Source of the DNA: Chaetoceros tenuissimus
Taxonomy: Eukaryota; Bacillariophyta; Thalassiosirophyceae; Chaetocerotales; Chaetocerotaceae
Assembly: GCA_021927905.1 (NCBI GenBank)
Contig: BLLK01000023.1
Location: 868,001 to 932,000 of the forward strand
Direction: 5' to 3'
DNA length: 64,000 nt
In this document: positions 1 to 64,000 of the stretch, one piece after another
Numbering within the stretch: the stretch's first letter is position 1
Layout: each line of letters starts with the position of its first letter
The notes under the pieces: model-generated
The model's input: only the letters and a program-made list of their open reading frames with translations
Told to the model about the DNA's origin: nothing
Databases searched by the model: none
Program-made: the position numbers and the translations under genes

Positions 1-220
1 CTTCATTGAGAGATTTCGAAAAACTACCTTCATTTCTACGTCTTGCTTCACCTCGACGACGATGTTGGTATACTAAACACGTTTCAAAGAGGCTTTATCA
101 TTGCATAATAAATGTTCTTTCTTTTGATCTTTACTTTACTATGTTTAGTTTTCAACTGCAAAAGTAGGATGACCCAATCAAAGTATTAGATGCTCAATTG
201 TATATCCATCATTCCTTCAT

Positions 221-2098
221 TTATTTGAAGTCACCATCAAAACCTTGGAATCCAGAAAGCATGAAAGCATGGTAGTAATTCTTTTTTACGATACGACTTG
301 TCCAGTTCCAACTACTTGTCAGTCTTCCATCAATACAACTCCCGCCATCATCACCCGATCCATCGAATCCATGTTTGAAATAGTCACTCAAAACTGACAT
401 TTTCAATTTATGTTCATCTCCAAATTGATGTTCTACGTACGATGCAATCTTTTCATTTTCCATCAATTCAGGAATTTCATCACAAAAATCAGCAATAGGC
501 TTCAAGAATCTTGGAATCTGAGTATACTTGTCAATAAACACCAATGCATTAGGTACATCACGATCACCCAAATGAATCACAGACAATCCAACCCATGGAC
601 TTCCAGCTGCCTTTTGAGTTTTATTCAAAAGGTATCGCATGACACGACCAACCTTTGGACACTGTTGAACTCTATTCAGTCCCTGCCCAGTATTGAGCAA
701 TTGATAGCTTGTATTGACACTCAATAGATCCGAGTCTGCACAACACCAAAGGCAATGCATGTTACGTTGCACTTCACGCCATAATGTCAAGGACTGCCAT
801 ACAAAAGTATACTGTGTAGAATGGGAATGAGAAAGGGTAGGTCCTGAACTATCCCTATTCCCAAAACCACCTCCAAAAGCACCAAACCCATAACCATATC
901 TAGAATTCGAAGAGAAGCTATTACCAGACCCACGCAATTCAAGAGAAAACTCTTTTTCATAGGAACTTTGCTGGAAGTTAGATTCAAGTAAATGAATCAT
1001 ACGTTGAACAGGTGCCACATTACTTTCTACAACTGCAATGGCATCTGAAATCGATTCAATACATCTACTCAGCTCTTCTTGTGAAATACCACCATCCACA
1101 GTAGCATCTTGCTCCTGTGAATATTCCTTGAGTAAAGAATTCAAAGCAGAACGTTTCATATCAATCATGCGTTCAATGACATGACGTTCGACTACTTCAC
1201 CCGTCACTTCATCTTTCGTCTTGACATACATGGTTGCCGTCAACAAACGTGGATCATCCAAAATATTTTCCGCATTTCTAGATTGCAAAAAAGGCCTTAC
1301 CATGACTAAATCCTTGAACAAACTAAACCCCAAAGATTTGGCAATAGATGGTGATTGAGCATCCTGTAACAAATGCATGAGTTTCCCATATGTAGCTCTC
1401 ATTTTCGATGGGTTGAGTACCTTATTTCTTCTCCCAATTTCACATATATTTTGCAAAAATGCTTCATTTTGCGCGGGAGTGAGTGCTGCAATCGATTTGA
1501 TATTTTGATACTGAGAAGGTGTAACATCCTCTTTTTCTGAAGTCTTTTTCTCTACAATATCAGGTTGTGAATCGTCAATAATGTCTTCTGCATCAGATAC
1601 ACGTTCCACTTCAATGGAAGGAGAATATTCTACATTTATTTTTTGCAATTGTTGCTTTCGTTTCTTTTTTTCCAACTTTTTTTTCGCCTTTTCCGCCTGT
1701 TTCATTGCTTTTCTTGATTTTTTCGAAAGACCGGAGGGTACTTCTGCAATCACTTTTTCGAGTGTATCCTCTTCTTCCTTGGCATTACTACTAATAGCCG
1801 TATTGGTATTGAGACTCTTGAGTACAGTCGAGGGATGATCGAGCATTCCACAGACACCCAATCCAGTAGCAACATGACAGGCTTCCAAAATTCCATCGAG
1901 AATTTTACGAACTTTATGGATGCTACCTCGGGATGTTCCTCCTCCGTATCGATTGGATGCAACGTCTACATTGTCTGTGTATTCGGATACATGAAGTGTC
2001 GATTCGAGTACTGTGAGGAGGGCTCGTTCGGATGCTGTGAGACGGACTGGAATGTAATTGCAGAATTCTTTGAGGGAGTCAGTCGTGTATTGTTCCAT
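221..2098 (-). CDS. DUF2009 (UPF0652-like) conserved eukaryotic protein
   Basis: Intact 625-codon single-exon frame. The N-terminal block (residues about 10-90: CNYIPVRLTASERALL, then VSEYTDNVDV) and the C-terminal block (FVWQSLTLWREVQRNMHCLW, DRDVPNALVFIDKYTQIPRF, and the GFDGSGDDGGSCIDGRLTSSWNW stretch from about residue 580) are what I recall of DUF2009/UPF0652, a family kept across plants, amoebae and algae with no proven biochemical role. Between them lies a Lys-rich coiled-coil-like segment (about residues 125-150) and a Gly/Phe-rich loop (about 395-415) that look like insertions. No signal peptide or membrane segment, so probably cytosolic. The ATG at 2098 is used because the frame aligns with the family N-terminus from the first residues; a (CTAA)n tract sits about 14 bases upstream in the presumed leader. 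Family assignment is from memory of conserved motifs. Confidence 0.85.
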   Translation of the reverse strand: MEQYTTDSLKEFCNYIPVRLTASERALLTVLESTLHVSEYTDNVDVASNRYGGGTSRGSIHKVRKILDGILEACHVATGLGVCGMLDHPSTVLKSLNTNTAISSNAKEEEDTLEKVIAEVPSGLSKKSRKAMKQAEKAKKKLEKKKRKQQLQKINVEYSPSIEVERVSDAEDIIDDSQPDIVEKKTSEKEDVTPSQYQNIKSIAALTPAQNEAFLQNICEIGRRNKVLNPSKMRATYGKLMHLLQDAQSPSIAKSLGFSLFKDLVMVRPFLQSRNAENILDDPRLLTATMYVKTKDEVTGEVVERHVIERMIDMKRSALNSLLKEYSQEQDATVDGGISQEELSRCIESISDAIAVVESNVAPVQRMIHLLESNFQQSSYEKEFSLELRGSGNSFSSNSRYGYGFGAFGGGFGNRDSSGPTLSHSHSTQYTFVWQSLTLWREVQRNMHCLWCCADSDLLSVNTSYQLLNTGQGLNRVQQCPKVGRVMRYLLNKTQKAAGSPWVGLSVIHLGDRDVPNALVFIDKYTQIPRFLKPIADFCDEIPELMENEKIASYVEHQFGDEHKLKMSVLSDYFKHGFDGSGDDGGSCIDGRLTSSWNWTSRIVKKNYYHAFMLSGFQGFDGDFK

Positions 2099-2110
2099 TG
2101 TGATGGTTAG

Positions 2111-2111
<1 letters not shown>

Positions 2112-2150
<39 letters not shown>
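2112..2150. repeat. (TTAG)n microsatellite
   Basis: About nine perfect copies of TTAG on the plus strand, ending about 14 bases from the start codon of the minus-strand DUF2009 gene. In transcript orientation it is a (CTAA)n leader tract. It is not the TTTAGGG telomere-type repeat. Confidence 0.9.
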
Positions 2151-3050
2151 AAATGTTTGCTAGGTTTGATAGATTAGGTCAGCAGTTACGAATGTAATTA
2201 CGTAATTTCAATTACTTCATTCATCTCTTCATCTTCTCTCTCGACGATCCAGCTCCTCTCGTTGTGTGGATCGTACGTAGTAGATGTTGGTACACTTGTA
2301 TTTAGAAGGCCTATCATACGTCATATTTTGACACTTGGTGATGGTATAATGAGTACATACAACTCGTCATTTGTTTGGTATTTTATAGAAGACCAGAGAA
2401 GTAAACAAAAGACATGACACTATATCAATAATACAACTTTAAGAAAAGCAATTTTTAAAATTATACTATGAAAATAAGTTATAATATTACTTGACAATAC
2501 GTTTCGAGTATGTAGTCATGTAAAACATGTAATATGTAGGCGGTAGGATTATCGTATAGTTGTTTCAATTCTTCAAGTGATGCTTCTGAACTCTTTCTAA
2601 CTACCATATTAGCCACACATTTCCACTATTCTACCTTTATCCAACTATCCAGCTTGTTGCTTTTGTAGAATTATGAATCTTGTCAAAATTGAAAATGTGG
2701 GACGATCGTTGTGGTACTCAAATGGCATGCTTGTCGCAGTTGCTTCTTTCAATCTTCTGATGGGTTCTCGATCCTAAAAGGAGTACCATATGATATAGAA
2801 TTATTTTCAATTCTCAAGTCATATTCACATTCAACTTGAAAGCAAACTAATATGAATATATGTCGAAATGAGATGTGGATTGTGTTGGAATGATTGCAAT
2901 GATTTTATGTATAGCATATTTTCTCGAATTTGTTTTGGATGATATCATATTACATACGACATTTTGAATTTTCTTGAAAGTTGTTTCTATCAAATTATAT
3001 AATCAAGAATATATGGGAAATATATACTGACATCCCCTCCATCTTTCCAT
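2151..3050. other. Intergenic spacer
   Basis: AT-rich spacer between the 5' end of the DUF2009 gene and the 3' end of the CRAL-TRIO gene. I see no reading frame with coding character, no RNA gene and no long repeat. It should hold the promoter of the DUF2009 gene near 2150-2350. Confidence 0.6.
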
Positions 3051-3959
3051 CTAAACATTTGGCACTGGAATATTTGCAATACGTTGATTGACCCACTCTA
3101 CAATACACTCATCCTTCTCTTCATTTCCTTTATCCTTCTCAGCATTTATGTTCAAACTCCCCATCAAATTCTCAAGATCCTTCTTTTCCAACTCCTCACG
3201 ACAATGCTTTGGCAAACTCTCCTTCAAAACAGTCCCACCATTCTCACTCAACACATTTTCCAAATCAACAAATTTGATTCGTTTCAAAATCTTACTATTG
3301 GAAACTAAACTCCCCAATTTAATCAAAGCATTCACCGACAACCGTACAGCCTTGGAAGCACCAACAATAAATATATTCTGCGGCCGCAACGGATACGCAT
3401 TATGTGTCTTTTGCAATCTCTTTTCATTGCCCATTTTCACATCGGGTTTTTGATTGACATCAATGACGAATGTAATTCCATTCCGAAGTGTTGTTGCATC
3501 GGCATGAATGGCCATGTGATAACGTATGCCTGCGTATATACTATATGTTTCTTGTTGTAAATCATTTGGAATGGGATGTTTTCCATCAATCCAAAATATC
3601 TGCGTCGATCTTACATCTTTTCCTGCTTTGGAATAGGATTGTAGATATGTATCGGATTCTTTGGGTGGAGATGTTAGTTGAGAATCTTGAAAGGTGTCAA
3701 TGCCCCATGGCTGGAGTACGTCAATCCATTGTAAATATTTAATGGCAGCTTCTTCTGGTCTGTTTTTATTGATGATGGTTGTGATTGCCAAATGTCGTAA
3801 TGATATTTCTACTTCTTGAAATGGTTTGGATCGTTTGTGTTTGGTACAGAATGAAGAGGAGAGTAATAGGTTCTTGGCTTCTTTGATGGCTTGAAGTTCC
3901 TCGTCTGTGTAGACGATGGCTTCAGTAGGTTCAGATGAAGTATATGAAGTGTTGGTCAT
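3051..3959 (-). CDS. CRAL-TRIO (SEC14-like) lipid-binding domain protein
   Basis: Single-exon frame of 302 aa. From about residue 120 it follows the CRAL-TRIO pattern: a region like the G-x-Y-x-A segment (ETYSIYAGIRYHMAIHAD), a beta strand ITFVIDVNQ, then the block YPLRPQNIFIVGASKAVRL and, near residue 235, LENVLSENGGTVLKESLPKH, which matches the conserved end of the lipid-binding fold. Proteins of this family bind phosphatidylinositol, phosphatidylcholine or small hydrophobic ligands and move them between membranes; the ligand cannot be read from sequence. No signal peptide, so cytosolic. The C-terminus is acidic and lysine-rich. The start ATG at 3959 is the first in frame. Confident about the fold, not about the ligand. 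Confidence 0.8.
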   Translation of the reverse strand: MTNTSYTSSEPTEAIVYTDEELQAIKEAKNLLLSSSFCTKHKRSKPFQEVEISLRHLAITTIINKNRPEEAAIKYLQWIDVLQPWGIDTFQDSQLTSPPKESDTYLQSYSKAGKDVRSTQIFWIDGKHPIPNDLQQETYSIYAGIRYHMAIHADATTLRNGITFVIDVNQKPDVKMGNEKRLQKTHNAYPLRPQNIFIVGASKAVRLSVNALIKLGSLVSNSKILKRIKFVDLENVLSENGGTVLKESLPKHCREELEKKDLENLMGSLNINAEKDKGNEEKDECIVEWVNQRIANIPVPNV

Positions 3960-4190
3960 GCTGTAGATAATGTATTCAATGGTCTAGCTATTTCTTGAAT
4001 TAGAGTTTTTCTATTTGTTCTTTGGTTGCGTCGTTGCGTCGTTCGTCTCATCCACCAAAATCACGTACGGCAGACCGTTGGAACCTCTAACTAAGCTAAA
4101 TCCCTCAAAATCTGTCAAATAGCTAAATAAGTATAGCAAATGTCCTATAAAAATTATACTCACAAAACTTTAAAAAAAAGATGTTTTTGT

Positions 4191-6117
4191 TTATTCGTCT
4201 TCCAAATCATTATTACACTCAATTTTTAGCAAGCTTCTCTTTTCTATTGTTTCCTCTTTTTTAGCTTTTCTTCGTCTCTTTGCTTTTTCAGTTCTTGGGT
4301 CATCATCACTACGCTTTTTTCTTTTCAACTCATAAGTTTTCAATGCTTTTTTTACCTTCGGATGCTCATCACGTCGATCCCATTTGTTATGAAGGATTGC
4401 TTTTTTAAAGTAACTTGTTTCACATCTTGATTTACTTTCGTAGTTTGAAAAAATTTGGTGCGACCGCTCCATGAATGATTCCTCATATTCTTTCAACCCT
4501 CGGAATCTCCGAAGGTAGTCTCGAACAAGATGCTTTTCAATAGTATGAAATTTTGGAGTGCTTGGAAAGTTTCCTGCTCTCCATGCTTTACTGAAGTCTC
4601 TAACAGTGCTTTCGATATCTTGAAGGTCATCTTCCGATAGAGAGCCGGCGGGAGCCATACATTTGGCGTAGATGTCGTCCGCAAGACCAAGGCAAAAAGT
4701 TGCATATTTAAAAGCGATATCAATTTCGTCATCAGTCATAGGGCTGGTATCATCAATAGTTCTTTTTCGTCTGTTTTCAGCAGCCACTTCCTTCAAAAAC
4801 GATTGCATCCTCATATAACTCGCGGACTTTGTCTTTGGAGCAAAACAACTTGTTCTCAAAGAATGTATCAGTATAACTTTTGACTTTGACAAACTGAGTT
4901 GTGGTTAGATTAGCATATTTAATCAAACCTCCAACATCAGCTGCGGACATTTTTTTCGGCTCTATCATTTTAAATTTTTTCTTAGCAATTGTTCGTATAG
5001 ATTCTTCATTATCTTTGTCTTTGACTAGTGACTCCAAGAGCCAAGTAGTCCTTTCACAAGCAAGATCTTTTCGTTCTGAATCTGTTTTTGCTTTTGATGC
5101 TGGCACCATCCGGTCTGCTATATTTAAAATCTGAGTTTTTGATCCGCCTCTCCGATAACTTTCTTTTGATATTGGTTGCGTCAATGGTATAAGCACACGT
5201 TGCGAATCATTTGGGTTATTGAATCTTAATAGATCCAAATTCGGATACAATTCACTTGTTTTCACAAATGACTTTAATAATACTCTGATGAGATGGGGCA
5301 CGAAAGGGATTCCAAACATTTCAATCGGTGCCTTTACATCCGGTGGAACATCCAACTCTTGCAGTTCTACGTCTGCTATACCAGCATTGCGATATTTGCT
5401 AAGCAGCTGTGACATAAGTTCTTTCCTTTTTGGGCTTTGTAGGTGTGCTTGCACTTGCGGTGCAGTTGTAATAAAAGTGAAGTCCATTTTATCTGGACTA
5501 ACTTTATTACTACTACTTATTTTGCGCAATGAGGACCGAGTCACCCGAGGAGATTGAATCTCATCCTCCACATCCATATCCTCCACATCCGTGTCTTCTT
5601 CTTGCACTCCTTTTAAAGACGCCACCTTTACTGGACTGCTGGCACTTGATACTATTTGAGGGCTGCTATTAGCAGCATACTCCCTAATGCTTTTCTTAAG
5701 TCTATCGCTCCATTTTGTCCATTCTGCTTTTTTGTTTACACTTGGCGCTTTCATTCCTTTCTTCTGGTCGCTAGGCTTTTTGATCAACGGATTATCTTTA
5801 CCACCTAAGCATAGAAACAAATGCCGCCTTTTACCACCATCATCCATGCACTGGGATTTGGATTCGTTGAATGACGTATTGTAGAGCTTTTCTTGCAACT
5901 TTTCATGATCATGTTCTATACAGTCTTTTTTCTTCCCAATTTTCTTCAATACACCTGCACAATTCAAGACTATATTCAAATCTTCCACTGTTTTCAATCC
6001 AATAGCATAAGCAAGACTATTCTTTTCCATTTCCGTTGTCTTCACAGCATAATACCACTTCTCGGTAGTAACGAACGTGTCGCATACCTTTCGAAAATCA
6101 TTTATAACTCTGTCCAT
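4191..6117 (-). pseudogene. Orphan, possibly transposon-derived protein in two overlapping frames
   Basis: Two minus-strand frames cover one apparent protein: 4777-6117 (446 aa, starting at the ATG at 6117) and 4191-4892 (233 aa, no own start needed). The upstream frame ends soon after YEDAIVFE, while the +1 frame continues with KEVAAENRRKRTIDD at the same spot (about 4790, at a run of five T), so a single +1 shift would join them into roughly 640 aa. The second part holds PKFHTIEKHLV, then FRGLKEYEESFMERSHQ, a spacing that reminds me of the last part of eukaryotic transposase-like ORFs, followed by a very basic tail (nuclear-type). I do not recognise the rest. No terminal inverted repeats bounding the pair were found. 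It could equally be an orphan gene with an assembly indel in the homopolymer. Confidence 0.4.
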
Positions 6118-6121
6118 GTCG

Positions 6122-6200
6122 ATTTCTCTTAGGACCCTTTTTTACTAGTGTCTACTGGTATCTTCAGGAATCTATATCTGAAAAAGGTCCTAAGAAATAT
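6122..6200. repeat. Imperfect inverted repeat beside the orphan frame
   Basis: Left arm 6122-6143 and right arm 6180-6200 are inverted copies of a core TTAGGACC flanked by ATTTC and a T-run, with two small gaps; the loop is about 36 nt. The left arm begins five bases upstream of the orphan frame's ATG. I found no partner at the other end of the gene, so this is a hairpin, not a demonstrated transposon end. Confidence 0.6.
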
Positions 6201-6457
6201 TTCTAGTTATCGAGATAGGAGTTCCGAACTGGAGTCGATAGATGTAATTACATTCATTTCTCATTTAGTTCAACGGATGTTGTGTTCATTTTTTTGTTTT
6301 GGCGCGAACGCAAAAGGGTTCTGATTGTAGACGTTACTGGCAGTTATAGTATTATTTATACGTACTTACGGAGTTTCTACGACGTTCCAAATGTAGACCG
6401 ATTCTGCCGTACGTGAATATGAAAGTCAGTGCGTTGAAGAAGGTCTCGTGTCTCATC

Positions 6458-6465
6458 TGACGTCA
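6458..6465. promoter_or_regulatory. TGACGTCA (CRE/bZIP-type) palindrome
   Basis: Perfect 8-bp palindrome in the divergent region between the orphan frame (6117, minus) and the WW gene (6674, plus). TGACGTCA is the classic cAMP-response/bZIP site; in diatoms related TGACGT/ACGTCA elements respond to CO2 and cAMP (established for a carbonic anhydrase promoter). Activity here is inferred. Confidence 0.5.
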
Positions 6466-6571
6466 TGCTCTCATTTTAGGCCTTTTTAAAGGTGTCAAGT
6501 AGTAGTCATTGGATTGACACAAAGAAACGAAAAAACATGCACCTCGAACTATCTTGCATCTTGCTGAATAT

Positions 6572-6614
6572 ATACCAAAGCAACGTGATGATGGCCGAGT
6601 GGTTGCTTTGGTAT
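6572..6614. repeat. Perfect 13-bp hairpin in the leader region of the WW gene
   Basis: ATACCAAAGCAAC (6572-6584) and its exact reverse complement (6602-6614) enclose a 17-nt loop containing TGGCCGAGTGG. It lies 60 bases before the WW gene start and would be in its 5' UTR or core promoter. Confidence 0.8.
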
Positions 6615-6673
6615 TAAGCATATCTAACTTGTCCTCCTACACCTGCAATAAATAAAACGCAAAGAATTCAAGT

Positions 6674-7147
6674 ATGCAAGTACCACCACCATTGCCGACA
6701 CAAGCACCACCATTGCCTCCTGGATGGGTCCTTGCACAAGATCCTCAAGGCAGACCATACTACGCCAATCCTTCTACAGGCGAATCATCGTGGACTCCTG
6801 TTCTTCCTTCTGTAAATATGGTTCCTATACCAAGTATCCCTCCCCCTCCTCCTATGAAGCAACCTACATTTACTCCATCATTGAATGCATCGGGTTTAGT
6901 GGTCCCTTCAGCCAAAGCATTATTGGCAAAACATGAATCTCAAAGTAATGTTCCAATAGAATTGACATTGACGGGAGGAATGATTGCCGATCTCGTTTCC
7001 ATTCAAAAGGAAAAGGAAGGAAAGGAAGTTTATCAGGAGATTGATGTTGAGAAAATGTCACCTACGAGTTATATTGAGCCAATGGTCGAAAGTCGATTGG
7101 AAGCGAGGATGCTTGGTTTAAAAGATGCTTTGCGGAAGATACAGTAA
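6674..7147 (+). CDS. Small WW-domain protein
   Basis: Intact 157-aa frame. Residues 14-45 form one WW domain: LPPGWVLAQDPQGRPYYANP followed by TGESSWTPVLP, with the two signature Trp (W18, W40), the aromatic pair Y29-Y30 and the closing Pro. WW domains bind proline-rich ligands; the protein itself is proline-rich on both sides of the domain (PPPLPTQAPPLPP and a P-run near residue 58), so self-association or binding to similar partners is possible. The C-terminal half (about residues 70-157) is polar, probably helical, and not recognised. Small WW proteins of this kind often belong to splicing or transcription complexes, but nothing here proves it. The start is the first ATG of the frame. Confidence 0.8.
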   Translation: MQVPPPLPTQAPPLPPGWVLAQDPQGRPYYANPSTGESSWTPVLPSVNMVPIPSIPPPPPMKQPTFTPSLNASGLVVPSAKALLAKHESQSNVPIELTLTGGMIADLVSIQKEKEGKEVYQEIDVEKMSPTSYIEPMVESRLEARMLGLKDALRKIQ

Positions 7148-7643
7148 TGAATAGAGAAAAGTCTATTCGGTTGATGGGATTTGTAAATGATGTGTTCTTT
7201 GCGAAAGATTAATGAATATTATCAAAATATATTCTAAAAAATGTACATTAAGCAACAATTTGTGCAGCTTAAAGCAACCGAGGGGGATCAGTACTACCAA
7301 CCTAGATTTCTGCAAGCAAGACCAGCGGATACAGATGGAAGATGTTTTCGTCTTGGAAATTCCTATTCCTGAAATAAGCAGCGCAAAAACTCAGCCTTTC
7401 TATTTCAAGTTAGAACAGAATTTGATAAAAGTGTCGATGGAGATGAAAAGGAGAAAGTAAAAGAAGCCACCTTGTTGTTGTACTTACTACTTGAACATAG
7501 AAAGTTACCAAGGTTGATCAGTCTTACTCTTGTTCGATATTTTCATTCAAATGAGATGAACAAATATGTAATATAAAAATGTGCTCATGATGGAAAACAA
7601 AAAGAGATTGTTATTATGAAACGTATGATACTCAACACTATCC
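7148..7643. other. Intergenic spacer between convergent genes
   Basis: The WW gene and the Cys-rich gene converge here. An 82-codon plus-strand frame at 7212-7460 has no family resemblance and no coding-like features. Nothing else is seen. Confidence 0.6.
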
Positions 7644-8451
7644 CTATGCTGCACTTTTATCTGGAGCTGCTCCTACAACAAATTCTGGCTCCTCGTTTTT
7701 CAATGGCACTGGGTACGCAGTTTGATCTTGATTTTGTGTAGGTGAATATGTATTCTGTTCCATACTCTGCTTCGCTTGATAGTCTTTCCACCACTTATAG
7801 AGTAAAAGTACTGCAACAATTGCACAGCCCACACCAAGAACAATCTTGCCATAGTTCACAACAGTTTTACAATTGCCACCTCTGCATGAACAATTCCAAG
7901 ACCATTTACACCCGGTCATGTCACAATCACCTCCATCGCAATGGCAGCTATCCGTGCATCTTGATAAGTCGCAACCTCCTCTGCCGCAATAACAGCGACG
8001 GTTGCATCTAGAAGTATCTTGGCAGTAGAAAGCTAGAATTTCAAAATGGGTGAGACTATAGAATCATACATGGTATTTACAAGAAATCAAGAGTTCTTAC
8101 CATTACACGCACAATCAGAATTCGTATAACATGGCGTTAACCAGTCAGGAGTATCTACATAGTCTTCCTCTTCTGTGGTGTTTGCTATGCGTGAAAATAA
8201 AACATTTGGTGAGTCAACAAATAATCCAAAAGCACTTTATCGAGAATCGAAACAAGAGCTCGATCTTCACTTTCTTACCGGCAGTGACAAAGCCTGTTGG
8301 GCAAAGAAAAGGAACAGAAAAGAGAAAGAATTTGATTAGGAAGAGAATGCTTGGACAACGATCGATATCAAATAGGCAACATACCTCCAGTACTGAGTCT
8401 AGAGAACATTGCAAAAAGAAAAAAGATATGGTAGAACGCAGCTAGCTTCAT
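7644..8451 (-). CDS. Secreted-type Cys-rich single-pass membrane protein, four exons with a 15-nt exon
   Basis: Join 8451-8385, 8293-8279, 8184-8101, 8032-7644: all three introns (91, 94 and 68 nt) are GT-AG and every junction keeps phase, giving 184 aa. Exon 1 encodes a signal peptide (MKLAAFYHIFFLFAMFSRLS). Exon 2 is a 15-nt microexon. Exons 3 and 4 encode a Cys-rich ectodomain (motifs CYTNSDCAC, CNRRCYCGRGGC, CTDSCHCDGGDC, CKWSWNCSCRGGNC; about 20 Cys in 80 residues) that resembles small disulphide-rich EGF-like or LNR-like modules without matching one clearly. A membrane segment follows (IVLGVGCAIVAVLLLY) and a 40-residue polar cytosolic tail. Likely a type I surface protein; ligand unknown. 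No homologue is recognised. Confidence 0.75.
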
Positions 8452-8589
8452 TTTGGAGAAAGGCAATAAATATAATATCTATGTACTAGAAGCAAATATT
8501 GATCTGATTCGAAATGGAGTTGATTTCTGTGTTTATTAGCTTCATTATGAAGTAGCCTTTTTTCGCCTTCTACATTCTAACCTCATTCG

Positions 8590-8660
8590 CAACAGTGCTT
8601 AGTCAAAACACAACAGTGCTTAAGTCAAAATTCAACAGTGCTTAGTCAAAACACAACATT
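8590..8660. repeat. Short tandem repeat, about 22-bp unit
   Basis: Three copies of CAACAGTGCTTAGTCAAAAC (one with an extra A) and a fourth degenerate partial copy, in the upstream region of the Cys-rich gene. Confidence 0.85.
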
Positions 8661-9223
8661 ACTTGAGAGTGCTAGGGTTTCTCTGAAGATATTTGTGTTT
8701 TGTCGGAGGATATAATAGTAAATCTGTATTCGAATTAGATTTCTTAGTACAAAATCTTCAGAGGGGTCCCGCAAAAGCAAGAGGGGCTTAAATGATCAAT
8801 CAAAATAGCTCTTTTGACAGTTCGAAAAGATTTTTGTGCATATTATATTTTATATTTTAAAAATAAGGAAATAAAGATTGAAGTAAGTTTTACCTTTTAT
8901 TATCGGTTTGTCAGGGAACCGATTCCTTACCCCGTTTATTTTTCCGTGCGTGTGTGTGTGTGTTCGTTCGTGTCACACTACTAACAGATGACCCCAACGG
9001 GGTGAAATGATTCGCTCCGTTCTATTGTTCGCGTCGCACTACTAACTGTTGACTCTAAATGGGCCGTGAAGATGATTCGTTCATTCTCACAATTAGTAAC
9101 TACCTACTTGACATGATTGACGGATAGAAGGTCAGACTGTCTGCAAGTAAAGTAGACACTCTACCTAGGACCATTCTTCTATTGTACAGACATTCTAACA
9201 CAGTGACGAGTAAGTGCTGTACC
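8661..9223. other. Intergenic spacer with GT-rich microsatellite
   Basis: No gene seen. A short (GT)n tract lies at about 8946-8961, and two diverged copies of a phrase with TCGCACTACTAAC/GTCACACTACTAAC stand near 8975 and 9030, suggesting an old local duplication. Confidence 0.5.
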
Positions 9224-9689
9224 CAATGTGGGTCGTTTCATACAAAGGATTATGAGCCGTTCCATACAAAAAATCGTCATGCTAAGCTTGTACGTACGAG
9301 TACGTCATTTGTTTTGCAAAATAATTAGCTTTAAACATATCCACTTTAACTCTTCAATTACAGACTTTCTTAATTATGTAAGCCTTTTGGGCAATATAAA
9401 TATTATTTCATTACCAGCAACATTCAAGTCTACCTCTTTCGTGACATATATTTCATACATATGAATTCGTAAGATTTCTTTGCATTATTTTCTTATAATG
9501 CTTTATTAATTAAAGGATGTGTCTATGGTGTAACTAAGCTTATAATGAAAGTATTATACTCAATTATCAAAGTGTGAGAATGAGAAAACACTACTCTTAG
9601 ATTGATTTTTTCAAAAACATAGAGAAAAGAAAGGGAAAAGAAGGGTCTTTTGTACAAATTTGTATGAAACGCCCCTCATGGTCCTCATG
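9224..9689. mobile_element. MITE-like element, copy 1
   Basis: A roughly 458-466-bp AT-rich, non-coding element. Its ends are inverted repeats: GGGTCGTTTCATACAAA at 9230-9246 and the reverse complement of GGGGCGTTTCATACAAA at 9659-9675 (16 of 17 match; the outer six bases also pair roughly). The left end is directly preceded by GTGCTGTACC (9214-9223) and the same 10-mer occurs at 9690-9699, just after a duplicated CCTCATGG, which looks like a 10-bp target-site duplication. TIRs plus no coding capacity indicate a non-autonomous DNA transposon; the 10-bp duplication would suit a Mutator-type transposase, though this is inference. Confidence 0.7.
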
Positions 9690-9747
9690 GTGCTGTACCG
9701 TTTTACTTCTTACAAAATAGGTTGAACCTACTATGTACTATGGTTTA

Positions 9748-10205
9748 CAATGTGGGTCGTTTCATACAAAGGATTATGAGCCGTTCCATACAAAAAATCG
9801 TCATACTAAGCTTGTACGTACGAGTACGTCATTTGTTTTGCAAAATAATTAGCTTTAAACATATCCACTTTAACTCTTCAATTACAGACTTTCTTAATTA
9901 TGTAAGCCTTTCAGGCAATAAAAATATTATTTAATTACCAGCAACATTCAAGTCTACCTCTTTCGTGACATATATTTCATACATATGAATTCGTAAGATT
10001 TCTTTGCATTATTTTCTTATAATGCTTTATTAATTAAAGGATGTGTCTATGGTGTAACTAAGCTTATAATGAAAGTATTATACTCAATTATCAAAGTGTG
10101 AGAATGAGAAAACACTACTCTTAGATTGATTTTTTCAAAAACATAGAGAAAAGAAAGGGAAAAGAAGGGTCTTTTGTACAAATTTGTATGAAACGCCCCT
10201 CATGG
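9748..10205. mobile_element. MITE-like element, copy 2
   Basis: Same length as copy 1 and differs from it at only about five positions (for example near 9804 and 9908-9932), so the two arose very recently. Same TIRs. No clear target-site duplication is visible around this copy (TTTA on the left, TATC on the right), so it may have come by local duplication rather than by insertion. Confidence 0.7.
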
Positions 10206-10389
10206 TATCATTTACATTTAGTTTCGATAAGAAAAAATAAACAAACCGATTTCAACCTGACTTGTCAATAGACAGTATTTACACAAGCTAGAAGCTAGAT
10301 AGACTTATTCGTTTCTAATGTAAAAATCTATATTATAAAGTTTAAAGTGTAGCAACTAAAATACAAGAATGTCAACATGAAGCATCAAC

Positions 10390-13300
10390 CTATATCATTG
10401 CAAAAGCAATAGATGCAATGGTGATGGCAAAAACCATTACCTTGGAGACGACTGTAGAGGAACTGGACGATGCTGTACCTCCTTCACATACATCTTCTCC
10501 AGTATTTAAATGACCCACATCTTTACAGTCTAACTTCATGTCTTTCATAGAATCTTCAAATGCCTTGAAGACAGCCTTATAACCATCCACCACTGGTTTT
10601 GCTTCAAATTGGAAATTCATATTCTTGCTAATGCGTGTTGCTGCACTTGGATTTGCTGCGTCTATGTATGGTAACAATGCTCTGGAATAAATGTAACCTT
10701 CTGCCAAACTTGGAGCAGTAGTTCCTCTCGCTTCTACATGATTTTGAACAGCAGCGTTAAGAGTTGCTTGAATCAATGGGATTTTCATCAAATTCTCAAT
10801 CGTATTTGCAAACTCCTTTACTAATTCGCATTGTTTGAATTTGAGTTCGTAACTTCCTGCAAATAGTGCTTCTTCAATCTTTTGATTGATCTTTGCTTCT
10901 CCTGTTGTGGAGTCACACGTATTAAATGTTTTACAGAGGGATGCAGCCAAACTATACAATAAATCACCATCGTCGTTTCCAGTGGATTGAGAAGAACCAA
11001 TAATCATGGCTGCTCCTACATCCCACTGCTGCTTGGCAATTTCGAATCGTGCATCGTTTTCTTTACAGCCATCTGCTGCATCGTAGAGGTTTTGAAGAGC
11101 GCCAAACCATAGTACCTCGTACTTGAGAGCATTCACTACCATTGCTCTTCTTTGATCATCTGATGCACTTGATGTAGGTTCAATGAATTGGGTCCTGATA
11201 AGATCATCTACAACATCCATAGTGCTCGTACTAAAGTAGTCTTCAAAGAGTTTATACGATGGAACAACTTTGCGTCCAACAGTAACTGCTATGTTGCGAA
11301 GAGATAGAATCTTGTGATCTACCGTAGAGACTTCAGAATGCTTTCCAAATTTGTAGATTTTGAATGCAGCATCGTATGCACGTTGTTGCATCATGATATC
11401 AATGTATCTGATATCTACATCAAGATCTGAATGTTCTCTTACATCTGTACTTGGTGTGTATCCAGCGAGAGGTTTCAATGGAGATCTATCTACACAAGAT
11501 GAACCTCCGTATTCTTTCAATTTTCCAATGTCACGACACTTTAAACCGAGGCAACTGTACGTACTCTGAATCTTTGTTACAATCTCGTCAACATCTGAAA
11601 TTTCGTAAGAAGTATCTAATAACTTCTGACGGAGATATTCGAAGGTGTCTTTTTGACATGGAGCGAGCAAAGGGACAACTGCGTGAGCATAAATCTTTAC
11701 TCTAGGTCTATCATTTCTTCGCAGGCTGTAGATTAAGTGCTGAATCAATGGGATTGTCATTTGAGATACAAGTTGTTCAATGGTATCTCCAAGAGTATCT
11801 GCTGAAACTTCACCATCAGCACATGCTCTACTAAAAGTGAGCTGCAATGCAGCTTCCTTGAAAAGTTTCAAGATATTCATGTTGGTTTTTGATTGGCCAT
11901 TGATTTGCGGAAGATCAAACATTTCAGCTCCTTCTTCTGCTAAACGATACAGAAGGTAACCTGAAGACTTGCTTCCTGTTTCTTGTTCATCTCCGATCCA
12001 GTATGCGACAGCCTCATCTATGGAATGTACACCATCTTCATCAGTTGTGAAGCCACGAGTCGCGCAATTGTCCCATGCTTGATAAAGTTCATGCGCAATC
12101 CATCCCCAAATGTTCAAAGCAACTGCTGCTTCAGATGCAAGAACAGGGTTTGTTTTATCTAACACATTACCGCCACTATTTAAGAAAGATTCAACAATGG
12201 TGTGTCCGTATGCCGCAGCATCCTCAGTTCCCATCGCTTTGGCAAGAGTGTATTGATAGAGATTGTACACTTGCTCCTCGGCCATGAGTACGGAAGTGTT
12301 GTTACTAAAACTTGCAATAGTACGAGCACCCAAACTTTGAAATATGATCTGTCAGTCTTCTTCTACTTCTATAATTTTTCAAGCAAATAGTTTCCAAAGT
12401 ACTTACATTTTTCCATTCTTATCCACGATCTCGCTATTCCATCCATTTTCATAGACGTTTCTAGCGCCGGCGATATCCTTTCTCTCTAGATGATGCTTCA
12501 TATCTTTGATATCAATTCCAATCTTGGCTCTGTCATCTACATAAGTCCTGGTAATGTACAGACCGTCTGAAAGTTCAGTAGATTGCAATGGATCATAAGT
12601 ATCGTCACCGCAAACGCTAAAGTAACTATTGTCATTGTATAATCCAATCTCCATACAATTTACACTCATATCAGCAACAACCAATTCAAATGCTTCAGCT
12701 ACATCGATTGCTGCCTGAGTTGCATTGGAAGCCGAAGTAAAAGATGTCAAAATAGCCTGAATTACCTCATCAGCATCTGTATCAATTTTTTCTACATGAG
12801 GCAAGATAGCTTGCGCAAAAACATAGCCATCACCATTGATTGTCGTCGAGGCAGCATTTTCAATGGATCCTTGAATAAGTGGGATCATAATAGCTGGGAA
12901 AACTTTTTGCGCGAGCAAGAACTTCAAATTACCACATGAACCACCATTGATGAGATCTTGACCTGCTTTAAGAAGTGAAATGAGTCTTCCGTTGATGTTA
13001 GAATCTCCAGAAGTGCTACAGGTGCCAAAGTCATCGCAAAATTCTTTTGATAAACCGTAGAAGCTCACTCCATTCATTCTTTCGTCTCCACCCCACTGAG
13101 GTCCTTCCAAAGAGCCAATCAAAATTGCTGCACCTAGATCCCAGTTCTTAAATGCTTCTTCTTTGTTGCAGGTATTATCGGCTACAGTTTTGTAAAGATA
13201 TCCAAAACCAGAAGGAGTCAATACCATTGTCTGAATGGCTCGTAAAATCATTTCCTTTCTATGGCTCATTAACTGAGGAGGTTCCATCTGGCCTTCAAGA

Positions 13301-16300
13301 GCTTTCTCGATGAATTTATCCGCATACAGAGCATCTTCATCGTGGTAATTCTTGAAATCTGTGAAGTAAGGGTTGTTATTTTTCCACTGGTTGTTCTCTG
13401 CAAGTTCATGCAAACTTGCTGTGTCAATACCATGAGGCAAATGCCCATGCCTATATAGTTGTAAAGCTCCTCCCCATGCTCCTTCATTCATAAGAGCTTT
13501 AAGCTTGAGTAGATCTCTGTCCATGCGAGAGACAGTACTAACATCTCGAATGCCAGTGAACCCAGCATAGGTATTTGAGATAAGTACGAAGTTATCACAA
13601 AGCAAATTTCCTTCCCCGTGAATATCCTCACATGTCACTGCAAAGCAATCGTAAGTCTTTTTGAACTCGACCATCAATTTATCAACATTCGCCACGTCCA
13701 GACCATTCTCTGTAATCTCATTACTCAAATAGTAATATTCTTGAGGTTTACATGTTGCCAACTGAGGTAAAGTGGCCAGTCCATACAAAATTGCATAAAA
13801 AGAACCCTTATCTGTTCTAGCACCAACCTCAAGTTGATGATAAAATGTTTGCACAAGTGGAATATTCATATATTTCATTATTTGACCCACGAGTCCACGG
13901 ACTTCTGCTGCTTCGTCTGGCCCAGCATCACACTGAACAGCTGCTTCTTTTAAATCCTTGAAAAGTTCCATTATTTTTTGATTCGCAAGAGCTTCTCCAG
14001 TATCTTCATCAATGGTACCAAAGAGGCTTCCCGCCTTTTGCGCAAAATTATAGAGAAGGAAGCCGTCACTTTCACCTTTACTTTGAGTTACTCCCACGTA
14101 GTACGCAACAGCAGTATCTACTGCAATTCCAGCGTTCAAAGCAGCATTACTCTCGCTTGTCAGGCACTGACTTACAGATTCGTAGAGATGATGAACAACT
14201 TGCATCCAAATTGTCATTGAAATCAGGGTTTCATAAGCCAGATCTACTCCAGCTCCCGCTACAAGTGCGTCTCTGATAATTTTATGAGCATAGACATCAG
14301 CATAGGTTCCAGAAGTATCCCCAACCATTGAAAAAAGAGGATCATTTCTAAAAACGTTGCGATAGAAATTAAAGAATTGATCCTCAACCATATCCACCTT
14401 CATGTTTTCTGAAAGTTGCTTTAAACTCTTGTCAGAATGTACGACCTAAAGAGAGAATATTGCGTTAGAACCATACAAGAAACAAAAACTCAAGAATTTC
14501 TCACAAAGTAGCAACTCACTTTCTCATAAATATCCAATGCCTTGTTGTGTTCAATATCATGATGTCCACGCAAGTTCAAAAAGTCCCTCAAATCCAAAGC
14601 AATCTTTGCCTTCTTCAAGAATGCCGCTGGATTCGTAACTTGGTATCCATTGAGAATTTGAGGATTAACTTCATCACCTTTATCTTCTGTGGTTGGTGCA
14701 ATAGTTGGTGATCTTGTCGGAGCTCTGCTTTGTCCAGGTACAGGGGCAGCAGTTGGAAATTCTGTAACACTCGAAGCCAATTCACAGAAAGTTTTTCCTT
14801 CTTCGAGGATTCCAAAAATGTCCACTCCCATTCTCTGACACTCCACACCAAAATCTGCAAAAGACAAAGCAATTACATGCCATACGGTCTCTGCGTTGAA
14901 TTCTCCCTTTTCTTCAAGGCTATCACCAATAACATTCACATCGTTTTTCTGTCGAACTTGGATAAGAGGCAATGTCGCCTTTCCAAAAGCCCATGCAGAA
15001 GCAAAACTCTCAGTATTATCTGCACCAAGCAATTGACGCTGAGCAGTATGATACAAAAGACCTTGAAGAATTGGTGTGACTGAAATAGATTCCATGGATC
15101 GAAGCTTCTTCTTCAAACCTGCACAGTCATTCTTCTCAATTGCCTGTCTACCAAGCTCAATATATTCCATCATCAAGTCATGAGCAGTTGGAGTTGAACT
15201 ATCATTTTCATCACATCTGAAGTATCCACAATACTGCTTGCTAAGGCCATACCAACTCATTCCACGGTCACTACCAGTTTCAGATTCTTTCACATTAGCA
15301 GCTTCGATAGATCCAACAAGAACAGCAACTCCCTTATCCCAAAACTCTTCAGCTAGGTCTTGATCTTCATTACAAACATCAACTGCAGCAAAGAAAGATC
15401 TCATGGCATAATGAGGCAACACAATAGTTTTCATCAAGGTAGGAACCGAATACGTAGCATCTTCAGGACTCAAGAAGGCCATTTCGGTCAAAGCATGAGC
15501 ATAGACTTGATTATCATCATAGAATTCTTCATACATGTTGTAGATTCTCTTCTCATCGTTATTGGTATAGTCAATATCCTTGTGCTTTGCAAAATCCTGG
15601 AGAGCAAAAAATTTATTGTCATCTCCCATGACATTTTTTCCAAGATAGTATAGTTCTTTGGCAGAATGATCATTGCGTTCAAGTAAAAGAATGGAAAGTT
15701 GAGAAACATCTCGATCAACTTTTGCAAGCTATGGAGGTTAACACGTTTCCATGAGGTAAGTTCCAAGTTTCATAAATAAAAAGTACAAAACCCTCTCCAA
15801 GTCATTACACTTACATTTCTCACATCACTCTTTGGAATGTATCCAGCATAATCCATCAAGGATTTATCCATGTCTTCATCATCACATTTGATTCCAAGCG
15901 CATGTGTTCCAATTTGCGAACAAGTAACACCAAGACAAGAATACATGTTTTGAACTTGTTCCAAGAATCCCACCAAATCATCATTTTTATATTCATTGGC
16001 ACTCAGCAAACCAATGTCTTGAATCAAGATATCAAAATAATCCATGTTACAAGACCTCAATTGTGGCATCAAAGCCAACAAATACAATTCAATCACTTTA
16101 TGATCCGCATTCGTAGCAATGTAATGAACAAGATTTTGAATCAATGGCGTATTCATAATTCCTACAATTTCCTGAAAGATCTCATAAAGCTGAATATATC
16201 CCACATCGGTAGCGTCCGTCCCACCGGTACACTTATCCGCATCAATGACCGCCTTCATCTCATTCAACTTTTTCAAAAACTGTGTATTCACCTGAGCCTC

Positions 16301-17305
16301 ACCATGATCCTGATTGAAATGAATCGCAACCCTTTCAGCCAAATTATACAACATGGTTCCACGAGTATTATCACCATAATTCTGCAATCTTCCAATCCAA
16401 AGCGCAGCCGCTTCATCTAAATTAAGCTTGAGGAAGTTTTTATGATAGGTCTGTACTTCGATATTCACAGCACAACTCTCTACAGCATCATAGAGTGCTC
16501 TATAAACTTCCATCCAGGCACCTAATATCAACACACCCTCTTTTTCAATTCCCTTGACGGGATCGGAATCTCCTTCAATATCGAATAAATCTGTGATGAG
16601 TGTGTCTGCATAATTGTGTACAAAGTTTCCATCGAATTGACCTTCATTTTCGGCATCGAGTTGTCCGATGGCGTTAAATGTGTTGATGTTGTAGTTTATG
16701 ATTGGTTCCTTGACATTATGGCGATTTGATCTGACTCCTAATTTTTTGAGAGTGAGTCTATATAAGGGAGGTGTGAGTAGACCGCAGTAGTAGTAGTAGA
16801 AGTAAGTAAAAAAGTGATAAAAAAGGCACCCTATAAGTGTTCCCCTTTGAATTACTTACATGCCTTCGTTTTGATGAACGTGATCAGCGTCCAAATGTAA
16901 ATTATTGATACCCTAATGAATAGTAATAGAAAGAGAAAGAGATAAGGAATCAGTGAGTCAATACCTTCATCTCTAGGAATCAGAAGCCACTTTAGAAAGT
17001 CTTATTTACCTTTTGATAGAGATTGAATCTCTCCTGTGTCTCATCGAATTCATACATCCATGCCAAATCAATTGCTAAATTTGCACTAAGAGAAGAAGTA
17101 GAAGTATTGATTACTATCTATCTCATAAAACATGGAGAGCATGCATCATCTCTTTTACTTACTGATTGGTAACATTAAAGGTCGTGACCCATCCATTCGG
17201 TTTGGGACCGGCTAGAGTCGTCTCTTGCAATTCAAACATATCATCAATACTACCACTGACAGCTGACAGTAGAGCTGATATTATTGCCAAGTTGCAATAT
17301 TTCAT
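10390..17305 (-). CDS. Giant secreted repeat protein with C-terminal anchor (2135 aa, seven exons)
   Basis: Join 17305-17163, 17085-17010, 16912-16860, 16757-15815, 15728-14520, 14445-12407, 12334-10390. Six GT-AG introns (72-102 nt) all keep phase and the total is exactly 2136 codons. Residues 1-18 are a signal peptide (MKYCNLAIISALLSAVSG). The body holds six degenerate units, each with D-x-(A/G)-x-A-x-x-x-G, then a (L/W/F)Y-x-(L/F) motif, then (I/T)P-(L/I)-(I/V/L)-Q: LDEAAALWIG, WDKGVAVLVG, VDTAVAYYVG, WDLGAAILIG, IDEAVAYWIG, WDVGAAMIIG. Odd and even units differ, so the protein looks like three copies of a two-unit module. The end is Ser-rich followed by a hydrophobic tail without charged residues after it (VMVFAITIASIAFAMI), as in GPI-anchored proteins. 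A short Pro/Thr/Ser linker (about 14690-14750) separates modules. The pattern recalls secreted iron-related (FEA1-like) repeats of algae, but only from memory. Surface or periplasmic role likely; function unknown. Confidence 0.8.
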
Positions 17306-17725
17306 TTTGATTTCAATATTGTATAGAAGTAACCAGTACTCTATTATAAATGGAGAGATGCAAAGAATGAATCGTATCAGAGATGTGATGCAGAAGTGTT
17401 CTTTCAAAAGTGATAAAAAGCATGGCTCGTATGTTTGGCAATGTAGAGGGGCTGTAGATGCGATGACAAAGCCAAATTTGTCGAGCACAGAGATATTTTA
17501 TGTCGTATTTGAGTAGAATTTAGTGTGATTTGTGGCTGTTTTAGGCCTTTTATGTGTTTTATAACGATTGGATTCTGTGTTGTTGGCTTCTTTACCTAAT
17601 CGATAGGGATAACATGAATGAGAGTGAGAAAGGGAAGTGCAAAAACAACAAGTTTTCATGAGTTATCTATGTAATGTGTAATGTATCAGCACCTCTAGCT
17701 TTCTCTAGTTCTACGACACTTCACG
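17306..17725. other. Divergent promoter region
   Basis: Lies between the starts of the giant repeat protein (minus) and the NSRP1-like gene (plus). It contains TTTAGGCCTTTTA at about 17540, a phrase that recurs upstream of other genes here (about 6477 and 26009). An open minus-strand frame continues upstream of the 17305 ATG but is not hydrophobic in the way of a signal peptide, which supports starting at 17305. Confidence 0.5.
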
Positions 17726-18703
17726 ATGTTCAATCTCAAAGAAGCAGCATCGAAAAAGAAGAAAGGATCTTTCGGTCTCAATAAAAGATGCAAAAAATCT
17801 GTGTTTGGAAATGATTCTTCTTCCGACGAAGATGAAACTGGTCCTTCTTCTTCTACCAATAAGGCAACATCTCGACAGAATTTCAATAAAGATCTTTTAG
17901 CCGAACAGGCGGCACTTCGAAAACGAGCAGAAAAAGCCATGACTTCTTCTACAGATGTATACAATTATGATGAAGATTATGAATCCTTTTCAGCCGGTCA
18001 TGCATTTGACAAAACGACACAACAAGAACCACAAGATGTGAGTGGTGAAAAACCGAAATCGAGGTATATTGAAAATTTATTGCAAAAAGCCAAGGAGCGG
18101 CAGTATGAACGTGAAATTGTATTGGAGCGGATAATAGCCAAAGAGCAAGCGGAAGAAGATTTAAGTGCGGATTATAGAGATAAAGAAAAGTTTGTTACGA
18201 AAAGTTATAAACGGAAATTGGAAGAACGGGAAGCGTGGTTGAAACAAGATGCTGAGAAGCAAAAGAGGGATGAAGAAAGAGATGTTAGTAAGCAGAATGC
18301 TGGTGTTGCCATGATGGGCTTTTATGGGAATCTTTCAAGAATTGGTGCTGGGCATGCTGGGGAGGAAGGGGTTCATACCGATGCTAATAGGGAAACGGAT
18401 AGGAATGAAAAGAATAGAAATCGCAAAGATAACTCTGGTGATATTGGTGAAATAAATGATGCAACATACCAACCTGAAGTCGACAATACATCTAACTCAA
18501 GACAAGATGAATCCTTTGAGTCAAAGAAACATAGATCTACAAAAGAATCTTACCTTGACTCCAAGAACACAGAAGAAGTTGAGATTGAATATGAAATTGC
18601 TCATCAGTCTTTACGGGTTCAAACACTACAAAAGATTTTCAAAGCAAGAGATAGATACTTGAAACGGAAAGCTGATCGAGAAGAAGCTATTAGAAGTAAT
18701 TAG
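17726..18703 (+). CDS. NSRP1-like nuclear speckle splicing regulator (DUF2040)
   Basis: Intact 325-aa frame. The N-terminus (FGLNKRCKKSVFGND, then an acidic Ser stretch) and the block from about residue 105 (KSRYIENLLQKAKERQYERE, followed by VLERIIAKEQ, FVTKSYKRKLEE and the end MGFYGNLSRI) fit the conserved N-terminal domain of NSRP1/CCDC55. That domain is a long charged helix or coiled coil. NSRP1 proteins bind SR proteins in nuclear speckles and influence splice-site choice. The C-terminal half is low-complexity and polar, ending in a basic helix (KARDRYLKRKADREEA), a usual arrangement for the family. No introns. The ATG at 17726 begins directly with the conserved MFNLKEA start. Confidence 0.85.
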   Translation: MFNLKEAASKKKKGSFGLNKRCKKSVFGNDSSSDEDETGPSSSTNKATSRQNFNKDLLAEQAALRKRAEKAMTSSTDVYNYDEDYESFSAGHAFDKTTQQEPQDVSGEKPKSRYIENLLQKAKERQYEREIVLERIIAKEQAEEDLSADYRDKEKFVTKSYKRKLEEREAWLKQDAEKQKRDEERDVSKQNAGVAMMGFYGNLSRIGAGHAGEEGVHTDANRETDRNEKNRNRKDNSGDIGEINDATYQPEVDNTSNSRQDESFESKKHRSTKESYLDSKNTEEVEIEYEIAHQSLRVQTLQKIFKARDRYLKRKADREEAIRSN

Positions 18704-20075
18704 GTTATTTAAGTTGTTTCTTTTCAGGTTTTATTGTTGACTGATCTTGAAAGTAAGAATAGGGCGGTATTGAAATATATATAGATGTCCATCATTCTAT
18801 TCTATGCACAACTTTTCAACAAATAGAAGAGTTTGTTTTGAGAAGCATGCAAAAGAAGAGCAGCAATGATAGTGCGGATTCATCTACGAATTGATTATTT
18901 ATTCCAAAGGAAGCGATACTGATGTGAAAACATTCTTGACTATGAACATATATCCAAACGATTGATGTTATCAATTATTCTCTAGCAAGATCGATTTTAT
19001 CGGAAAGCAATAAATTCTACTTTTCGCAATTTGTAGTCTCAACTATCATCTGACAATATAAGAAAAAAGCACTTGAGCTAGGAAAGGTAGGCCTTCTTGT
19101 AGGTGCACAGTCTACCATCTCTGTTTCGTCTCTTGCCAAAGAAATTTTGATACAGTCGATTCTTCTTCTAATTCTTCTGTACCATTTATTTCTCATTGAG
19201 TCGAATAAGGAATCTACGATAAGCCTAGTCCATTTGCCGCACATTGAACCACTTCTTCATGGCAGAATCCTTAGTCCTACGTTGAGTCGTCTTCCTAATT
19301 GGTGTAAGCCATGATGTGCTGATAATATATGTATACTATATGGATATGGAATCCTTCATTGCATTTTGATGCTAGCCTTGCTTTCTTCTTCTCATCAAGT
19401 TCTGTTAGTTCTTGATATTCATTCTAGCTTGTTATTACTTTCAATCAATCAATCAATCCCGAGGGAGCATCAAAGACAGCCAAGTTGTTACAAAAGTCTT
19501 GAAGTTCCTATTTCTCTTTCCATATTCTTCTACATACTGGCTGTAAGCAAGGTATGATTTCCGATCTCGGAACTTGCTTCTTCATGAAAAATATCTGTAG
19601 TACATCTTCTCCGATAGCAGAAACTGTTCCAACGTTATGCTTTATTGATCAACACATCCATCAACACTCATCATTCTTGTGCATTGTCTTCGGAGATGTT
19701 AGAAGAAGTGGAAGATAAAAGAAGATTCTTCACTTCCTCTAATTTTTTCTTCGGTACAGATTTTCGTGTAAAGTCACTGTGCTAGGCTGTACTCAGTCCA
19801 GTGAACCAGCCACTTTTTGGCTGCTCCCCAGCATTCATTGTTTGAACATTCTTCTCAAAACTTGTTCAAATATAGTTTTGTACACATCATCGTATATTAA
19901 AAGTAAGTTCATCGCTGCTACATTGCATTGCTCTATGACGAAACACATGGAACAGCCAGCCTAAATAGCTAGCCAAGATGCGACGACATGTGTTGTCGCA
20001 CAATCACAGCAGTCGCCATGAGAAATAATTCGTTTCCGTACTGACTCTTTTTCCTATTTATAGTTTTGTTTCATA
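18704..20075. other. Intergenic spacer, 1.37 kb
   Basis: No convincing gene on either strand; open frames here are under 80 codons and lack family features. The segment 18704-18830 is probably the 3' UTR of the NSRP1-like gene. An AT-rich core promoter for the next gene would lie at about 19990-20070. Confidence 0.6.
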
Positions 20076-21367
20076 ATGAAGGTTCTCTCAGTATTACTTC
20101 TATTCCTTGGTGCAATATCAACGCTAGTTCTATCAGAAAAGGTAGTTGTGGTGGATTCTTCATCTGCTGTTTCGGAAATTTCTTTGGTAAGAGAGACGAT
20201 CTATGAAGTGGCTTCATTTTGTCCCCTTCAATTTTAACGTTATTTTAACAGAAGACCCCGGACCGCTTGTTACAAATGAATCCGAATCCATCCATGCAAC
20301 CCAGTTCTTTGCCCTCTTCAGAGCCTTCATCTATTCCTTCGAGCTTACCTAGCTATTTACCGTCAGACTTACCCAGCTTTGTTCCATCAAGCTCACCAAG
20401 CTCTTCTTCAATACCGTCATCTTATCCAAGTCAGTTTCCATCTGCGGAACCATCTTTATCAATGATACCCTCAGATACTCCTTCAGAGATTCCATCAACA
20501 GTACCTTCTTCCACTCCATCGGACATGCCTTCCAAAACTCCCTCACTAAATCCATCTTCGGAACCAAGTCTTGAGCCAAGCACTGTGCCAAGCGACATGC
20601 CATCAAGCTCACCAAGCTCTTCTTCAATACCGTCATCTCAACCGTCAATGATTCCGTCATCTGAACCTTCATTGTCGTCTAGCCCATCAGATGCTCCATC
20701 AGATATTCCATCGACAGTACCATCTTCATCTCCATCAGACATACCTTCCGATACTCCCTCATCACACCCATCATCTCTTCCTTCAGATATTCCATCGGAT
20801 AATCCTTCCACTTCCTCTGAGCCGTCTAATATTCCTTCGGTAAGCCCTTCTTCAGAGCCGTCACTCATTCCAAGTTCCGAACCAAGTTTAATGCCTTCCT
20901 CCAAACCAAGTTTCAAACCATCAGAATCAAGTGCTCCATCTGATATTCCTTCAACAAGTCCATCTTGTTCTGTGGCTCCAAGTGACAGCCCTTCCTTTTC
21001 TCCATCTGTAAGCTCATCTCCGACAATGATCACTTTGTCTCCTACAAATGAAAAGAGTATCAAATCAGGTAGTAAGAGCAACAAATCGGGGAAAGGAAGT
21101 AAGAGCAACAAATCGGGGAAAGGAAGTAAGAGCAACAAATCGGGGAAAGGAAGTAAGAGCAACAAGTCAGATAGTAAAAGCTACAAAAGCAATAAGAGTG
21201 TCAGAGGGTGTGGTAGTGGTAAAGGTAGCAGCAAAACTGCCACAACCAGGGACATTAACGATTTTGGGAAAGCATCCGTATCCAACAATGATGACTTTTC
21301 TTCAGCAACGCGGTTCACTATCGATGTTGGTATTTTGACTGTTCTTGCGTGTATACTCATTTTGTAA
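20076..21367 (+). CDS. Secreted Ser/Pro-repeat protein with Lys/Ser repeats, silica-associated candidate
   Basis: Join 20076-20186 and 20252-21367 (65-nt GT-AG intron, phase 0), 408 aa. Exon 1 encodes a signal peptide (MKVLSVLLLFLGAISTLVLS). Residues about 50-275 are an almost uninterrupted PSxxPS repeat rich in Ser, Pro, Asp and Glu, typical of diatom extracellular proteins. It is followed by four units of GSKSNKSGK and further KS-x-K motifs, a basic serine-lysine tract like the lysine-cluster repeats of silaffins and related frustule proteins, where Lys and phospho-Ser bind silica. The C-terminus is hydrophobic (FTIDVGILTVLACILIL), like a GPI or membrane anchor. A single anchored protein with acidic Ser/Pro stalk and basic tip is plausible at the cell wall or the silica deposition vesicle. 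The role is inferred from composition only. Confidence 0.75.
21068..21170 (+). repeat. 27-bp tandem coding repeat
   Basis: Three near-perfect copies and a partial fourth of a 27-bp unit beginning GGAAGTAAGAGCAACAAATC, encoding GSKSNKSGK. Near identity at DNA level points to recent expansion by slippage or unequal exchange. Confidence 0.9.
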
Positions 21368-22288
21368 TAATAATGCAACCGTAAACTTTATTTGACATTA
21401 TTGCATGGGCAAAATCCAGATGGCTAGTATTCAAGAATAATGATTTGTCGTAATTGAAATACTGTTTAGTCATCGTATTCAATAAAATTTAAAGAAATGA
21501 AAATGTTATCAATTCCAATTTTCGTTTGTACATTTTCATATCTATTTTGAATAAAGGAAAGCCTAAACTCTCCAAGTAACTATCTATTGTTTTCATCATG
21601 TATGTGGCTTTTCAGAGAATTGTAATTGGCGATGTAGATACTACAGTAGATGAAGTAGTAATATGTCATATATTTTAGCGTCTGTAAAGTCCATCTAAGA
21701 AGAAACGATTGTTGTTAGCAAGCATTTGCGACTGATCATTTTTCATTTTACACAAAAAAATGCTCCAGGTGCAAGCTCAAGTAATAAGTCACCCAGGCTC
21801 CAATGGACGATCCAATTGAGCATACTACTGATATTGTTGAAGTGTATGTCACAGGAGGACTTTATTGTTCTGAGCAGATCGAAAAATTATGGGCTAGCAT
21901 TTGGACTGCAATTTAAAAAACAAGACAAAACAAAAAAAGTATCACCTCCTCATCCTGAGCAGTAATTGCTATTAGATGCAAACCGTCTAAAACGTCGCAT
22001 TGTTCACATAGAAGAGAGCCTAAAAATTTCATTCTTTACTTGCAACTTGCTTGCCTCTACAGTTGGAATGTATAAATGTGTATTGGATTTATTCTCCATG
22101 TTTTATTTACTTATAGTATGCTTATATTCTTTTATTCAATATCTTCTTTTATATACCTTTTTTCCAATACATTATTTTCCACATCACATGGGTCTATTAT
22201 TCTTGAGCATGATGGTTGCTTTACGACACAATTTTATCAAATGTATACAGAGATCCTATATTGATACTACTTTATCCATGCTACTAAA
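21368..22288. other. Intergenic spacer between convergent genes
   Basis: The Ser/Pro protein and the CHORD gene converge. Plus-strand open stretches at 21726-22412 are hydrophobic by AT-richness and overlap the CHORD 3' end; I see no real gene or RNA here. Confidence 0.6.
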
Positions 22289-23182
22289 CTACTTGATTCT
22301 CAATTGTTCCACTGCAATAGCCTTCATTGCTTTCTTCAATTTAACTCCCAACTCTTGCGTAGCAGCATCAAGATCATCACCTGTATCCTTTTGTATTCCT
22401 TCAAAGACTTGATCAAACAGTTCATTCTCTACACCAATTTCAGCCATGACACCCTTTAGTCTCGTCAAAATCGGAGCAGCTTCACTACCACCTGCAGCCT
22501 GAGCAGCATTGAAATCATCAATACTCTTGAGTTTCTGCGCTTCACCAATCTGTTCACGTAAATCACACCCACCAAGAAATTGCTTCTGTTCATTTTCTTC
22601 CTTGACATTTGTACACTTCCCCGTCAAGCACCCCTTGATGGCTTGAAAATCTTCCCAATCATAAGCCTTTTTCTGCGGACAGCAACTCCAAAACTTTGCC
22701 GTTTCATGAAATACCGGAGGCGATGCATGATATGTACAATCTGGCGGTGGGGTACCCTTTACCCAACGATTTTTACATCCAAAATGTACACAAGCGACTG
22801 TATTCGCCAATTCTTGTTTCTTTTTTTCAATTTCAGCCTGTTGAATATCTTTGATTTGTTGTAATGTCTGACTTGCTCCATGACACATGTAGAGTGCATC
22901 TCGATCATCAATCACTTCCATAACGATTGCATCGGATGCGAGAGGAGTTAGGACTGCATCATTTTCAGATTTTGATTCTTCAGGTTGGACTTTATGTGCT
23001 AGATGAAGTGTTGCTGCGTCTAAAGGATTAGATTTGCCGAGTTCTGATGCATTGTAGGATTCTACTCCGAATTCGAGTAATTTATTGGTGGGTCCCGACT
23101 TCCACTTTTTAGGTAACGTGATTTTGAGCGATTTATGTAAGGACTTGTCCTGATTATCTTCGTAGTGCAGAAATACCTTCAT
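22289..23182 (-). CDS. CHORD-domain protein
   Basis: Intact 297-aa single-exon frame. Residues about 130-190 form one CHORD zinc-binding domain: ACVHFGCKNRW, then CTYHASPPVFHETAKFWSCC, then KKAYDWEDFQ and GCLTGKC, with the eight Cys/His ligands in order. CHORD domains bind two zinc ions and in RAR1/CHP-1 proteins connect HSP90 with SGT1. This protein has one CHORD rather than two and no CS domain. The N-terminus (MKVFLHYEDN, then KITLPKKWKSGPTNKLLEFG) looks like a small ubiquitin-like strand-rich domain, and residues 205-297 are helical. The single-CHORD arrangement with a distinct N-terminal domain seems specific to algae; co-chaperone function is inferred. Confidence 0.85.
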   Translation of the reverse strand: MKVFLHYEDNQDKSLHKSLKITLPKKWKSGPTNKLLEFGVESYNASELGKSNPLDAATLHLAHKVQPEESKSENDAVLTPLASDAIVMEVIDDRDALYMCHGASQTLQQIKDIQQAEIEKKKQELANTVACVHFGCKNRWVKGTPPPDCTYHASPPVFHETAKFWSCCPQKKAYDWEDFQAIKGCLTGKCTNVKEENEQKQFLGGCDLREQIGEAQKLKSIDDFNAAQAAGGSEAAPILTRLKGVMAEIGVENELFDQVFEGIQKDTGDDLDAATQELGVKLKKAMKAIAVEQLRIK

Positions 23183-23474
23183 TGTAGAGTAATATGCTAT
23201 TGAATTTATATGTATTAGTGTTCAAATTAGAAGACAGATGAAGAGAAGTAGTGATGAAAGTAATATACAGTAGATATGCAGCAACAAAAATGAGGCGAGG
23301 AGTTCTGTGGCTGTCTGCGAAGAAAAGAGTTCTTTTCTCATCATCTTGGAGTTCAAAGAAGTAGAGGTTATGAGATTTCCGGAAATTTGGTCATTTTTTT
23401 GGGAATTTATTTCATTTTTTGGTTACTTTATGATGACGTCTCTCTCATGTCAATTGATAGTCATTGGGCAAATG

Positions 23475-25415
23475 TCATTTTAGAAATGTTTTGGCTACCT
23501 CGTCCTTTTTATAATCCACCATAAACTCATCAATCCTTGTTTTGTCTACATTAATCAAGATACAAACACCCGCAAACTCAACATCATCCCGATCAGGCAT
23601 AGTTACTGGCATCAACGAATATTTTTGCATCATTTTTTCGGAAGGACGAGGGAAACATACCTGAAGAGAAAATAGAGGATGAATCATTTTCTCTTCACCG
23701 ACAAGTTCCGACATTCTCTCGACAAAATAATCTGTATTGCGGATACAATGCGCTACGACATCTTTCAATCTACGAGCATCCGTATGACAATAAAGTCCAC
23801 ATAATGTATTATGAAAACTCAATACATTGAATCCAGATCGTGAACCAGATGGAGTTATATCGTGTAATCCAGTTAGATACTTGACTCCAACTTCTTGTTG
23901 ATTAAAGCATTCTTCCAAGAATTCGCTGCATGCTAGTAGTACTCCACAGATGCAAACGCTGCCAAAGAATTTATGACCTGAAATGGCAATTGTTTTGACA
24001 TTAAAGTCTCGGAAGTAGTTAATGTTGTCTCCAAAAGGTTTAATGATTGGAAGAATGGCACCAGTCAATGCTGCGTCCATGTGAACGGTAAAGATTCCTC
24101 CTCTGTTTGATACATGTTTGACTAATAGGCTATGTATGGCTGGTAAGTCATCTACCAATATAAAGATGTTAGGAAACTTGGTAAACAATTACTATAAAAA
24201 ACATGCTTTGAGTAACTTACCTATTGCACCAGTCATTGTAGTTCCAATATTTACTTGCATCAAAATAGGTCGTTCAGGTTCAGACTCTGAAATACTGATC
24301 AGGGTTCGTTCTAATTCTTCACAATTCATAGATCCATCCGGTAGAGTTGAAATTAGACGTCCTTCAATGCACAACTGCTGACACGCTTTCGAAACGGAAT
24401 AATGCGAAAGGTTGCTTGTGAGAATTATAGGGTCACGACCTCCACTTTTTCGTTTCAAATAATCGCGTTGCCACCATAGACCGCAGAAATTTCCTTCTGT
24501 TCCACCACTAGTCAAGAACCCTCTCATCTCATCATAGCTAATCTCATAAAGCTTTGCAAACATTCGAATGCAATCCATTTCCAATCCTCGGCTATTGAAA
24601 TGTATATTATTGATTTTATCCTGAGGCCATCCCACATTATTAATGTAAACATCTGCCAAACTACCAGGCTCGATACCCAATACTTCACGTGGGATAATTC
24701 TATTTGCTCCATTGTTTAGTTCTACTTTTCGCTCAGACTGATCAAGAGAAATACTCAAATCGTCCAATTCTTGATCTATGTCTGCTATTCCATCGTCGTC
24801 AGTCTCTGGAGGAACAATCATGAATCTTCCACGTAATGTATCAAGAAGAGAAACAGGATAGCCAACCTTGCGATTGACAATGTCTCGAAGATAAATTGCA
24901 TATGGAAGATATTGAACTTGATAGTAATTGTGTATTTTGAACATTTGCAAAACATCAGATATTGATTTTGCAACTGCATGTGCTCCTTGCGACATTAAAC
25001 GATTTAATTCAATTTCATTCGAGCCGATACCAATCACACACATTCCACTACTGTGAGCCCTCGTAACTCCACGTGTCGAATCTTCTATAGCTATGCAAAG
25101 AAAATTGTAATCTTCAATTGCATCATGATTGGAGCATCCCTTAAACTGGCTAAAGCCTCCTTCTGGAGATTCTGCTACAATCTTGTTGTGTTTCTTCACT
25201 GCTTCTAAATATGGATTACCTTCTTTCTTGTCAGCATAAACATCAAATCGTGTCACAGATATTTCATTCTTTTGTAAGCCTGACACAAAGGATTTGTTTG
25301 AATCATAAAGACATGGGGCGATGAATACTGCAACCTCTCTCATATTTGTTTGTAGTTTTGTTTCTGTATTAATTATGGCTTCTTCATTATGTTTGTGCAG
25401 CAGTTTAGCCTTCAT
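23475..25415 (-). CDS. PLP-dependent group II decarboxylase (serine/histidine decarboxylase-like) with HAD-like N-terminal segment
   Basis: Join 25415-24221 and 24151-23475 (69-nt GT-AG intron; the split codon restores AIDDLPAI), 623 aa. Residues about 250-623 are a PLP decarboxylase: LSHYSVSKAC, NIGTTMTGAIDD, the cofactor-pairing Asp in TVHMDAALTG (about D424) and the Schiff-base Lys in ISGHKFFG (about K459). These match plant serine decarboxylase and bacterial PLP-type histidine decarboxylase; amino-acid specificity cannot be read, but it should release CO2 from Ser or His, giving ethanolamine or histamine. Residues about 25-160 look like the end of a HAD phosphatase: FLCIAIEDSTRGVTRAHSSG and MCVIGIG match HAD motif IV. 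HAD motif I (DxD) is missing, so either upstream exons were not found or only a remnant is left. The start at 25415 is the first ATG; the frame is open about 20 codons further up to a stop. Confidence 0.85.
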
Positions 25416-26144
25416 GCCTCCGCTATGAATTATTTGGAGTTCGGGAAGAATCTTTTGTTGGCATCAAAGTTTGACATACTTCCATTCTCAGAATTTGATA
25501 GGGTGACACCATTGAAGCCGTTTTCAGGTATAATTGATGATTTTTCTAAACGATCTATTATTCATCTACTAATACCGTACAAGGAGAATGAGACAATATC
25601 TATTAACTAGAAGCATTAGGAACTAACTCATTTAGTGATATATGTATTTTGTGCACAGTACCGTCGGTACACAGTCATGTCAATAGCTCAATTTTTGCCT
25701 TCCGCATTCCTCCATCTTTTTAAAATCCAACACATTCCGCTTGAGATTGTCAGAATGTCTCAGGACGATTTTTTTATAATAGCTCGTTTTTATATAACTT
25801 TGGTCCAACTTTATTTCTTTGCATAATTTCAATTGAGTTCATTTTACATCATTGTCTACTCTGAAAAGTATCATTTACATTTAGATAAACTAATAAAAAT
25901 TAAGGTTATGATATATATCTTCAAATCATTCAAAGAAATACATTGGTATGTTTCAAATTGATCAAATGCCGAATCAATCGTGAATGGGTCGGGTTTCTAT
26001 GTCACAGTAGGAACATAGGCCTTTTAAACGCGGCAGTATTCTAATGATGAGAAGCCTAAATGAAAACATATTTGAACTCATTACCATAGTTCCACTCTAT
26101 AAAATTTCATTGAAGGTCATCTCTCTCATAATTAAACTTAAAAC
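25416..26144. other. Divergent intergenic region
   Basis: Lies upstream of both the decarboxylase (minus) and the beta-trefoil protein (plus). It may hide 5' exons of the decarboxylase, since a HAD N-terminus is missing, but I found no DxDxT-type motif on the minus strand. The phrase CATAGGCCTTTTAAACG at about 26007 resembles those near 6477 and 17540. Confidence 0.45.
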
Positions 26145-27242
26145 ATGGATTGGTTAACACAATATGAGCCACCATCTCTATTATGGCAACAACGTGGACT
26201 GGTTGCTTTGATCACGGACGCTTACTACGAGGATCCTCAAGCAAGATCTGAAATAAACATTAATTTATTTTGTTCTCCAGAAGAAATGGTGAATGGCATC
26301 TGCCCATATGAATGTAAATGGTGCCTACAAGGATGTGACCCAAAACATTGCGGGACATGCGGCTCAGATAAGTATGGTCCTTGTAGAACGTTTGATGAGT
26401 CTAGTCCATACAGTTGGAAGAGCTGTTTTGATAACATTATCACTGATAGGAAAAGATGCTATTATAGATGTTTGAACTTTTGCAATGGTGATTTCAGTCA
26501 TGCACCAAGCATGTCTCCATTCATTGAAACTGATGTTCCTTCATTAACGAAAAGTGATAGTCCATCGGATGCTCCATCAACATCAGAACCGACTTCAAGT
26601 CCTACACAAACACCTTCTCGTAGCAAATCAGATTCTCCGAGTATATCTCATCAGCCAACAGCTAGACCCACACACAAGTCCAGTCCCAGTCCTTCTACCA
26701 CCCCAACAGCGAAGCAGCAAGAATCATCAGCAGTGGTAGCTTATAGTGCTGAGGGATATGCAGTATCATCCACCAAACCTAATATCAACTGTTTAGAAAA
26801 TAGACAAGACAAGGACTATTTTCAAATCGCAGAAGCAGACACTGAAGCATTCTGTATCATTCCTCGATTTTCAACAAAGTCGAATTCAATCATTACAATT
26901 GGACCATGTCGACAAAATGAACCATCACATTACTGGAAAATAGATTCCGATGGAAAACTGAGAAACTTGGCTGACGAATCTCGATGCATGACCAAAATCA
27001 CAAGAGGAAGACTACAACTAAGAGACTGCGAGAAAGCAAAAGCAAAGTCCAATGTGTTTTCCATCAATAAGTTGACAAAATATATGCATTTTGGATTAAA
27101 TCCAAAGAAAATTGTCGTATGGTTCAAACGAGACAATGGTGAAAGATATGAAGTTATAGTTCCCAAACCAAAAAAGGATCCAAGGCAAAATAGTATACAA
27201 GACGAAAGCAAGTATACATGGGCTGTAGCTTCGTGTCAGTAG
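26145..27242 (+). CDS. Cys-rich/Ser-Pro linker/beta-trefoil-like protein
   Basis: Intact 365-aa frame. Residues about 40-120 are Cys-rich (CPYECKWCLQGCDPKHCGTCG, CYYRCLNFC), residues about 125-200 are a Ser/Pro/Thr linker of the diatom PSxxPS type, and residues about 215-365 look like a ricin-B-type beta-trefoil carbohydrate-binding fold (repeated strand pairs; IGPCRQNEPSHYWKID, LADESRCMTK and LQLRDCEKAKAK are the Q-x-W-like and C-containing turns). Such proteins are normally secreted, but the ATG at 26145 gives no clear signal peptide, so an upstream exon may be missing. Probable role: extracellular binding of glycans. No catalytic domain is seen. Fold assignment is by pattern only. Confidence 0.65.
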   Translation: MDWLTQYEPPSLLWQQRGLVALITDAYYEDPQARSEININLFCSPEEMVNGICPYECKWCLQGCDPKHCGTCGSDKYGPCRTFDESSPYSWKSCFDNIITDRKRCYYRCLNFCNGDFSHAPSMSPFIETDVPSLTKSDSPSDAPSTSEPTSSPTQTPSRSKSDSPSISHQPTARPTHKSSPSPSTTPTAKQQESSAVVAYSAEGYAVSSTKPNINCLENRQDKDYFQIAEADTEAFCIIPRFSTKSNSIITIGPCRQNEPSHYWKIDSDGKLRNLADESRCMTKITRGRLQLRDCEKAKAKSNVFSINKLTKYMHFGLNPKKIVVWFKRDNGERYEVIVPKPKKDPRQNSIQDESKYTWAVASCQ

Positions 27243-27318
27243 TGTTTTCACGCGTAGAATCAAAGTAAAAACAGTTTCAGTATATATAATCTATTTATAT
27301 GTTTTACCTATATATTTG

Positions 27319-28437
27319 TTAAACAGCTCCATCAGCTCTCAAGTTTCCTTGTCTCATCAAAGAAGGTCTAGTATCACACTTTGGCAATGGAATATTTGGA
27401 ATCAATCCTCGTTCCTGTTGCGCATAATTAAGATACTCAATCAACATATTTCCTTTATCCAAAGGTGCACAAAATACATATGGAAACATTTCTTCCGAGA
27501 TCTGACAAGGAATATCTCCACATCTCATTTCTGCAAAGCTAAACAAACGCTCTTCAAATCCATATGCAACGGTAACTGCTAGCCATCCTCTCAAGTTACT
27601 AGTCACTTGCCATAGCATATCTGAAGCTTCTTGTTCATAGTAAGTTGCTACATCTTTCAGAGTAGTAGGTTCTTCACGAACCGCTCCAATCAAATTAAAG
27701 ACAGCATCAAAAGCCGCTCTTTCCCACATGAGCCTTCTCCACTCTCTATAAAAGCCCGATTTACATTTGATACCAGCTTCTGTAAATCTTTGTTCAACAG
27801 CACCAGCCCATTTTCCACAAACAGCAGTCTCACCAGCAGTCTTGACTTCTCCATAACTATCCGAGCCAATGTTACAACTCAAATCTCTCGGTTTGCCAAT
27901 ATTAGTATCAGGAGTGGTAAAACTCCCACAGAGCAATTGAGTCATACTATCCCTTGCATATCCATAATCTTTCAAAATCGGTTCGATACATCCACACTGC
28001 GGTCCACCGCTAAGAAATACAAAATCTTCCCGTTTAGCTTTCCAATCATCTGGTAGAGTCTTGATAAACAGTTCAAGTTCGGTAGGTGGAATAGTGACAT
28101 AAATGGGATAACTTTCTTTTCCATCGAGAGTAGGAGGTAGGGGTTCTGTAGGAAATAGCAATACGTCATTCTTTTTCGGGTTCATGGAAGTAATGGCGTC
28201 TCCGACTGTGTTACTGAGTGATGCATGATGTACCGATTTGACAATGACGGAAGCTGTATCTTCTTCCTTTTCAATTTCTTGTTTACCGGATGCGAGAAAA
28301 TCTTGATATTCGCGAATGGCTTGCCCATTACTCCAGGTTGCTTCCAGAGGAGCGATTTTTGACAGGCCCTTTGCAGAAGGTGCGAGGAAAGCCTTTGCTG
28401 TGGATAAAAGGGGTAAGATGAGGAGTATCTTGTTCAT
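27319..28437 (-). CDS. Plastid-targeted protein of unknown function
   Basis: Intact 372-aa frame. The N-terminus MNKILLILPLLSTAKAF followed by LAPSAKGLSK is a bipartite plastid presequence of the diatom type: signal peptide, cleavage before Phe in the A-x-A-F context, then a Ser/Ala/Lys transit stretch. The mature part has no domain I can name. It contains a nucleotide-binding-like stretch FVFLSGGPQCGC (about residue 145), LLCGSFTTP, a conserved-looking WRRLMWERAAFDAVFNLIG and a Cys-containing C-terminal part. The middle resembles ketopantoate-reductase-like or other dehydrogenase proteins in its order of motifs, but this is weak. Likely stromal and soluble. Confidence 0.7.
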   Translation of the reverse strand: MNKILLILPLLSTAKAFLAPSAKGLSKIAPLEATWSNGQAIREYQDFLASGKQEIEKEEDTASVIVKSVHHASLSNTVGDAITSMNPKKNDVLLFPTEPLPPTLDGKESYPIYVTIPPTELELFIKTLPDDWKAKREDFVFLSGGPQCGCIEPILKDYGYARDSMTQLLCGSFTTPDTNIGKPRDLSCNIGSDSYGEVKTAGETAVCGKWAGAVEQRFTEAGIKCKSGFYREWRRLMWERAAFDAVFNLIGAVREEPTTLKDVATYYEQEASDMLWQVTSNLRGWLAVTVAYGFEERLFSFAEMRCGDIPCQISEEMFPYVFCAPLDKGNMLIEYLNYAQQERGLIPNIPLPKCDTRPSLMRQGNLRADGAV

Positions 28438-28855
28438 AGTGATGAAATTGTGGAGTGTAATAGACTAGTTGATTGAAAAGATACACATTGACATCTCATC
28501 GATCAACCTTCATCTTTTCGTTCGTCAGTCGTCAGGCCCACCTACCTGATAGGGATACAAGATATCTTCGGGGAAATAGAGAGAATGCGGACTTATATAA
28601 AACGGTTACGTTAACTGTCACGACTGACATCATAAAAGGCCAATAAATAAATGAAAATAAGAGTAGACTAGTGAATATAACAAACAAGAATTCATAAAGA
28701 CCAATAAGTAATGAACACAAAAAGAATTATTCTTTTCATCTACTCACAAAATCTCCAACTCTAAATTGTAGCTTGTAATTCAAAAAGCCAAAAGCATTCG
28801 AATTCGCCCTACAACAAAACACACGAAAACGGAACAAACATCATATTCATATTCC
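28438..28855. other. Divergent promoter region
   Basis: Drives the plastid protein leftward and the CDPK rightward. It contains shared element A and a TGACGTTA-related half site (about 28610-28630, reading ACGTTAACTGTCACGACTGACATC), but no perfect TGACGTCA. Confidence 0.5.
28557..28595. promoter_or_regulatory. Shared upstream element, copy A
   Basis: About 39 bp (ACAAGATAT, then TTCGGGGAAATAGAGAGAAT, then GCGGA) nearly identical to 30693-30734. Both copies stand about 300 bp upstream of a plus-strand start codon (CDPK and 7TM protein). Confidence 0.55.
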
Positions 28856-30573
28856 ATGGGAAACAATACAAGAGATTGTGAGGATCAGTCCGCCAAAGAC
28901 AATACTATCATCAAAGAAGATCCAGAACTTACTAATGTTAAAAATACCGCTCGATCCAATCTCGTATTCAACACCACCAAACGAAATGTATCCGACTACT
29001 ACACAGTCGTTCGAATGCTAGGTGAAGGCTCGATGGGATCAGTGGCATGTGTACGTAAAAAGTACAATGCAGTAGGTGGCTCAGCATACACTGTCAAAAA
29101 GAAAAACTGGTTCGGTGGTAAATCTATCGTGCGAAAGAGTATCCCAATGGATGTACTCTATGATTCCTATTACAAATCGTACGCTTTGAAAAGTATCATT
29201 CTGAGCAGAGTATCAAATGACATGATTGAAGAATTACGAAATGAGATTCGTATCCTCCAAAGTTTGGATCATCCCAATATTGTCAAAGCTTATGAAGTCT
29301 ACGAGTCCAAAGTGAATCTATATGTTGTTTTGCAACATTGTTCCGGAGGGAATTTATACACTAGAGTGCCTTATAGTGAAAAGGACTCGGCGAATATTGT
29401 CAGCAAACTCGTGAGTGCTGTGGCTTATATGCATGCACATAATGTTTGTCATCGAGATATCAGGTTTGAAAATATCATGTTTGAAAGTAAATCTGACGAT
29501 TCGGAGATTAAATTGATTGATTTTGGATTGAGCAAGGTGTATAGCCCAGACAAGAAATACAGGAGTCCAACAAGCATTGATACAATGGTGAGTAGCTATT
29601 TGTAAATTTGAGAGGGAAAGAATGGAGAAAAATGGTCACCTCCTTTTACATGAAATACATTTACTAATTGATTTGATTGGTGTTCCATTTTGTACAGGCA
29701 CCCCAAGTTTTACGTGGAGTCTTAACATCTCCAGCAGACAATTGGAGCATCGGAGTAGTGACCTTCATGCTACTATCATCTACAAAACCATTCTATGGAA
29801 AGAAATACAAGAGTGTCGCGAATAAAATCGTAGAAGGAGAATATAGCTTCCATTCCAAAGCATGGAAAACACTATCACAAGAATCCAAAGATTTCGTAAC
29901 GGCGTTACTTGAAGTCGATTCTAAGAAACGCATGACTGCAAGAAGTGCCTTAGCGCATCCTTGGCTGAAGAATCAATCTATATTAAGTGATCATCTACCA
30001 ACCAAGGAAACCATGGAAAGTGTAAAAGAATCCATCCAAAACTATGCTTCTACTGGTGAATTTAAAAAGATGGCATTGATGGTAATTGCACATCAATCAA
30101 GTACACGTGATATATCTGAACTACGCAGAGTATTTGCTGCGTATGATACTGCCAATGATGGAACAATCACGTATGAAGAATTTTACCAAGCCCTCAAGAA
30201 TGTGAACAGCAATTATACCGATGGAGAAATTGAAGAGTTGTTCAAAAGTGTTGATACTGGGAATGACAATAAGATTTATTATCTGGAGTTTCTAGCTGCA
30301 ACTTTGGAAGCAAGAGGTAGAATCACCGAAGAGAGGTTGGCAGATGCTTTTGATCGAATGGATAGTGATGACAGTGGATCCATATCTCGTGAAAATTTAA
30401 AAGAATTGTTGGGTGGTGAATACTCGGATGAGAATATCGACGTTTTTTTGGATGAAGTAGATATAGATGGAGATGGGTGTATCTCTTTTGAAGAATTTTT
30501 GACATGTTTCCAAGAAGATCAAAGAAAACAAGTTAGGAAAATCAGACCAGACGTTGTTGACAGTTTCGTCTGA
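28856..30573 (+). CDS. Calcium-dependent protein kinase (CDPK) with atypical catalytic residues
   Basis: Join 28856-29587 and 29698-30573 (110-nt GT-AG intron, phase 0), 535 aa. Starts MGNNTRD, a likely N-myristoylation site. Kinase domain about residues 50-340: Gly loop GEGSMG (56-61), ATP Lys in YALKSI (K112), catalytic loop HRDIRFEN (199-206; the usual Lys after D-x is Arg here), DFG (222-224). The activation segment is short: the expected GTPxYx block is missing and APE is replaced by APQ (APQVLRG right after the intron). Then a junction segment and four EF-hand loops starting DTANDGTITYEE, DTGNDNKIYYLE, DSDDSGSISREN and DIDGDGCISFEE (about residues 394, 430, 466, 499), all with acidic position 1 and position 12 ligands or a near substitute. 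The domain order is a standard CDPK; whether it is active is doubtful. Confidence 0.85.
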
Positions 30574-30996
30574 AGATTAGGATTCTTTGCATGAGTTTGC
30601 ATGATATATAGTAGGAAAACATGTATGTTTGACGTGTAAATTTAAATTGATAAAAAATGTTTCGATTGGAAATTTTTGTAATTTAGAAATAGACAAGATA
30701 TTTTTCGGGGAAATAGAGAGAGAATGCGGATTAATTATTCGTAAACACATAAGCCCCTCTAGGCCATTTGAATACCGGTGTGATCCTCACTCATAATTTG
30801 ACAAGATCGAACTCCAAGAAAAAGAAGCCTTCATGTCATACCATTACTACCTCTTTTATATAAACTAAAAACAAGATAATTCACTATCAAGACTCACATT
30901 GTAAATCACAGAAGCACTAGAACTATCTTCGAAGGAATAGAATCAGGAAGCACCTGTATTAGTTAAATAATATCAGTCAAGAATCTAGCAGCTATC
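30574..30996. other. Intergenic spacer
   Basis: Contains the 3' flank of the CDPK gene, shared upstream element B and the promoter of the 7TM gene. No gene seen. Confidence 0.5.
30693..30734. promoter_or_regulatory. Shared upstream element, copy B
   Basis: Matches 28557-28595 over about 40 bp with two short insertions (an extra TT and an extra GA). It lies about 265-300 bp upstream of the 7TM start codon. Confidence 0.55.
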
Positions 30997-32754
30997 ATGT
31001 TGAGGCACCGACCTATAAGTAATGAAAACAGAAAAGAATTCTCCATTCCCTCTGCTCAACGGTCGATGAAGAATGAAGAATTAGAAAATGCTAGATCTTC
31101 AGCAGAGCTAGTTCATATAGCACATACCGAGGCAAGAACTTCATCAAGGATGAGGATACTACAAAGTAACATTGCAGAAGGAGATACAACCGGAACGAAC
31201 TTTACTAAAGAAGTGTCAGAACCAAATGTTCCTCCTTCGCCACCAATGCCGCCTCCTCTTGAGCCTGTTACGGTTGAGATACCTTTGCCGCCCTCTCTAA
31301 ATGAAACTATTGTCGTTTTACCTCCACCTATCATATACTACGAACCTCCGCCAGAACAACCAAAGTCTGAGCCTTATATATCTGGACCAATTGTAAATAC
31401 ACCACCTATACCAGAAGAGTTTGTTCCGCCTCTTCCGGCACAGAACTTTACTGCAGAGACTGGTACGTTGTTTCCAGCGTATAAGGCACCCAAGACCTAT
31501 CTCACTCGAAACAATACAAGAACACTGGCATCGGTGCAAATGACTTCATCCATCATATCACTCATTGCAACCATCACTTTGATCACCATGATTGCAAGAT
31601 CACATGCAAAACTTACATCTGTATTTCATAGATTACTTTTGGGACTCTGTATTGCGGATCTAATATCAAGCTTTACCTTATCTCTATCTACAGCACCTAT
31701 TCCATCCGAAGCGAGTAGTTATATATGGAATGCATCGGGATCTATTGCGACATGTACAGCTCAAGGTTTCTTTGCTTTTGTAGGTTTGACCGCTGCACCA
31801 TTTTACAATTGTTCTCTGTGCTTTTATTATCTATTCGTCATTACAAAAAATAAAAAGGATGAATACATTCGTAAAAAGGTAGAGCCGTGGCTTCACGCTC
31901 TTCCGATTGTGATTTCATTGACAGGAGCCATCATCATTGCTTCCAAGGAAGCGTTTAATATCGGGACAAGCTTTTGTTGGGTTGGAAGTGATCCACCTGG
32001 TTGTTTTGATGATCCAGGAGTGGAATGTACTCGAGGAAACGATGCCAAAACCTTGTATTTGATATTTGCAACCGGTCCATATATTGCTCTTCCCATTGTG
32101 ATTGTTCTTACCATGGCACTCATGTATAGAACCGCAAAGGAAAATGAAAAGAAAATGTCTGGATATGGTATTCATACCTTGCGGTTGAGGGCGACAATTG
32201 CCAATGGTGATCAGAGGCAAGAGACAGATGAAAGTAGTACGTCATCCTCGGAAAGAAGAAGATTCAGTTCTATTCGACAGAGTTTTCAAAAGTTTCGATC
32301 TTCTCTTCATTTTTGTAGAAAAGATGATTCTATTGCACTTACTACAAGATCAAACAAATTGAATAAACAAAGCAAGGCAGTCATTCAAAAAGCATGGGCA
32401 TATTCGCTTGCGTTCTTTGCTACTTACTTCTTCCCTTTGCTTTTGAGTATCTTTGACTTTACTGGTAGAGATGACAATCTTACTCTGAATCTATTGGCGA
32501 GAATCTTTTATCCTTTGCAAGGTCTATTCAATTTCATGGTATTCATCTATCCAAGGATCATAAGTGCAAGACAACGGGATAAGTCGTTGACATTTGGTAG
32601 AGCATTTATTCATGCTATCCAATCTCGTGGACAACTTCCAAGAGGAGCTGGGAAAATTGTATCTCGACGCAGAATGGAAAAGAAGAGTCCACCTACAAAT
32701 TTGTCAAAGTCATTCCCAGTTCGTGTCGAAGATGGTGGGATGGAAAGAGTGTAA
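30997..32754 (+). CDS. Seven-transmembrane receptor-like protein 1
   Basis: Intact 585-aa frame. A long polar, Pro-rich N-terminus (residues 1-170, with PPSPPMPPPLEP and VLPPPIIYYEPPPE) precedes seven hydrophobic segments: near SSIISLIATITLITMIA, LLLGLCIADLISSFTLS, QGFFAFVGLTAAPFYNCSLC, LHALPIVISLTGAIIIA, LYLIFATGPYIALPIVIVL, WAYSLAFFATYFFPLLLS and LLARIFYPLQGLFNFMVFIY. The second segment (HRLLLGLCIADLISS) is the usual GPCR TM2 pattern, and conserved Cys in the second outer loop (CWVGSDPPGC) could form the TM3-loop disulphide. The intracellular loop between TM5 and TM6 is long, Ser-rich and basic. It resembles the Dictyostelium cAMP-receptor-like/secretin-like group seen in diatoms. The ligand is unknown. 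Confidence 0.75.
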   Translation: MLRHRPISNENRKEFSIPSAQRSMKNEELENARSSAELVHIAHTEARTSSRMRILQSNIAEGDTTGTNFTKEVSEPNVPPSPPMPPPLEPVTVEIPLPPSLNETIVVLPPPIIYYEPPPEQPKSEPYISGPIVNTPPIPEEFVPPLPAQNFTAETGTLFPAYKAPKTYLTRNNTRTLASVQMTSSIISLIATITLITMIARSHAKLTSVFHRLLLGLCIADLISSFTLSLSTAPIPSEASSYIWNASGSIATCTAQGFFAFVGLTAAPFYNCSLCFYYLFVITKNKKDEYIRKKVEPWLHALPIVISLTGAIIIASKEAFNIGTSFCWVGSDPPGCFDDPGVECTRGNDAKTLYLIFATGPYIALPIVIVLTMALMYRTAKENEKKMSGYGIHTLRLRATIANGDQRQETDESSTSSSERRRFSSIRQSFQKFRSSLHFCRKDDSIALTTRSNKLNKQSKAVIQKAWAYSLAFFATYFFPLLLSIFDFTGRDDNLTLNLLARIFYPLQGLFNFMVFIYPRIISARQRDKSLTFGRAFIHAIQSRGQLPRGAGKIVSRRRMEKKSPPTNLSKSFPVRVEDGGMERV

Positions 32755-32778
32755 AGTAATACAGTGATTGATTCATAA

Positions 32779-35050
32779 CTAGCTTAGTTCTCGTAATTGG
32801 ATATCTTCTTCAAAAGTGAACTCGTTTACAAAGACGTCATCTTCATCTAGTACATTTACTCTTTGCCTTCCCGATTTTCGCCTCCTTACCCATTTCCCAA
32901 TTTTATGCGTAAAGAATCCGAAGGCAGCAATTGCAACAAGGATGATTACGATTGTATGCCTCGAAGGAAATTCATTTCCATTGCCATAAGTATTATCGTT
33001 AGTGTACTTGTCGTCATGGGTGATTCTTTCTTCTTCGACAAAGTCGTCGTTGTCATTTGGATCTCCGCCGTCTTGACTACTAGGATCTTCTCTAGGTTCA
33101 GGAACAAGGGTATCAGGGCTTGCAAATCGATCCGATAGATACTCCACACTGACTTCATCGTCATCAGTGATGACCAAGGTCAATGGTATCGAGTACCAGT
33201 CTAATTGACCTTGGATTACTTTGCCTATTTAAATGACGAAAGATTGCTGAGTTGTAAAGATACTCATTCATTTCTGAAACCATTACTCTCTTTCTATGCT
33301 TACCTGCACTTTCATGATACCAATCTTCATTTGTTCTTGCATTCACAACATGACTTTGAACAGGTACAATTGGCCTTGCTCCATCTGGGACATTCTTCCA
33401 TTCTTGATCGACCCTTGCTGTTGCAAAGACTGCAATGCGATCACCCACATCAAAGCTAGAAGTATCAATTTTGGCAGTAAATACTGGGTACTTTTCTCCA
33501 TCATTTTCAATAAAGTCAACATTTGTTTGTTCCCAGCCATGTTTCCATCGTGTCACTCCATGTTTCGCTTCTTTTTCTTGAAAGGATTGACCAAGATCTC
33601 CATCCAATGGTTGCAAGGAACAACTCATATCGTTTGGAACATTTTCCCATTTCGTATACAAGATTGTAGTGTAATCTACAGTAAATGATCCTCCCACAGT
33701 CCATGCAATGTCAACATTGCCTAAATTCTTGGATACCTTGACTGCTTTAGTTGCTTCACATTCTCGTGCATTTCGAGGCATGAGAGGTACAATATCATCT
33801 TGAAGTTTCACATTATTCACTCCCCAAATGGATACATATGGCTGTACAAATTCAATCGCGGCCAAACCAAGACGAATATTTCTTGCTACATGACCATTAT
33901 TTTCAAAGGATACATGCTGATTCAATAATCCTTTCGTAGAACCTAAGTGATGCCTTGGAATTTTATCATTGGAAGTTTCAATCAACATGTTAAATGTTCG
34001 TAGAGTACTTTCATTGTACTGTGTCTTGTTCTCAGGATATCCTCCATAACTCGTTGGTGTACAGGACTTCACTTTCTCTACATCCCAACTTCCAGCATAA
34101 GCCCAATCTTCCATCCCTCCATGAACAGCATAGACAAGATCATTCATGGTACCAGTTTCATAAGCTTTGGTAGTTTCAAACGCCCCTGCAAAAGCACTAT
34201 ATCCTGTTGCAATTTCATATTGTGAAATATGATCAGGACTAATATTCCCACTTGATAAATAAGGATACGCACCCCATTCATACCCAATCACTTCTGTACC
34301 TCCATGATAAGTCAAAGACATTTGAAACAAATGTGTCTGAAACAATTCATTAATCGTCCGTCCAGCAATCGTCTGCATACACTCTTGAGGCTTTTGATCA
34401 AATGGAAAATCACGATTCGGATCAATTTTATCTTCCTCTCGTTTATTCCGATCATATCCCAATGCATTGGTCATGGGAGTAGCGACGATCCTTCTTGTAG
34501 AAACTAATCGTGCCAACCATTTTCGTTGTGAATCTGTAATACCTTCATTTAATAAATCTTGACGACAGGATCTAGCTTGTTGAATTTGCAATAACCATTC
34601 TGACCCTTGTGGAGAATTGCCATTGGTAGGAGTAGGTATATTTGGTAATGATTCACATTGGGCAGCAGCTAGTAATAGTTTGAGTATTTCAAGTACAGCT
34701 GTAGGTCCTACCCTTTCATTACCATGAAGTGCCCCTGAAAGAAATACTTCGGGTACTCTAGAAGTTTGTGGAGAGGCAGGAGGATAGGCTACTGGGTCTA
34801 ATATTGTCATGATGTAATTTGGACATCCTGGTGCTTCATTTAATGGAAAGCCTTGACAATCATTTGTAGTGCCGGCTTGAGGCAGTCCAAATAGTTTTTG
34901 CGATGTGGTGAGTGTTGCAAATGTTGGATATTGTTGAGAGAGATTGAAGAGTTCATTTGCAATTTCTGACGATGATAGAATTTTAAAGTCACGAAAAGCA
35001 CTGGAAAGAGAGATGCAAGAAGAGAGGAACAGGAAGAAGGATAGCTGCAT
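32779..35050 (-). CDS. Membrane-anchored M14 zinc carboxypeptidase
   Basis: Join 35050-33304 and 33200-32779 (103-nt GT-AG intron; the split codon gives HESADWYSIP), 722 aa. A signal peptide (MQLSFFLFLSSCISLSSAF) is followed by the M14 domain: first two zinc ligands in ALHGNERVGP, substrate-binding N-R pair in DPNRDFPF, third zinc ligand in SLTYHGGTE, and GGMEDWAYAGSW, the D-W-x-Y signature of the family. A catalytic Glu candidate lies in MLIETS. After the catalytic domain come beta-rich segments (about residues 390-590), then an acidic stalk and a membrane segment (HTIVIILVAIAAFGFF) encoded by exon 2, with a short basic then acidic tail. It should trim C-terminal residues from peptides outside the cell or in the secretory path. 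Confidence 0.85.
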
Positions 35051-35705
35051 GATTGCTTGGCTGTTTGTGTTCTTTCTTTGTGTCGTTAGTGATGAAATAT
35101 TCTTTAGATGTGTCTTGGCGATCTATGAGAGCTGATCCTTTCCAAGCTGGTCAAATAAGAGCAGCTTATTTTATATAGCTTGCTATTAGCTTGATACAAG
35201 GCTTGTAACTTGCAGAATAGGTGGGTCACTGCAGTTGTTTCAAGTGAAATATTGTTCTTTCAATTTGTTGTTGTTTTTCGGTCGTTTTTGCACATGAGAG
35301 AGAGGTCGGTCATAGGAGGTCGGTCGTTTTTGCATGAAGGTCGGTCATTCAAATGATACCAAAGATATACGTACTATGAGAAGAAACAGCATTCTAACCG
35401 TCATTCAAGCACTCATTACTTTAAAAATCAATTTTACAAACCATTGAAAAAGAACATGAACTCATTGTTTTGGTTCTCATAAATTTGAATTCAAAATATT
35501 CATGAAGATTTCATATTATATTATAAGTAGCCTTACATAGGAGACCGACATTCACATCAAGCAATGTAATGAAGTAATAGTCAAAAGGTAAATTAGAAGT
35601 TCTTGTTACCTATTATTTCTATTATATTGAATTGATGTAACATCTAAGGTACATAATAACACACGGAGTAAAGTACAACATAGTTTCAAAATTTGTACTC
35701 AAAAT
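35051..35705. other. Intergenic spacer
   Basis: Upstream of the carboxypeptidase and downstream of the MFS gene. Apart from the GGTCGGTC repeat cluster nothing is seen. Confidence 0.6.
35279..35350. repeat. GGTCGGTC repeat cluster
   Basis: Four occurrences of (G)GTCGGTC(A/G) in 70 bp, two of them inside a repeated CGGTCGTTTTTGCA phrase, about 230-300 bp upstream of the carboxypeptidase start. Could be a cluster of binding sites or a decayed tandem repeat. Confidence 0.6.
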
Positions 35706-37633
35706 TTATTCAGCAATCTCTGACAAAAAAGGATAGCTTCGTCTTCTCTTAGGTGCGCCCGCACCAAGAAGAAGACTGCTTCGGCCATCTTCTCCTTCAC
35801 TCAAAGTACTATCCATTCGTTCCAACAATGCATCGCCATACATGGATCCCAAATCACTTTCACTTGCGGAACGTGTTCTAGCTCTTGCTCTTAGTCCTTC
35901 TCCTTCGTTAGATTCAAATAGTAATTCTCGTTCATTCACAGCTGTAGAAGTTAAAATGGAGTCGTAATCTCCCATAAATAACAATACAATGAATGATAGA
36001 AGGAAGTAAACGCCAAACGAACCAATGCCAATGCGAATATTCACTCCATTCTCATTCATAAGTGTGAATAAAAGAGGCGGTAGCCATACCAATACTTGCG
36101 AGGCAAAGACGTATAGTCCAGCCATTTCACCTTCAATTCCTTTGGGAATGAGACTGCATAGTAGAGTTTTATCCGATGGTTCCTTCCAGCCCATTAGCAA
36201 TCCCATAATTGCTGCAATGATGTAAAGACGAGTCTCTTGACCTTGCTTGTATACTAAAAGTGATAATGCTGGACCAAGCATTGAAAAGAGTAGCATGCAT
36301 ACTTTCAATGAAATGAGTGGATCGTACTTGTCCATGATTGTAAGTGAAAGTTTGTTTCCAGGAATGGCACTATTGGTAGAAAGGATGAGTATATATTAGA
36401 TTTTGAGATATAATAGCAAAAGGTGTACCATTACAGATACTTACAAAAACAAAACAATCAATGATGTAATCCCAATATTTGTAGAAGTAATTTGAATTTG
36501 TTCATTCAAATAAGAAATGACAGCCGCAGCAAAAGAAACAAGCGCCGAAGAGGAGATTGCACGAAAGCACAGAAACCATCTGACTTCTTTCCTCTGTTTG
36601 AATGCTTTGACAAATGTCACTTTTAGAGATCTGAGTCCGCTTGTTACAAAACTGCATTTACTATTGTTTGACGCTGAGGATGGTTTCACATGTGCTGCTT
36701 TACGCGGCCCTATCATTTTCGTCCATGTTAGACCATAGATGAGTAATTGTGGTACAAATGCTAGAAATAATGCGATCCGCGCCGATTCTAACGCACTGGT
36801 AATGTTGAGAGAAACTGTTATCCCAGTCATGATGGCCAAGTAAACTACCACAGCGATTGAATTGAATACTATGTGTAGATGTATTAGATATGATTGAAAA
36901 TACACGTCGAAAACATTTCATCAATTCATACTTTCAACTTACAATAAATCAAGGTGTTATATTTTGCCAAAAGATGTTTATCATCGGTCAACTCTGGATA
37001 ATAAGCTATACTAACACAAGTATTTGTCGTCAGTAGAACAAGAGAAAGAAGCTGCAGCAATAAAAGAACGAACCAATGCGAAATGAATGCTTCGGCAAAT
37101 GTTACTATTGTCACTCCTAGAGCAGTGAGACCTCCCACAAGTCGTCTTTTATTTGAGTAGTCCAAAAAGGCACCTAAAAGAGGCATAATCACAGCTGAAC
37201 AAATGCCGAGTATCAATACAAATAGAGAGATCAATGATGACGGCTTGATGGTGCCATACACTTTTCTATCGCAGTTTGAATAGTCCTTGTCTCCATCAAC
37301 ATCTTCACATCCGGCTGCTTCATAGGCGAGTTGCACAGTGGCAGTAGATAGATACACTGATGTTGCTACAATAGCACAAGCTTCAGGTATTTTATTCAAA
37401 GCTAATCCTTTTGCTTCATTATTCTCATGAAAAGAAAAGAAATGTGTCAGTTTTGCACAAGAGCATTTCTTCTTTGCTTGTTCTTGCTGAAGGTTCTCAT
37501 TATTTGCGTGGTCTATAGATGAATCTTGATCTTCTTCTCTGCTGAATTCTTCTATAGGTAGTGCTGCATTTAGGTTGCCAGTCTCAATATCAAATGTACC
37601 GGCAGTATTGTCATTTGCTGTATTCATTTCCAT
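35706..37633 (-). CDS. MFS-type transporter
   Basis: Join 37633-36943, 36868-36445, 36369-35706 (introns 74 and 75 nt, GT-AG, phases kept), 592 aa. About twelve hydrophobic segments are split by a basic central loop (about 36600-36700), and the order resembles Atg22-like/UMF1-like members of the major facilitator superfamily: EACAIVATSVYLSTATVQLA, SLISLFVLILGICSAVIMPLLGAFLDYSNKRR (the D-x-x-x-x-K/R-R loop after TM2), LAIMTGI, FAIPGNKLSL and GLLMGWKEPSDKTLL. N- and C-termini are polar and cytosolic; the C-terminal tail is rich in Ser, Glu and Arg, perhaps regulatory. Substrate unknown. The start MEMNTAND is chosen because upstream in-frame sequence (open to a possible acceptor at 37766) lies inside a tandem duplication; an upstream exon cannot be excluded. 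Confidence 0.75.
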
Positions 37634-38310
37634 GATTTCTTGAGTTTTTAGTGATGGTCTATTTGATGTTTGTGTCTTTCCCAGCTCGTTTCTACGAGCA
37701 GATGTTTCAAAGAGAAGTGTTCTCAAGTGATCTCCTAGTGGGCGCAGATAGGCTGAGTAGATGAAACTATTGAATATAGTTCAGTCACTAAGTAATCTCA
37801 TGCACGAATAAACTCTAGCGGTGTGGTGGCTGTGAATAATGAGAAACAAAATCTCCGGTCCAGAGATGTCTGCCTTCAAGATGTCAGTGATACACGTCAT
37901 CAGAGTGTCAATGGAAAAAGTGCGTCATTTTGTCATTTTGCTGAAGGCCAGTCTCAATATCAAATGTACCGGCAGTATTGTCATTTGCTGTATTCATTTC
38001 CATGATTTCTTGAGTTTTTAGTGATGGTCTATTTGATGTTTGTGTCTTTCCCAGCTCGTTTCTACGAGCAGATGTTTCAAAGAGAAGTGTTCTCAAGTGA
38101 TCTCCTAGTGGGCGCAGATAGGCTGAGTAGATGAAACTATTGAATATAGTTCAGTCACTAAGTAAAATCTTATGCACGAATAAACTCTAGCGGTGTGGTG
38201 GCTGTGAATAATGAGAAACAAATTCTCCGGTCGCCAGAGATGTCTGCCTTCAAGATGTCAGTGATACACGTCATCAGAGTGTCAATGGAAAAAGTGCGTC
38301 ATTTTATCAT
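37577..38310. repeat. 370-bp tandem duplication at the 5' end of the MFS gene
   Basis: 37577-37946 and 37947-38310 are two head-to-tail copies with period 370 and only a few differences (for example AAGTAATCTC against AAGTAAAATCTT, and one 2-bp insertion). Each copy contains the first part of MFS exon 1, including its putative splice acceptor and ATG, and the sequence upstream. Confidence 0.9.
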
Positions 38311-38460
38311 TTTGATTTTGGCGCGCTTTTCAGGCTTCTCATATCTTCCTCTTCCGAAAAGAATACAAGAATACGATAGTGCTTATGATGTGCTGCTGAT
38401 AAAGATACATTCAAGCAATCATAGATAGCTTCGTTCAATCTATATGTATAATATAAAGTG

Positions 38461-39472
38461 ATGACAGATAATGCAGTGATCAAAGAGGAAGAAGGACGAG
38501 AAATGCCAGCTACCTCAGCAATGAGGCAGTTGCCGATGGAGATAGTCACTTCGAAAAAGATAAAGATTGGAAATGAGATCTACAATCTTGATAGAAATAT
38601 TCGGGTTCCTGATTCAAGTGTAACTAACAAAAAAGAAATCAGCATTAAATTAGAGGAAACAGCTGCAGCAGAACCAACTACAAAGGAACCAGCCCCAAAG
38701 AAAATCAAGATAGAAGATTCTTCTACTACTGTACAAGAGAAGAAACCTCCAGATCAAATTACAAGTACAAGTGTAAAAGAAGAGAAGCCGGCAGATAGAA
38801 AAGATACACAAGAATTATTTCTCGAAATTAAATGGTTTCGATTAGAATGGGTTAAAAACAAAAATGATAAAAAGCTGGAAGAATTCAATTTCTCAATGTT
38901 TGCAGATGATATTCCGAAAAGCAAGGGTTTTAAAAACTCTCGTGTTTTTGCAAAAAAAGAATGGTAGCGAACAGGGAGAAAATCATGAATATATTTTGAG
39001 CTTCTGTTTGGTGGATTCCAAAGAAAAGGATAGAAAGACTTTGGTTGAAATAGATACTTGGTATTGGACTGTACCTATTAATCTCATGCATTTCAATATA
39101 CTAAGTCAAGACTTGGCAAACTTTTGCCGCACACTTTGGAGAGCATCCGGAAGGAAAATGGATCTATATTGTGATATGGCAATTGAATTTGGCGAATCCA
39201 AGTACTCAACTGTAACCATTGCATCTTTGGTAAAAAAGGCAACAGGGATTTCAGGTTTGCGACATGTCATGTATTTTCGAACTGCCAAACTTGACAATGG
39301 TGCTACAAAAGAGCACTCTGAAATACTCATCAAAATGATTTTCGAGACATGCCCTGCAATTGTCATTTCATATGAAGAAGACTTTTCAAAGCTTGGAATC
39401 AAAACAGATGATATAGAAGATATTGGATTTTGGAAACTTAGGGATTCCAACGTTTACGTTGGTCCTGGGTGA
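38461..39472 (+). CDS. Unknown protein family, copy 1, reading through a +1 frame change
   Basis: The first frame runs from ATG 38461 to TAG 38965-38967; the +1 frame is open from 38864 to 39472. Joining them near 38953 gives about 337 aa, with the join after SRVFAKK and continuing NGSEQGENHEY. The N-terminus has a motif KKIKIGNEIYNLDR, then a polar Lys/Glu-rich region with repeated KKIKIE phrases (nuclear-localisation-like), then a globular part: LEIKWFRLEW, SMFADD, SFCLVDSKEKDRKTLVEI, TWYWTVPINLMHF, MAIEFG, GATKEHS, ending NVYVGPG. I do not recognise the family. Its paralogue at 45533-46429 changes frame at the same spot. At the join copy 1 reads GCA AAA AAA GAA; slipping of a Lys tRNA from AAA to AAG would give the +1 shift. 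No GT-AG intron of normal size can explain it. Confidence 0.5.
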
Positions 39473-40062
39473 ATTTGAGACTGGAATAGTTACTATTAAC
39501 TTTTTCAATTCTTCTACTATTTTTTCATAAGAACAATACTCGTACGAGCAGCAGCCAAATTCAAATAATTTTATTGCATGTACATGATAGTTAAACTAAA
39601 ATCTCAACATCCGATCCTTTTTCAATAGTGGATGAATAGAGAGACGTTTTTGATTCAATTGGTCCGGAAATGGAAAAGGTTGGACCCCTAAATGCAACAC
39701 ATCGATTGAGATAACTCGATAATTGAAGCTCAATAAGGAACACCTTCATTTTTATCTTGCAAAGAAAGGCTGCCAATTATAGTAGAAGTTTATCTTTCTC
39801 TTTTGTTCACGTTTACTTTAGGTTTAGGGTAAGCTATCTAGAGTTTATGAAAGGGTACTTCAATGTCGTTCATACGTTTGTGACATCATAATCTTTTTCT
39901 TCTCCTCTTCCTTCTATCTGTGAAATTTGTTATCCCTAGTTTTAATGATGGATCCTTCGATCTGTCTTTTACATTAAATATATGTCATAAACTACTCAGT
40001 GCATACTGTGAATAAAGGAAATACAGTCAGAATAATGTTCTCATATTACAAAAAAGCAACAA
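39473..40062. other. Intergenic spacer between convergent genes
   Basis: 3' flanks of the unknown gene and of the lectin gene. No gene or repeat is seen. Confidence 0.6.
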
Positions 40063-43000
40063 TTAAGAATTGCAATACTTACACACATAGCTCATACAAG
40101 TCATTCCAGTGATGGGAGTTGTGGAATGATAAATTGCCTTTCGGTTTCCAGTACAAGGTGAATCATTCCAAAATCCAGTAGACGGATAATTCAAATCCAT
40201 GCAATTCTCATTGCCATAGGAATTATTTGGCTGACCAGAGCCCCAGTTGGTATACGTCACAGACCCACGACCATCAAGAAATACCCAATCACCTTCGGAT
40301 GCAGAATCACTTCCTCCTACCCAGAACCGATCAGAACTGATCAATCCAGACAATCTTTGGTTTTGTTCAGCACAACGGATTGACACCAAGTTTGCACCAT
40401 TAGATATCGCTGCATCTTGACTAGACTGCCATGAGAGCAGACTTGTTTGTAGACAGATGTAACCTGGGTCTGCGATTGGGTATCTGATGATAACAACTCC
40501 GCTTCCTCCTGCTCCTGATGTTGTGGAGCTATCCGAGAAACCTCCAGCTCCTCCTCCTCCTAAAAGTGAAAGTGAAGAAAAGAATGAGTAAAATTATGAA
40601 ATACACAAAAATGGTTCACAAAGTAAGATGAATACAACTTTGCTCAGGTAATCATGATCTTTACTTCGTCATTCTAGTAGAAATCTTACCTCCACCAGTA
40701 TTTGGAGCACCTGAACTACCTGTACCTCGTGGAGCATTTCCACCACTTCCACCGCCATGAGTTGCAGATCCACCTGTGTTGTTTGATCCACCTCCACCAC
40801 CACCACCTCCTGCTCGACCTAAGCAGAATGAAAAAAGTTAGATGTCGAAGTTATTGAGGGAACGAAAGAACATCTTTTAATGAATTCTTTCTCCATTTCT
40901 GAGTAAATTTGCCATACATGCTCGAGACAATACTTTGTGTCGAAGAATTAGACTCAATTTCTTACCTAGAGCGATTCCAGTAATTGTTGATGTCACACCA
41001 GCACCTACGAAAGGGAAAGAAAAGATTTTAGATTAGAAAATGTCGGTATCACTACTAAACATATGCGTCTAGTCATGGTTATGTCTACGTACCTCCAGGT
41101 CCTCCAACTCCGTTTGGAGCAGTACTATCAAAGCCACCAGCACCCCCTATGAAAGAAATGAAAGAAAATCCAATTAGCGATGATAATTCGAAAGTGACGT
41201 AAATAGGCAACAAGCTGGAATAATTGTACCGACTTACCTCCTCCATAAGTACCTAAAATTAAATAGATAGAATCAAATGATTTGAGTTTCTGATTGGGTC
41301 AAAAAGTTCAAGTCATCCATACTACTTACCACCGGAAGGCGTGCTTTGACCACCTCCACCTTGATATCCTTGACATGTTTCACCGCTACCATAATATCCA
41401 ACACAAGATCCACCACCTCCAGATCCACCTAGCTTCCCTGATGAGAAAAGAGTTAGACATGTTGATTGTATATGATGCGCACTTTGCCTTTCCAGAACTA
41501 ATGAAGCTTACCAGCAGTGTCATGACGATTGGAACCTCCACCTCCACCAATGGCAGTGTGCCCAAAAGCAGACGAATTCCCACCGTTCAAACCAGCCTGA
41601 TTACTCCCGACAACCGCCGCACCTCCAGCACCAACTACAATCGAATACGAACCACTTGTGACAGTTACTGTCTCTACTGGAGAACAGCCGCCACCAGATG
41701 ATTCACCAACAACTGATGATATATATCCACCAGCACCTCCTCCTCCTGTAAACAAATTATGAATAAGATTCTATCCAAGATTTGATGCAATCTATAAAAA
41801 AGTTTCTTACCTCCACCACAATTGTTACCGGAAGTAGCAATACCTCCACTTCCCCCGCCTGCAATGATGAGGAACTCGACATCTCTTGTGCCTGCATTCA
41901 CCATGAAAGTACCAGATGAAGTGAATGTATGAATTCCATATCCATTAGATTCAGTGTAATCACCACCACTTGCTGAGAAACCAAAATTTAACAGTGAAGG
42001 ACTAGAAACAGTCCAATCATATATTTTGAAGTCCGCTCTCCATGGTCGCCAAAAGAATCTTGAAATAGCCACATTGTAATTCGCAGTTGATGCTACCTCT
42101 TCTTCATTGATGTAGAATTTGATGGTGCCAAGTTTGCGCTCAACCTTGAAGTAAAAGAGATTATCATGATGAGTTCCTTTATTCAACTCTGCAAAACCAC
42201 TATAAAAAGTAGAATCGGAATGGGTGAAAAGATGGTTGACAATCTGATAACTGCTTCCATCAAATCCAAAATTGTCAAGGTCATTGATGAAAAAGGAAGC
42301 AGCTGATCCACTTCCATCTACTTTCAATTTTGCCAGCACGGTGAAATCATCGTTTGCACCAATTGGTAAGTTATATACATTCCAATTATCTGCATTTGTA
42401 GCAGTTGCTCTACCAGGCACGCTGAGGTAGGTACCAGCCGTATCGGATTGAGTGACTAGATTGTTGTTGCGAAGACGTGTGTCTGATGTTTGTATACCAT
42501 TTTCTACGATCTTGACTGTATCCTGACACCCTGTAGAAAACAGAACACGCACAATGGTAAACAATATGAACCAAATTCCATTACAACGAGAGAAATTAAA
42601 ATCAGTACTTACCAACATATGGTGTACACTGTAACCCATCTATAGCAAAAGTCGATTCAAATATTGAACCCCTCAACCTTCCACATCCAACATCATTCCA
42701 AAGTCCATCAGATTTAATTACCATACAATTTTCTACATCAGAACCGTCAGGGTGACCTGGAGCCCAATTTGAATAAGTCACCGCATTGCCATCTGGCAAA
42801 ACCCACACGCCTTCATTGTCAACATCTGTACCTCCAATATATACATTTAGATCTCCAGTCAAAGAATGCACAGCAATTTGCTGTGCGCTACAACGTATGG
42901 AGACTAAATTGGCGCCTGTCTGTGCTGCTGCAGCCGCTTGAACACTGTCAGCGTGTGTGCGTGTAGTAGTATCTAAACAGATGTAACCTGCTGAAACAGG

Positions 43001-45088
43001 GGATAGCTGGAAACTCTTTAGATTCATGATTCCACCATTTGAGGAAGTGCCCCTAAAAGTCAATTGATCAATGCCATAACTAGTCTGGATTGGGATTTCC
43101 GCTGTGACGAAAGTACCCCAGCTAGTACCAGTAGATGCTGGTGAATATGTACCAATAATTTCGCCAGTCTCATGATCACCCTTGCGGATCTCAAATGAAC
43201 CACTAGTAGTACCCTTAGCATATGTGATCTTAATGCTGTTGGCTCCTGATCCAAAATCAATAGGACTGTATGTGAAGTAGTCACCATTATCAAAGGCACC
43301 AATGATGTCACCAGAGGCGAATACTCCTGAACATGTGCTCACTTCAGTTGCATGGAGAGTGGTAAATGGAGTATACCTCTCGGACAGGTCAATCAATTGA
43401 TAAGAAATCAAAAGGATCGCTGCAGTTGTTTCCGAAGTAGTGAAGGTCAACGAGTTTACTCCAGATAACTGAACAGTCTTATCAAATGGAATCAACATGA
43501 TATTGCTTACATCCCACGTGTCTGTCCCAACAGGGGTAAACTGAGCAATAGTTGTCCCAGAAGCATCGCCTAATTTGACTCCTACTGAGCCAGAACTATT
43601 TACTTCACCATTTGCATAAGTTATTTTGATTCCTTTTACACTGTTGGTGGACCCAAAGTCAACATTGTCGAAAGTAATGTGACTATTTCCGTCTCCAAGA
43701 AGATATGGATCTTGAGATGGATTTGAAGAGGGACTGAGGGATGGTAATTCTGACGGACTTGACGAGGGACTATTCGACGGTACTAAAGACGGACTACTTG
43801 AACCAATCATGAAGCTTATCTGCTTTGCAATATCACCAGAAATGTCTCCAATCACATTTCTACTACCAATTGTTGAACCATCTCCAAAAGTACCTCCGTA
43901 GTTTGTTCCTACAGAGTACACGGAACCATCATCAAACAAAGCATGTCCTGTGTATTCGCCAACATGCATTGATGATAAAGATTTTCCAGTGATGCCGTCA
44001 AAAAGTGATACCAATGCAGGATATAATACATTTGCTCCTCCATTAGCAATTCCCAGTTGATAATAATTGTTATTGCCAAAACACATTGGACTTCCACTCA
44101 CAACAAGGCATGTAGATGAATATGCAGCATTAATACCCGAGATTCCGGAAAGCTCGGTTCCAGTGGAATCTTGAAGGACAAATACAGGTGAAGAAATATA
44201 AGCCGAAGTGAGTTCAGCAGAACCAATTCCAAGCTGACCTTGATTATTTGCGCCCCAGCATTTAGCCTTTGTAGTATCCAACAAAGCGCAAAAGTGAGTA
44301 GATCCTGCTGTAAGAGCGGTCACACCATGTCCCAAGTCAATGGTAGTTGAAGCATTACCACTACTAGAATAACCATATCCGACGCATATTGCTTGTGTAG
44401 TATCCAATTCTGTAATAATGCAAGTTGCTGACATTGAAAGTGCAATCAACACTGCTGATCTTGCTTGGTCAATTCCATCAGCTAAACTATTCAACCCCAG
44501 TTGCCCATCTTCACTAAAGCCCCAACAGTATACGGCTCCAGTATTTTGAATAGCACAATTGTGGTATGCACCAGCTTCAATATGTATCACATTTGTAAGA
44601 ACGGCACCGTTCTTTTTGACTTGAACAGGAGTAGCTGAATTTGTAGTCGTTTCATCTCCAAGCTGCTGAAAGCCATTGGAGCCATTGCACCAGACATGTC
44701 CATCATTGAATAAAGTACATGTATGATCATACCCAGTGATAACTTTGATTGGCTTGGCAGTAATACTACTTGGAAAGTTCAATTGTACCGGCGTACCGAA
44801 AGTATCGGAAGTAGATTGTCCGAGCTGTCCATAGTAGTTGAATCTAACACATTGAACCATATCATATGAAAGTAGACATGCATGAGCAGAGCTTGAGAAT
44901 TGAAAAGTTTGATCCTCATTCAGTTTTCGATTACTTTCATTATTATCATGAATAGGACTATCGCCACTTGTGCTATTGTTGCTATTATATGTAGTAGTAC
45001 TTCTTCTTCTTGTTGATTGGGCCAATACCGAAGACGGTTCATGAGAGCCAAAAACTAAAGCTAAGACTGCAAAATCCTTGAACCTCAT
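40063..45088 (-). CDS. Secreted multidomain lectin with RCC1 repeats and a glycine-rich block encoded by mini-exons (1423 aa, nine exons)
   Basis: Join 45088-42613, 42530-41811, 41745-41512, 41437-41330, 41252-41238, 41146-41093, 41004-40966, 40818-40690, 40559-40063; all eight introns are GT-AG and the sum is exactly 1424 codons. Signal peptide MRFKDFAVLALVFG at the N-terminus. Exon 1: several RCC1 repeats (for example NTGAVYCWGFSEDGQLGLN, KCWGANNQGQLGIG), a PSxxPS linker, two CBM6-like domains (DFGS, IKITYA, VKLGDASG) and a C-type lectin domain (WVLPDGNAVTYSNWAPGHP, ENC, LWNDVGC). Exon 2: LamG-like jelly roll, then GIHTFTSSGTFMV, the start of a glycine-rich domain like that of bacterial and phage adhesins. 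Exons 3-9 complete it, ending GGSGVVIIRYP, followed by a second C-type lectin domain (YTNWGSGQPNN, ENCMDLN, WNDSPC). Every internal boundary splits a Gly codon after its first base (phase 1). Likely an extracellular glycan-binding adhesin. Confidence 0.85.
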
Positions 45089-45532
45089 GGCGTAAATATT
45101 AGCTCTTATAAATCCTGCGGACGATTTCCTTTCAATTTGAAATGAATGATATTCAAAGTGTGTTTTCAAAAGTAATAATGATGCAGAGACAATATTCATA
45201 TTAGAGACACCCTCAAAAACATACATTTGCACTTTGTGGAGAAACAGCTCAGAGAGATAACTGAAACGTTAAAAGTTACGTACGTACATATTGGTATGGT
45301 TGTCACGATGGCGTCATCTATGCCAATTTCCTTCATACGTAAATATATGATTGTCTTATTTGCGACTCTTGTAATCTGACGTCATCGACACATAAAGCCA
45401 TCATACAATCATCATCATAAGCAAAAACAGCAACAACAATGTAACAAAAACAATGTAAGACTTTAACTACTTTGACATCAACATACATACTTAAAAGTAT
45501 TTTCAAGTTCATTTTTATATTCACACCTGAGC
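45089..45532. other. Divergent promoter region
   Basis: Between the lectin gene start (minus) and copy 2 of the unknown family (plus). Contains one TGACGTCA (45377-45384) and a related GGCGTCATC near 45310. No gene seen. Confidence 0.55.
45377..45384. promoter_or_regulatory. TGACGTCA palindrome
   Basis: Perfect CRE/bZIP-type site about 290 bp upstream of the lectin start codon and about 150 bp upstream of the unknown-family copy 2. Confidence 0.5.
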
Positions 45533-46429
45533 ATGCAAGGAGTAAAAGCAGAAGAGATACCATCTGATTCTCCAATCGAGCAGCTACCAGAGATTCTCAC
45601 TCGTAAAAAGATTAAAATCAGAGGAAATATCTATACTTTAGATCGAGACATCGAGGAGGATAATACTACATCCGTAGAGAAACAAAATAACACAGGTGAT
45701 AAAATAGAACATCAAGAGGAACCAATAGCAAAGAAAGTAAAGACAGAAGGTAAAAGAGAAGACGAATACTTTCTTGAGATTAAATGGGAAAGATATGAAG
45801 ATAGTGACGATGGTTCTTGGAAAGAGACACCATATTCTATGTTTGCAGATGATATGGAGAAATTTGAGCATTCCCGAATTTTCTCTGAAAAAGAAGGGGC
45901 CGAGATGGGAGAAGAATTTTGAATATAGTTGGCCTTTTTGCTTAGTAGATTCAAAAGCAGAAGATAGAAAGACTCTGGTTGAAATATCAACTTGGTATTG
46001 GATTGTTCCAATTAATCTCATGCACTTTCATCAATTATCCGGAGACTTGGCTAGCTTATGTCGCATGCTTTGGAAAGCAGCTGGAAGGAGGATGAGAGAC
46101 TGTTCTCAAATGGCGATTGAATTTGGTTCTTCTCCGTATTCGTCTGTCAAAGTTATCGAGGTGGTACACGAGGCAGCAGGTATCGAGGAAGATCATAGAC
46201 AACATATAATGTATTTTCAAAGTGCAAAACTCAAAAATGGTGCTACGATGGAGCACTCTTCAAAACTAATCAAAAATGCTTTTTCGCAACTTTGATGAGG
46301 TAGTCATCTCGTTCAAGACTGTGATCTTGCCGATTTAGGAATAACTATAGAAATAATCATACGATTGGATTCAATCAAGTAGGTTACGACAATGTCTATG
46401 TCGGTCCAAATGAGAACGTCGAAATGTAA
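45533..46429 (+). pseudogene. Unknown protein family, copy 2, with several frame breaks
   Basis: Paralogue of the gene at 38461-39472. Starts MQGVKAEE, shares the N-terminal motif KKIKIRGNIYTLDR, then FLEIKWERYE and SMFADD. The frame ends at a stop at about 45920, while the +1 frame is open from 45774 to 46295 and carries the globular part (FCLVDSKAEDRKTLVEI, TWYWIVPINLMHF, MAIEFG, GATMEHS). The change falls where copy 1 also changes: GAA AAA GAA GGG here. After 46295 the homology continues with at least one further shift (DCDLADLGI, then NVYVGP near 46400), so the 3' end is decayed. I rate it a pseudogene or a truncated functional copy. Confidence 0.6.
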
Positions 46430-46495
46430 ATGAATATTCATTACTTTGAACAAAATTTGAAAATGTATTATGCATAGATATACTAAACTAGTGTC

Positions 46496-47914
46496 CTATT
46501 TACTATAAAAATCACTCTTTTCAATAATTGGAGTTGAGTAAAAGAACCCGTCCTCCTCTTCAGAATCCTTTGTGACTGGTACTTGATTGTAAGCTGGAGT
46601 CTTCAATGACGATGATATCAAACTAATAGCATCTGCATCAAGTTCGTCTTTTTGTTTTCCTAAAGAAAGTGGCCCAGCAACAGGTACGTCCAAGCCTGTG
46701 TCCGCTTTCTTCGCACTCTTGCCTTCGTCCATACTTGATTGAACTTCTGCTCGAAGAATCATGTCGTAATCATTAATATCAATGTCAACTTCCTCTTCTT
46801 CCGCTTGAACCTCTTGATCTACAATGTTAATATTAGAAAGGAACAGAGACTCATCACCCAGTGCCTCTGAACTAAAGAGTTTCTTCAAAGCTTCAAGCAA
46901 TCCCACCGATGGATATAAAAGTTTGTATCCATATATTTTCCCCCAAATGAATACAAGTAAATTGTAGAAACCAATCAATGGTGAAACTAAAAGTACCAAA
47001 ACTTTTCTTGTCCAATTGTCCAAAATATGAGAGTATCGATCGGAATTAAAAACTAAAGGCAGTATACTAATCACAGAAGAAGCTAAATATAGCAAACAGT
47101 GCATAACCCCAATTTTGCATACCTGACTATACTCTTCTTCTGCTGCTAAATTATGATCCGATCTTTCAATTGGCTTACAAGAACGAGTAATGAGAGTCGT
47201 ACAAACTGCAGAAAGAGAGAGGAATATCACTCCAATAGCACAGAATAAAAATGCAACTCCTATATCTGAAGTAGCTTTTGCAACTCTATTGCTACCTCTT
47301 TCACACTCTTGAAGATCTGTCGCTTTGCAAGAAGGTGGATAAACTTCATTGAAACAGAGTGGGAGGTCGATATGCGGATTCATCATTTTTTCATATAGCT
47401 GCCAAATGGAAAAAGTCCATCCAATCAAATGTGGAACGAGATGAAATAGCCACTCAACTCTTTTAACAATTGTATCTTTACTCATTCTAAAAGTAAGACA
47501 ACAAACGTAGTAAATACAGAGTGACATGATGTAGCCTACAGCGCAACCTATCCCACAGCTTTGACCAAAAGCCTGGAACTCGCAGGACCTAACATTACCG
47601 AGAATAGTCCAATTTTGCGGCCACTTGTATAGAATATTATAATTCTCTGATGACGGAAGAAATAGAGTTGAAAATCCAATAGAAAAGCCAGCTAGGATAC
47701 AATAAAAACTCAAGCCGGCCATAATTCTATGGTAGGTAGTCGTGAATCTCTGCGGACTCTTGAATATAATAAATATAATTGTCAAGGATGAAATCACAGT
47801 AATGGATCCTGCAATTCTAGGAGCAATAGCTTCAAAAGAGGAATAAGGATTGGTGGTGTCGTAGTCATGATTATCTGGTGTCTCAGGAGTGGCGGTGGGG
47901 CTGATAGTCGACAT
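46496..47914 (-). CDS. Seven-transmembrane receptor-like protein 2
   Basis: 472 aa from ATG 47914 (an in-frame extension upstream has no ATG). Seven hydrophobic segments: IAGSITVISSLTIIFIIF, YHRIMAGLSFYCILAGFSIG, SCGIGCAVGYIMSLCIYYVCC, LFHLVPHLIGWTFSIW, IGVAFLFCAIGVIFLSLS, VMHCLLYLASSVISILPLVF and VLLVSPLIGFYNLLVFIWG. The plan is that of the other 7TM protein in this window, but the two are not close in sequence. A Cys pair in the second outer loop (LCFNEVYPPSC) fits a GPCR disulphide. The C-terminal tail (about 120 aa) is acidic and Ser-rich, as expected for a regulated cytosolic tail. Ligand unknown; a diatom GPCR-like protein. Confidence 0.75.
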   Translation of the reverse strand: MSTISPTATPETPDNHDYDTTNPYSSFEAIAPRIAGSITVISSLTIIFIIFKSPQRFTTTYHRIMAGLSFYCILAGFSIGFSTLFLPSSENYNILYKWPQNWTILGNVRSCEFQAFGQSCGIGCAVGYIMSLCIYYVCCLTFRMSKDTIVKRVEWLFHLVPHLIGWTFSIWQLYEKMMNPHIDLPLCFNEVYPPSCKATDLQECERGSNRVAKATSDIGVAFLFCAIGVIFLSLSAVCTTLITRSCKPIERSDHNLAAEEEYSQVCKIGVMHCLLYLASSVISILPLVFNSDRYSHILDNWTRKVLVLLVSPLIGFYNLLVFIWGKIYGYKLLYPSVGLLEALKKLFSSEALGDESLFLSNINIVDQEVQAEEEEVDIDINDYDMILRAEVQSSMDEGKSAKKADTGLDVPVAGPLSLGKQKDELDADAISLISSSLKTPAYNQVPVTKDSEEEDGFFYSTPIIEKSDFYSK

Positions 47915-48564
47915 TGTATTAGTGGTGCTGAGAGTGACAAAAGTAGACAAAATTCAATTACTTTTCAAAAATTGCGGATGGTATCGTCGCCTCTTAATCG
48001 TCCTAAATGAGAACCACAAGATTAGCAGGCTGCCTTTTTGCTGGCTTGCTTTTGTTGTTGTTATGATGAGAACCCTTGTTGATAGCTAGTAGATAACAGA
48101 TCCTTCCCCTTTCTGTGAAATAGCCGGGTCTTGGCTCACCTTACAGGAATGCTATTTCGTGTAGTGCTTATGTTACTGTCTATATGTGTAATAGAGTCCA
48201 AAAGCAATTCGTAGTTTCTAGTTGAGAGTTGATATCTTTTTTTGCATGCACACGTCGCCGACTTAGACACCGCGGTTCTCTAGAGTGGAGACCCGGCTTA
48301 TGCCTGGGTAGTACCTTTCATCTTTTCAGCCAAAATTCTAATTTTCATTTCGGAAGTGAAGTAGATTAAGAAAAACTTTCATAGAATAAATTTAGTTTAG
48401 ATTCAACTTTCGGAATAAATATATAATTCTTTTAGTTTATTTTGACCCACATGTCAGTCAAATATAACAGATTAACGTAGTAGGTGTAGCAAGGTAGGTT
48501 AATTTTTCTACGTTCGAAATCTTTCTTTTACTATAATGCTACCTCACAAACATAAGTTGCGCTC
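47915..48564. other. Intergenic spacer with a GC-rich structured patch
   Basis: Upstream of the 7TM gene and downstream of the phosphofructokinase. The patch 48248-48315 is clearly more GC-rich than its surroundings and can fold into two competing hairpins (48274-48293 and 48291-48309). It is not recognised as tRNA, snRNA or SRP RNA. Confidence 0.4.
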
Positions 48565-51500
48565 TCAGCTTTCGATATTGTTAGGTTGCCCTGTTGAAGC
48601 AACAACTCTCTCCCATGTTCTACCAAAAGGTCTCATATGGCGTGGAGATGTTGCGACAAGCTGAGGAATTGGCAGCATGACTAACTTATTATTTGTCAAT
48701 CCGACCGAGAAGCCAGTGTATCCCGCCATAGTTCCATGCACTGCATTCTGTGCCAAGTTCATACAATACAAACTATCCGCTGCATTTGCTGGCACACTTC
48801 GAACCATATAGCTTGGATCTATATACTTCACTGTCGCTGTTTCACCCTTTCCTTTGAAAAAAGTTTCGGTAGCTTTCTTCATGAACTCGCCAATAGCCGG
48901 TAGCTTCTTGTTACCACTTGCATCTGTTTCTGCACTCTCGCCTAAGATCTCTTCTCCTGCCCCTTCGGCTACAACAATCACCGCATATCCCTTCTTCTTG
49001 ACGCGATTGTACAAAAATGGCAGTACACCATTCTTTCCTTCCAACTGGATAGGTACCTCTGGTACGAGACACAAATCTACATCTCCCGAGCCTAGAGTAG
49101 CATAAGCTGCAATGTATCCCGCTGATCTACCCATGAGTTTGACGATACCGATACCGTTTGGTAGGTTGCATGTAGCTTCAGTCTTTGCACTTCTGATTGC
49201 TTCCTGAGCCGCTTCAACAGCTGATTGGAAACCGAAGGTTCTATCGAGGTAATCAATATCATTATCAATTGTCTTTGGAATGCCCGCTACTGCAACATTC
49301 AGTCCCTAAAGAAAGTCACGCGATTAGATATTGGAAGAATATTTGAATATTTAATGCTTTTACCAGCAAAAGCGTAACATACCTTTGCCATACATTCTTC
49401 ATGGATACGGAATGCACCACGATGAGTACCATCTCCTCCAATGATAAATAGCATCTTCACCTTCTTCTCCAAAATGAAATTGTAAATCTTGTCAATATCA
49501 AATCCACCTCTAGAAGAAGCTAAGACTGTTCCTCCCTTGTGATGGATATTCTCCAGTAGCGCTGGGGTCAATTCCACTGGAGGTAATTTTTCATCATAAA
49601 ATCCTCTATAACCTCCTCTGATTCCATAGACTGTTCCTCCAATCCCATAAGTGTACTTCAATGTATGCGTGACAGATCTTACAACATTGTTTAAACCAGC
49701 TGAAAGTGCATATTAGTGAGATCGACAAGAGAAATCATATTTTGTTCAGATAAATCAATTTTATCATGGACTTACGACATAAGCCTCCACAAGTAACAAT
49801 TGCTGCATTAACAGTCTTCGGGTTGAAATGTAACTTCTCACGTGGACCAGCTCTTGGGAATGCTCGTAGCTCAATATCTTTACCTGGCGTTACAACAACG
49901 TCATGGATCACACACTCACTATGGACAATATGTTTGTTGTAATCCATACTTTCGTCGTCGTTACTGTGATCTTCGAACAAATCTTTCACAAAGGTACTGA
50001 GACGCATAAAGCTTGGAGGTTTGTCATTTGAGGTTCTGACTGAATCAGACTCAATTATGGACTCATCGTAATCAAATCCTCTCATTGTATTTACAAATCC
50101 TTCTGGAGCCTCACTCTCGAACTTATTACTCAAGTGTTCGATCGAAGAGAGAAAGACTCCCTTCACTTGAATATCATCTAGCACAGTGTATTGATGAGCT
50201 ACCTCAACTTTTGATTTTGCTTCGAGTTCTTTTAATTCCGCTTTTGTAGGATTTGGTTGTCTTGTCAATGCAACTACTCTCTCCCATGTTCTTCCCACTG
50301 GATTCATATGCCGAGGTGAAGTAGCTACTAACTCTGGAATAGGTAACATCACTGTTTTATTATTAGCCAACCCCACAGAAAACCCAGTAAATCTTGGAAC
50401 AAAAAGTCAGAAAATAATGTACATCATCGGGACATAGATACATGTATTCGTGAAAGTCTTACCCAGCCATGGTTCCATGCACTGCATTCTGTGCCAAGTT
50501 CATACAATACAAACTATCCGCCGCATTCGCCGGGACACTCCGAACCATATAGCTTGGATCTATATACTTTACTGTCGCTGTTTCACCTTGTTTCTTAAAG
50601 TATTCTTCGGTGGCCTTTTTCATAAACTCGCCAATAGCCGGTAGCTTCTTGTTACCACTTGCATCTGTTTCGGCACTCTCACCTAAGATCTCTTCTCCTG
50701 CTCCTTCTGCTACGACAATCACCGCATATCCCTTTTGTTCTACTCTCTTGAAAATATGAGGTAGCACTCCATTTTTGCCTTCCAACTGAATAGGTACCTC
50801 TGGTATTAGACACAAATCTACATCTCCCGAGCCAAGAGTAGCATAAGCTGCAATGTATCCCGCTGATCTACCCATGAGTTTGACGATACCGATACCGTTT
50901 GGTAAGTTACATGTAGCTTCAGTCTTTGCACTATGAATAGCCTTTTGTGCCGCTTCAACAGCTGATTGGAATCCGAAGGTTCTATCGAGGTAATCAATAT
51001 CATTATCGATTGTCTATTTCCAAATAATTTCACAGAATTCTTTAGTTCCGCTGCGATTATATTAAATATAGAAATAGTAAGAGAAGTCAGAAGAAAATAC
51101 ATACCTTTGGAATGCCCGCTACAGCTACATTGATTCCCTTTGGAAAAAAGATGGAAGGTTAGAAATGAAACCAAATATATTTCCCAAAAATATTGAAGTT
51201 CATTCTTACCTTTGCCATACATTCTTCATGAACACGAAACGCTCCACGATGAGTACCATCTCCTCCAATCACATATAGTTGTTTAATTTTCTTTGTCTGA
51301 ATAAACTTCATTATTTTGTCAATATCAAATCCGCCTCTAGAAGAAGACAAAACAGTTCCTCCCTTGTGATGAATATCTTCCACAACTTCCATGGTTAATT
51401 CAATAGGAGGCAGATCTGGATTATCAAAACCAGCATAACCTCCTTGAATTCCATAAACTTTTCCCTTGATTCCATAAATAGAAATCAAACTTCTAGTGAT

Positions 51501-52199
51501 CTCTCTCACTACATTATTCAATCCAGGACACAATCCGCCACAAGTAACAATTGCCGCATTGACAGTCTTGGGATTGAAATGCAAATCACGTCTAGGACCA
51601 GCTCGAACATATGCTCTCGTCTCTGTACTTCCATTCGGTACTCGTACAATATCACCAATCACACATTCCTTTTCTCCAATCAATTTATTATATTCACTTT
51701 GATCTACAACTCCATCCCAATCAATATCCAGTGCAGCTTCTGCTACAAAAGTACTCATTCTCATGGATTTATCTGGAGTCATGTATTCTTTTCCTCCCAT
51801 GGTATTCACCATTCCTTTTGGTGCTTCACTTTCAAATCTTTTTCCTAAATGTTCCACAGCTAGAAGATTGATGGTATCTATTTTGACATCATCTAGGAAT
51901 GTCCCTTCTTCTTTGGAAAGAGGTACGGTTACATCTCGTACAGTCTGTCTCATCATGGCTTTTGTAGGTTTAGGCTTTTCATTGGATAGTGATGGCTCTT
52001 CTTCTACAATGGTTACCTTCTTTTTGGCTGGAGAGTCAGTAGATAGAAAATCTTCAGTTCCTTCTTTCAAAGATTCTTCCACTGGTTGTTCGGAAGAAGG
52101 AATCGCTTGAGCTTCTGCTTCTTTAGGAGGCACAGCGGGTACATCCTTTGGAGCAGAGACAACTGCATCTGTCGTAGCAGAAGAGGAACAGCAGAGCAT
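48565..52199 (-). CDS. Fused double ATP-dependent 6-phosphofructokinase (1082 aa, six exons)
   Basis: Join 52199-51210, 51137-51105, 51013-50463, 50392-49776, 49699-49383, 49305-48565; introns are GT-AG (67-127 nt) and all phases fit. Two complete PFK domains are in one chain. Domain 1 begins about residue 212 (NAAIVTCGGLCPGLNN), with IGGDGTHRGA (311-320), PK-TIDND (340-346), MGRSAGYIA and AEGAGEE; domain 2 repeats all of these from about residue 720. GGDG with PKTIDND is the plant/algal ATP-PFK pattern (PPi enzymes have GGDD). The enzyme makes fructose 1,6-bisphosphate from fructose 6-phosphate in glycolysis. An approximately 200-aa N-terminal extension (HLGKRFESEAPKG, then RMSTFVAEA) is also duplicated before domain 2. 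Domain 1 has an extra intron between PK and TIDND, making a 33-nt exon. No organelle presequence is obvious; probably cytosolic. Confidence 0.9.
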
Positions 52200-52602
52200 C
52201 CTATGAAATAGAATAGGTTTGTAGGAAAGAACTAGATTGAGTTAGGTCCTAATGAATAAGATATGTGATGTGTGATGTAAAAGATGCAGCTCATCTTCTT
52301 CGTCGTTGATTGAAAAAAGTGTCGGAGAATCTTTCTGTTCGCGCACTTTTTGGAATGTCTAACAATGACATGGCATACATTACGTGTGTTAGCAAGCTCA
52401 TATTGAGAACATCAAGCTGGATCAAGCCTTCAAGAAAAGATTTGCAAATTATATGTATTTTAAATATTGAAATTTTGATGAAATAAAAACTTTTCGTTTA
52501 CGTGATTTGTAATGCCACAAAATATTTTTACAATGACAACTGTCATTGACGTCAATGAAGTCTTTCATACAGACTAGTCATTGGACAAATATGGACAATA
52601 GA
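52200..52602. other. Intergenic spacer
   Basis: Promoter side of the phosphofructokinase and 3' flank of the helicase gene. Contains the palindrome at 52544-52557; nothing else is seen. Confidence 0.6.
52544..52557. promoter_or_regulatory. Extended 14-bp palindrome CATTGACGTCAATG
   Basis: Perfect palindrome with TGACGTCA as core (52547-52554), about 345 bp upstream of the phosphofructokinase start codon. Also directly preceded by a diverged partner (CAATGACAACTGTCATTG). Confidence 0.55.
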
Positions 52603-55600
52603 CTAAAACCGTTTTGGAGCTTCGTTATGTGCACTCTGCAAAACTAAATCCACAATATTCAAAGTTTCTCTTTCCATTTTCGATAGGCCATCTAATCCAA
52701 GGCGTGGATTTGATACAATATGATTGAATATAAAGTCCAGCCGCTTTCGAATTACTGCGAGTCCCATGGACGTTTCCTTTTCGCATTGGAATGAGATCCA
52801 TTCATCAATTGTAATGATGGCCTTGTCATTGTTGCTTTCTCCAACTGCCCCTTGTATGCAAAATTGACCACAGAATAATATTACTGGTAAAATAGAGTGT
52901 AGATAGGTTGTTTGAGAACATGTATACATGGCTTTCCCTTTGACCATTTCACCATACACCATGAATTCAAGCATGTTTGCTTTCTTGGAGAGTGGTTGAC
53001 CCTTGACGGAGTTGACACTACTCATATGGATCTTTGTCTTGCGATTTGTGCTTGTGGAAAAGTTTACTGCACCTGAATGACGGGAGGCAATGTTTGGATA
53101 GACCCCCGCTGCAATAGCTGACTGAAGATAGCACAAGTTATTTCCATTTTCATTTCGATTGTGCCAAGTATTTATTACTCCAGGTTCAGTAAATCCACAA
53201 GACGAGAGCTCCCGTGCAATATTCTTTCTCAATTCAGAAATCATTTGGATAGTAGGAACATTGATAAAGTTGTCTCTGCAGTAGGAATAAAACTGGCTTC
53301 CTCTGTTTTGTTTGTAGTATTTATCTCTCGTACGCAATACCTTGAGTAATGCGACCTGGTCACTTTCAGATCCTTCACTAATTCTAACTTTGGCAGCATC
53401 AGCTTTGCGTCTCATGTGTGTTGGAGGTATGATGAATGGAGACTTGTAACTCATTGCTACAGCCATCCACGATACCGACCTCGAGCATCCAAGAAGGTAA
53501 GACCAAATAACCATCTTTCCTACCTCGGGAGAAACTGATAGGCATGATAAACAATGTCCAAGATGAGTCAAGTCATTCGACTCCATGTCCATAGCACCCA
53601 ATTCAACGAGTTTCTCGATTGCATTTATAACACTCTTTGGATGTGGAGGAGTAAGTGCACGAGCTAAGAAGGAAGCTATTCCATCGTCTTCTTCCAATCC
53701 ACCGGGAGCAAGCTTGAGCTTCTTACATTGTAGGCAAATTTCTTCAAGTGAGGTTCGAAGCAATTCACTCTCCAAAAACTCGCGGAAGGATGCATGTCTT
53801 CTTCTCGAAAATAAATGAAAGCAAACACCGGCTTTGGTTCGTCCAGCACGTCCTCTTCTTTGCTTAGCCGATGCTTGGCTGATCCACATTGGCTGAAGTG
53901 TACTTGTCTTTTGATGAGGGTCATAGTTCTTCTCTTTCGCTCTACCTGAATCAATTACAAATGCAACATCATCAATTGTAACAGAGGTTTCTGCAATATT
54001 TGTACTAAGTACAATCTTTCGAACGCCCTTGGGTGGGCGTTGGAATACAGTTCTTTGCTCTTTCGAAGGAATACCAGAATGTAATGGTAAAATGCTGAAC
54101 CGGCTTTTGTCACTAAATGGATGGGTACTCTCAAGAAGTAGTAGTAACTCCGTTATTTCTTGCCAACCAGATAAAAAGACCAAAATTGCTCCATCCAGGT
54201 AAGAAGCTTTGATGATATACCGAATCAATTCCAAGATCAAATCACTATCAATTTCTTCATCGTCGTGCATCATTTGATAACGATTCAAAGTCTCTTCATC
54301 AGTGAGAGTCACTTTGGAAGAAGAACTGATTACATCAGCGACTGCAAAAGGAGATTCACCATCCCATTTTCCATCATGCATTCCAAAGAGTTCCCCGTCA
54401 TCGTCCTCGTCATCTTCACTTTCATCGATTTCATAATCTTCATCAAAGATGATTTCACTCTCGTCAACATCCTCGGAAAATTCAGAATCGTGAATAGAAC
54501 CAAGGCGAGTCAGTACATTTGTCTTTTTTACTTTCTCTTCCAAGGATACCATATCCATATTTGGAAGTCCAGTGCATACCCCCATATGCGACCCTAATTC
54601 TTCCGCACACTTGAATCCAGTTTGATTGCACATGACGCAAGTATAGGAATCAGATCCCATTACAATTGTATCTACTGCCTCTTTCTTTTTGCCCTTTTTA
54701 CTTTTCTGCTGTTGATTCTTATTCGAGGTAGGATCTTTGGAAGAAAGCAGAGAAGCTAAGTCTTTCTCAAAGTCTTGCATTCCTCCATCATGATTAGATA
54801 CGAAGCCAGTAATATTCAAAACATCTTCTAAGAAAAAAGACTGAACCGGAAAAGTTCTACCCGGAACACAGACTTCCGCTGGCATGTAATCTTCATCACC
54901 GATTGAATTCCCTACACTACTCCAATATTCTTTCAATTCATTGGTTTGAATACTATCGAGTGAAAAGTCGAGACATGAGGTGCATCTTATTCATCAAAAT
55001 AAACACCTCTATAAAATACTTACGTTGCAGACATGAGAACCACATGCAAATCATTTCTTCTCGCCATGAGTTCCTTCAAAGCAATCATTAGAAATTCGGT
55101 ATACTGATCCCGTTCATGAATTTCATCCAACATTATATAATTGTATTCTTCCAAATCAGGACTATTTTGAAATTTCCTCAAAAGTATTCCAGGCGTACAA
55201 AATGTCAATTGGGTCGATTCGGAGATTGCAGATTCTAACCGTACATTGTATCCTACTACATTCCCTACAGTTTCACATCGTTCAGCTGCTACACGTTCTG
55301 CAATGGATATAGCTGATATTCTTCTCGGTTGAGTGACGACTATATTACAAGTTTCATCATTGTCCAATATGAATTGCGGTACTTGCGTACTTTTCCCCGA
55401 ACCCCTATGAAAAGAACAAGGTGAGAATAAGATCGAAGTAATATATAAAACTATTCCTAATTCCTATCATCATAAACTTACGTTTCTCCACTGAGTATCG
55501 TGACTCGATTATTGCGTATAATATGTACAATATCATCTTGATGAGCAAACGTCGGTAACTTTTTCCGTACATTCAACATTTGCGCATAGCCCTTTTGTTG

Positions 55601-56332
55601 CATCTTTTTCGCTTGTGCCCGTTGATGCAACACAACTCTTCTTTCTAGATCCACTTGGCGCCTTTTATTTGATTTCTTGGATATGTTAGACTCGACATTA
55701 TCAATTCCCAATTGTTTCAAGACAGCCGATGCATCATTACTATTTTCAAGAGAAGATCCCGTCTCTTGTGCCTCCTTTGATTCCACTTGATTCGGAGGAA
55801 ACATTTGCAAATAATTTCTTAAAGCATTCGAACCTCTAGATCCAATATTCAAAAGAGGCAACAAAGACTGTTGATCTTCCTGTGTTAGTTCTTGCGTATC
55901 AAGACTGGGATCTACCCCCGCGACAATTTTAGAAGTACCATGTTTTCTAATCACAATACGTCGATCATCACCCTTGCCAGTCGATTTCGATTTCAAACCA
56001 AGTTGCATAGCTAATAAATGTAAAAACTTTCGTTCAGTATTGGTCAAGTCCGTCGGCATTTCCAATTGTTCTTTTGTAGCATCTTCACGAAAGGAACTGA
56101 GGAGAGATGTAAATTGTATCCGTGTCGATTCTGGTACGGTATGTGCTTCCGCTCCCTTTTGACCATTTTGTAAAATTTGATTTGAAGGAGTTTTGTTTCT
56201 AGATGGAGCCGATGAAGAGTTTCTGCCTCTGCCTCGACCGCGGCCTCTTCCTCCATTGTTACTTCTTTGATTTCTATTTCTGTTTCGATTCTTTTGAGAA
56301 TTTTGTTGATTGTCTCCTCCTCTTCCGCTCAT
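52603..56332 (-). CDS. R3H/DEAH-box RNA helicase (DHX36/YTHDC2-like)
   Basis: Join 56332-55482, 55404-55024, 54952-52603 (GT-AG introns of 77 and 71 nt), 1193 aa. N-terminus rich in Arg/Gly/Asn (RGG-like RNA binding), then an R3H domain (TNTERKFLHLLAMQLGLKSK, RIVIRKHG). Helicase core: Walker A GSGKST (about 285), TQPRRISA, DEIHERD (about 377), SAT (about 410), STNIAETSVTIDD and QRRGRAGRTKAG. Winged-helix/HA2 and OB-like segments follow. Between the two RecA lobes is a large insertion with an acidic stretch and a Cys/His cluster (YTCVMCNQTGFKCAEELGSH) that may be a zinc finger. The R3H plus DEAH order is that of YTHDC2, without a YTH domain. Role: ATP-driven unwinding of RNA, probably cytoplasmic. 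Start: first ATG of the frame (MSGRGGDN); upstream the frame opens only with TTG. Confidence 0.85.
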
Positions 56333-56399
56333 CTTTGTCAAGTTCCTTCTCTCGGCCTCTCTCTTTACTTATTTACAATTGAATATTAGACGAAAGATT

Positions 56400-56640
56400 T
56401 TATGCGATAGAATGCGATTGAGATATCTAATATCTTTTCCTATTCTTTTTCATATCAAATGTATCTATTTTCTATATGAGATGAAGATGTTGATGTTGTC
56501 ATGAAAATCTTTTCAGTGGTTCTGATCCGTAGGTAGGCGACCGACCTGAACGAATGTCGTAGTGACGTCACAAGATTTTCACCGTTATAACGTCATTCAT
56601 TTTCGTTACAAACTGCAAAAAGGCAAGTGACCCAAAACAG
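56400..56640. repeat. Duplicated upstream segment, copy A
   Basis: Diverged copy of 59035-59300. Strongest match 56514-56632: AGTGGTTCTGATC, TGACGTCA, CCGTT, and ACAAACT..AAAAA.GCAAGTGA, in the same order and with nearly the same spacing. It lies just upstream of the helicase gene start. Confidence 0.75.
56563..56570. promoter_or_regulatory. TGACGTCA palindrome
   Basis: Perfect CRE/bZIP-type site about 230 bp upstream of the helicase start codon, within duplicated segment A. Confidence 0.5.
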
Positions 56641-56918
56641 TTGCAAAGTGCATAGGAAAATACAAATACAGATCTCATTTGTAATCAGGTACCTTTATAG
56701 ATTGAGACACTTAGATTTTCTTCAAGTATTCACATATAGCCACGTTCACAATTCTGCAATAACATACATCGTCATTGGAGTCTTGAGGTATCATCCAACG
56801 CAAATGAGAAGGGCTAATGAGAAATATGTTCTTTCTTCTCAACTCAACTCTCATAAGGAACATATATCACCAATTCAATCCCATTAAGTGCAAACCATTC
56901 CCTATTGGAGTAAATTCA

Positions 56919-57289
56919 ATGAAACAAACAAAAAAGATTCATACCATCAAAATACATTGTTTTGCAATAAAGCCAACTCTAGTACATTATGGAGTTGAAA
57001 TTTGGGATTTTGAGACAAATCCCAAATCATTACGACTGCGTTCACTTCATGAGACAGAAGATACACGCATCACTCGATGTACATTGCCAAAGGACAAGAC
57101 GTTTATACCACTATTGAAATCAATGGTCAATCTTGTACTGGATTGGGATTAGATGAAGCAGAACGTTCGTTATTGAATGAAAAAGAGGATCAACAAGATG
57201 ATGGCAATGGCCTTTTAGTCTTGTTACTTTGTAGAGAAAACATGAATTTCTGTTGGAAATGGATGTACATAATCAGAAAATCCTTCTGA
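56919..57289 (+). pseudogene. PDZ-like domain fragment with a frame break
   Basis: One frame gives VHYGVEIWDFETNPKSLRL and TRCTLPK; the next frame continues GQDVYTTIEINGQSCTGLGL, then EAERSLL and GLLVLLLCRE. Together they follow a PDZ pattern (GV-x-I, then I-x-x-INGQ, G-L, A-x-x-x-L, and a final L-x-L-x-R strand). A shift near 57085 would be needed to join them. Either a decayed gene, an unresolved small gene or an assembly indel. Low confidence. Confidence 0.3.
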
Positions 57290-57761
57290 TGATGTACTAT
57301 TCAATAATGAAATGTTTTATAAAAAGAGAAATGAGGAGAGTTCAATTAAGCTGTAGTTAGGTATGGAAATTATTAAAGTATACGTCAAATACGTGATAGA
57401 ATCGTCGAATAGAAACTAGACGAAAGAAGATGCAACATCATTGTCATCTAAAGTTTTTTACTCGCCTTGCTATAATATTATATGCCTTCCTTTTTTAATC
57501 CTTTGAGAAGTTACGTCCAATGAGGTCAATTCCAACCTCTCACCTTCTCCGTAAGAGACTTATTTTCTGCTTCAAAATCTATGGTTATGCAAAAACTTCA
57601 TCGTGCTCTTTGACTGTGCTTAAGACCCTCTTTCTTCTTTTTGACACTTTCATTCTCTTTATGCCCATGGAATGTGCTCCTATGCGCAAGTGCTGCTCTA
57701 TACAGCTATTCTTGACCTTGTCTTTCTCAAATAGCTGATCCCTATTAGCAAAGTATAAGCG
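57290..57761. other. Intergenic spacer
   Basis: No gene, RNA or repeat recognised between the PDZ-like fragment and the 3' end of the HMG gene. Confidence 0.6.
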
Positions 57762-58962
57762 TCACTTGTTAGGCAATCGCGTTTCGTTATTATTTCCAAA
57801 TATATTAAACCCATGATGACTATGATCTAATCCGGTTTCGCCACCAATGTTTAAAGTATCATGATGAGCTATTACTCCCAATACATGAGGATCTTGTATG
57901 CCAGGTATATCAATATCTTGTAGTCTTTCATTACCAGCCGATTCATTAATATTTGCATTATCCAAAACGTTCGCCATTTGCATTTGCAATTGAACTTCAA
58001 TATCAATAGGTGCAAAGTTATGTACACTCGCCATATTCTGAGAACCATTGCCGATTTCTAATGCCGGAGCAACAGGTACATGAAGATTCATAGCGTTTTG
58101 AAGATTCATAACGTTTTGAGGAAGACTCTCTCCTAATAAGATGTTTTCTTGTCTTACATTTTCATGTATTATATTGTCACCATTCATGTCTCCCTCTATT
58201 GGTTCAATGGCTTCCTCTTCATTTGTTTCCATGTCAGCCATTGCTTGTGCTCTATGCTTCCATTCTAACTTTTCTTCTGCTGAAGTTTCTTTCCACCTTT
58301 GTGCAATAATATTAATTACGTCTTTTGACTGAACTCCTTCCTTATTGACGTCTGGTCGAGAGGTGAATTCATCTTTGACTTTGGGATACGCATCTTTCAC
58401 GAACTTAACGGATGACAAAACAAGTGAGTCTAAATTTCAATGAAAAGATAAATGGACAGTTATTACACATTTCAAGTCCACTAACCAAAGTATAAGCTGT
58501 CTGCCCCCTCTTTGATCGCTTCCGCTTTTTTGTTGGTTTCCTGCCTCTCTTTTTTCCATTGTATTTTGGTTTTCCATGTTCATCCAGAGGAGCTCCATCC
58601 TCCAATGAAGCGTTGATTGAAGCCTCATGCTTTGGACCTACTTCATTAGAGTTTAGTGAAATTAAAAACGACATATATACTATGGAAAGTGCTCCCATTT
58701 TCACGTACCTTCTATAGCCTGATCTAAATCATTCTTTCTTATTTCCAATATGTTTGCAATGTCGCGTAGCCTATTAATTTAAAAGCGGACCGGTTACCAT
58801 GACAGAAGAATAATAGAAGATACATCACTAGAAATAAGATTTGACGAAGACATACCTTCTTGCAGTTGCTTCTAAATTGTTTGCTTCTTTTCTGAGATAA
58901 TTGATTTGATCTTCTAAATTTGTTGCCGCATCTAGTGCATGCGTTATGTTATTGTTTGACAT
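57762..58962 (-). CDS. HMG-box protein (321 aa, four exons)
   Basis: Join 58962-58856, 58770-58709, 58640-58486, 58403-57762; three introns of 68-85 nt, GT-AG, phases kept, exactly 322 codons. Residues 1-60 form a coiled-coil-like helix (ALDAATNLEDQINYLRKEAN). A basic stretch (KKRGRKPTKKRKRSKRGQ, AT-hook/NLS-like) leads into one HMG box: TAYTLFVKDAYPKVKDEF, then SKDVINIIAQRWKETSAEEK and LEWKHRA. The C-terminal half is Asn/Gln/Met-rich and unstructured. A DNA-bending chromatin or transcription factor in the nucleus is likely. The splice giving TAYTL-FVKDAYP was chosen because it restores the HMG consensus and the phase; the nearest alternative acceptor breaks both. Confidence 0.85.
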
Positions 58963-59034
58963 ATCTTTGAAGATGATGACTCGAATCTTTTTGGCAGAGG
59001 CAGCTGAAAACTGAAATACACTTTGAAACTACCC

Positions 59035-59300
59035 TTCGATGAGAATAAGATATCTTATATCTATTTCTATTTATTGTATTCGTGTATACAAAGCAATTGA
59101 AAGTAACTATCAACTACACCTCTATCCCTACGTATCTACATCTCAAAGAAGAAGTTGTCAGAAAAGAATAATCGCGCTCGGAGTGGTTCTGATCTGTACT
59201 TACGTAAGTAGGTATCATGAGAACCATGACGTCATAGACTTTTGCCGTTTAACGTTCGCTCTTCTCATCACAAACTCTAAAAAAGCAAGTGAAAGTGAAA
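59035..59300. repeat. Duplicated upstream segment, copy B
   Basis: Diverged copy of 56400-56640, standing just upstream of the HMG gene start in the same orientation relative to the gene as copy A is to the helicase. Best match at 59181-59291. Confidence 0.75.
59227..59234. promoter_or_regulatory. TGACGTCA palindrome
   Basis: Perfect CRE/bZIP-type site about 265 bp upstream of the HMG gene start codon, within duplicated segment B. Confidence 0.5.
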
Positions 59301-59620
59301 GAAATCTGCTGGTAAGAGATCAACAGTCAGCATCTATCTTGCCGATTAAATTTAATACCAGAGGTGAACCATCAACCAACAATTCGTTCAATGCAAGTGT
59401 GAATAATTTGAAAAATGGAGACAAGAAAGGTCTAGAAGAATTTTTGGAGCATTGGGATGACGATGAAATTAGTCGCAAGCAAGATGACTTGAGTGAAGAC
59501 TTGTCCTTCGGAAACTCTAAAAGGAATAGAGATGAAACCTCTCAGATTACCCGTGTATCACATTTGTCTTTTGATAAAGTTGTCAATCTACACGACGGTA
59601 ATGTTCAAAAAGATATGTAA
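59281..59620 (+). CDS. Possible small hydrophilic protein, start unresolved
   Basis: The plus-strand frame is open from 59039, but only the last 110 codons (SKKASESERNLLVRDQQ, then GLEEFLEHWDDDEISRKQDD) have protein-like composition; there is no in-frame ATG after about 59050 in a good position, so an upstream exon would be needed. It follows duplicated promoter-like segment B. No family recognised. It may be a short exon of an unrecognised gene or chance. Confidence 0.25.
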
Positions 59621-59853
59621 ATGGATAATTTAATTCAAATTGACGCTTTTGTCAGAATAGAGTGCTAAAACAGACATTTGTGAAATAGTCGTTGCATGAA
59701 TCATATCGAAATAAAAAAGTAAGCTTTCATTTATCTTTTTCATATTTCATTACAGTCTACATTTGTCCCATTATCCCATTGTATAGTTTCACCAAACGCA
59801 TTATCCCAAAAGTTTCGATTATTATTTGTAGCTGCCTGCATTTAGTTCTGAAT

Positions 59854-60546
59854 TTAGAATCCCATACCAAATTGGGCCATATTTCTGTTGAGATCTGCCA
59901 TCATATCTCTAATTTCAATACCCTTTCGTCTCATCACGTCCTCAATATCTTTCTTATCTTGGAGTATATAACGTGGACAGCCTGGCATCATCAACGTTTG
60001 TTGAGCCATATCGTGTCCAAATCTAATTTGATGCTCTTCTTCACATTTCGAATAAGCTTGTAACATCTTATGTGCAACTGGGAAGGATTCTGGATTATTG
60101 ATACAGTTCCCCTTGTGCATGGCAATGTAGTATGCTCTGTAAAAGATTGATGCAGCTTTGTCATAGTGCTCAAGGTCAAAGCGAGCATCCCCTACTGCCA
60201 ATAGCTCATCTAGTAAGTATTCACTAGGTTCGACATAGTTCTTGTTGTCATCCACTTCTTCCTCCTCCTCATCATCATCTTCCTCCTCCTCAGTACCACC
60301 AGCCGCCACGAGTTTCTGTAGAGCAAGTTCCAATTTTCGATCAAGATTTGCTGCAATAATATTGGATGGTTTTACAGCAATATAAGAGCCATCCTTCTTG
60401 AGACGAACTGCCCATCTTCCTGACTTACAATCAATTTCAGATTTAGTTATGATGCCTATCATGCACCCGTTGAGCTCTGGGTTTGAAATCAAACCTACTA
60501 ATTCCACCTGCTCCCCTTTCTTTGGTTTCCAATTATCATTCGACAT
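59854..60546 (-). CDS. SH3-like (KOW-type)/TPR-like protein
   Basis: 230 aa from ATG 60546 (MSNDNWKP). An upstream in-frame extension to 60651 exists but lacks coding character. Residues about 8-65 form a small beta-barrel module (KGEQVELVGLISNPELNGCM, GIITKSE, GRWAVRLKKDG, IAVKPSNI), a pattern common in algal and plant proteins, where it is fused to MYND, ankyrin or TPR domains. After an acidic run (about residues 85-105) comes a helical part resembling one or two TPR motifs (YLLDELLAVGDARFDLEHYD, AASIFYRAYYIAM), then a C-terminal helix. No catalytic motif. Likely a cytosolic scaffold protein. Confidence 0.65.
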   Translation of the reverse strand: MSNDNWKPKKGEQVELVGLISNPELNGCMIGIITKSEIDCKSGRWAVRLKKDGSYIAVKPSNIIAANLDRKLELALQKLVAAGGTEEEEDDDEEEEEVDDNKNYVEPSEYLLDELLAVGDARFDLEHYDKAASIFYRAYYIAMHKGNCINNPESFPVAHKMLQAYSKCEEEHQIRFGHDMAQQTLMMPGCPRYILQDKKDIEDVMRRKGIEIRDMMADLNRNMAQFGMGF

Positions 60547-60976
60547 CTTATTTCTATGGTGTCTATGGTGCTGCTTACAACTCACAATATGTTTCAAAGG
60601 AAGGAAGAAGATAGGATAGCTTAGGATAGATATAATGGCAATAGAGGGCAATGTTCAAAATGTGAGGGCGTGATAGCTTGAAATGCTTTATTTCCCGAGC
60701 TGATATGGATTATTCACTTTCCACTGATTTAGAGATTCACGATAATGTTTTGGATGACAAAACGCAAAAGAACGACGCAAAAATATCCTTTTCATACAAA
60801 AATGATAATTTTTGTACGTTGCGGGAGAGGAGAGGAAAAAAGGCTGCGCTGTCCTCAATTTTTGAACACACAATACAATTGAGGCTCAGCCAGAAACTTT
60901 AGAGTTACCCCTACACAAGTCTAAGCTAACAAATCGAAGCAAGTACATGCAAATCATATAACTCTGTAATAGAATA
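60547..60976. other. Divergent promoter region
   Basis: Between the SH3-like/TPR-like gene (minus) and the YrdC-like gene (plus). No repeat or perfect TGACGTCA site is seen. Confidence 0.5.
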
Positions 60977-61770
60977 ATGAGAGTGATTGATGCTGAAGCA
61001 GATGGACAGCAAGGTATGTTAAATAAGATAGCAAGTTTAGAGTATAGCTATAAGAAGTCAAATCTAAATGTTATATCATGCTGTCGTATGAAGGCAGTGT
61101 AACTTTTCTTCTTCCATTTGATTCTTTTTTCTTTTTATTCACACATCTTGTTCTAATTCAAGTAGCACTTAAAGAGAGTCTCACTTTACTAAAGCAAAAT
61201 GAAATGGTCCTTGTTTGTCATAAAGGACTGAATGCTTGGCTTGTATGTGCACCTACTCGTATTGCATGTGAACAAATGGAGCTTGCAAAGAAACGTCCGA
61301 AAGGATCAAGAAACTTTTGCTTTGTGATTGGAGATATCGAGAAATTTTACAACTTATTTGATGAAGGTTCTTTGCCAAGTACACTAGACTCTGCTGAGAA
61401 ACTTGCCATATTCGAGCAAGCGCATTTACGAGTAGCGTTGGCCAATGATACGAATGTAAATGATATTCTTCTACGAGATGGTATGGTTCAAGGTGCACTT
61501 TTTCCGGAAGCAGAATCTTCTATTAGATCATATTTCAAAGAGTTGGAAATTGGACTGGAGGGCTACAATGATCAAGACTTGTTGCTTGGAAAGGACTATC
61601 ATGCTGCGTTAGCGACAAGTGCAAACTTTCATGGAAAAGGCAATATTGTAGACTTTGAAGAGGCAAAAGACTTTGCAGAAGGACTTGGTGTCAAACTATG
61701 TGTGACGTTTAATCCAGTGCAGTATATTGATCCTGGACATTGGACTATATATATAACACAAGATTACTAA
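60977..61770 (+). CDS. YrdC/Sua5-like protein
   Basis: Join 60977-61013 and 61163-61770 (149-nt GT-AG intron; the split codon gives QQ-VALKE), 214 aa. The fold follows YrdC/Sua5: an N-terminal helix, a strand (EMVLVCHKGLNAWLV), a K-x-R-P segment (AKKRPKGSRNF), FVIGDIEKF and the late signature TSANFHGKG followed by FEEAKDF. Sua5/YrdC makes threonylcarbamoyl-AMP for the t6A modification of tRNA. Here the usual PT-x-T-x-YGL motif near the N-terminus is not present (the place reads HKGLNAWLVCAPT), and the Sua5 domain lacks a C-terminal extension, so it may be a diverged relative with a changed activity. Cytosolic; no presequence. Confidence 0.65.
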
Positions 61771-61912
61771 GATTATGATTACCTAACCAAGGAATCGTCT
61801 TACAGCCAAAAGGTATCTTTTAAACTCACTGTTGGAATGCAGACCCAATCGATCAAGCGAATTGTTCTTTGTAATTAGGAATCAAAGTATCAAGTCTGTA
61901 CGAAGAGGAACT

Positions 61913-63355
61913 ATGCACTCACGTTTGATTGAACAGGATTCAATGAAAGCAATACGTGTCAGCTTTGCTAAAAGGATTATCGACTCTTTAGACCTGATGG
62001 GAGTTGATCTCGATCTCAATGATATCCATGACATATTCAACAATATTGATGCGAATGGAGATAAAGGTTTATGCGAGGAAGAGTTCTATAACTTTCTTCT
62101 CGAAGTGAACAGTTCAAGAGAGGAAGCTTTATCAGAAGAAGACGCATCCACACTATTCAAAGCTATTGATATTAATGGAGACGACGAAATCAGTTTTGTT
62201 GAACTCTTTCAGTTTCTGCTTATGAAGGTCATTCACCGCAAATGAGCAAATTGGCTATGAAATTTGTGGCTTCTATTCGATCGGAAGTCGACGATATTCA
62301 AGATATAGAGGCGATAATGAGATTCTTTGACAAAATTGATAAAGACAACAGCAAAGGCTTAGATAAAAAAGAATTTAGCAGTTTTCTCTTGTCACATGAC
62401 TTCACTTCAGTCGAGGTCGATGTATTATTCGCTTTGATAGATGAAGCTTTTGTTGAGGATGATAACATCAATTTCGTGGAGCTGTATGAGTTCTTACAGT
62501 CTATTCAAGGAGTTGACCATCTACAACATGAAAATAAGGATGTTGAATTGAAAATAGAAGACCTGACATCCGAAGAAAGTGTTGAAACAGAAGAGGAAAG
62601 CGAAGAAGTATTTGAAAATGGGGATAAACACAATGATTCAAAACAATTGATGAAAGTCATTGTAGCTGAAAAAGATAGACCGAACGGTTTGTCAAGTGAG
62701 AACCAATTACTTCATGATGATGCGAAGTCACATACATCCGTAGAAAGTGTTGAAACAGAAGAAAAAAGCAAAGAAGTATTTGAGGTTGGGTTTGAAATGG
62801 AGATTGACTTTGCTCACAAGGGAGGAAATGAAGCTAATAATGAAGATAGCTCAAAGATTTCGGACATAGATGGTCTCTCAAAGATCAATACAACAAAGAA
62901 TGGAAGCATAAAGAAGGTATCAGTAGAGTTTGTGACTGAACCCCGTAGATATGAGAGGTCCCACTCTAAAATCACGCGTCACAATTGCATCAAAATCCAC
63001 TCAAACTTTCCGTCTCCATAATACGATTTCTGTTTCATACCATGAGGAAGGGAAGATAAAACAGTCGAAGGTAGAGAAAAGGCTTCGGAAAGGGCATTAT
63101 CTTGGTGGTAAATATCGCCAGATCAATCAAGCGAGACGTGACAGTCTTCGAAACGAGTTTCAGAAACCTAAAGAGAAGATTACAGTGGCCCAAGCAGTCT
63201 CGCTTCATGATCGTTTTGTTGCTCAAAAACAAAAGAATGAGGAAAAGATGTTGCTGTTGAGAAAAGAACGTCAAGAGAGAGAACTCTCGTATTTACCAAG
63301 TAATAGTCAGCGAGAAAAAGAATTTTTGCGCAATTTTGCTATACCAAGTCAATAG
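61913..63355 (+). CDS. EF-hand protein gene with two frame breaks
   Basis: Three overlapping frames follow each other: 61913-62245 (MHSRLIEQ), 62242-63021 (MSKLAMKF) and 62951-63355. Frame 1 encodes two EF-hands (DANGDKGLCEEE, DINGDDEISFVE), frame 2 one clear (DKDNSKGLDKKE) and one degenerate EF-hand, then an acidic region with a repeated SVETEE-x-S-x-EVFE phrase, and frame 3 a basic helical end (HYLGGKYRQINQARRDSLRN, RFVAQKQKNEEKMLLLRKER). The frame 1/frame 2 junction is ATGA. The net shift is zero (-1 then +1). The continuity of domains argues for one protein of about 480 aa; no GT-AG intron explains both breaks. Indels in the assembly, a pseudogene or recoding are all possible. Confidence 0.5.
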
Positions 63356-63695
63356 CAAATCCATAGTAACATAGAAAAACTGAATAAATATATGAATATT
63401 ACGTTCATGGTCGATACTTGTTATGACTAAAAATGTTATTGTACTTTATTGGGACAATAACGATGCATCTAATCTGAAAAATATTAAGTTTCTTCAAAAG
63501 AAAAGGTTTTGTATTGATAATTTCTTATATATAAGGTGCAGAAAAGGGCTGCTAAGAGTTATCGGGACCGTTGTAGGGGTGTCACTCAGATTCTCATCGT
63601 TTTGTATAAATTCGCACATTCATGCACTCCTCAAATTGTCCAATCTACAACAAGAATTCATTTTATTATTTCTTCGATACTCTTTTGTTTCTATT
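63356..63695. other. Intergenic spacer between convergent genes
   Basis: No gene or repeat recognised. Confidence 0.6.
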
Positions 63696-64000
63696 TCACC
63701 CGTCAATATATTTCTTTTTCAGCTGTTCTTCATCTGTAGACATGAGAACATGATCTTTCACTTGAAATTGTGCTCTTTTCACAATTCTCTTCCACGGATA
63801 CTTCGGATCTTGCCAATACCATTGCTTATCCTCACTCAACGTATTCTGAAACTTATTTTCCATAATAGATGCGAGCACAGGCACCTTTTTGACATTGACA
63901 CAAGCAATATTTGCCCAGGTCTTGATATCAAAGTATGACATCCAACATCCAGTGATTTTCCATAGTCGATCGTCTCCAGCCCAATAGCAAGTGAAATGAA
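63696..64000 (-). CDS. Partial gene, 3' end only
   Basis: Minus-strand frame open from the window edge to a stop at 63696, about 100 codons, beginning CYWAGDDRLWKITGCWMSYF and ending VLMSTDEEQLKKKYIDG. Aromatic and charged residues are well mixed, as in a real globular protein (YWQDPKYPWKRIVKRAQF). Family not recognised; the 5' part lies outside the window. Confidence 0.55.
   Translation of the reverse strand, partial: HFTCYWAGDDRLWKITGCWMSYFDIKTWANIACVNVKKVPVLASIMENKFQNTLSEDKQWYWQDPKYPWKRIVKRAQFQVKDHVLMSTDEEQLKKKYIDG

Follow-up and report, generated by a model that had tools for sequence, protein, structure and literature searches.

A secreted-type lectin gene on the minus strand of a 64,000-nucleotide stretch of Chaetoceros tenuissimus DNA (hereafter, the window; G+C 36–42%) contains a glycine-rich domain that, by its sequence, is an ordinary, phage-fibre-type member of the Pfam family Gly_rich_2 (PF21722). 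We consider it highly probable that the introns in this domain were inserted at proto-splice sites in glycine codons before the gene was duplicated, and that the resulting exons are spliced constitutively. On this reading, seven introns would have been inserted at AG|G or G|G sites of a domain that was until then intact and uninterrupted, the full set would predate the duplication, and constitutive splicing of the glycine-rich exons would yield a single binding or scaffold domain in an extracellular diatom lectin.

The gene was rebuilt from its splice sites and occupies positions 45088–40063, with nine exons and eight introns of 65–147 nt. When the introns were inspected for non-GT-AG junctions, which would speak against the model, all eight proved to be GT-AG, with donors that are invariably GTAAG or GTACG; the spliced coding sequence (4,272 nt) contains one stop, at its end. 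Exon 1 (42613–45088) is followed by exons 2 (41811–42530, 720 nt), 3 (41512–41745, 234 nt), 4 (41330–41437, 108 nt), 5 (41238–41252, a 15-nt microexon, GTACTTATGGAGGAG), 6 (41093–41146, 54 nt), 7 (40966–41004, 39 nt) and 8 (40690–40818, 129 nt), each of exons 2–8 with phase 1-1 ends, and by exon 9 (40063–40559), all on the minus strand. The sizes and phases of exons 3–8 thus agree with the original prediction, as do the junctions of the form G|Gx that it described for exons 2–9; the exon 1/2 junction likewise splits a glycine codon in phase 1, so that the pattern extends to all eight junctions, only five of which are AG|G. The two shortest of these exons, 5 and 7, can be taken as real because both recur with flanking AG and GT sites in two paralogues, and because intronless phage homologues can be aligned with exon 7 and with the regions that surround exon 5. 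The nine-exon model is, accordingly, confirmed. The true C-terminus of the lectin is uncertain because the last codons (40083–40063) read TGT|GTAAGT, which resembles a donor and may lead to another last exon; were such an exon used near 40005, the reading frame would likewise stop within a few codons.

The encoded protein begins with a hydrophobic N-terminus that, by eye, resembles a signal peptide, and continues with RCC1 repeats, CBM6-like, C-type lectin, ConA-like, glycine-rich and again C-type lectin domains, in that order. Exon 1 encodes the N-terminus, the RCC1-like repeat region (43865–44836; PF25390, E = 1.4 × 10−59), two CBM6-like stretches, the better of which lies at 43001–43330 (PF03422, E = 9.8 × 10−20), and the first C-type lectin domain (42668–42922; PF00059, E = 3.2 × 10−9). 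Exon 2 opens with a ConA-like jelly roll of 189 residues (about 42528–41962), for which the AlphaFold model (pLDDT 86) was matched by Foldseek to VIP36, ERGIC-53, CBM66 and beta-glucanases. The glycine-rich domain (GYGIHTF...VVIIRYP, 40477–41943) starts in the remainder of exon 2 and, interrupted by seven introns, ends in exon 9, which also carries the second C-type lectin domain (about 40437–40132; PF00059, E = 6.4 × 10−14) and the stop. Both C-type lectin domains, at 37.9 and 53.0 bits, exceed the PF00059 cut-off of 22.6. The ConA-like domain is found at about 15 places in the genome (on C17, C38, C18, C42, C13 and C32), many of them on C17, where the multiple copies represent a local gene-family expansion.

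Once the exons are joined, the glycine-rich sequence matches one complete PF21722 domain (model positions 1–225 of 226, E = 1.2 × 10−19; 71.7 bits against a curated cut-off of 24.3), and phrog_2295 is matched by the whole diatom domain (E = 2.9 × 10−44). These full-length profile matches, together with the fold of the phage member L036 described below, vindicate the resemblance to tail-fibre or adhesin domains, and the assignment to a secreted-type lectin gene, that had been proposed originally. A scan of IMG/VR that used a generic consensus of the domain as a lead yielded 131 confirmed stretches, from which 80 loci were kept. In all 20 environmental phage open reading frames checked, the matched stretch lies uninterrupted in a single open frame, and all 19 aligned phage members match PF21722. 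In a joint alignment with seven phage members, the diatom domain is collinear from end to end, with shared landmarks that include the VEFLIIAGGG start, GGGGAGG, Y-VGAGG, QGY in exon 4, ITG in exon 7 (from the strand motif (S/T)ITG, which phage members conserve) and NTGGGGGG across exons 8 and 9; four of the seven glycines that are split by introns are invariant in these seven phage rows. The diatom copy thus shares with PF21722 and phrog_2295 the start (xIHTFTSSGTF), the end (GGSGVVIIRY) and everything in between, whereas it differs in being broken by seven introns and embedded in a eukaryotic lectin architecture. No confirmed relatives were retrieved when IMG/VR was searched with the diatom domain alignment, and no relatives were found by tblastn among named phages, the latter result being probably caused by the BLAST low-complexity filter; phmmer likewise gave no match among PDB sequences.

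The fold was examined on L036, that is, on a phage homologue and not on the spliced diatom product. The AlphaFold model of this protein (pLDDT 84, pTM 0.87) resembles solved phage structures, namely, the cyanophage Pam3 fibre (7ypx, 7yfw; Z = 16.2) and the mycobacteriophage Bxb1 tail tip (9d93; Z = 15.2), the likeness being one of the fold of a phage family member. The similarity to the glycine-rich domain of animal ALK/LTK is weaker (Z = 6.6–8.2 over approximately 120 residues), with about 20% identity and at a level that possibly reflects a common arrangement only. When placed on the L036 model, the seven introns map mostly outside strands, with intron 7 inside one, and none of them marks a module edge; the mini-exons are not structural modules.

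The phase of the introns is readily accounted for by codon composition. In the coding sequence of the glycine-rich domain (37% Gly), 35 of the 36 AG|G sites and 97 of the 110 G|G sites are in phase 1, as are 30 of the 31 AG|G and 90 of the 103 G|G sites that are not occupied by introns. Given these sites, the probability that all seven introns are in phase 1 is 0.79 (AG|G) or 0.39 (G|G), compared with 0.0005 under equal phases. The introns are most likely in phase 1 because the proto-splice sites of the domain fall almost exclusively within glycine (GGN) codons; with so much glycine, insertion would produce phase 1 introns and symmetric exons automatically, and, since the symmetry follows from the shared phase, it is not a separate observation. 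According to the summary in PMC1626468, Tordai and Patthy put forward an equivalence of phase-1 proto-splice sites and glycine codons for introns at Gly-rich signal-peptide cleavage sites, a case in which, by the same summary, Vibranovski et al. favour exon shuffling. The explanation of the phase bias by GGN proto-splice sites is, as summarized there, the same, whereas the earlier case concerns a cleavage site in human genes and the present one a long glycine-rich domain in a diatom. Strict patterns for other Gly-Gly introns across the genome matched only this glycine-rich family.

The density of the introns is a different matter. Seven of the eight introns lie within the glycine-rich domain, which makes up 19% of the coding sequence (p = 5 × 10−5 by length, p = 0.04 given the AG|G density, and p = 0.004 given the G|G density). 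A small excess of introns thus remains beyond the density of proto-splice sites, mild on AG|G and clearer on G|G. It could be attributed to selection, whereby introns that break up repetitive GGN-rich DNA would be kept or favoured for reducing slippage or RNA-DNA hybrid instability, so that intron positions would come from proto-splice sites and intron density from selection. The clustering that persists beyond AG|G density and the 16 overlapping matches to GGNGGNGGNGG within the domain are compatible with such selection; however, the excess is marginal, and a single gene family amounts to a single event, and we regard this account as unlikely.

A search of the genome (41.0 Mb in 68 contigs, one of them of 4,456,483 bases) located the glycine-rich domain at only three places: the gene in the window, C17:598252-599802 and C34:4028807-4032130. 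Exons 3–8 are identical in number and order in the three copies. Exon 3 is 234 nt in each, exons 5, 6 and 7 are 15, 54 and 39 nt throughout, with the same exon 5 sequence in all three, exon 4 is 108, 108 and 103 nt (99 if an in-frame AG|GT acceptor is used) and exon 8 is 129, 126 and 132 nt; exon lengths are thus fixed, the exceptions being exon 8, which varies by steps of 3 nt, and the disturbed start of exon 4 on C34, and intron lengths differ between the copies. In exons 2–4, dN between paralogues (0.07–0.10) is lower than dS (0.26–0.50), the shortest exons having too few sites. On C17 the domain comes after RCC1, CBM6, lectin and ConA-like domains and some additional intervening sequence, and on C34 it immediately follows RCC1 repeats; the cassette has moved as a whole, and its single exons have not. 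Because the C17 and C34 copies end shortly past VVIIRY, the second C-type lectin domain is particular to the gene in the window. Taken together, a known fibre-type domain, collinear intronless phage reading frames and a fixed exon set make the mini-exons appear as parts of a single fixed domain. Insertion of introns into the intact domain is most likely the direction of change; the introns may be older, or the change may have taken another direction.

The C34 paralogue is interrupted at the intron 3/exon 4 boundary by an insert of approximately 2 kb (L035:3843-5846, near 4029342-4031345 of C34) whose ends carry nearly identical direct repeats (99% over 162 nt and 100% over 63 nt) and which contains a 490-aa open reading frame with no Pfam match. 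Just downstream of the insert, an AG|GT within a glycine codon offers a possible new acceptor in phase 1. An in-frame stop (L035:2704-2708) splits the RCC1 part of this paralogue, so that this copy may be decaying.

The original prediction went on to propose a built-in diversity generator, in which the symmetric mini-exons would be skipped or repeated by alternative splicing to vary the tip of the lectin. Exons 2–8 can each be skipped in frame, as had been proposed for exons 3–8; the symmetry itself is expected from glycine codons. Exon skipping occurs in diatoms, but in Phaeodactylum it is intron retention that is prominent among the forms of alternative splicing (PMC5859163), and, in the lectin gene, retention of any intron would introduce an in-frame stop (introns 2, 4, 6, 7 and 8) or a frameshift (introns 1, 3 and 5), with uniformly GTAAG or GTACG donors. 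A profile was built from the phage members, on which the whole diatom domain scores 124.7 bits, and exon deletions were compared with random deletions of equal size. Skipping exon 5 lowers the score by 3 bits only, but skipping exon 3, 4, 6, 7 or 8 costs 17–52 bits, and the losses fall within the range of random deletions; furthermore, residues conserved across the phage members are present in exons 4, 6, 7 and 8. With the exon set unchanged in three paralogues, the domain uninterrupted in phages, and phase accounted for by glycine codons, the proposed generator, whether by splicing or by shuffling of exons, is unsupported, and we consider it very improbable. Regulated skipping of phase-1 mini-exons in combinations, by which the diatom would adjust loops at the tip of an extracellular lectin, seems slightly less credible still, and occasional or rare skipping of an exon may occur. 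The gene shows no Dscam-type array of variant exons of a single kind, whether mutually exclusive or repeated, since exons 3–8 are consecutive, single-copy segments of the domain, unlike in length and sequence. Assembly of the domain from separate mini-exon modules by exon shuffling, a process that classically acts on symmetric 1-1 exons, is disfavoured and the least probable reading of all, given that phages encode the complete, collinear domain intronless and in unchanged order, that exon edges lie mostly in loops, once within a strand and never at module edges, and that the domain occurs in three gene architectures but always whole. For the preferred reading, that of introns inserted into an intact domain, constitutive splicing of exons 3–8 remains predicted from sequence, and surface binding is the putative function.

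Around the lectin gene, a direct duplication of approximately 370 bases, nearly identical, was observed at 37577–38314, beside a gene at 36926–37780, and two plus-strand genes that appear related by eye (KIKIGNEIYNLDRNI / KIKIRGNIYTLDRDI) lie one on each side of the lectin gene (38461–39472 and 45535–46428). Searches of the 64,000 nt with Rfam and for tRNAs returned no feature.

The exon pattern of this gene is instructive, yet it is an ordinary outcome of glycine codons combined with a preference in intron insertion. The gene shows, in a clear-cut case, that a run of symmetric phase-1 exons can arise from codon composition alone, and it warns against taking exon symmetry as evidence for shuffled exons or for diversity through splicing. 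In addition, it places a phage-fibre-type glycine-rich domain within a multi-lectin protein of a diatom, with possible relevance to sugar or surface binding by diatoms.
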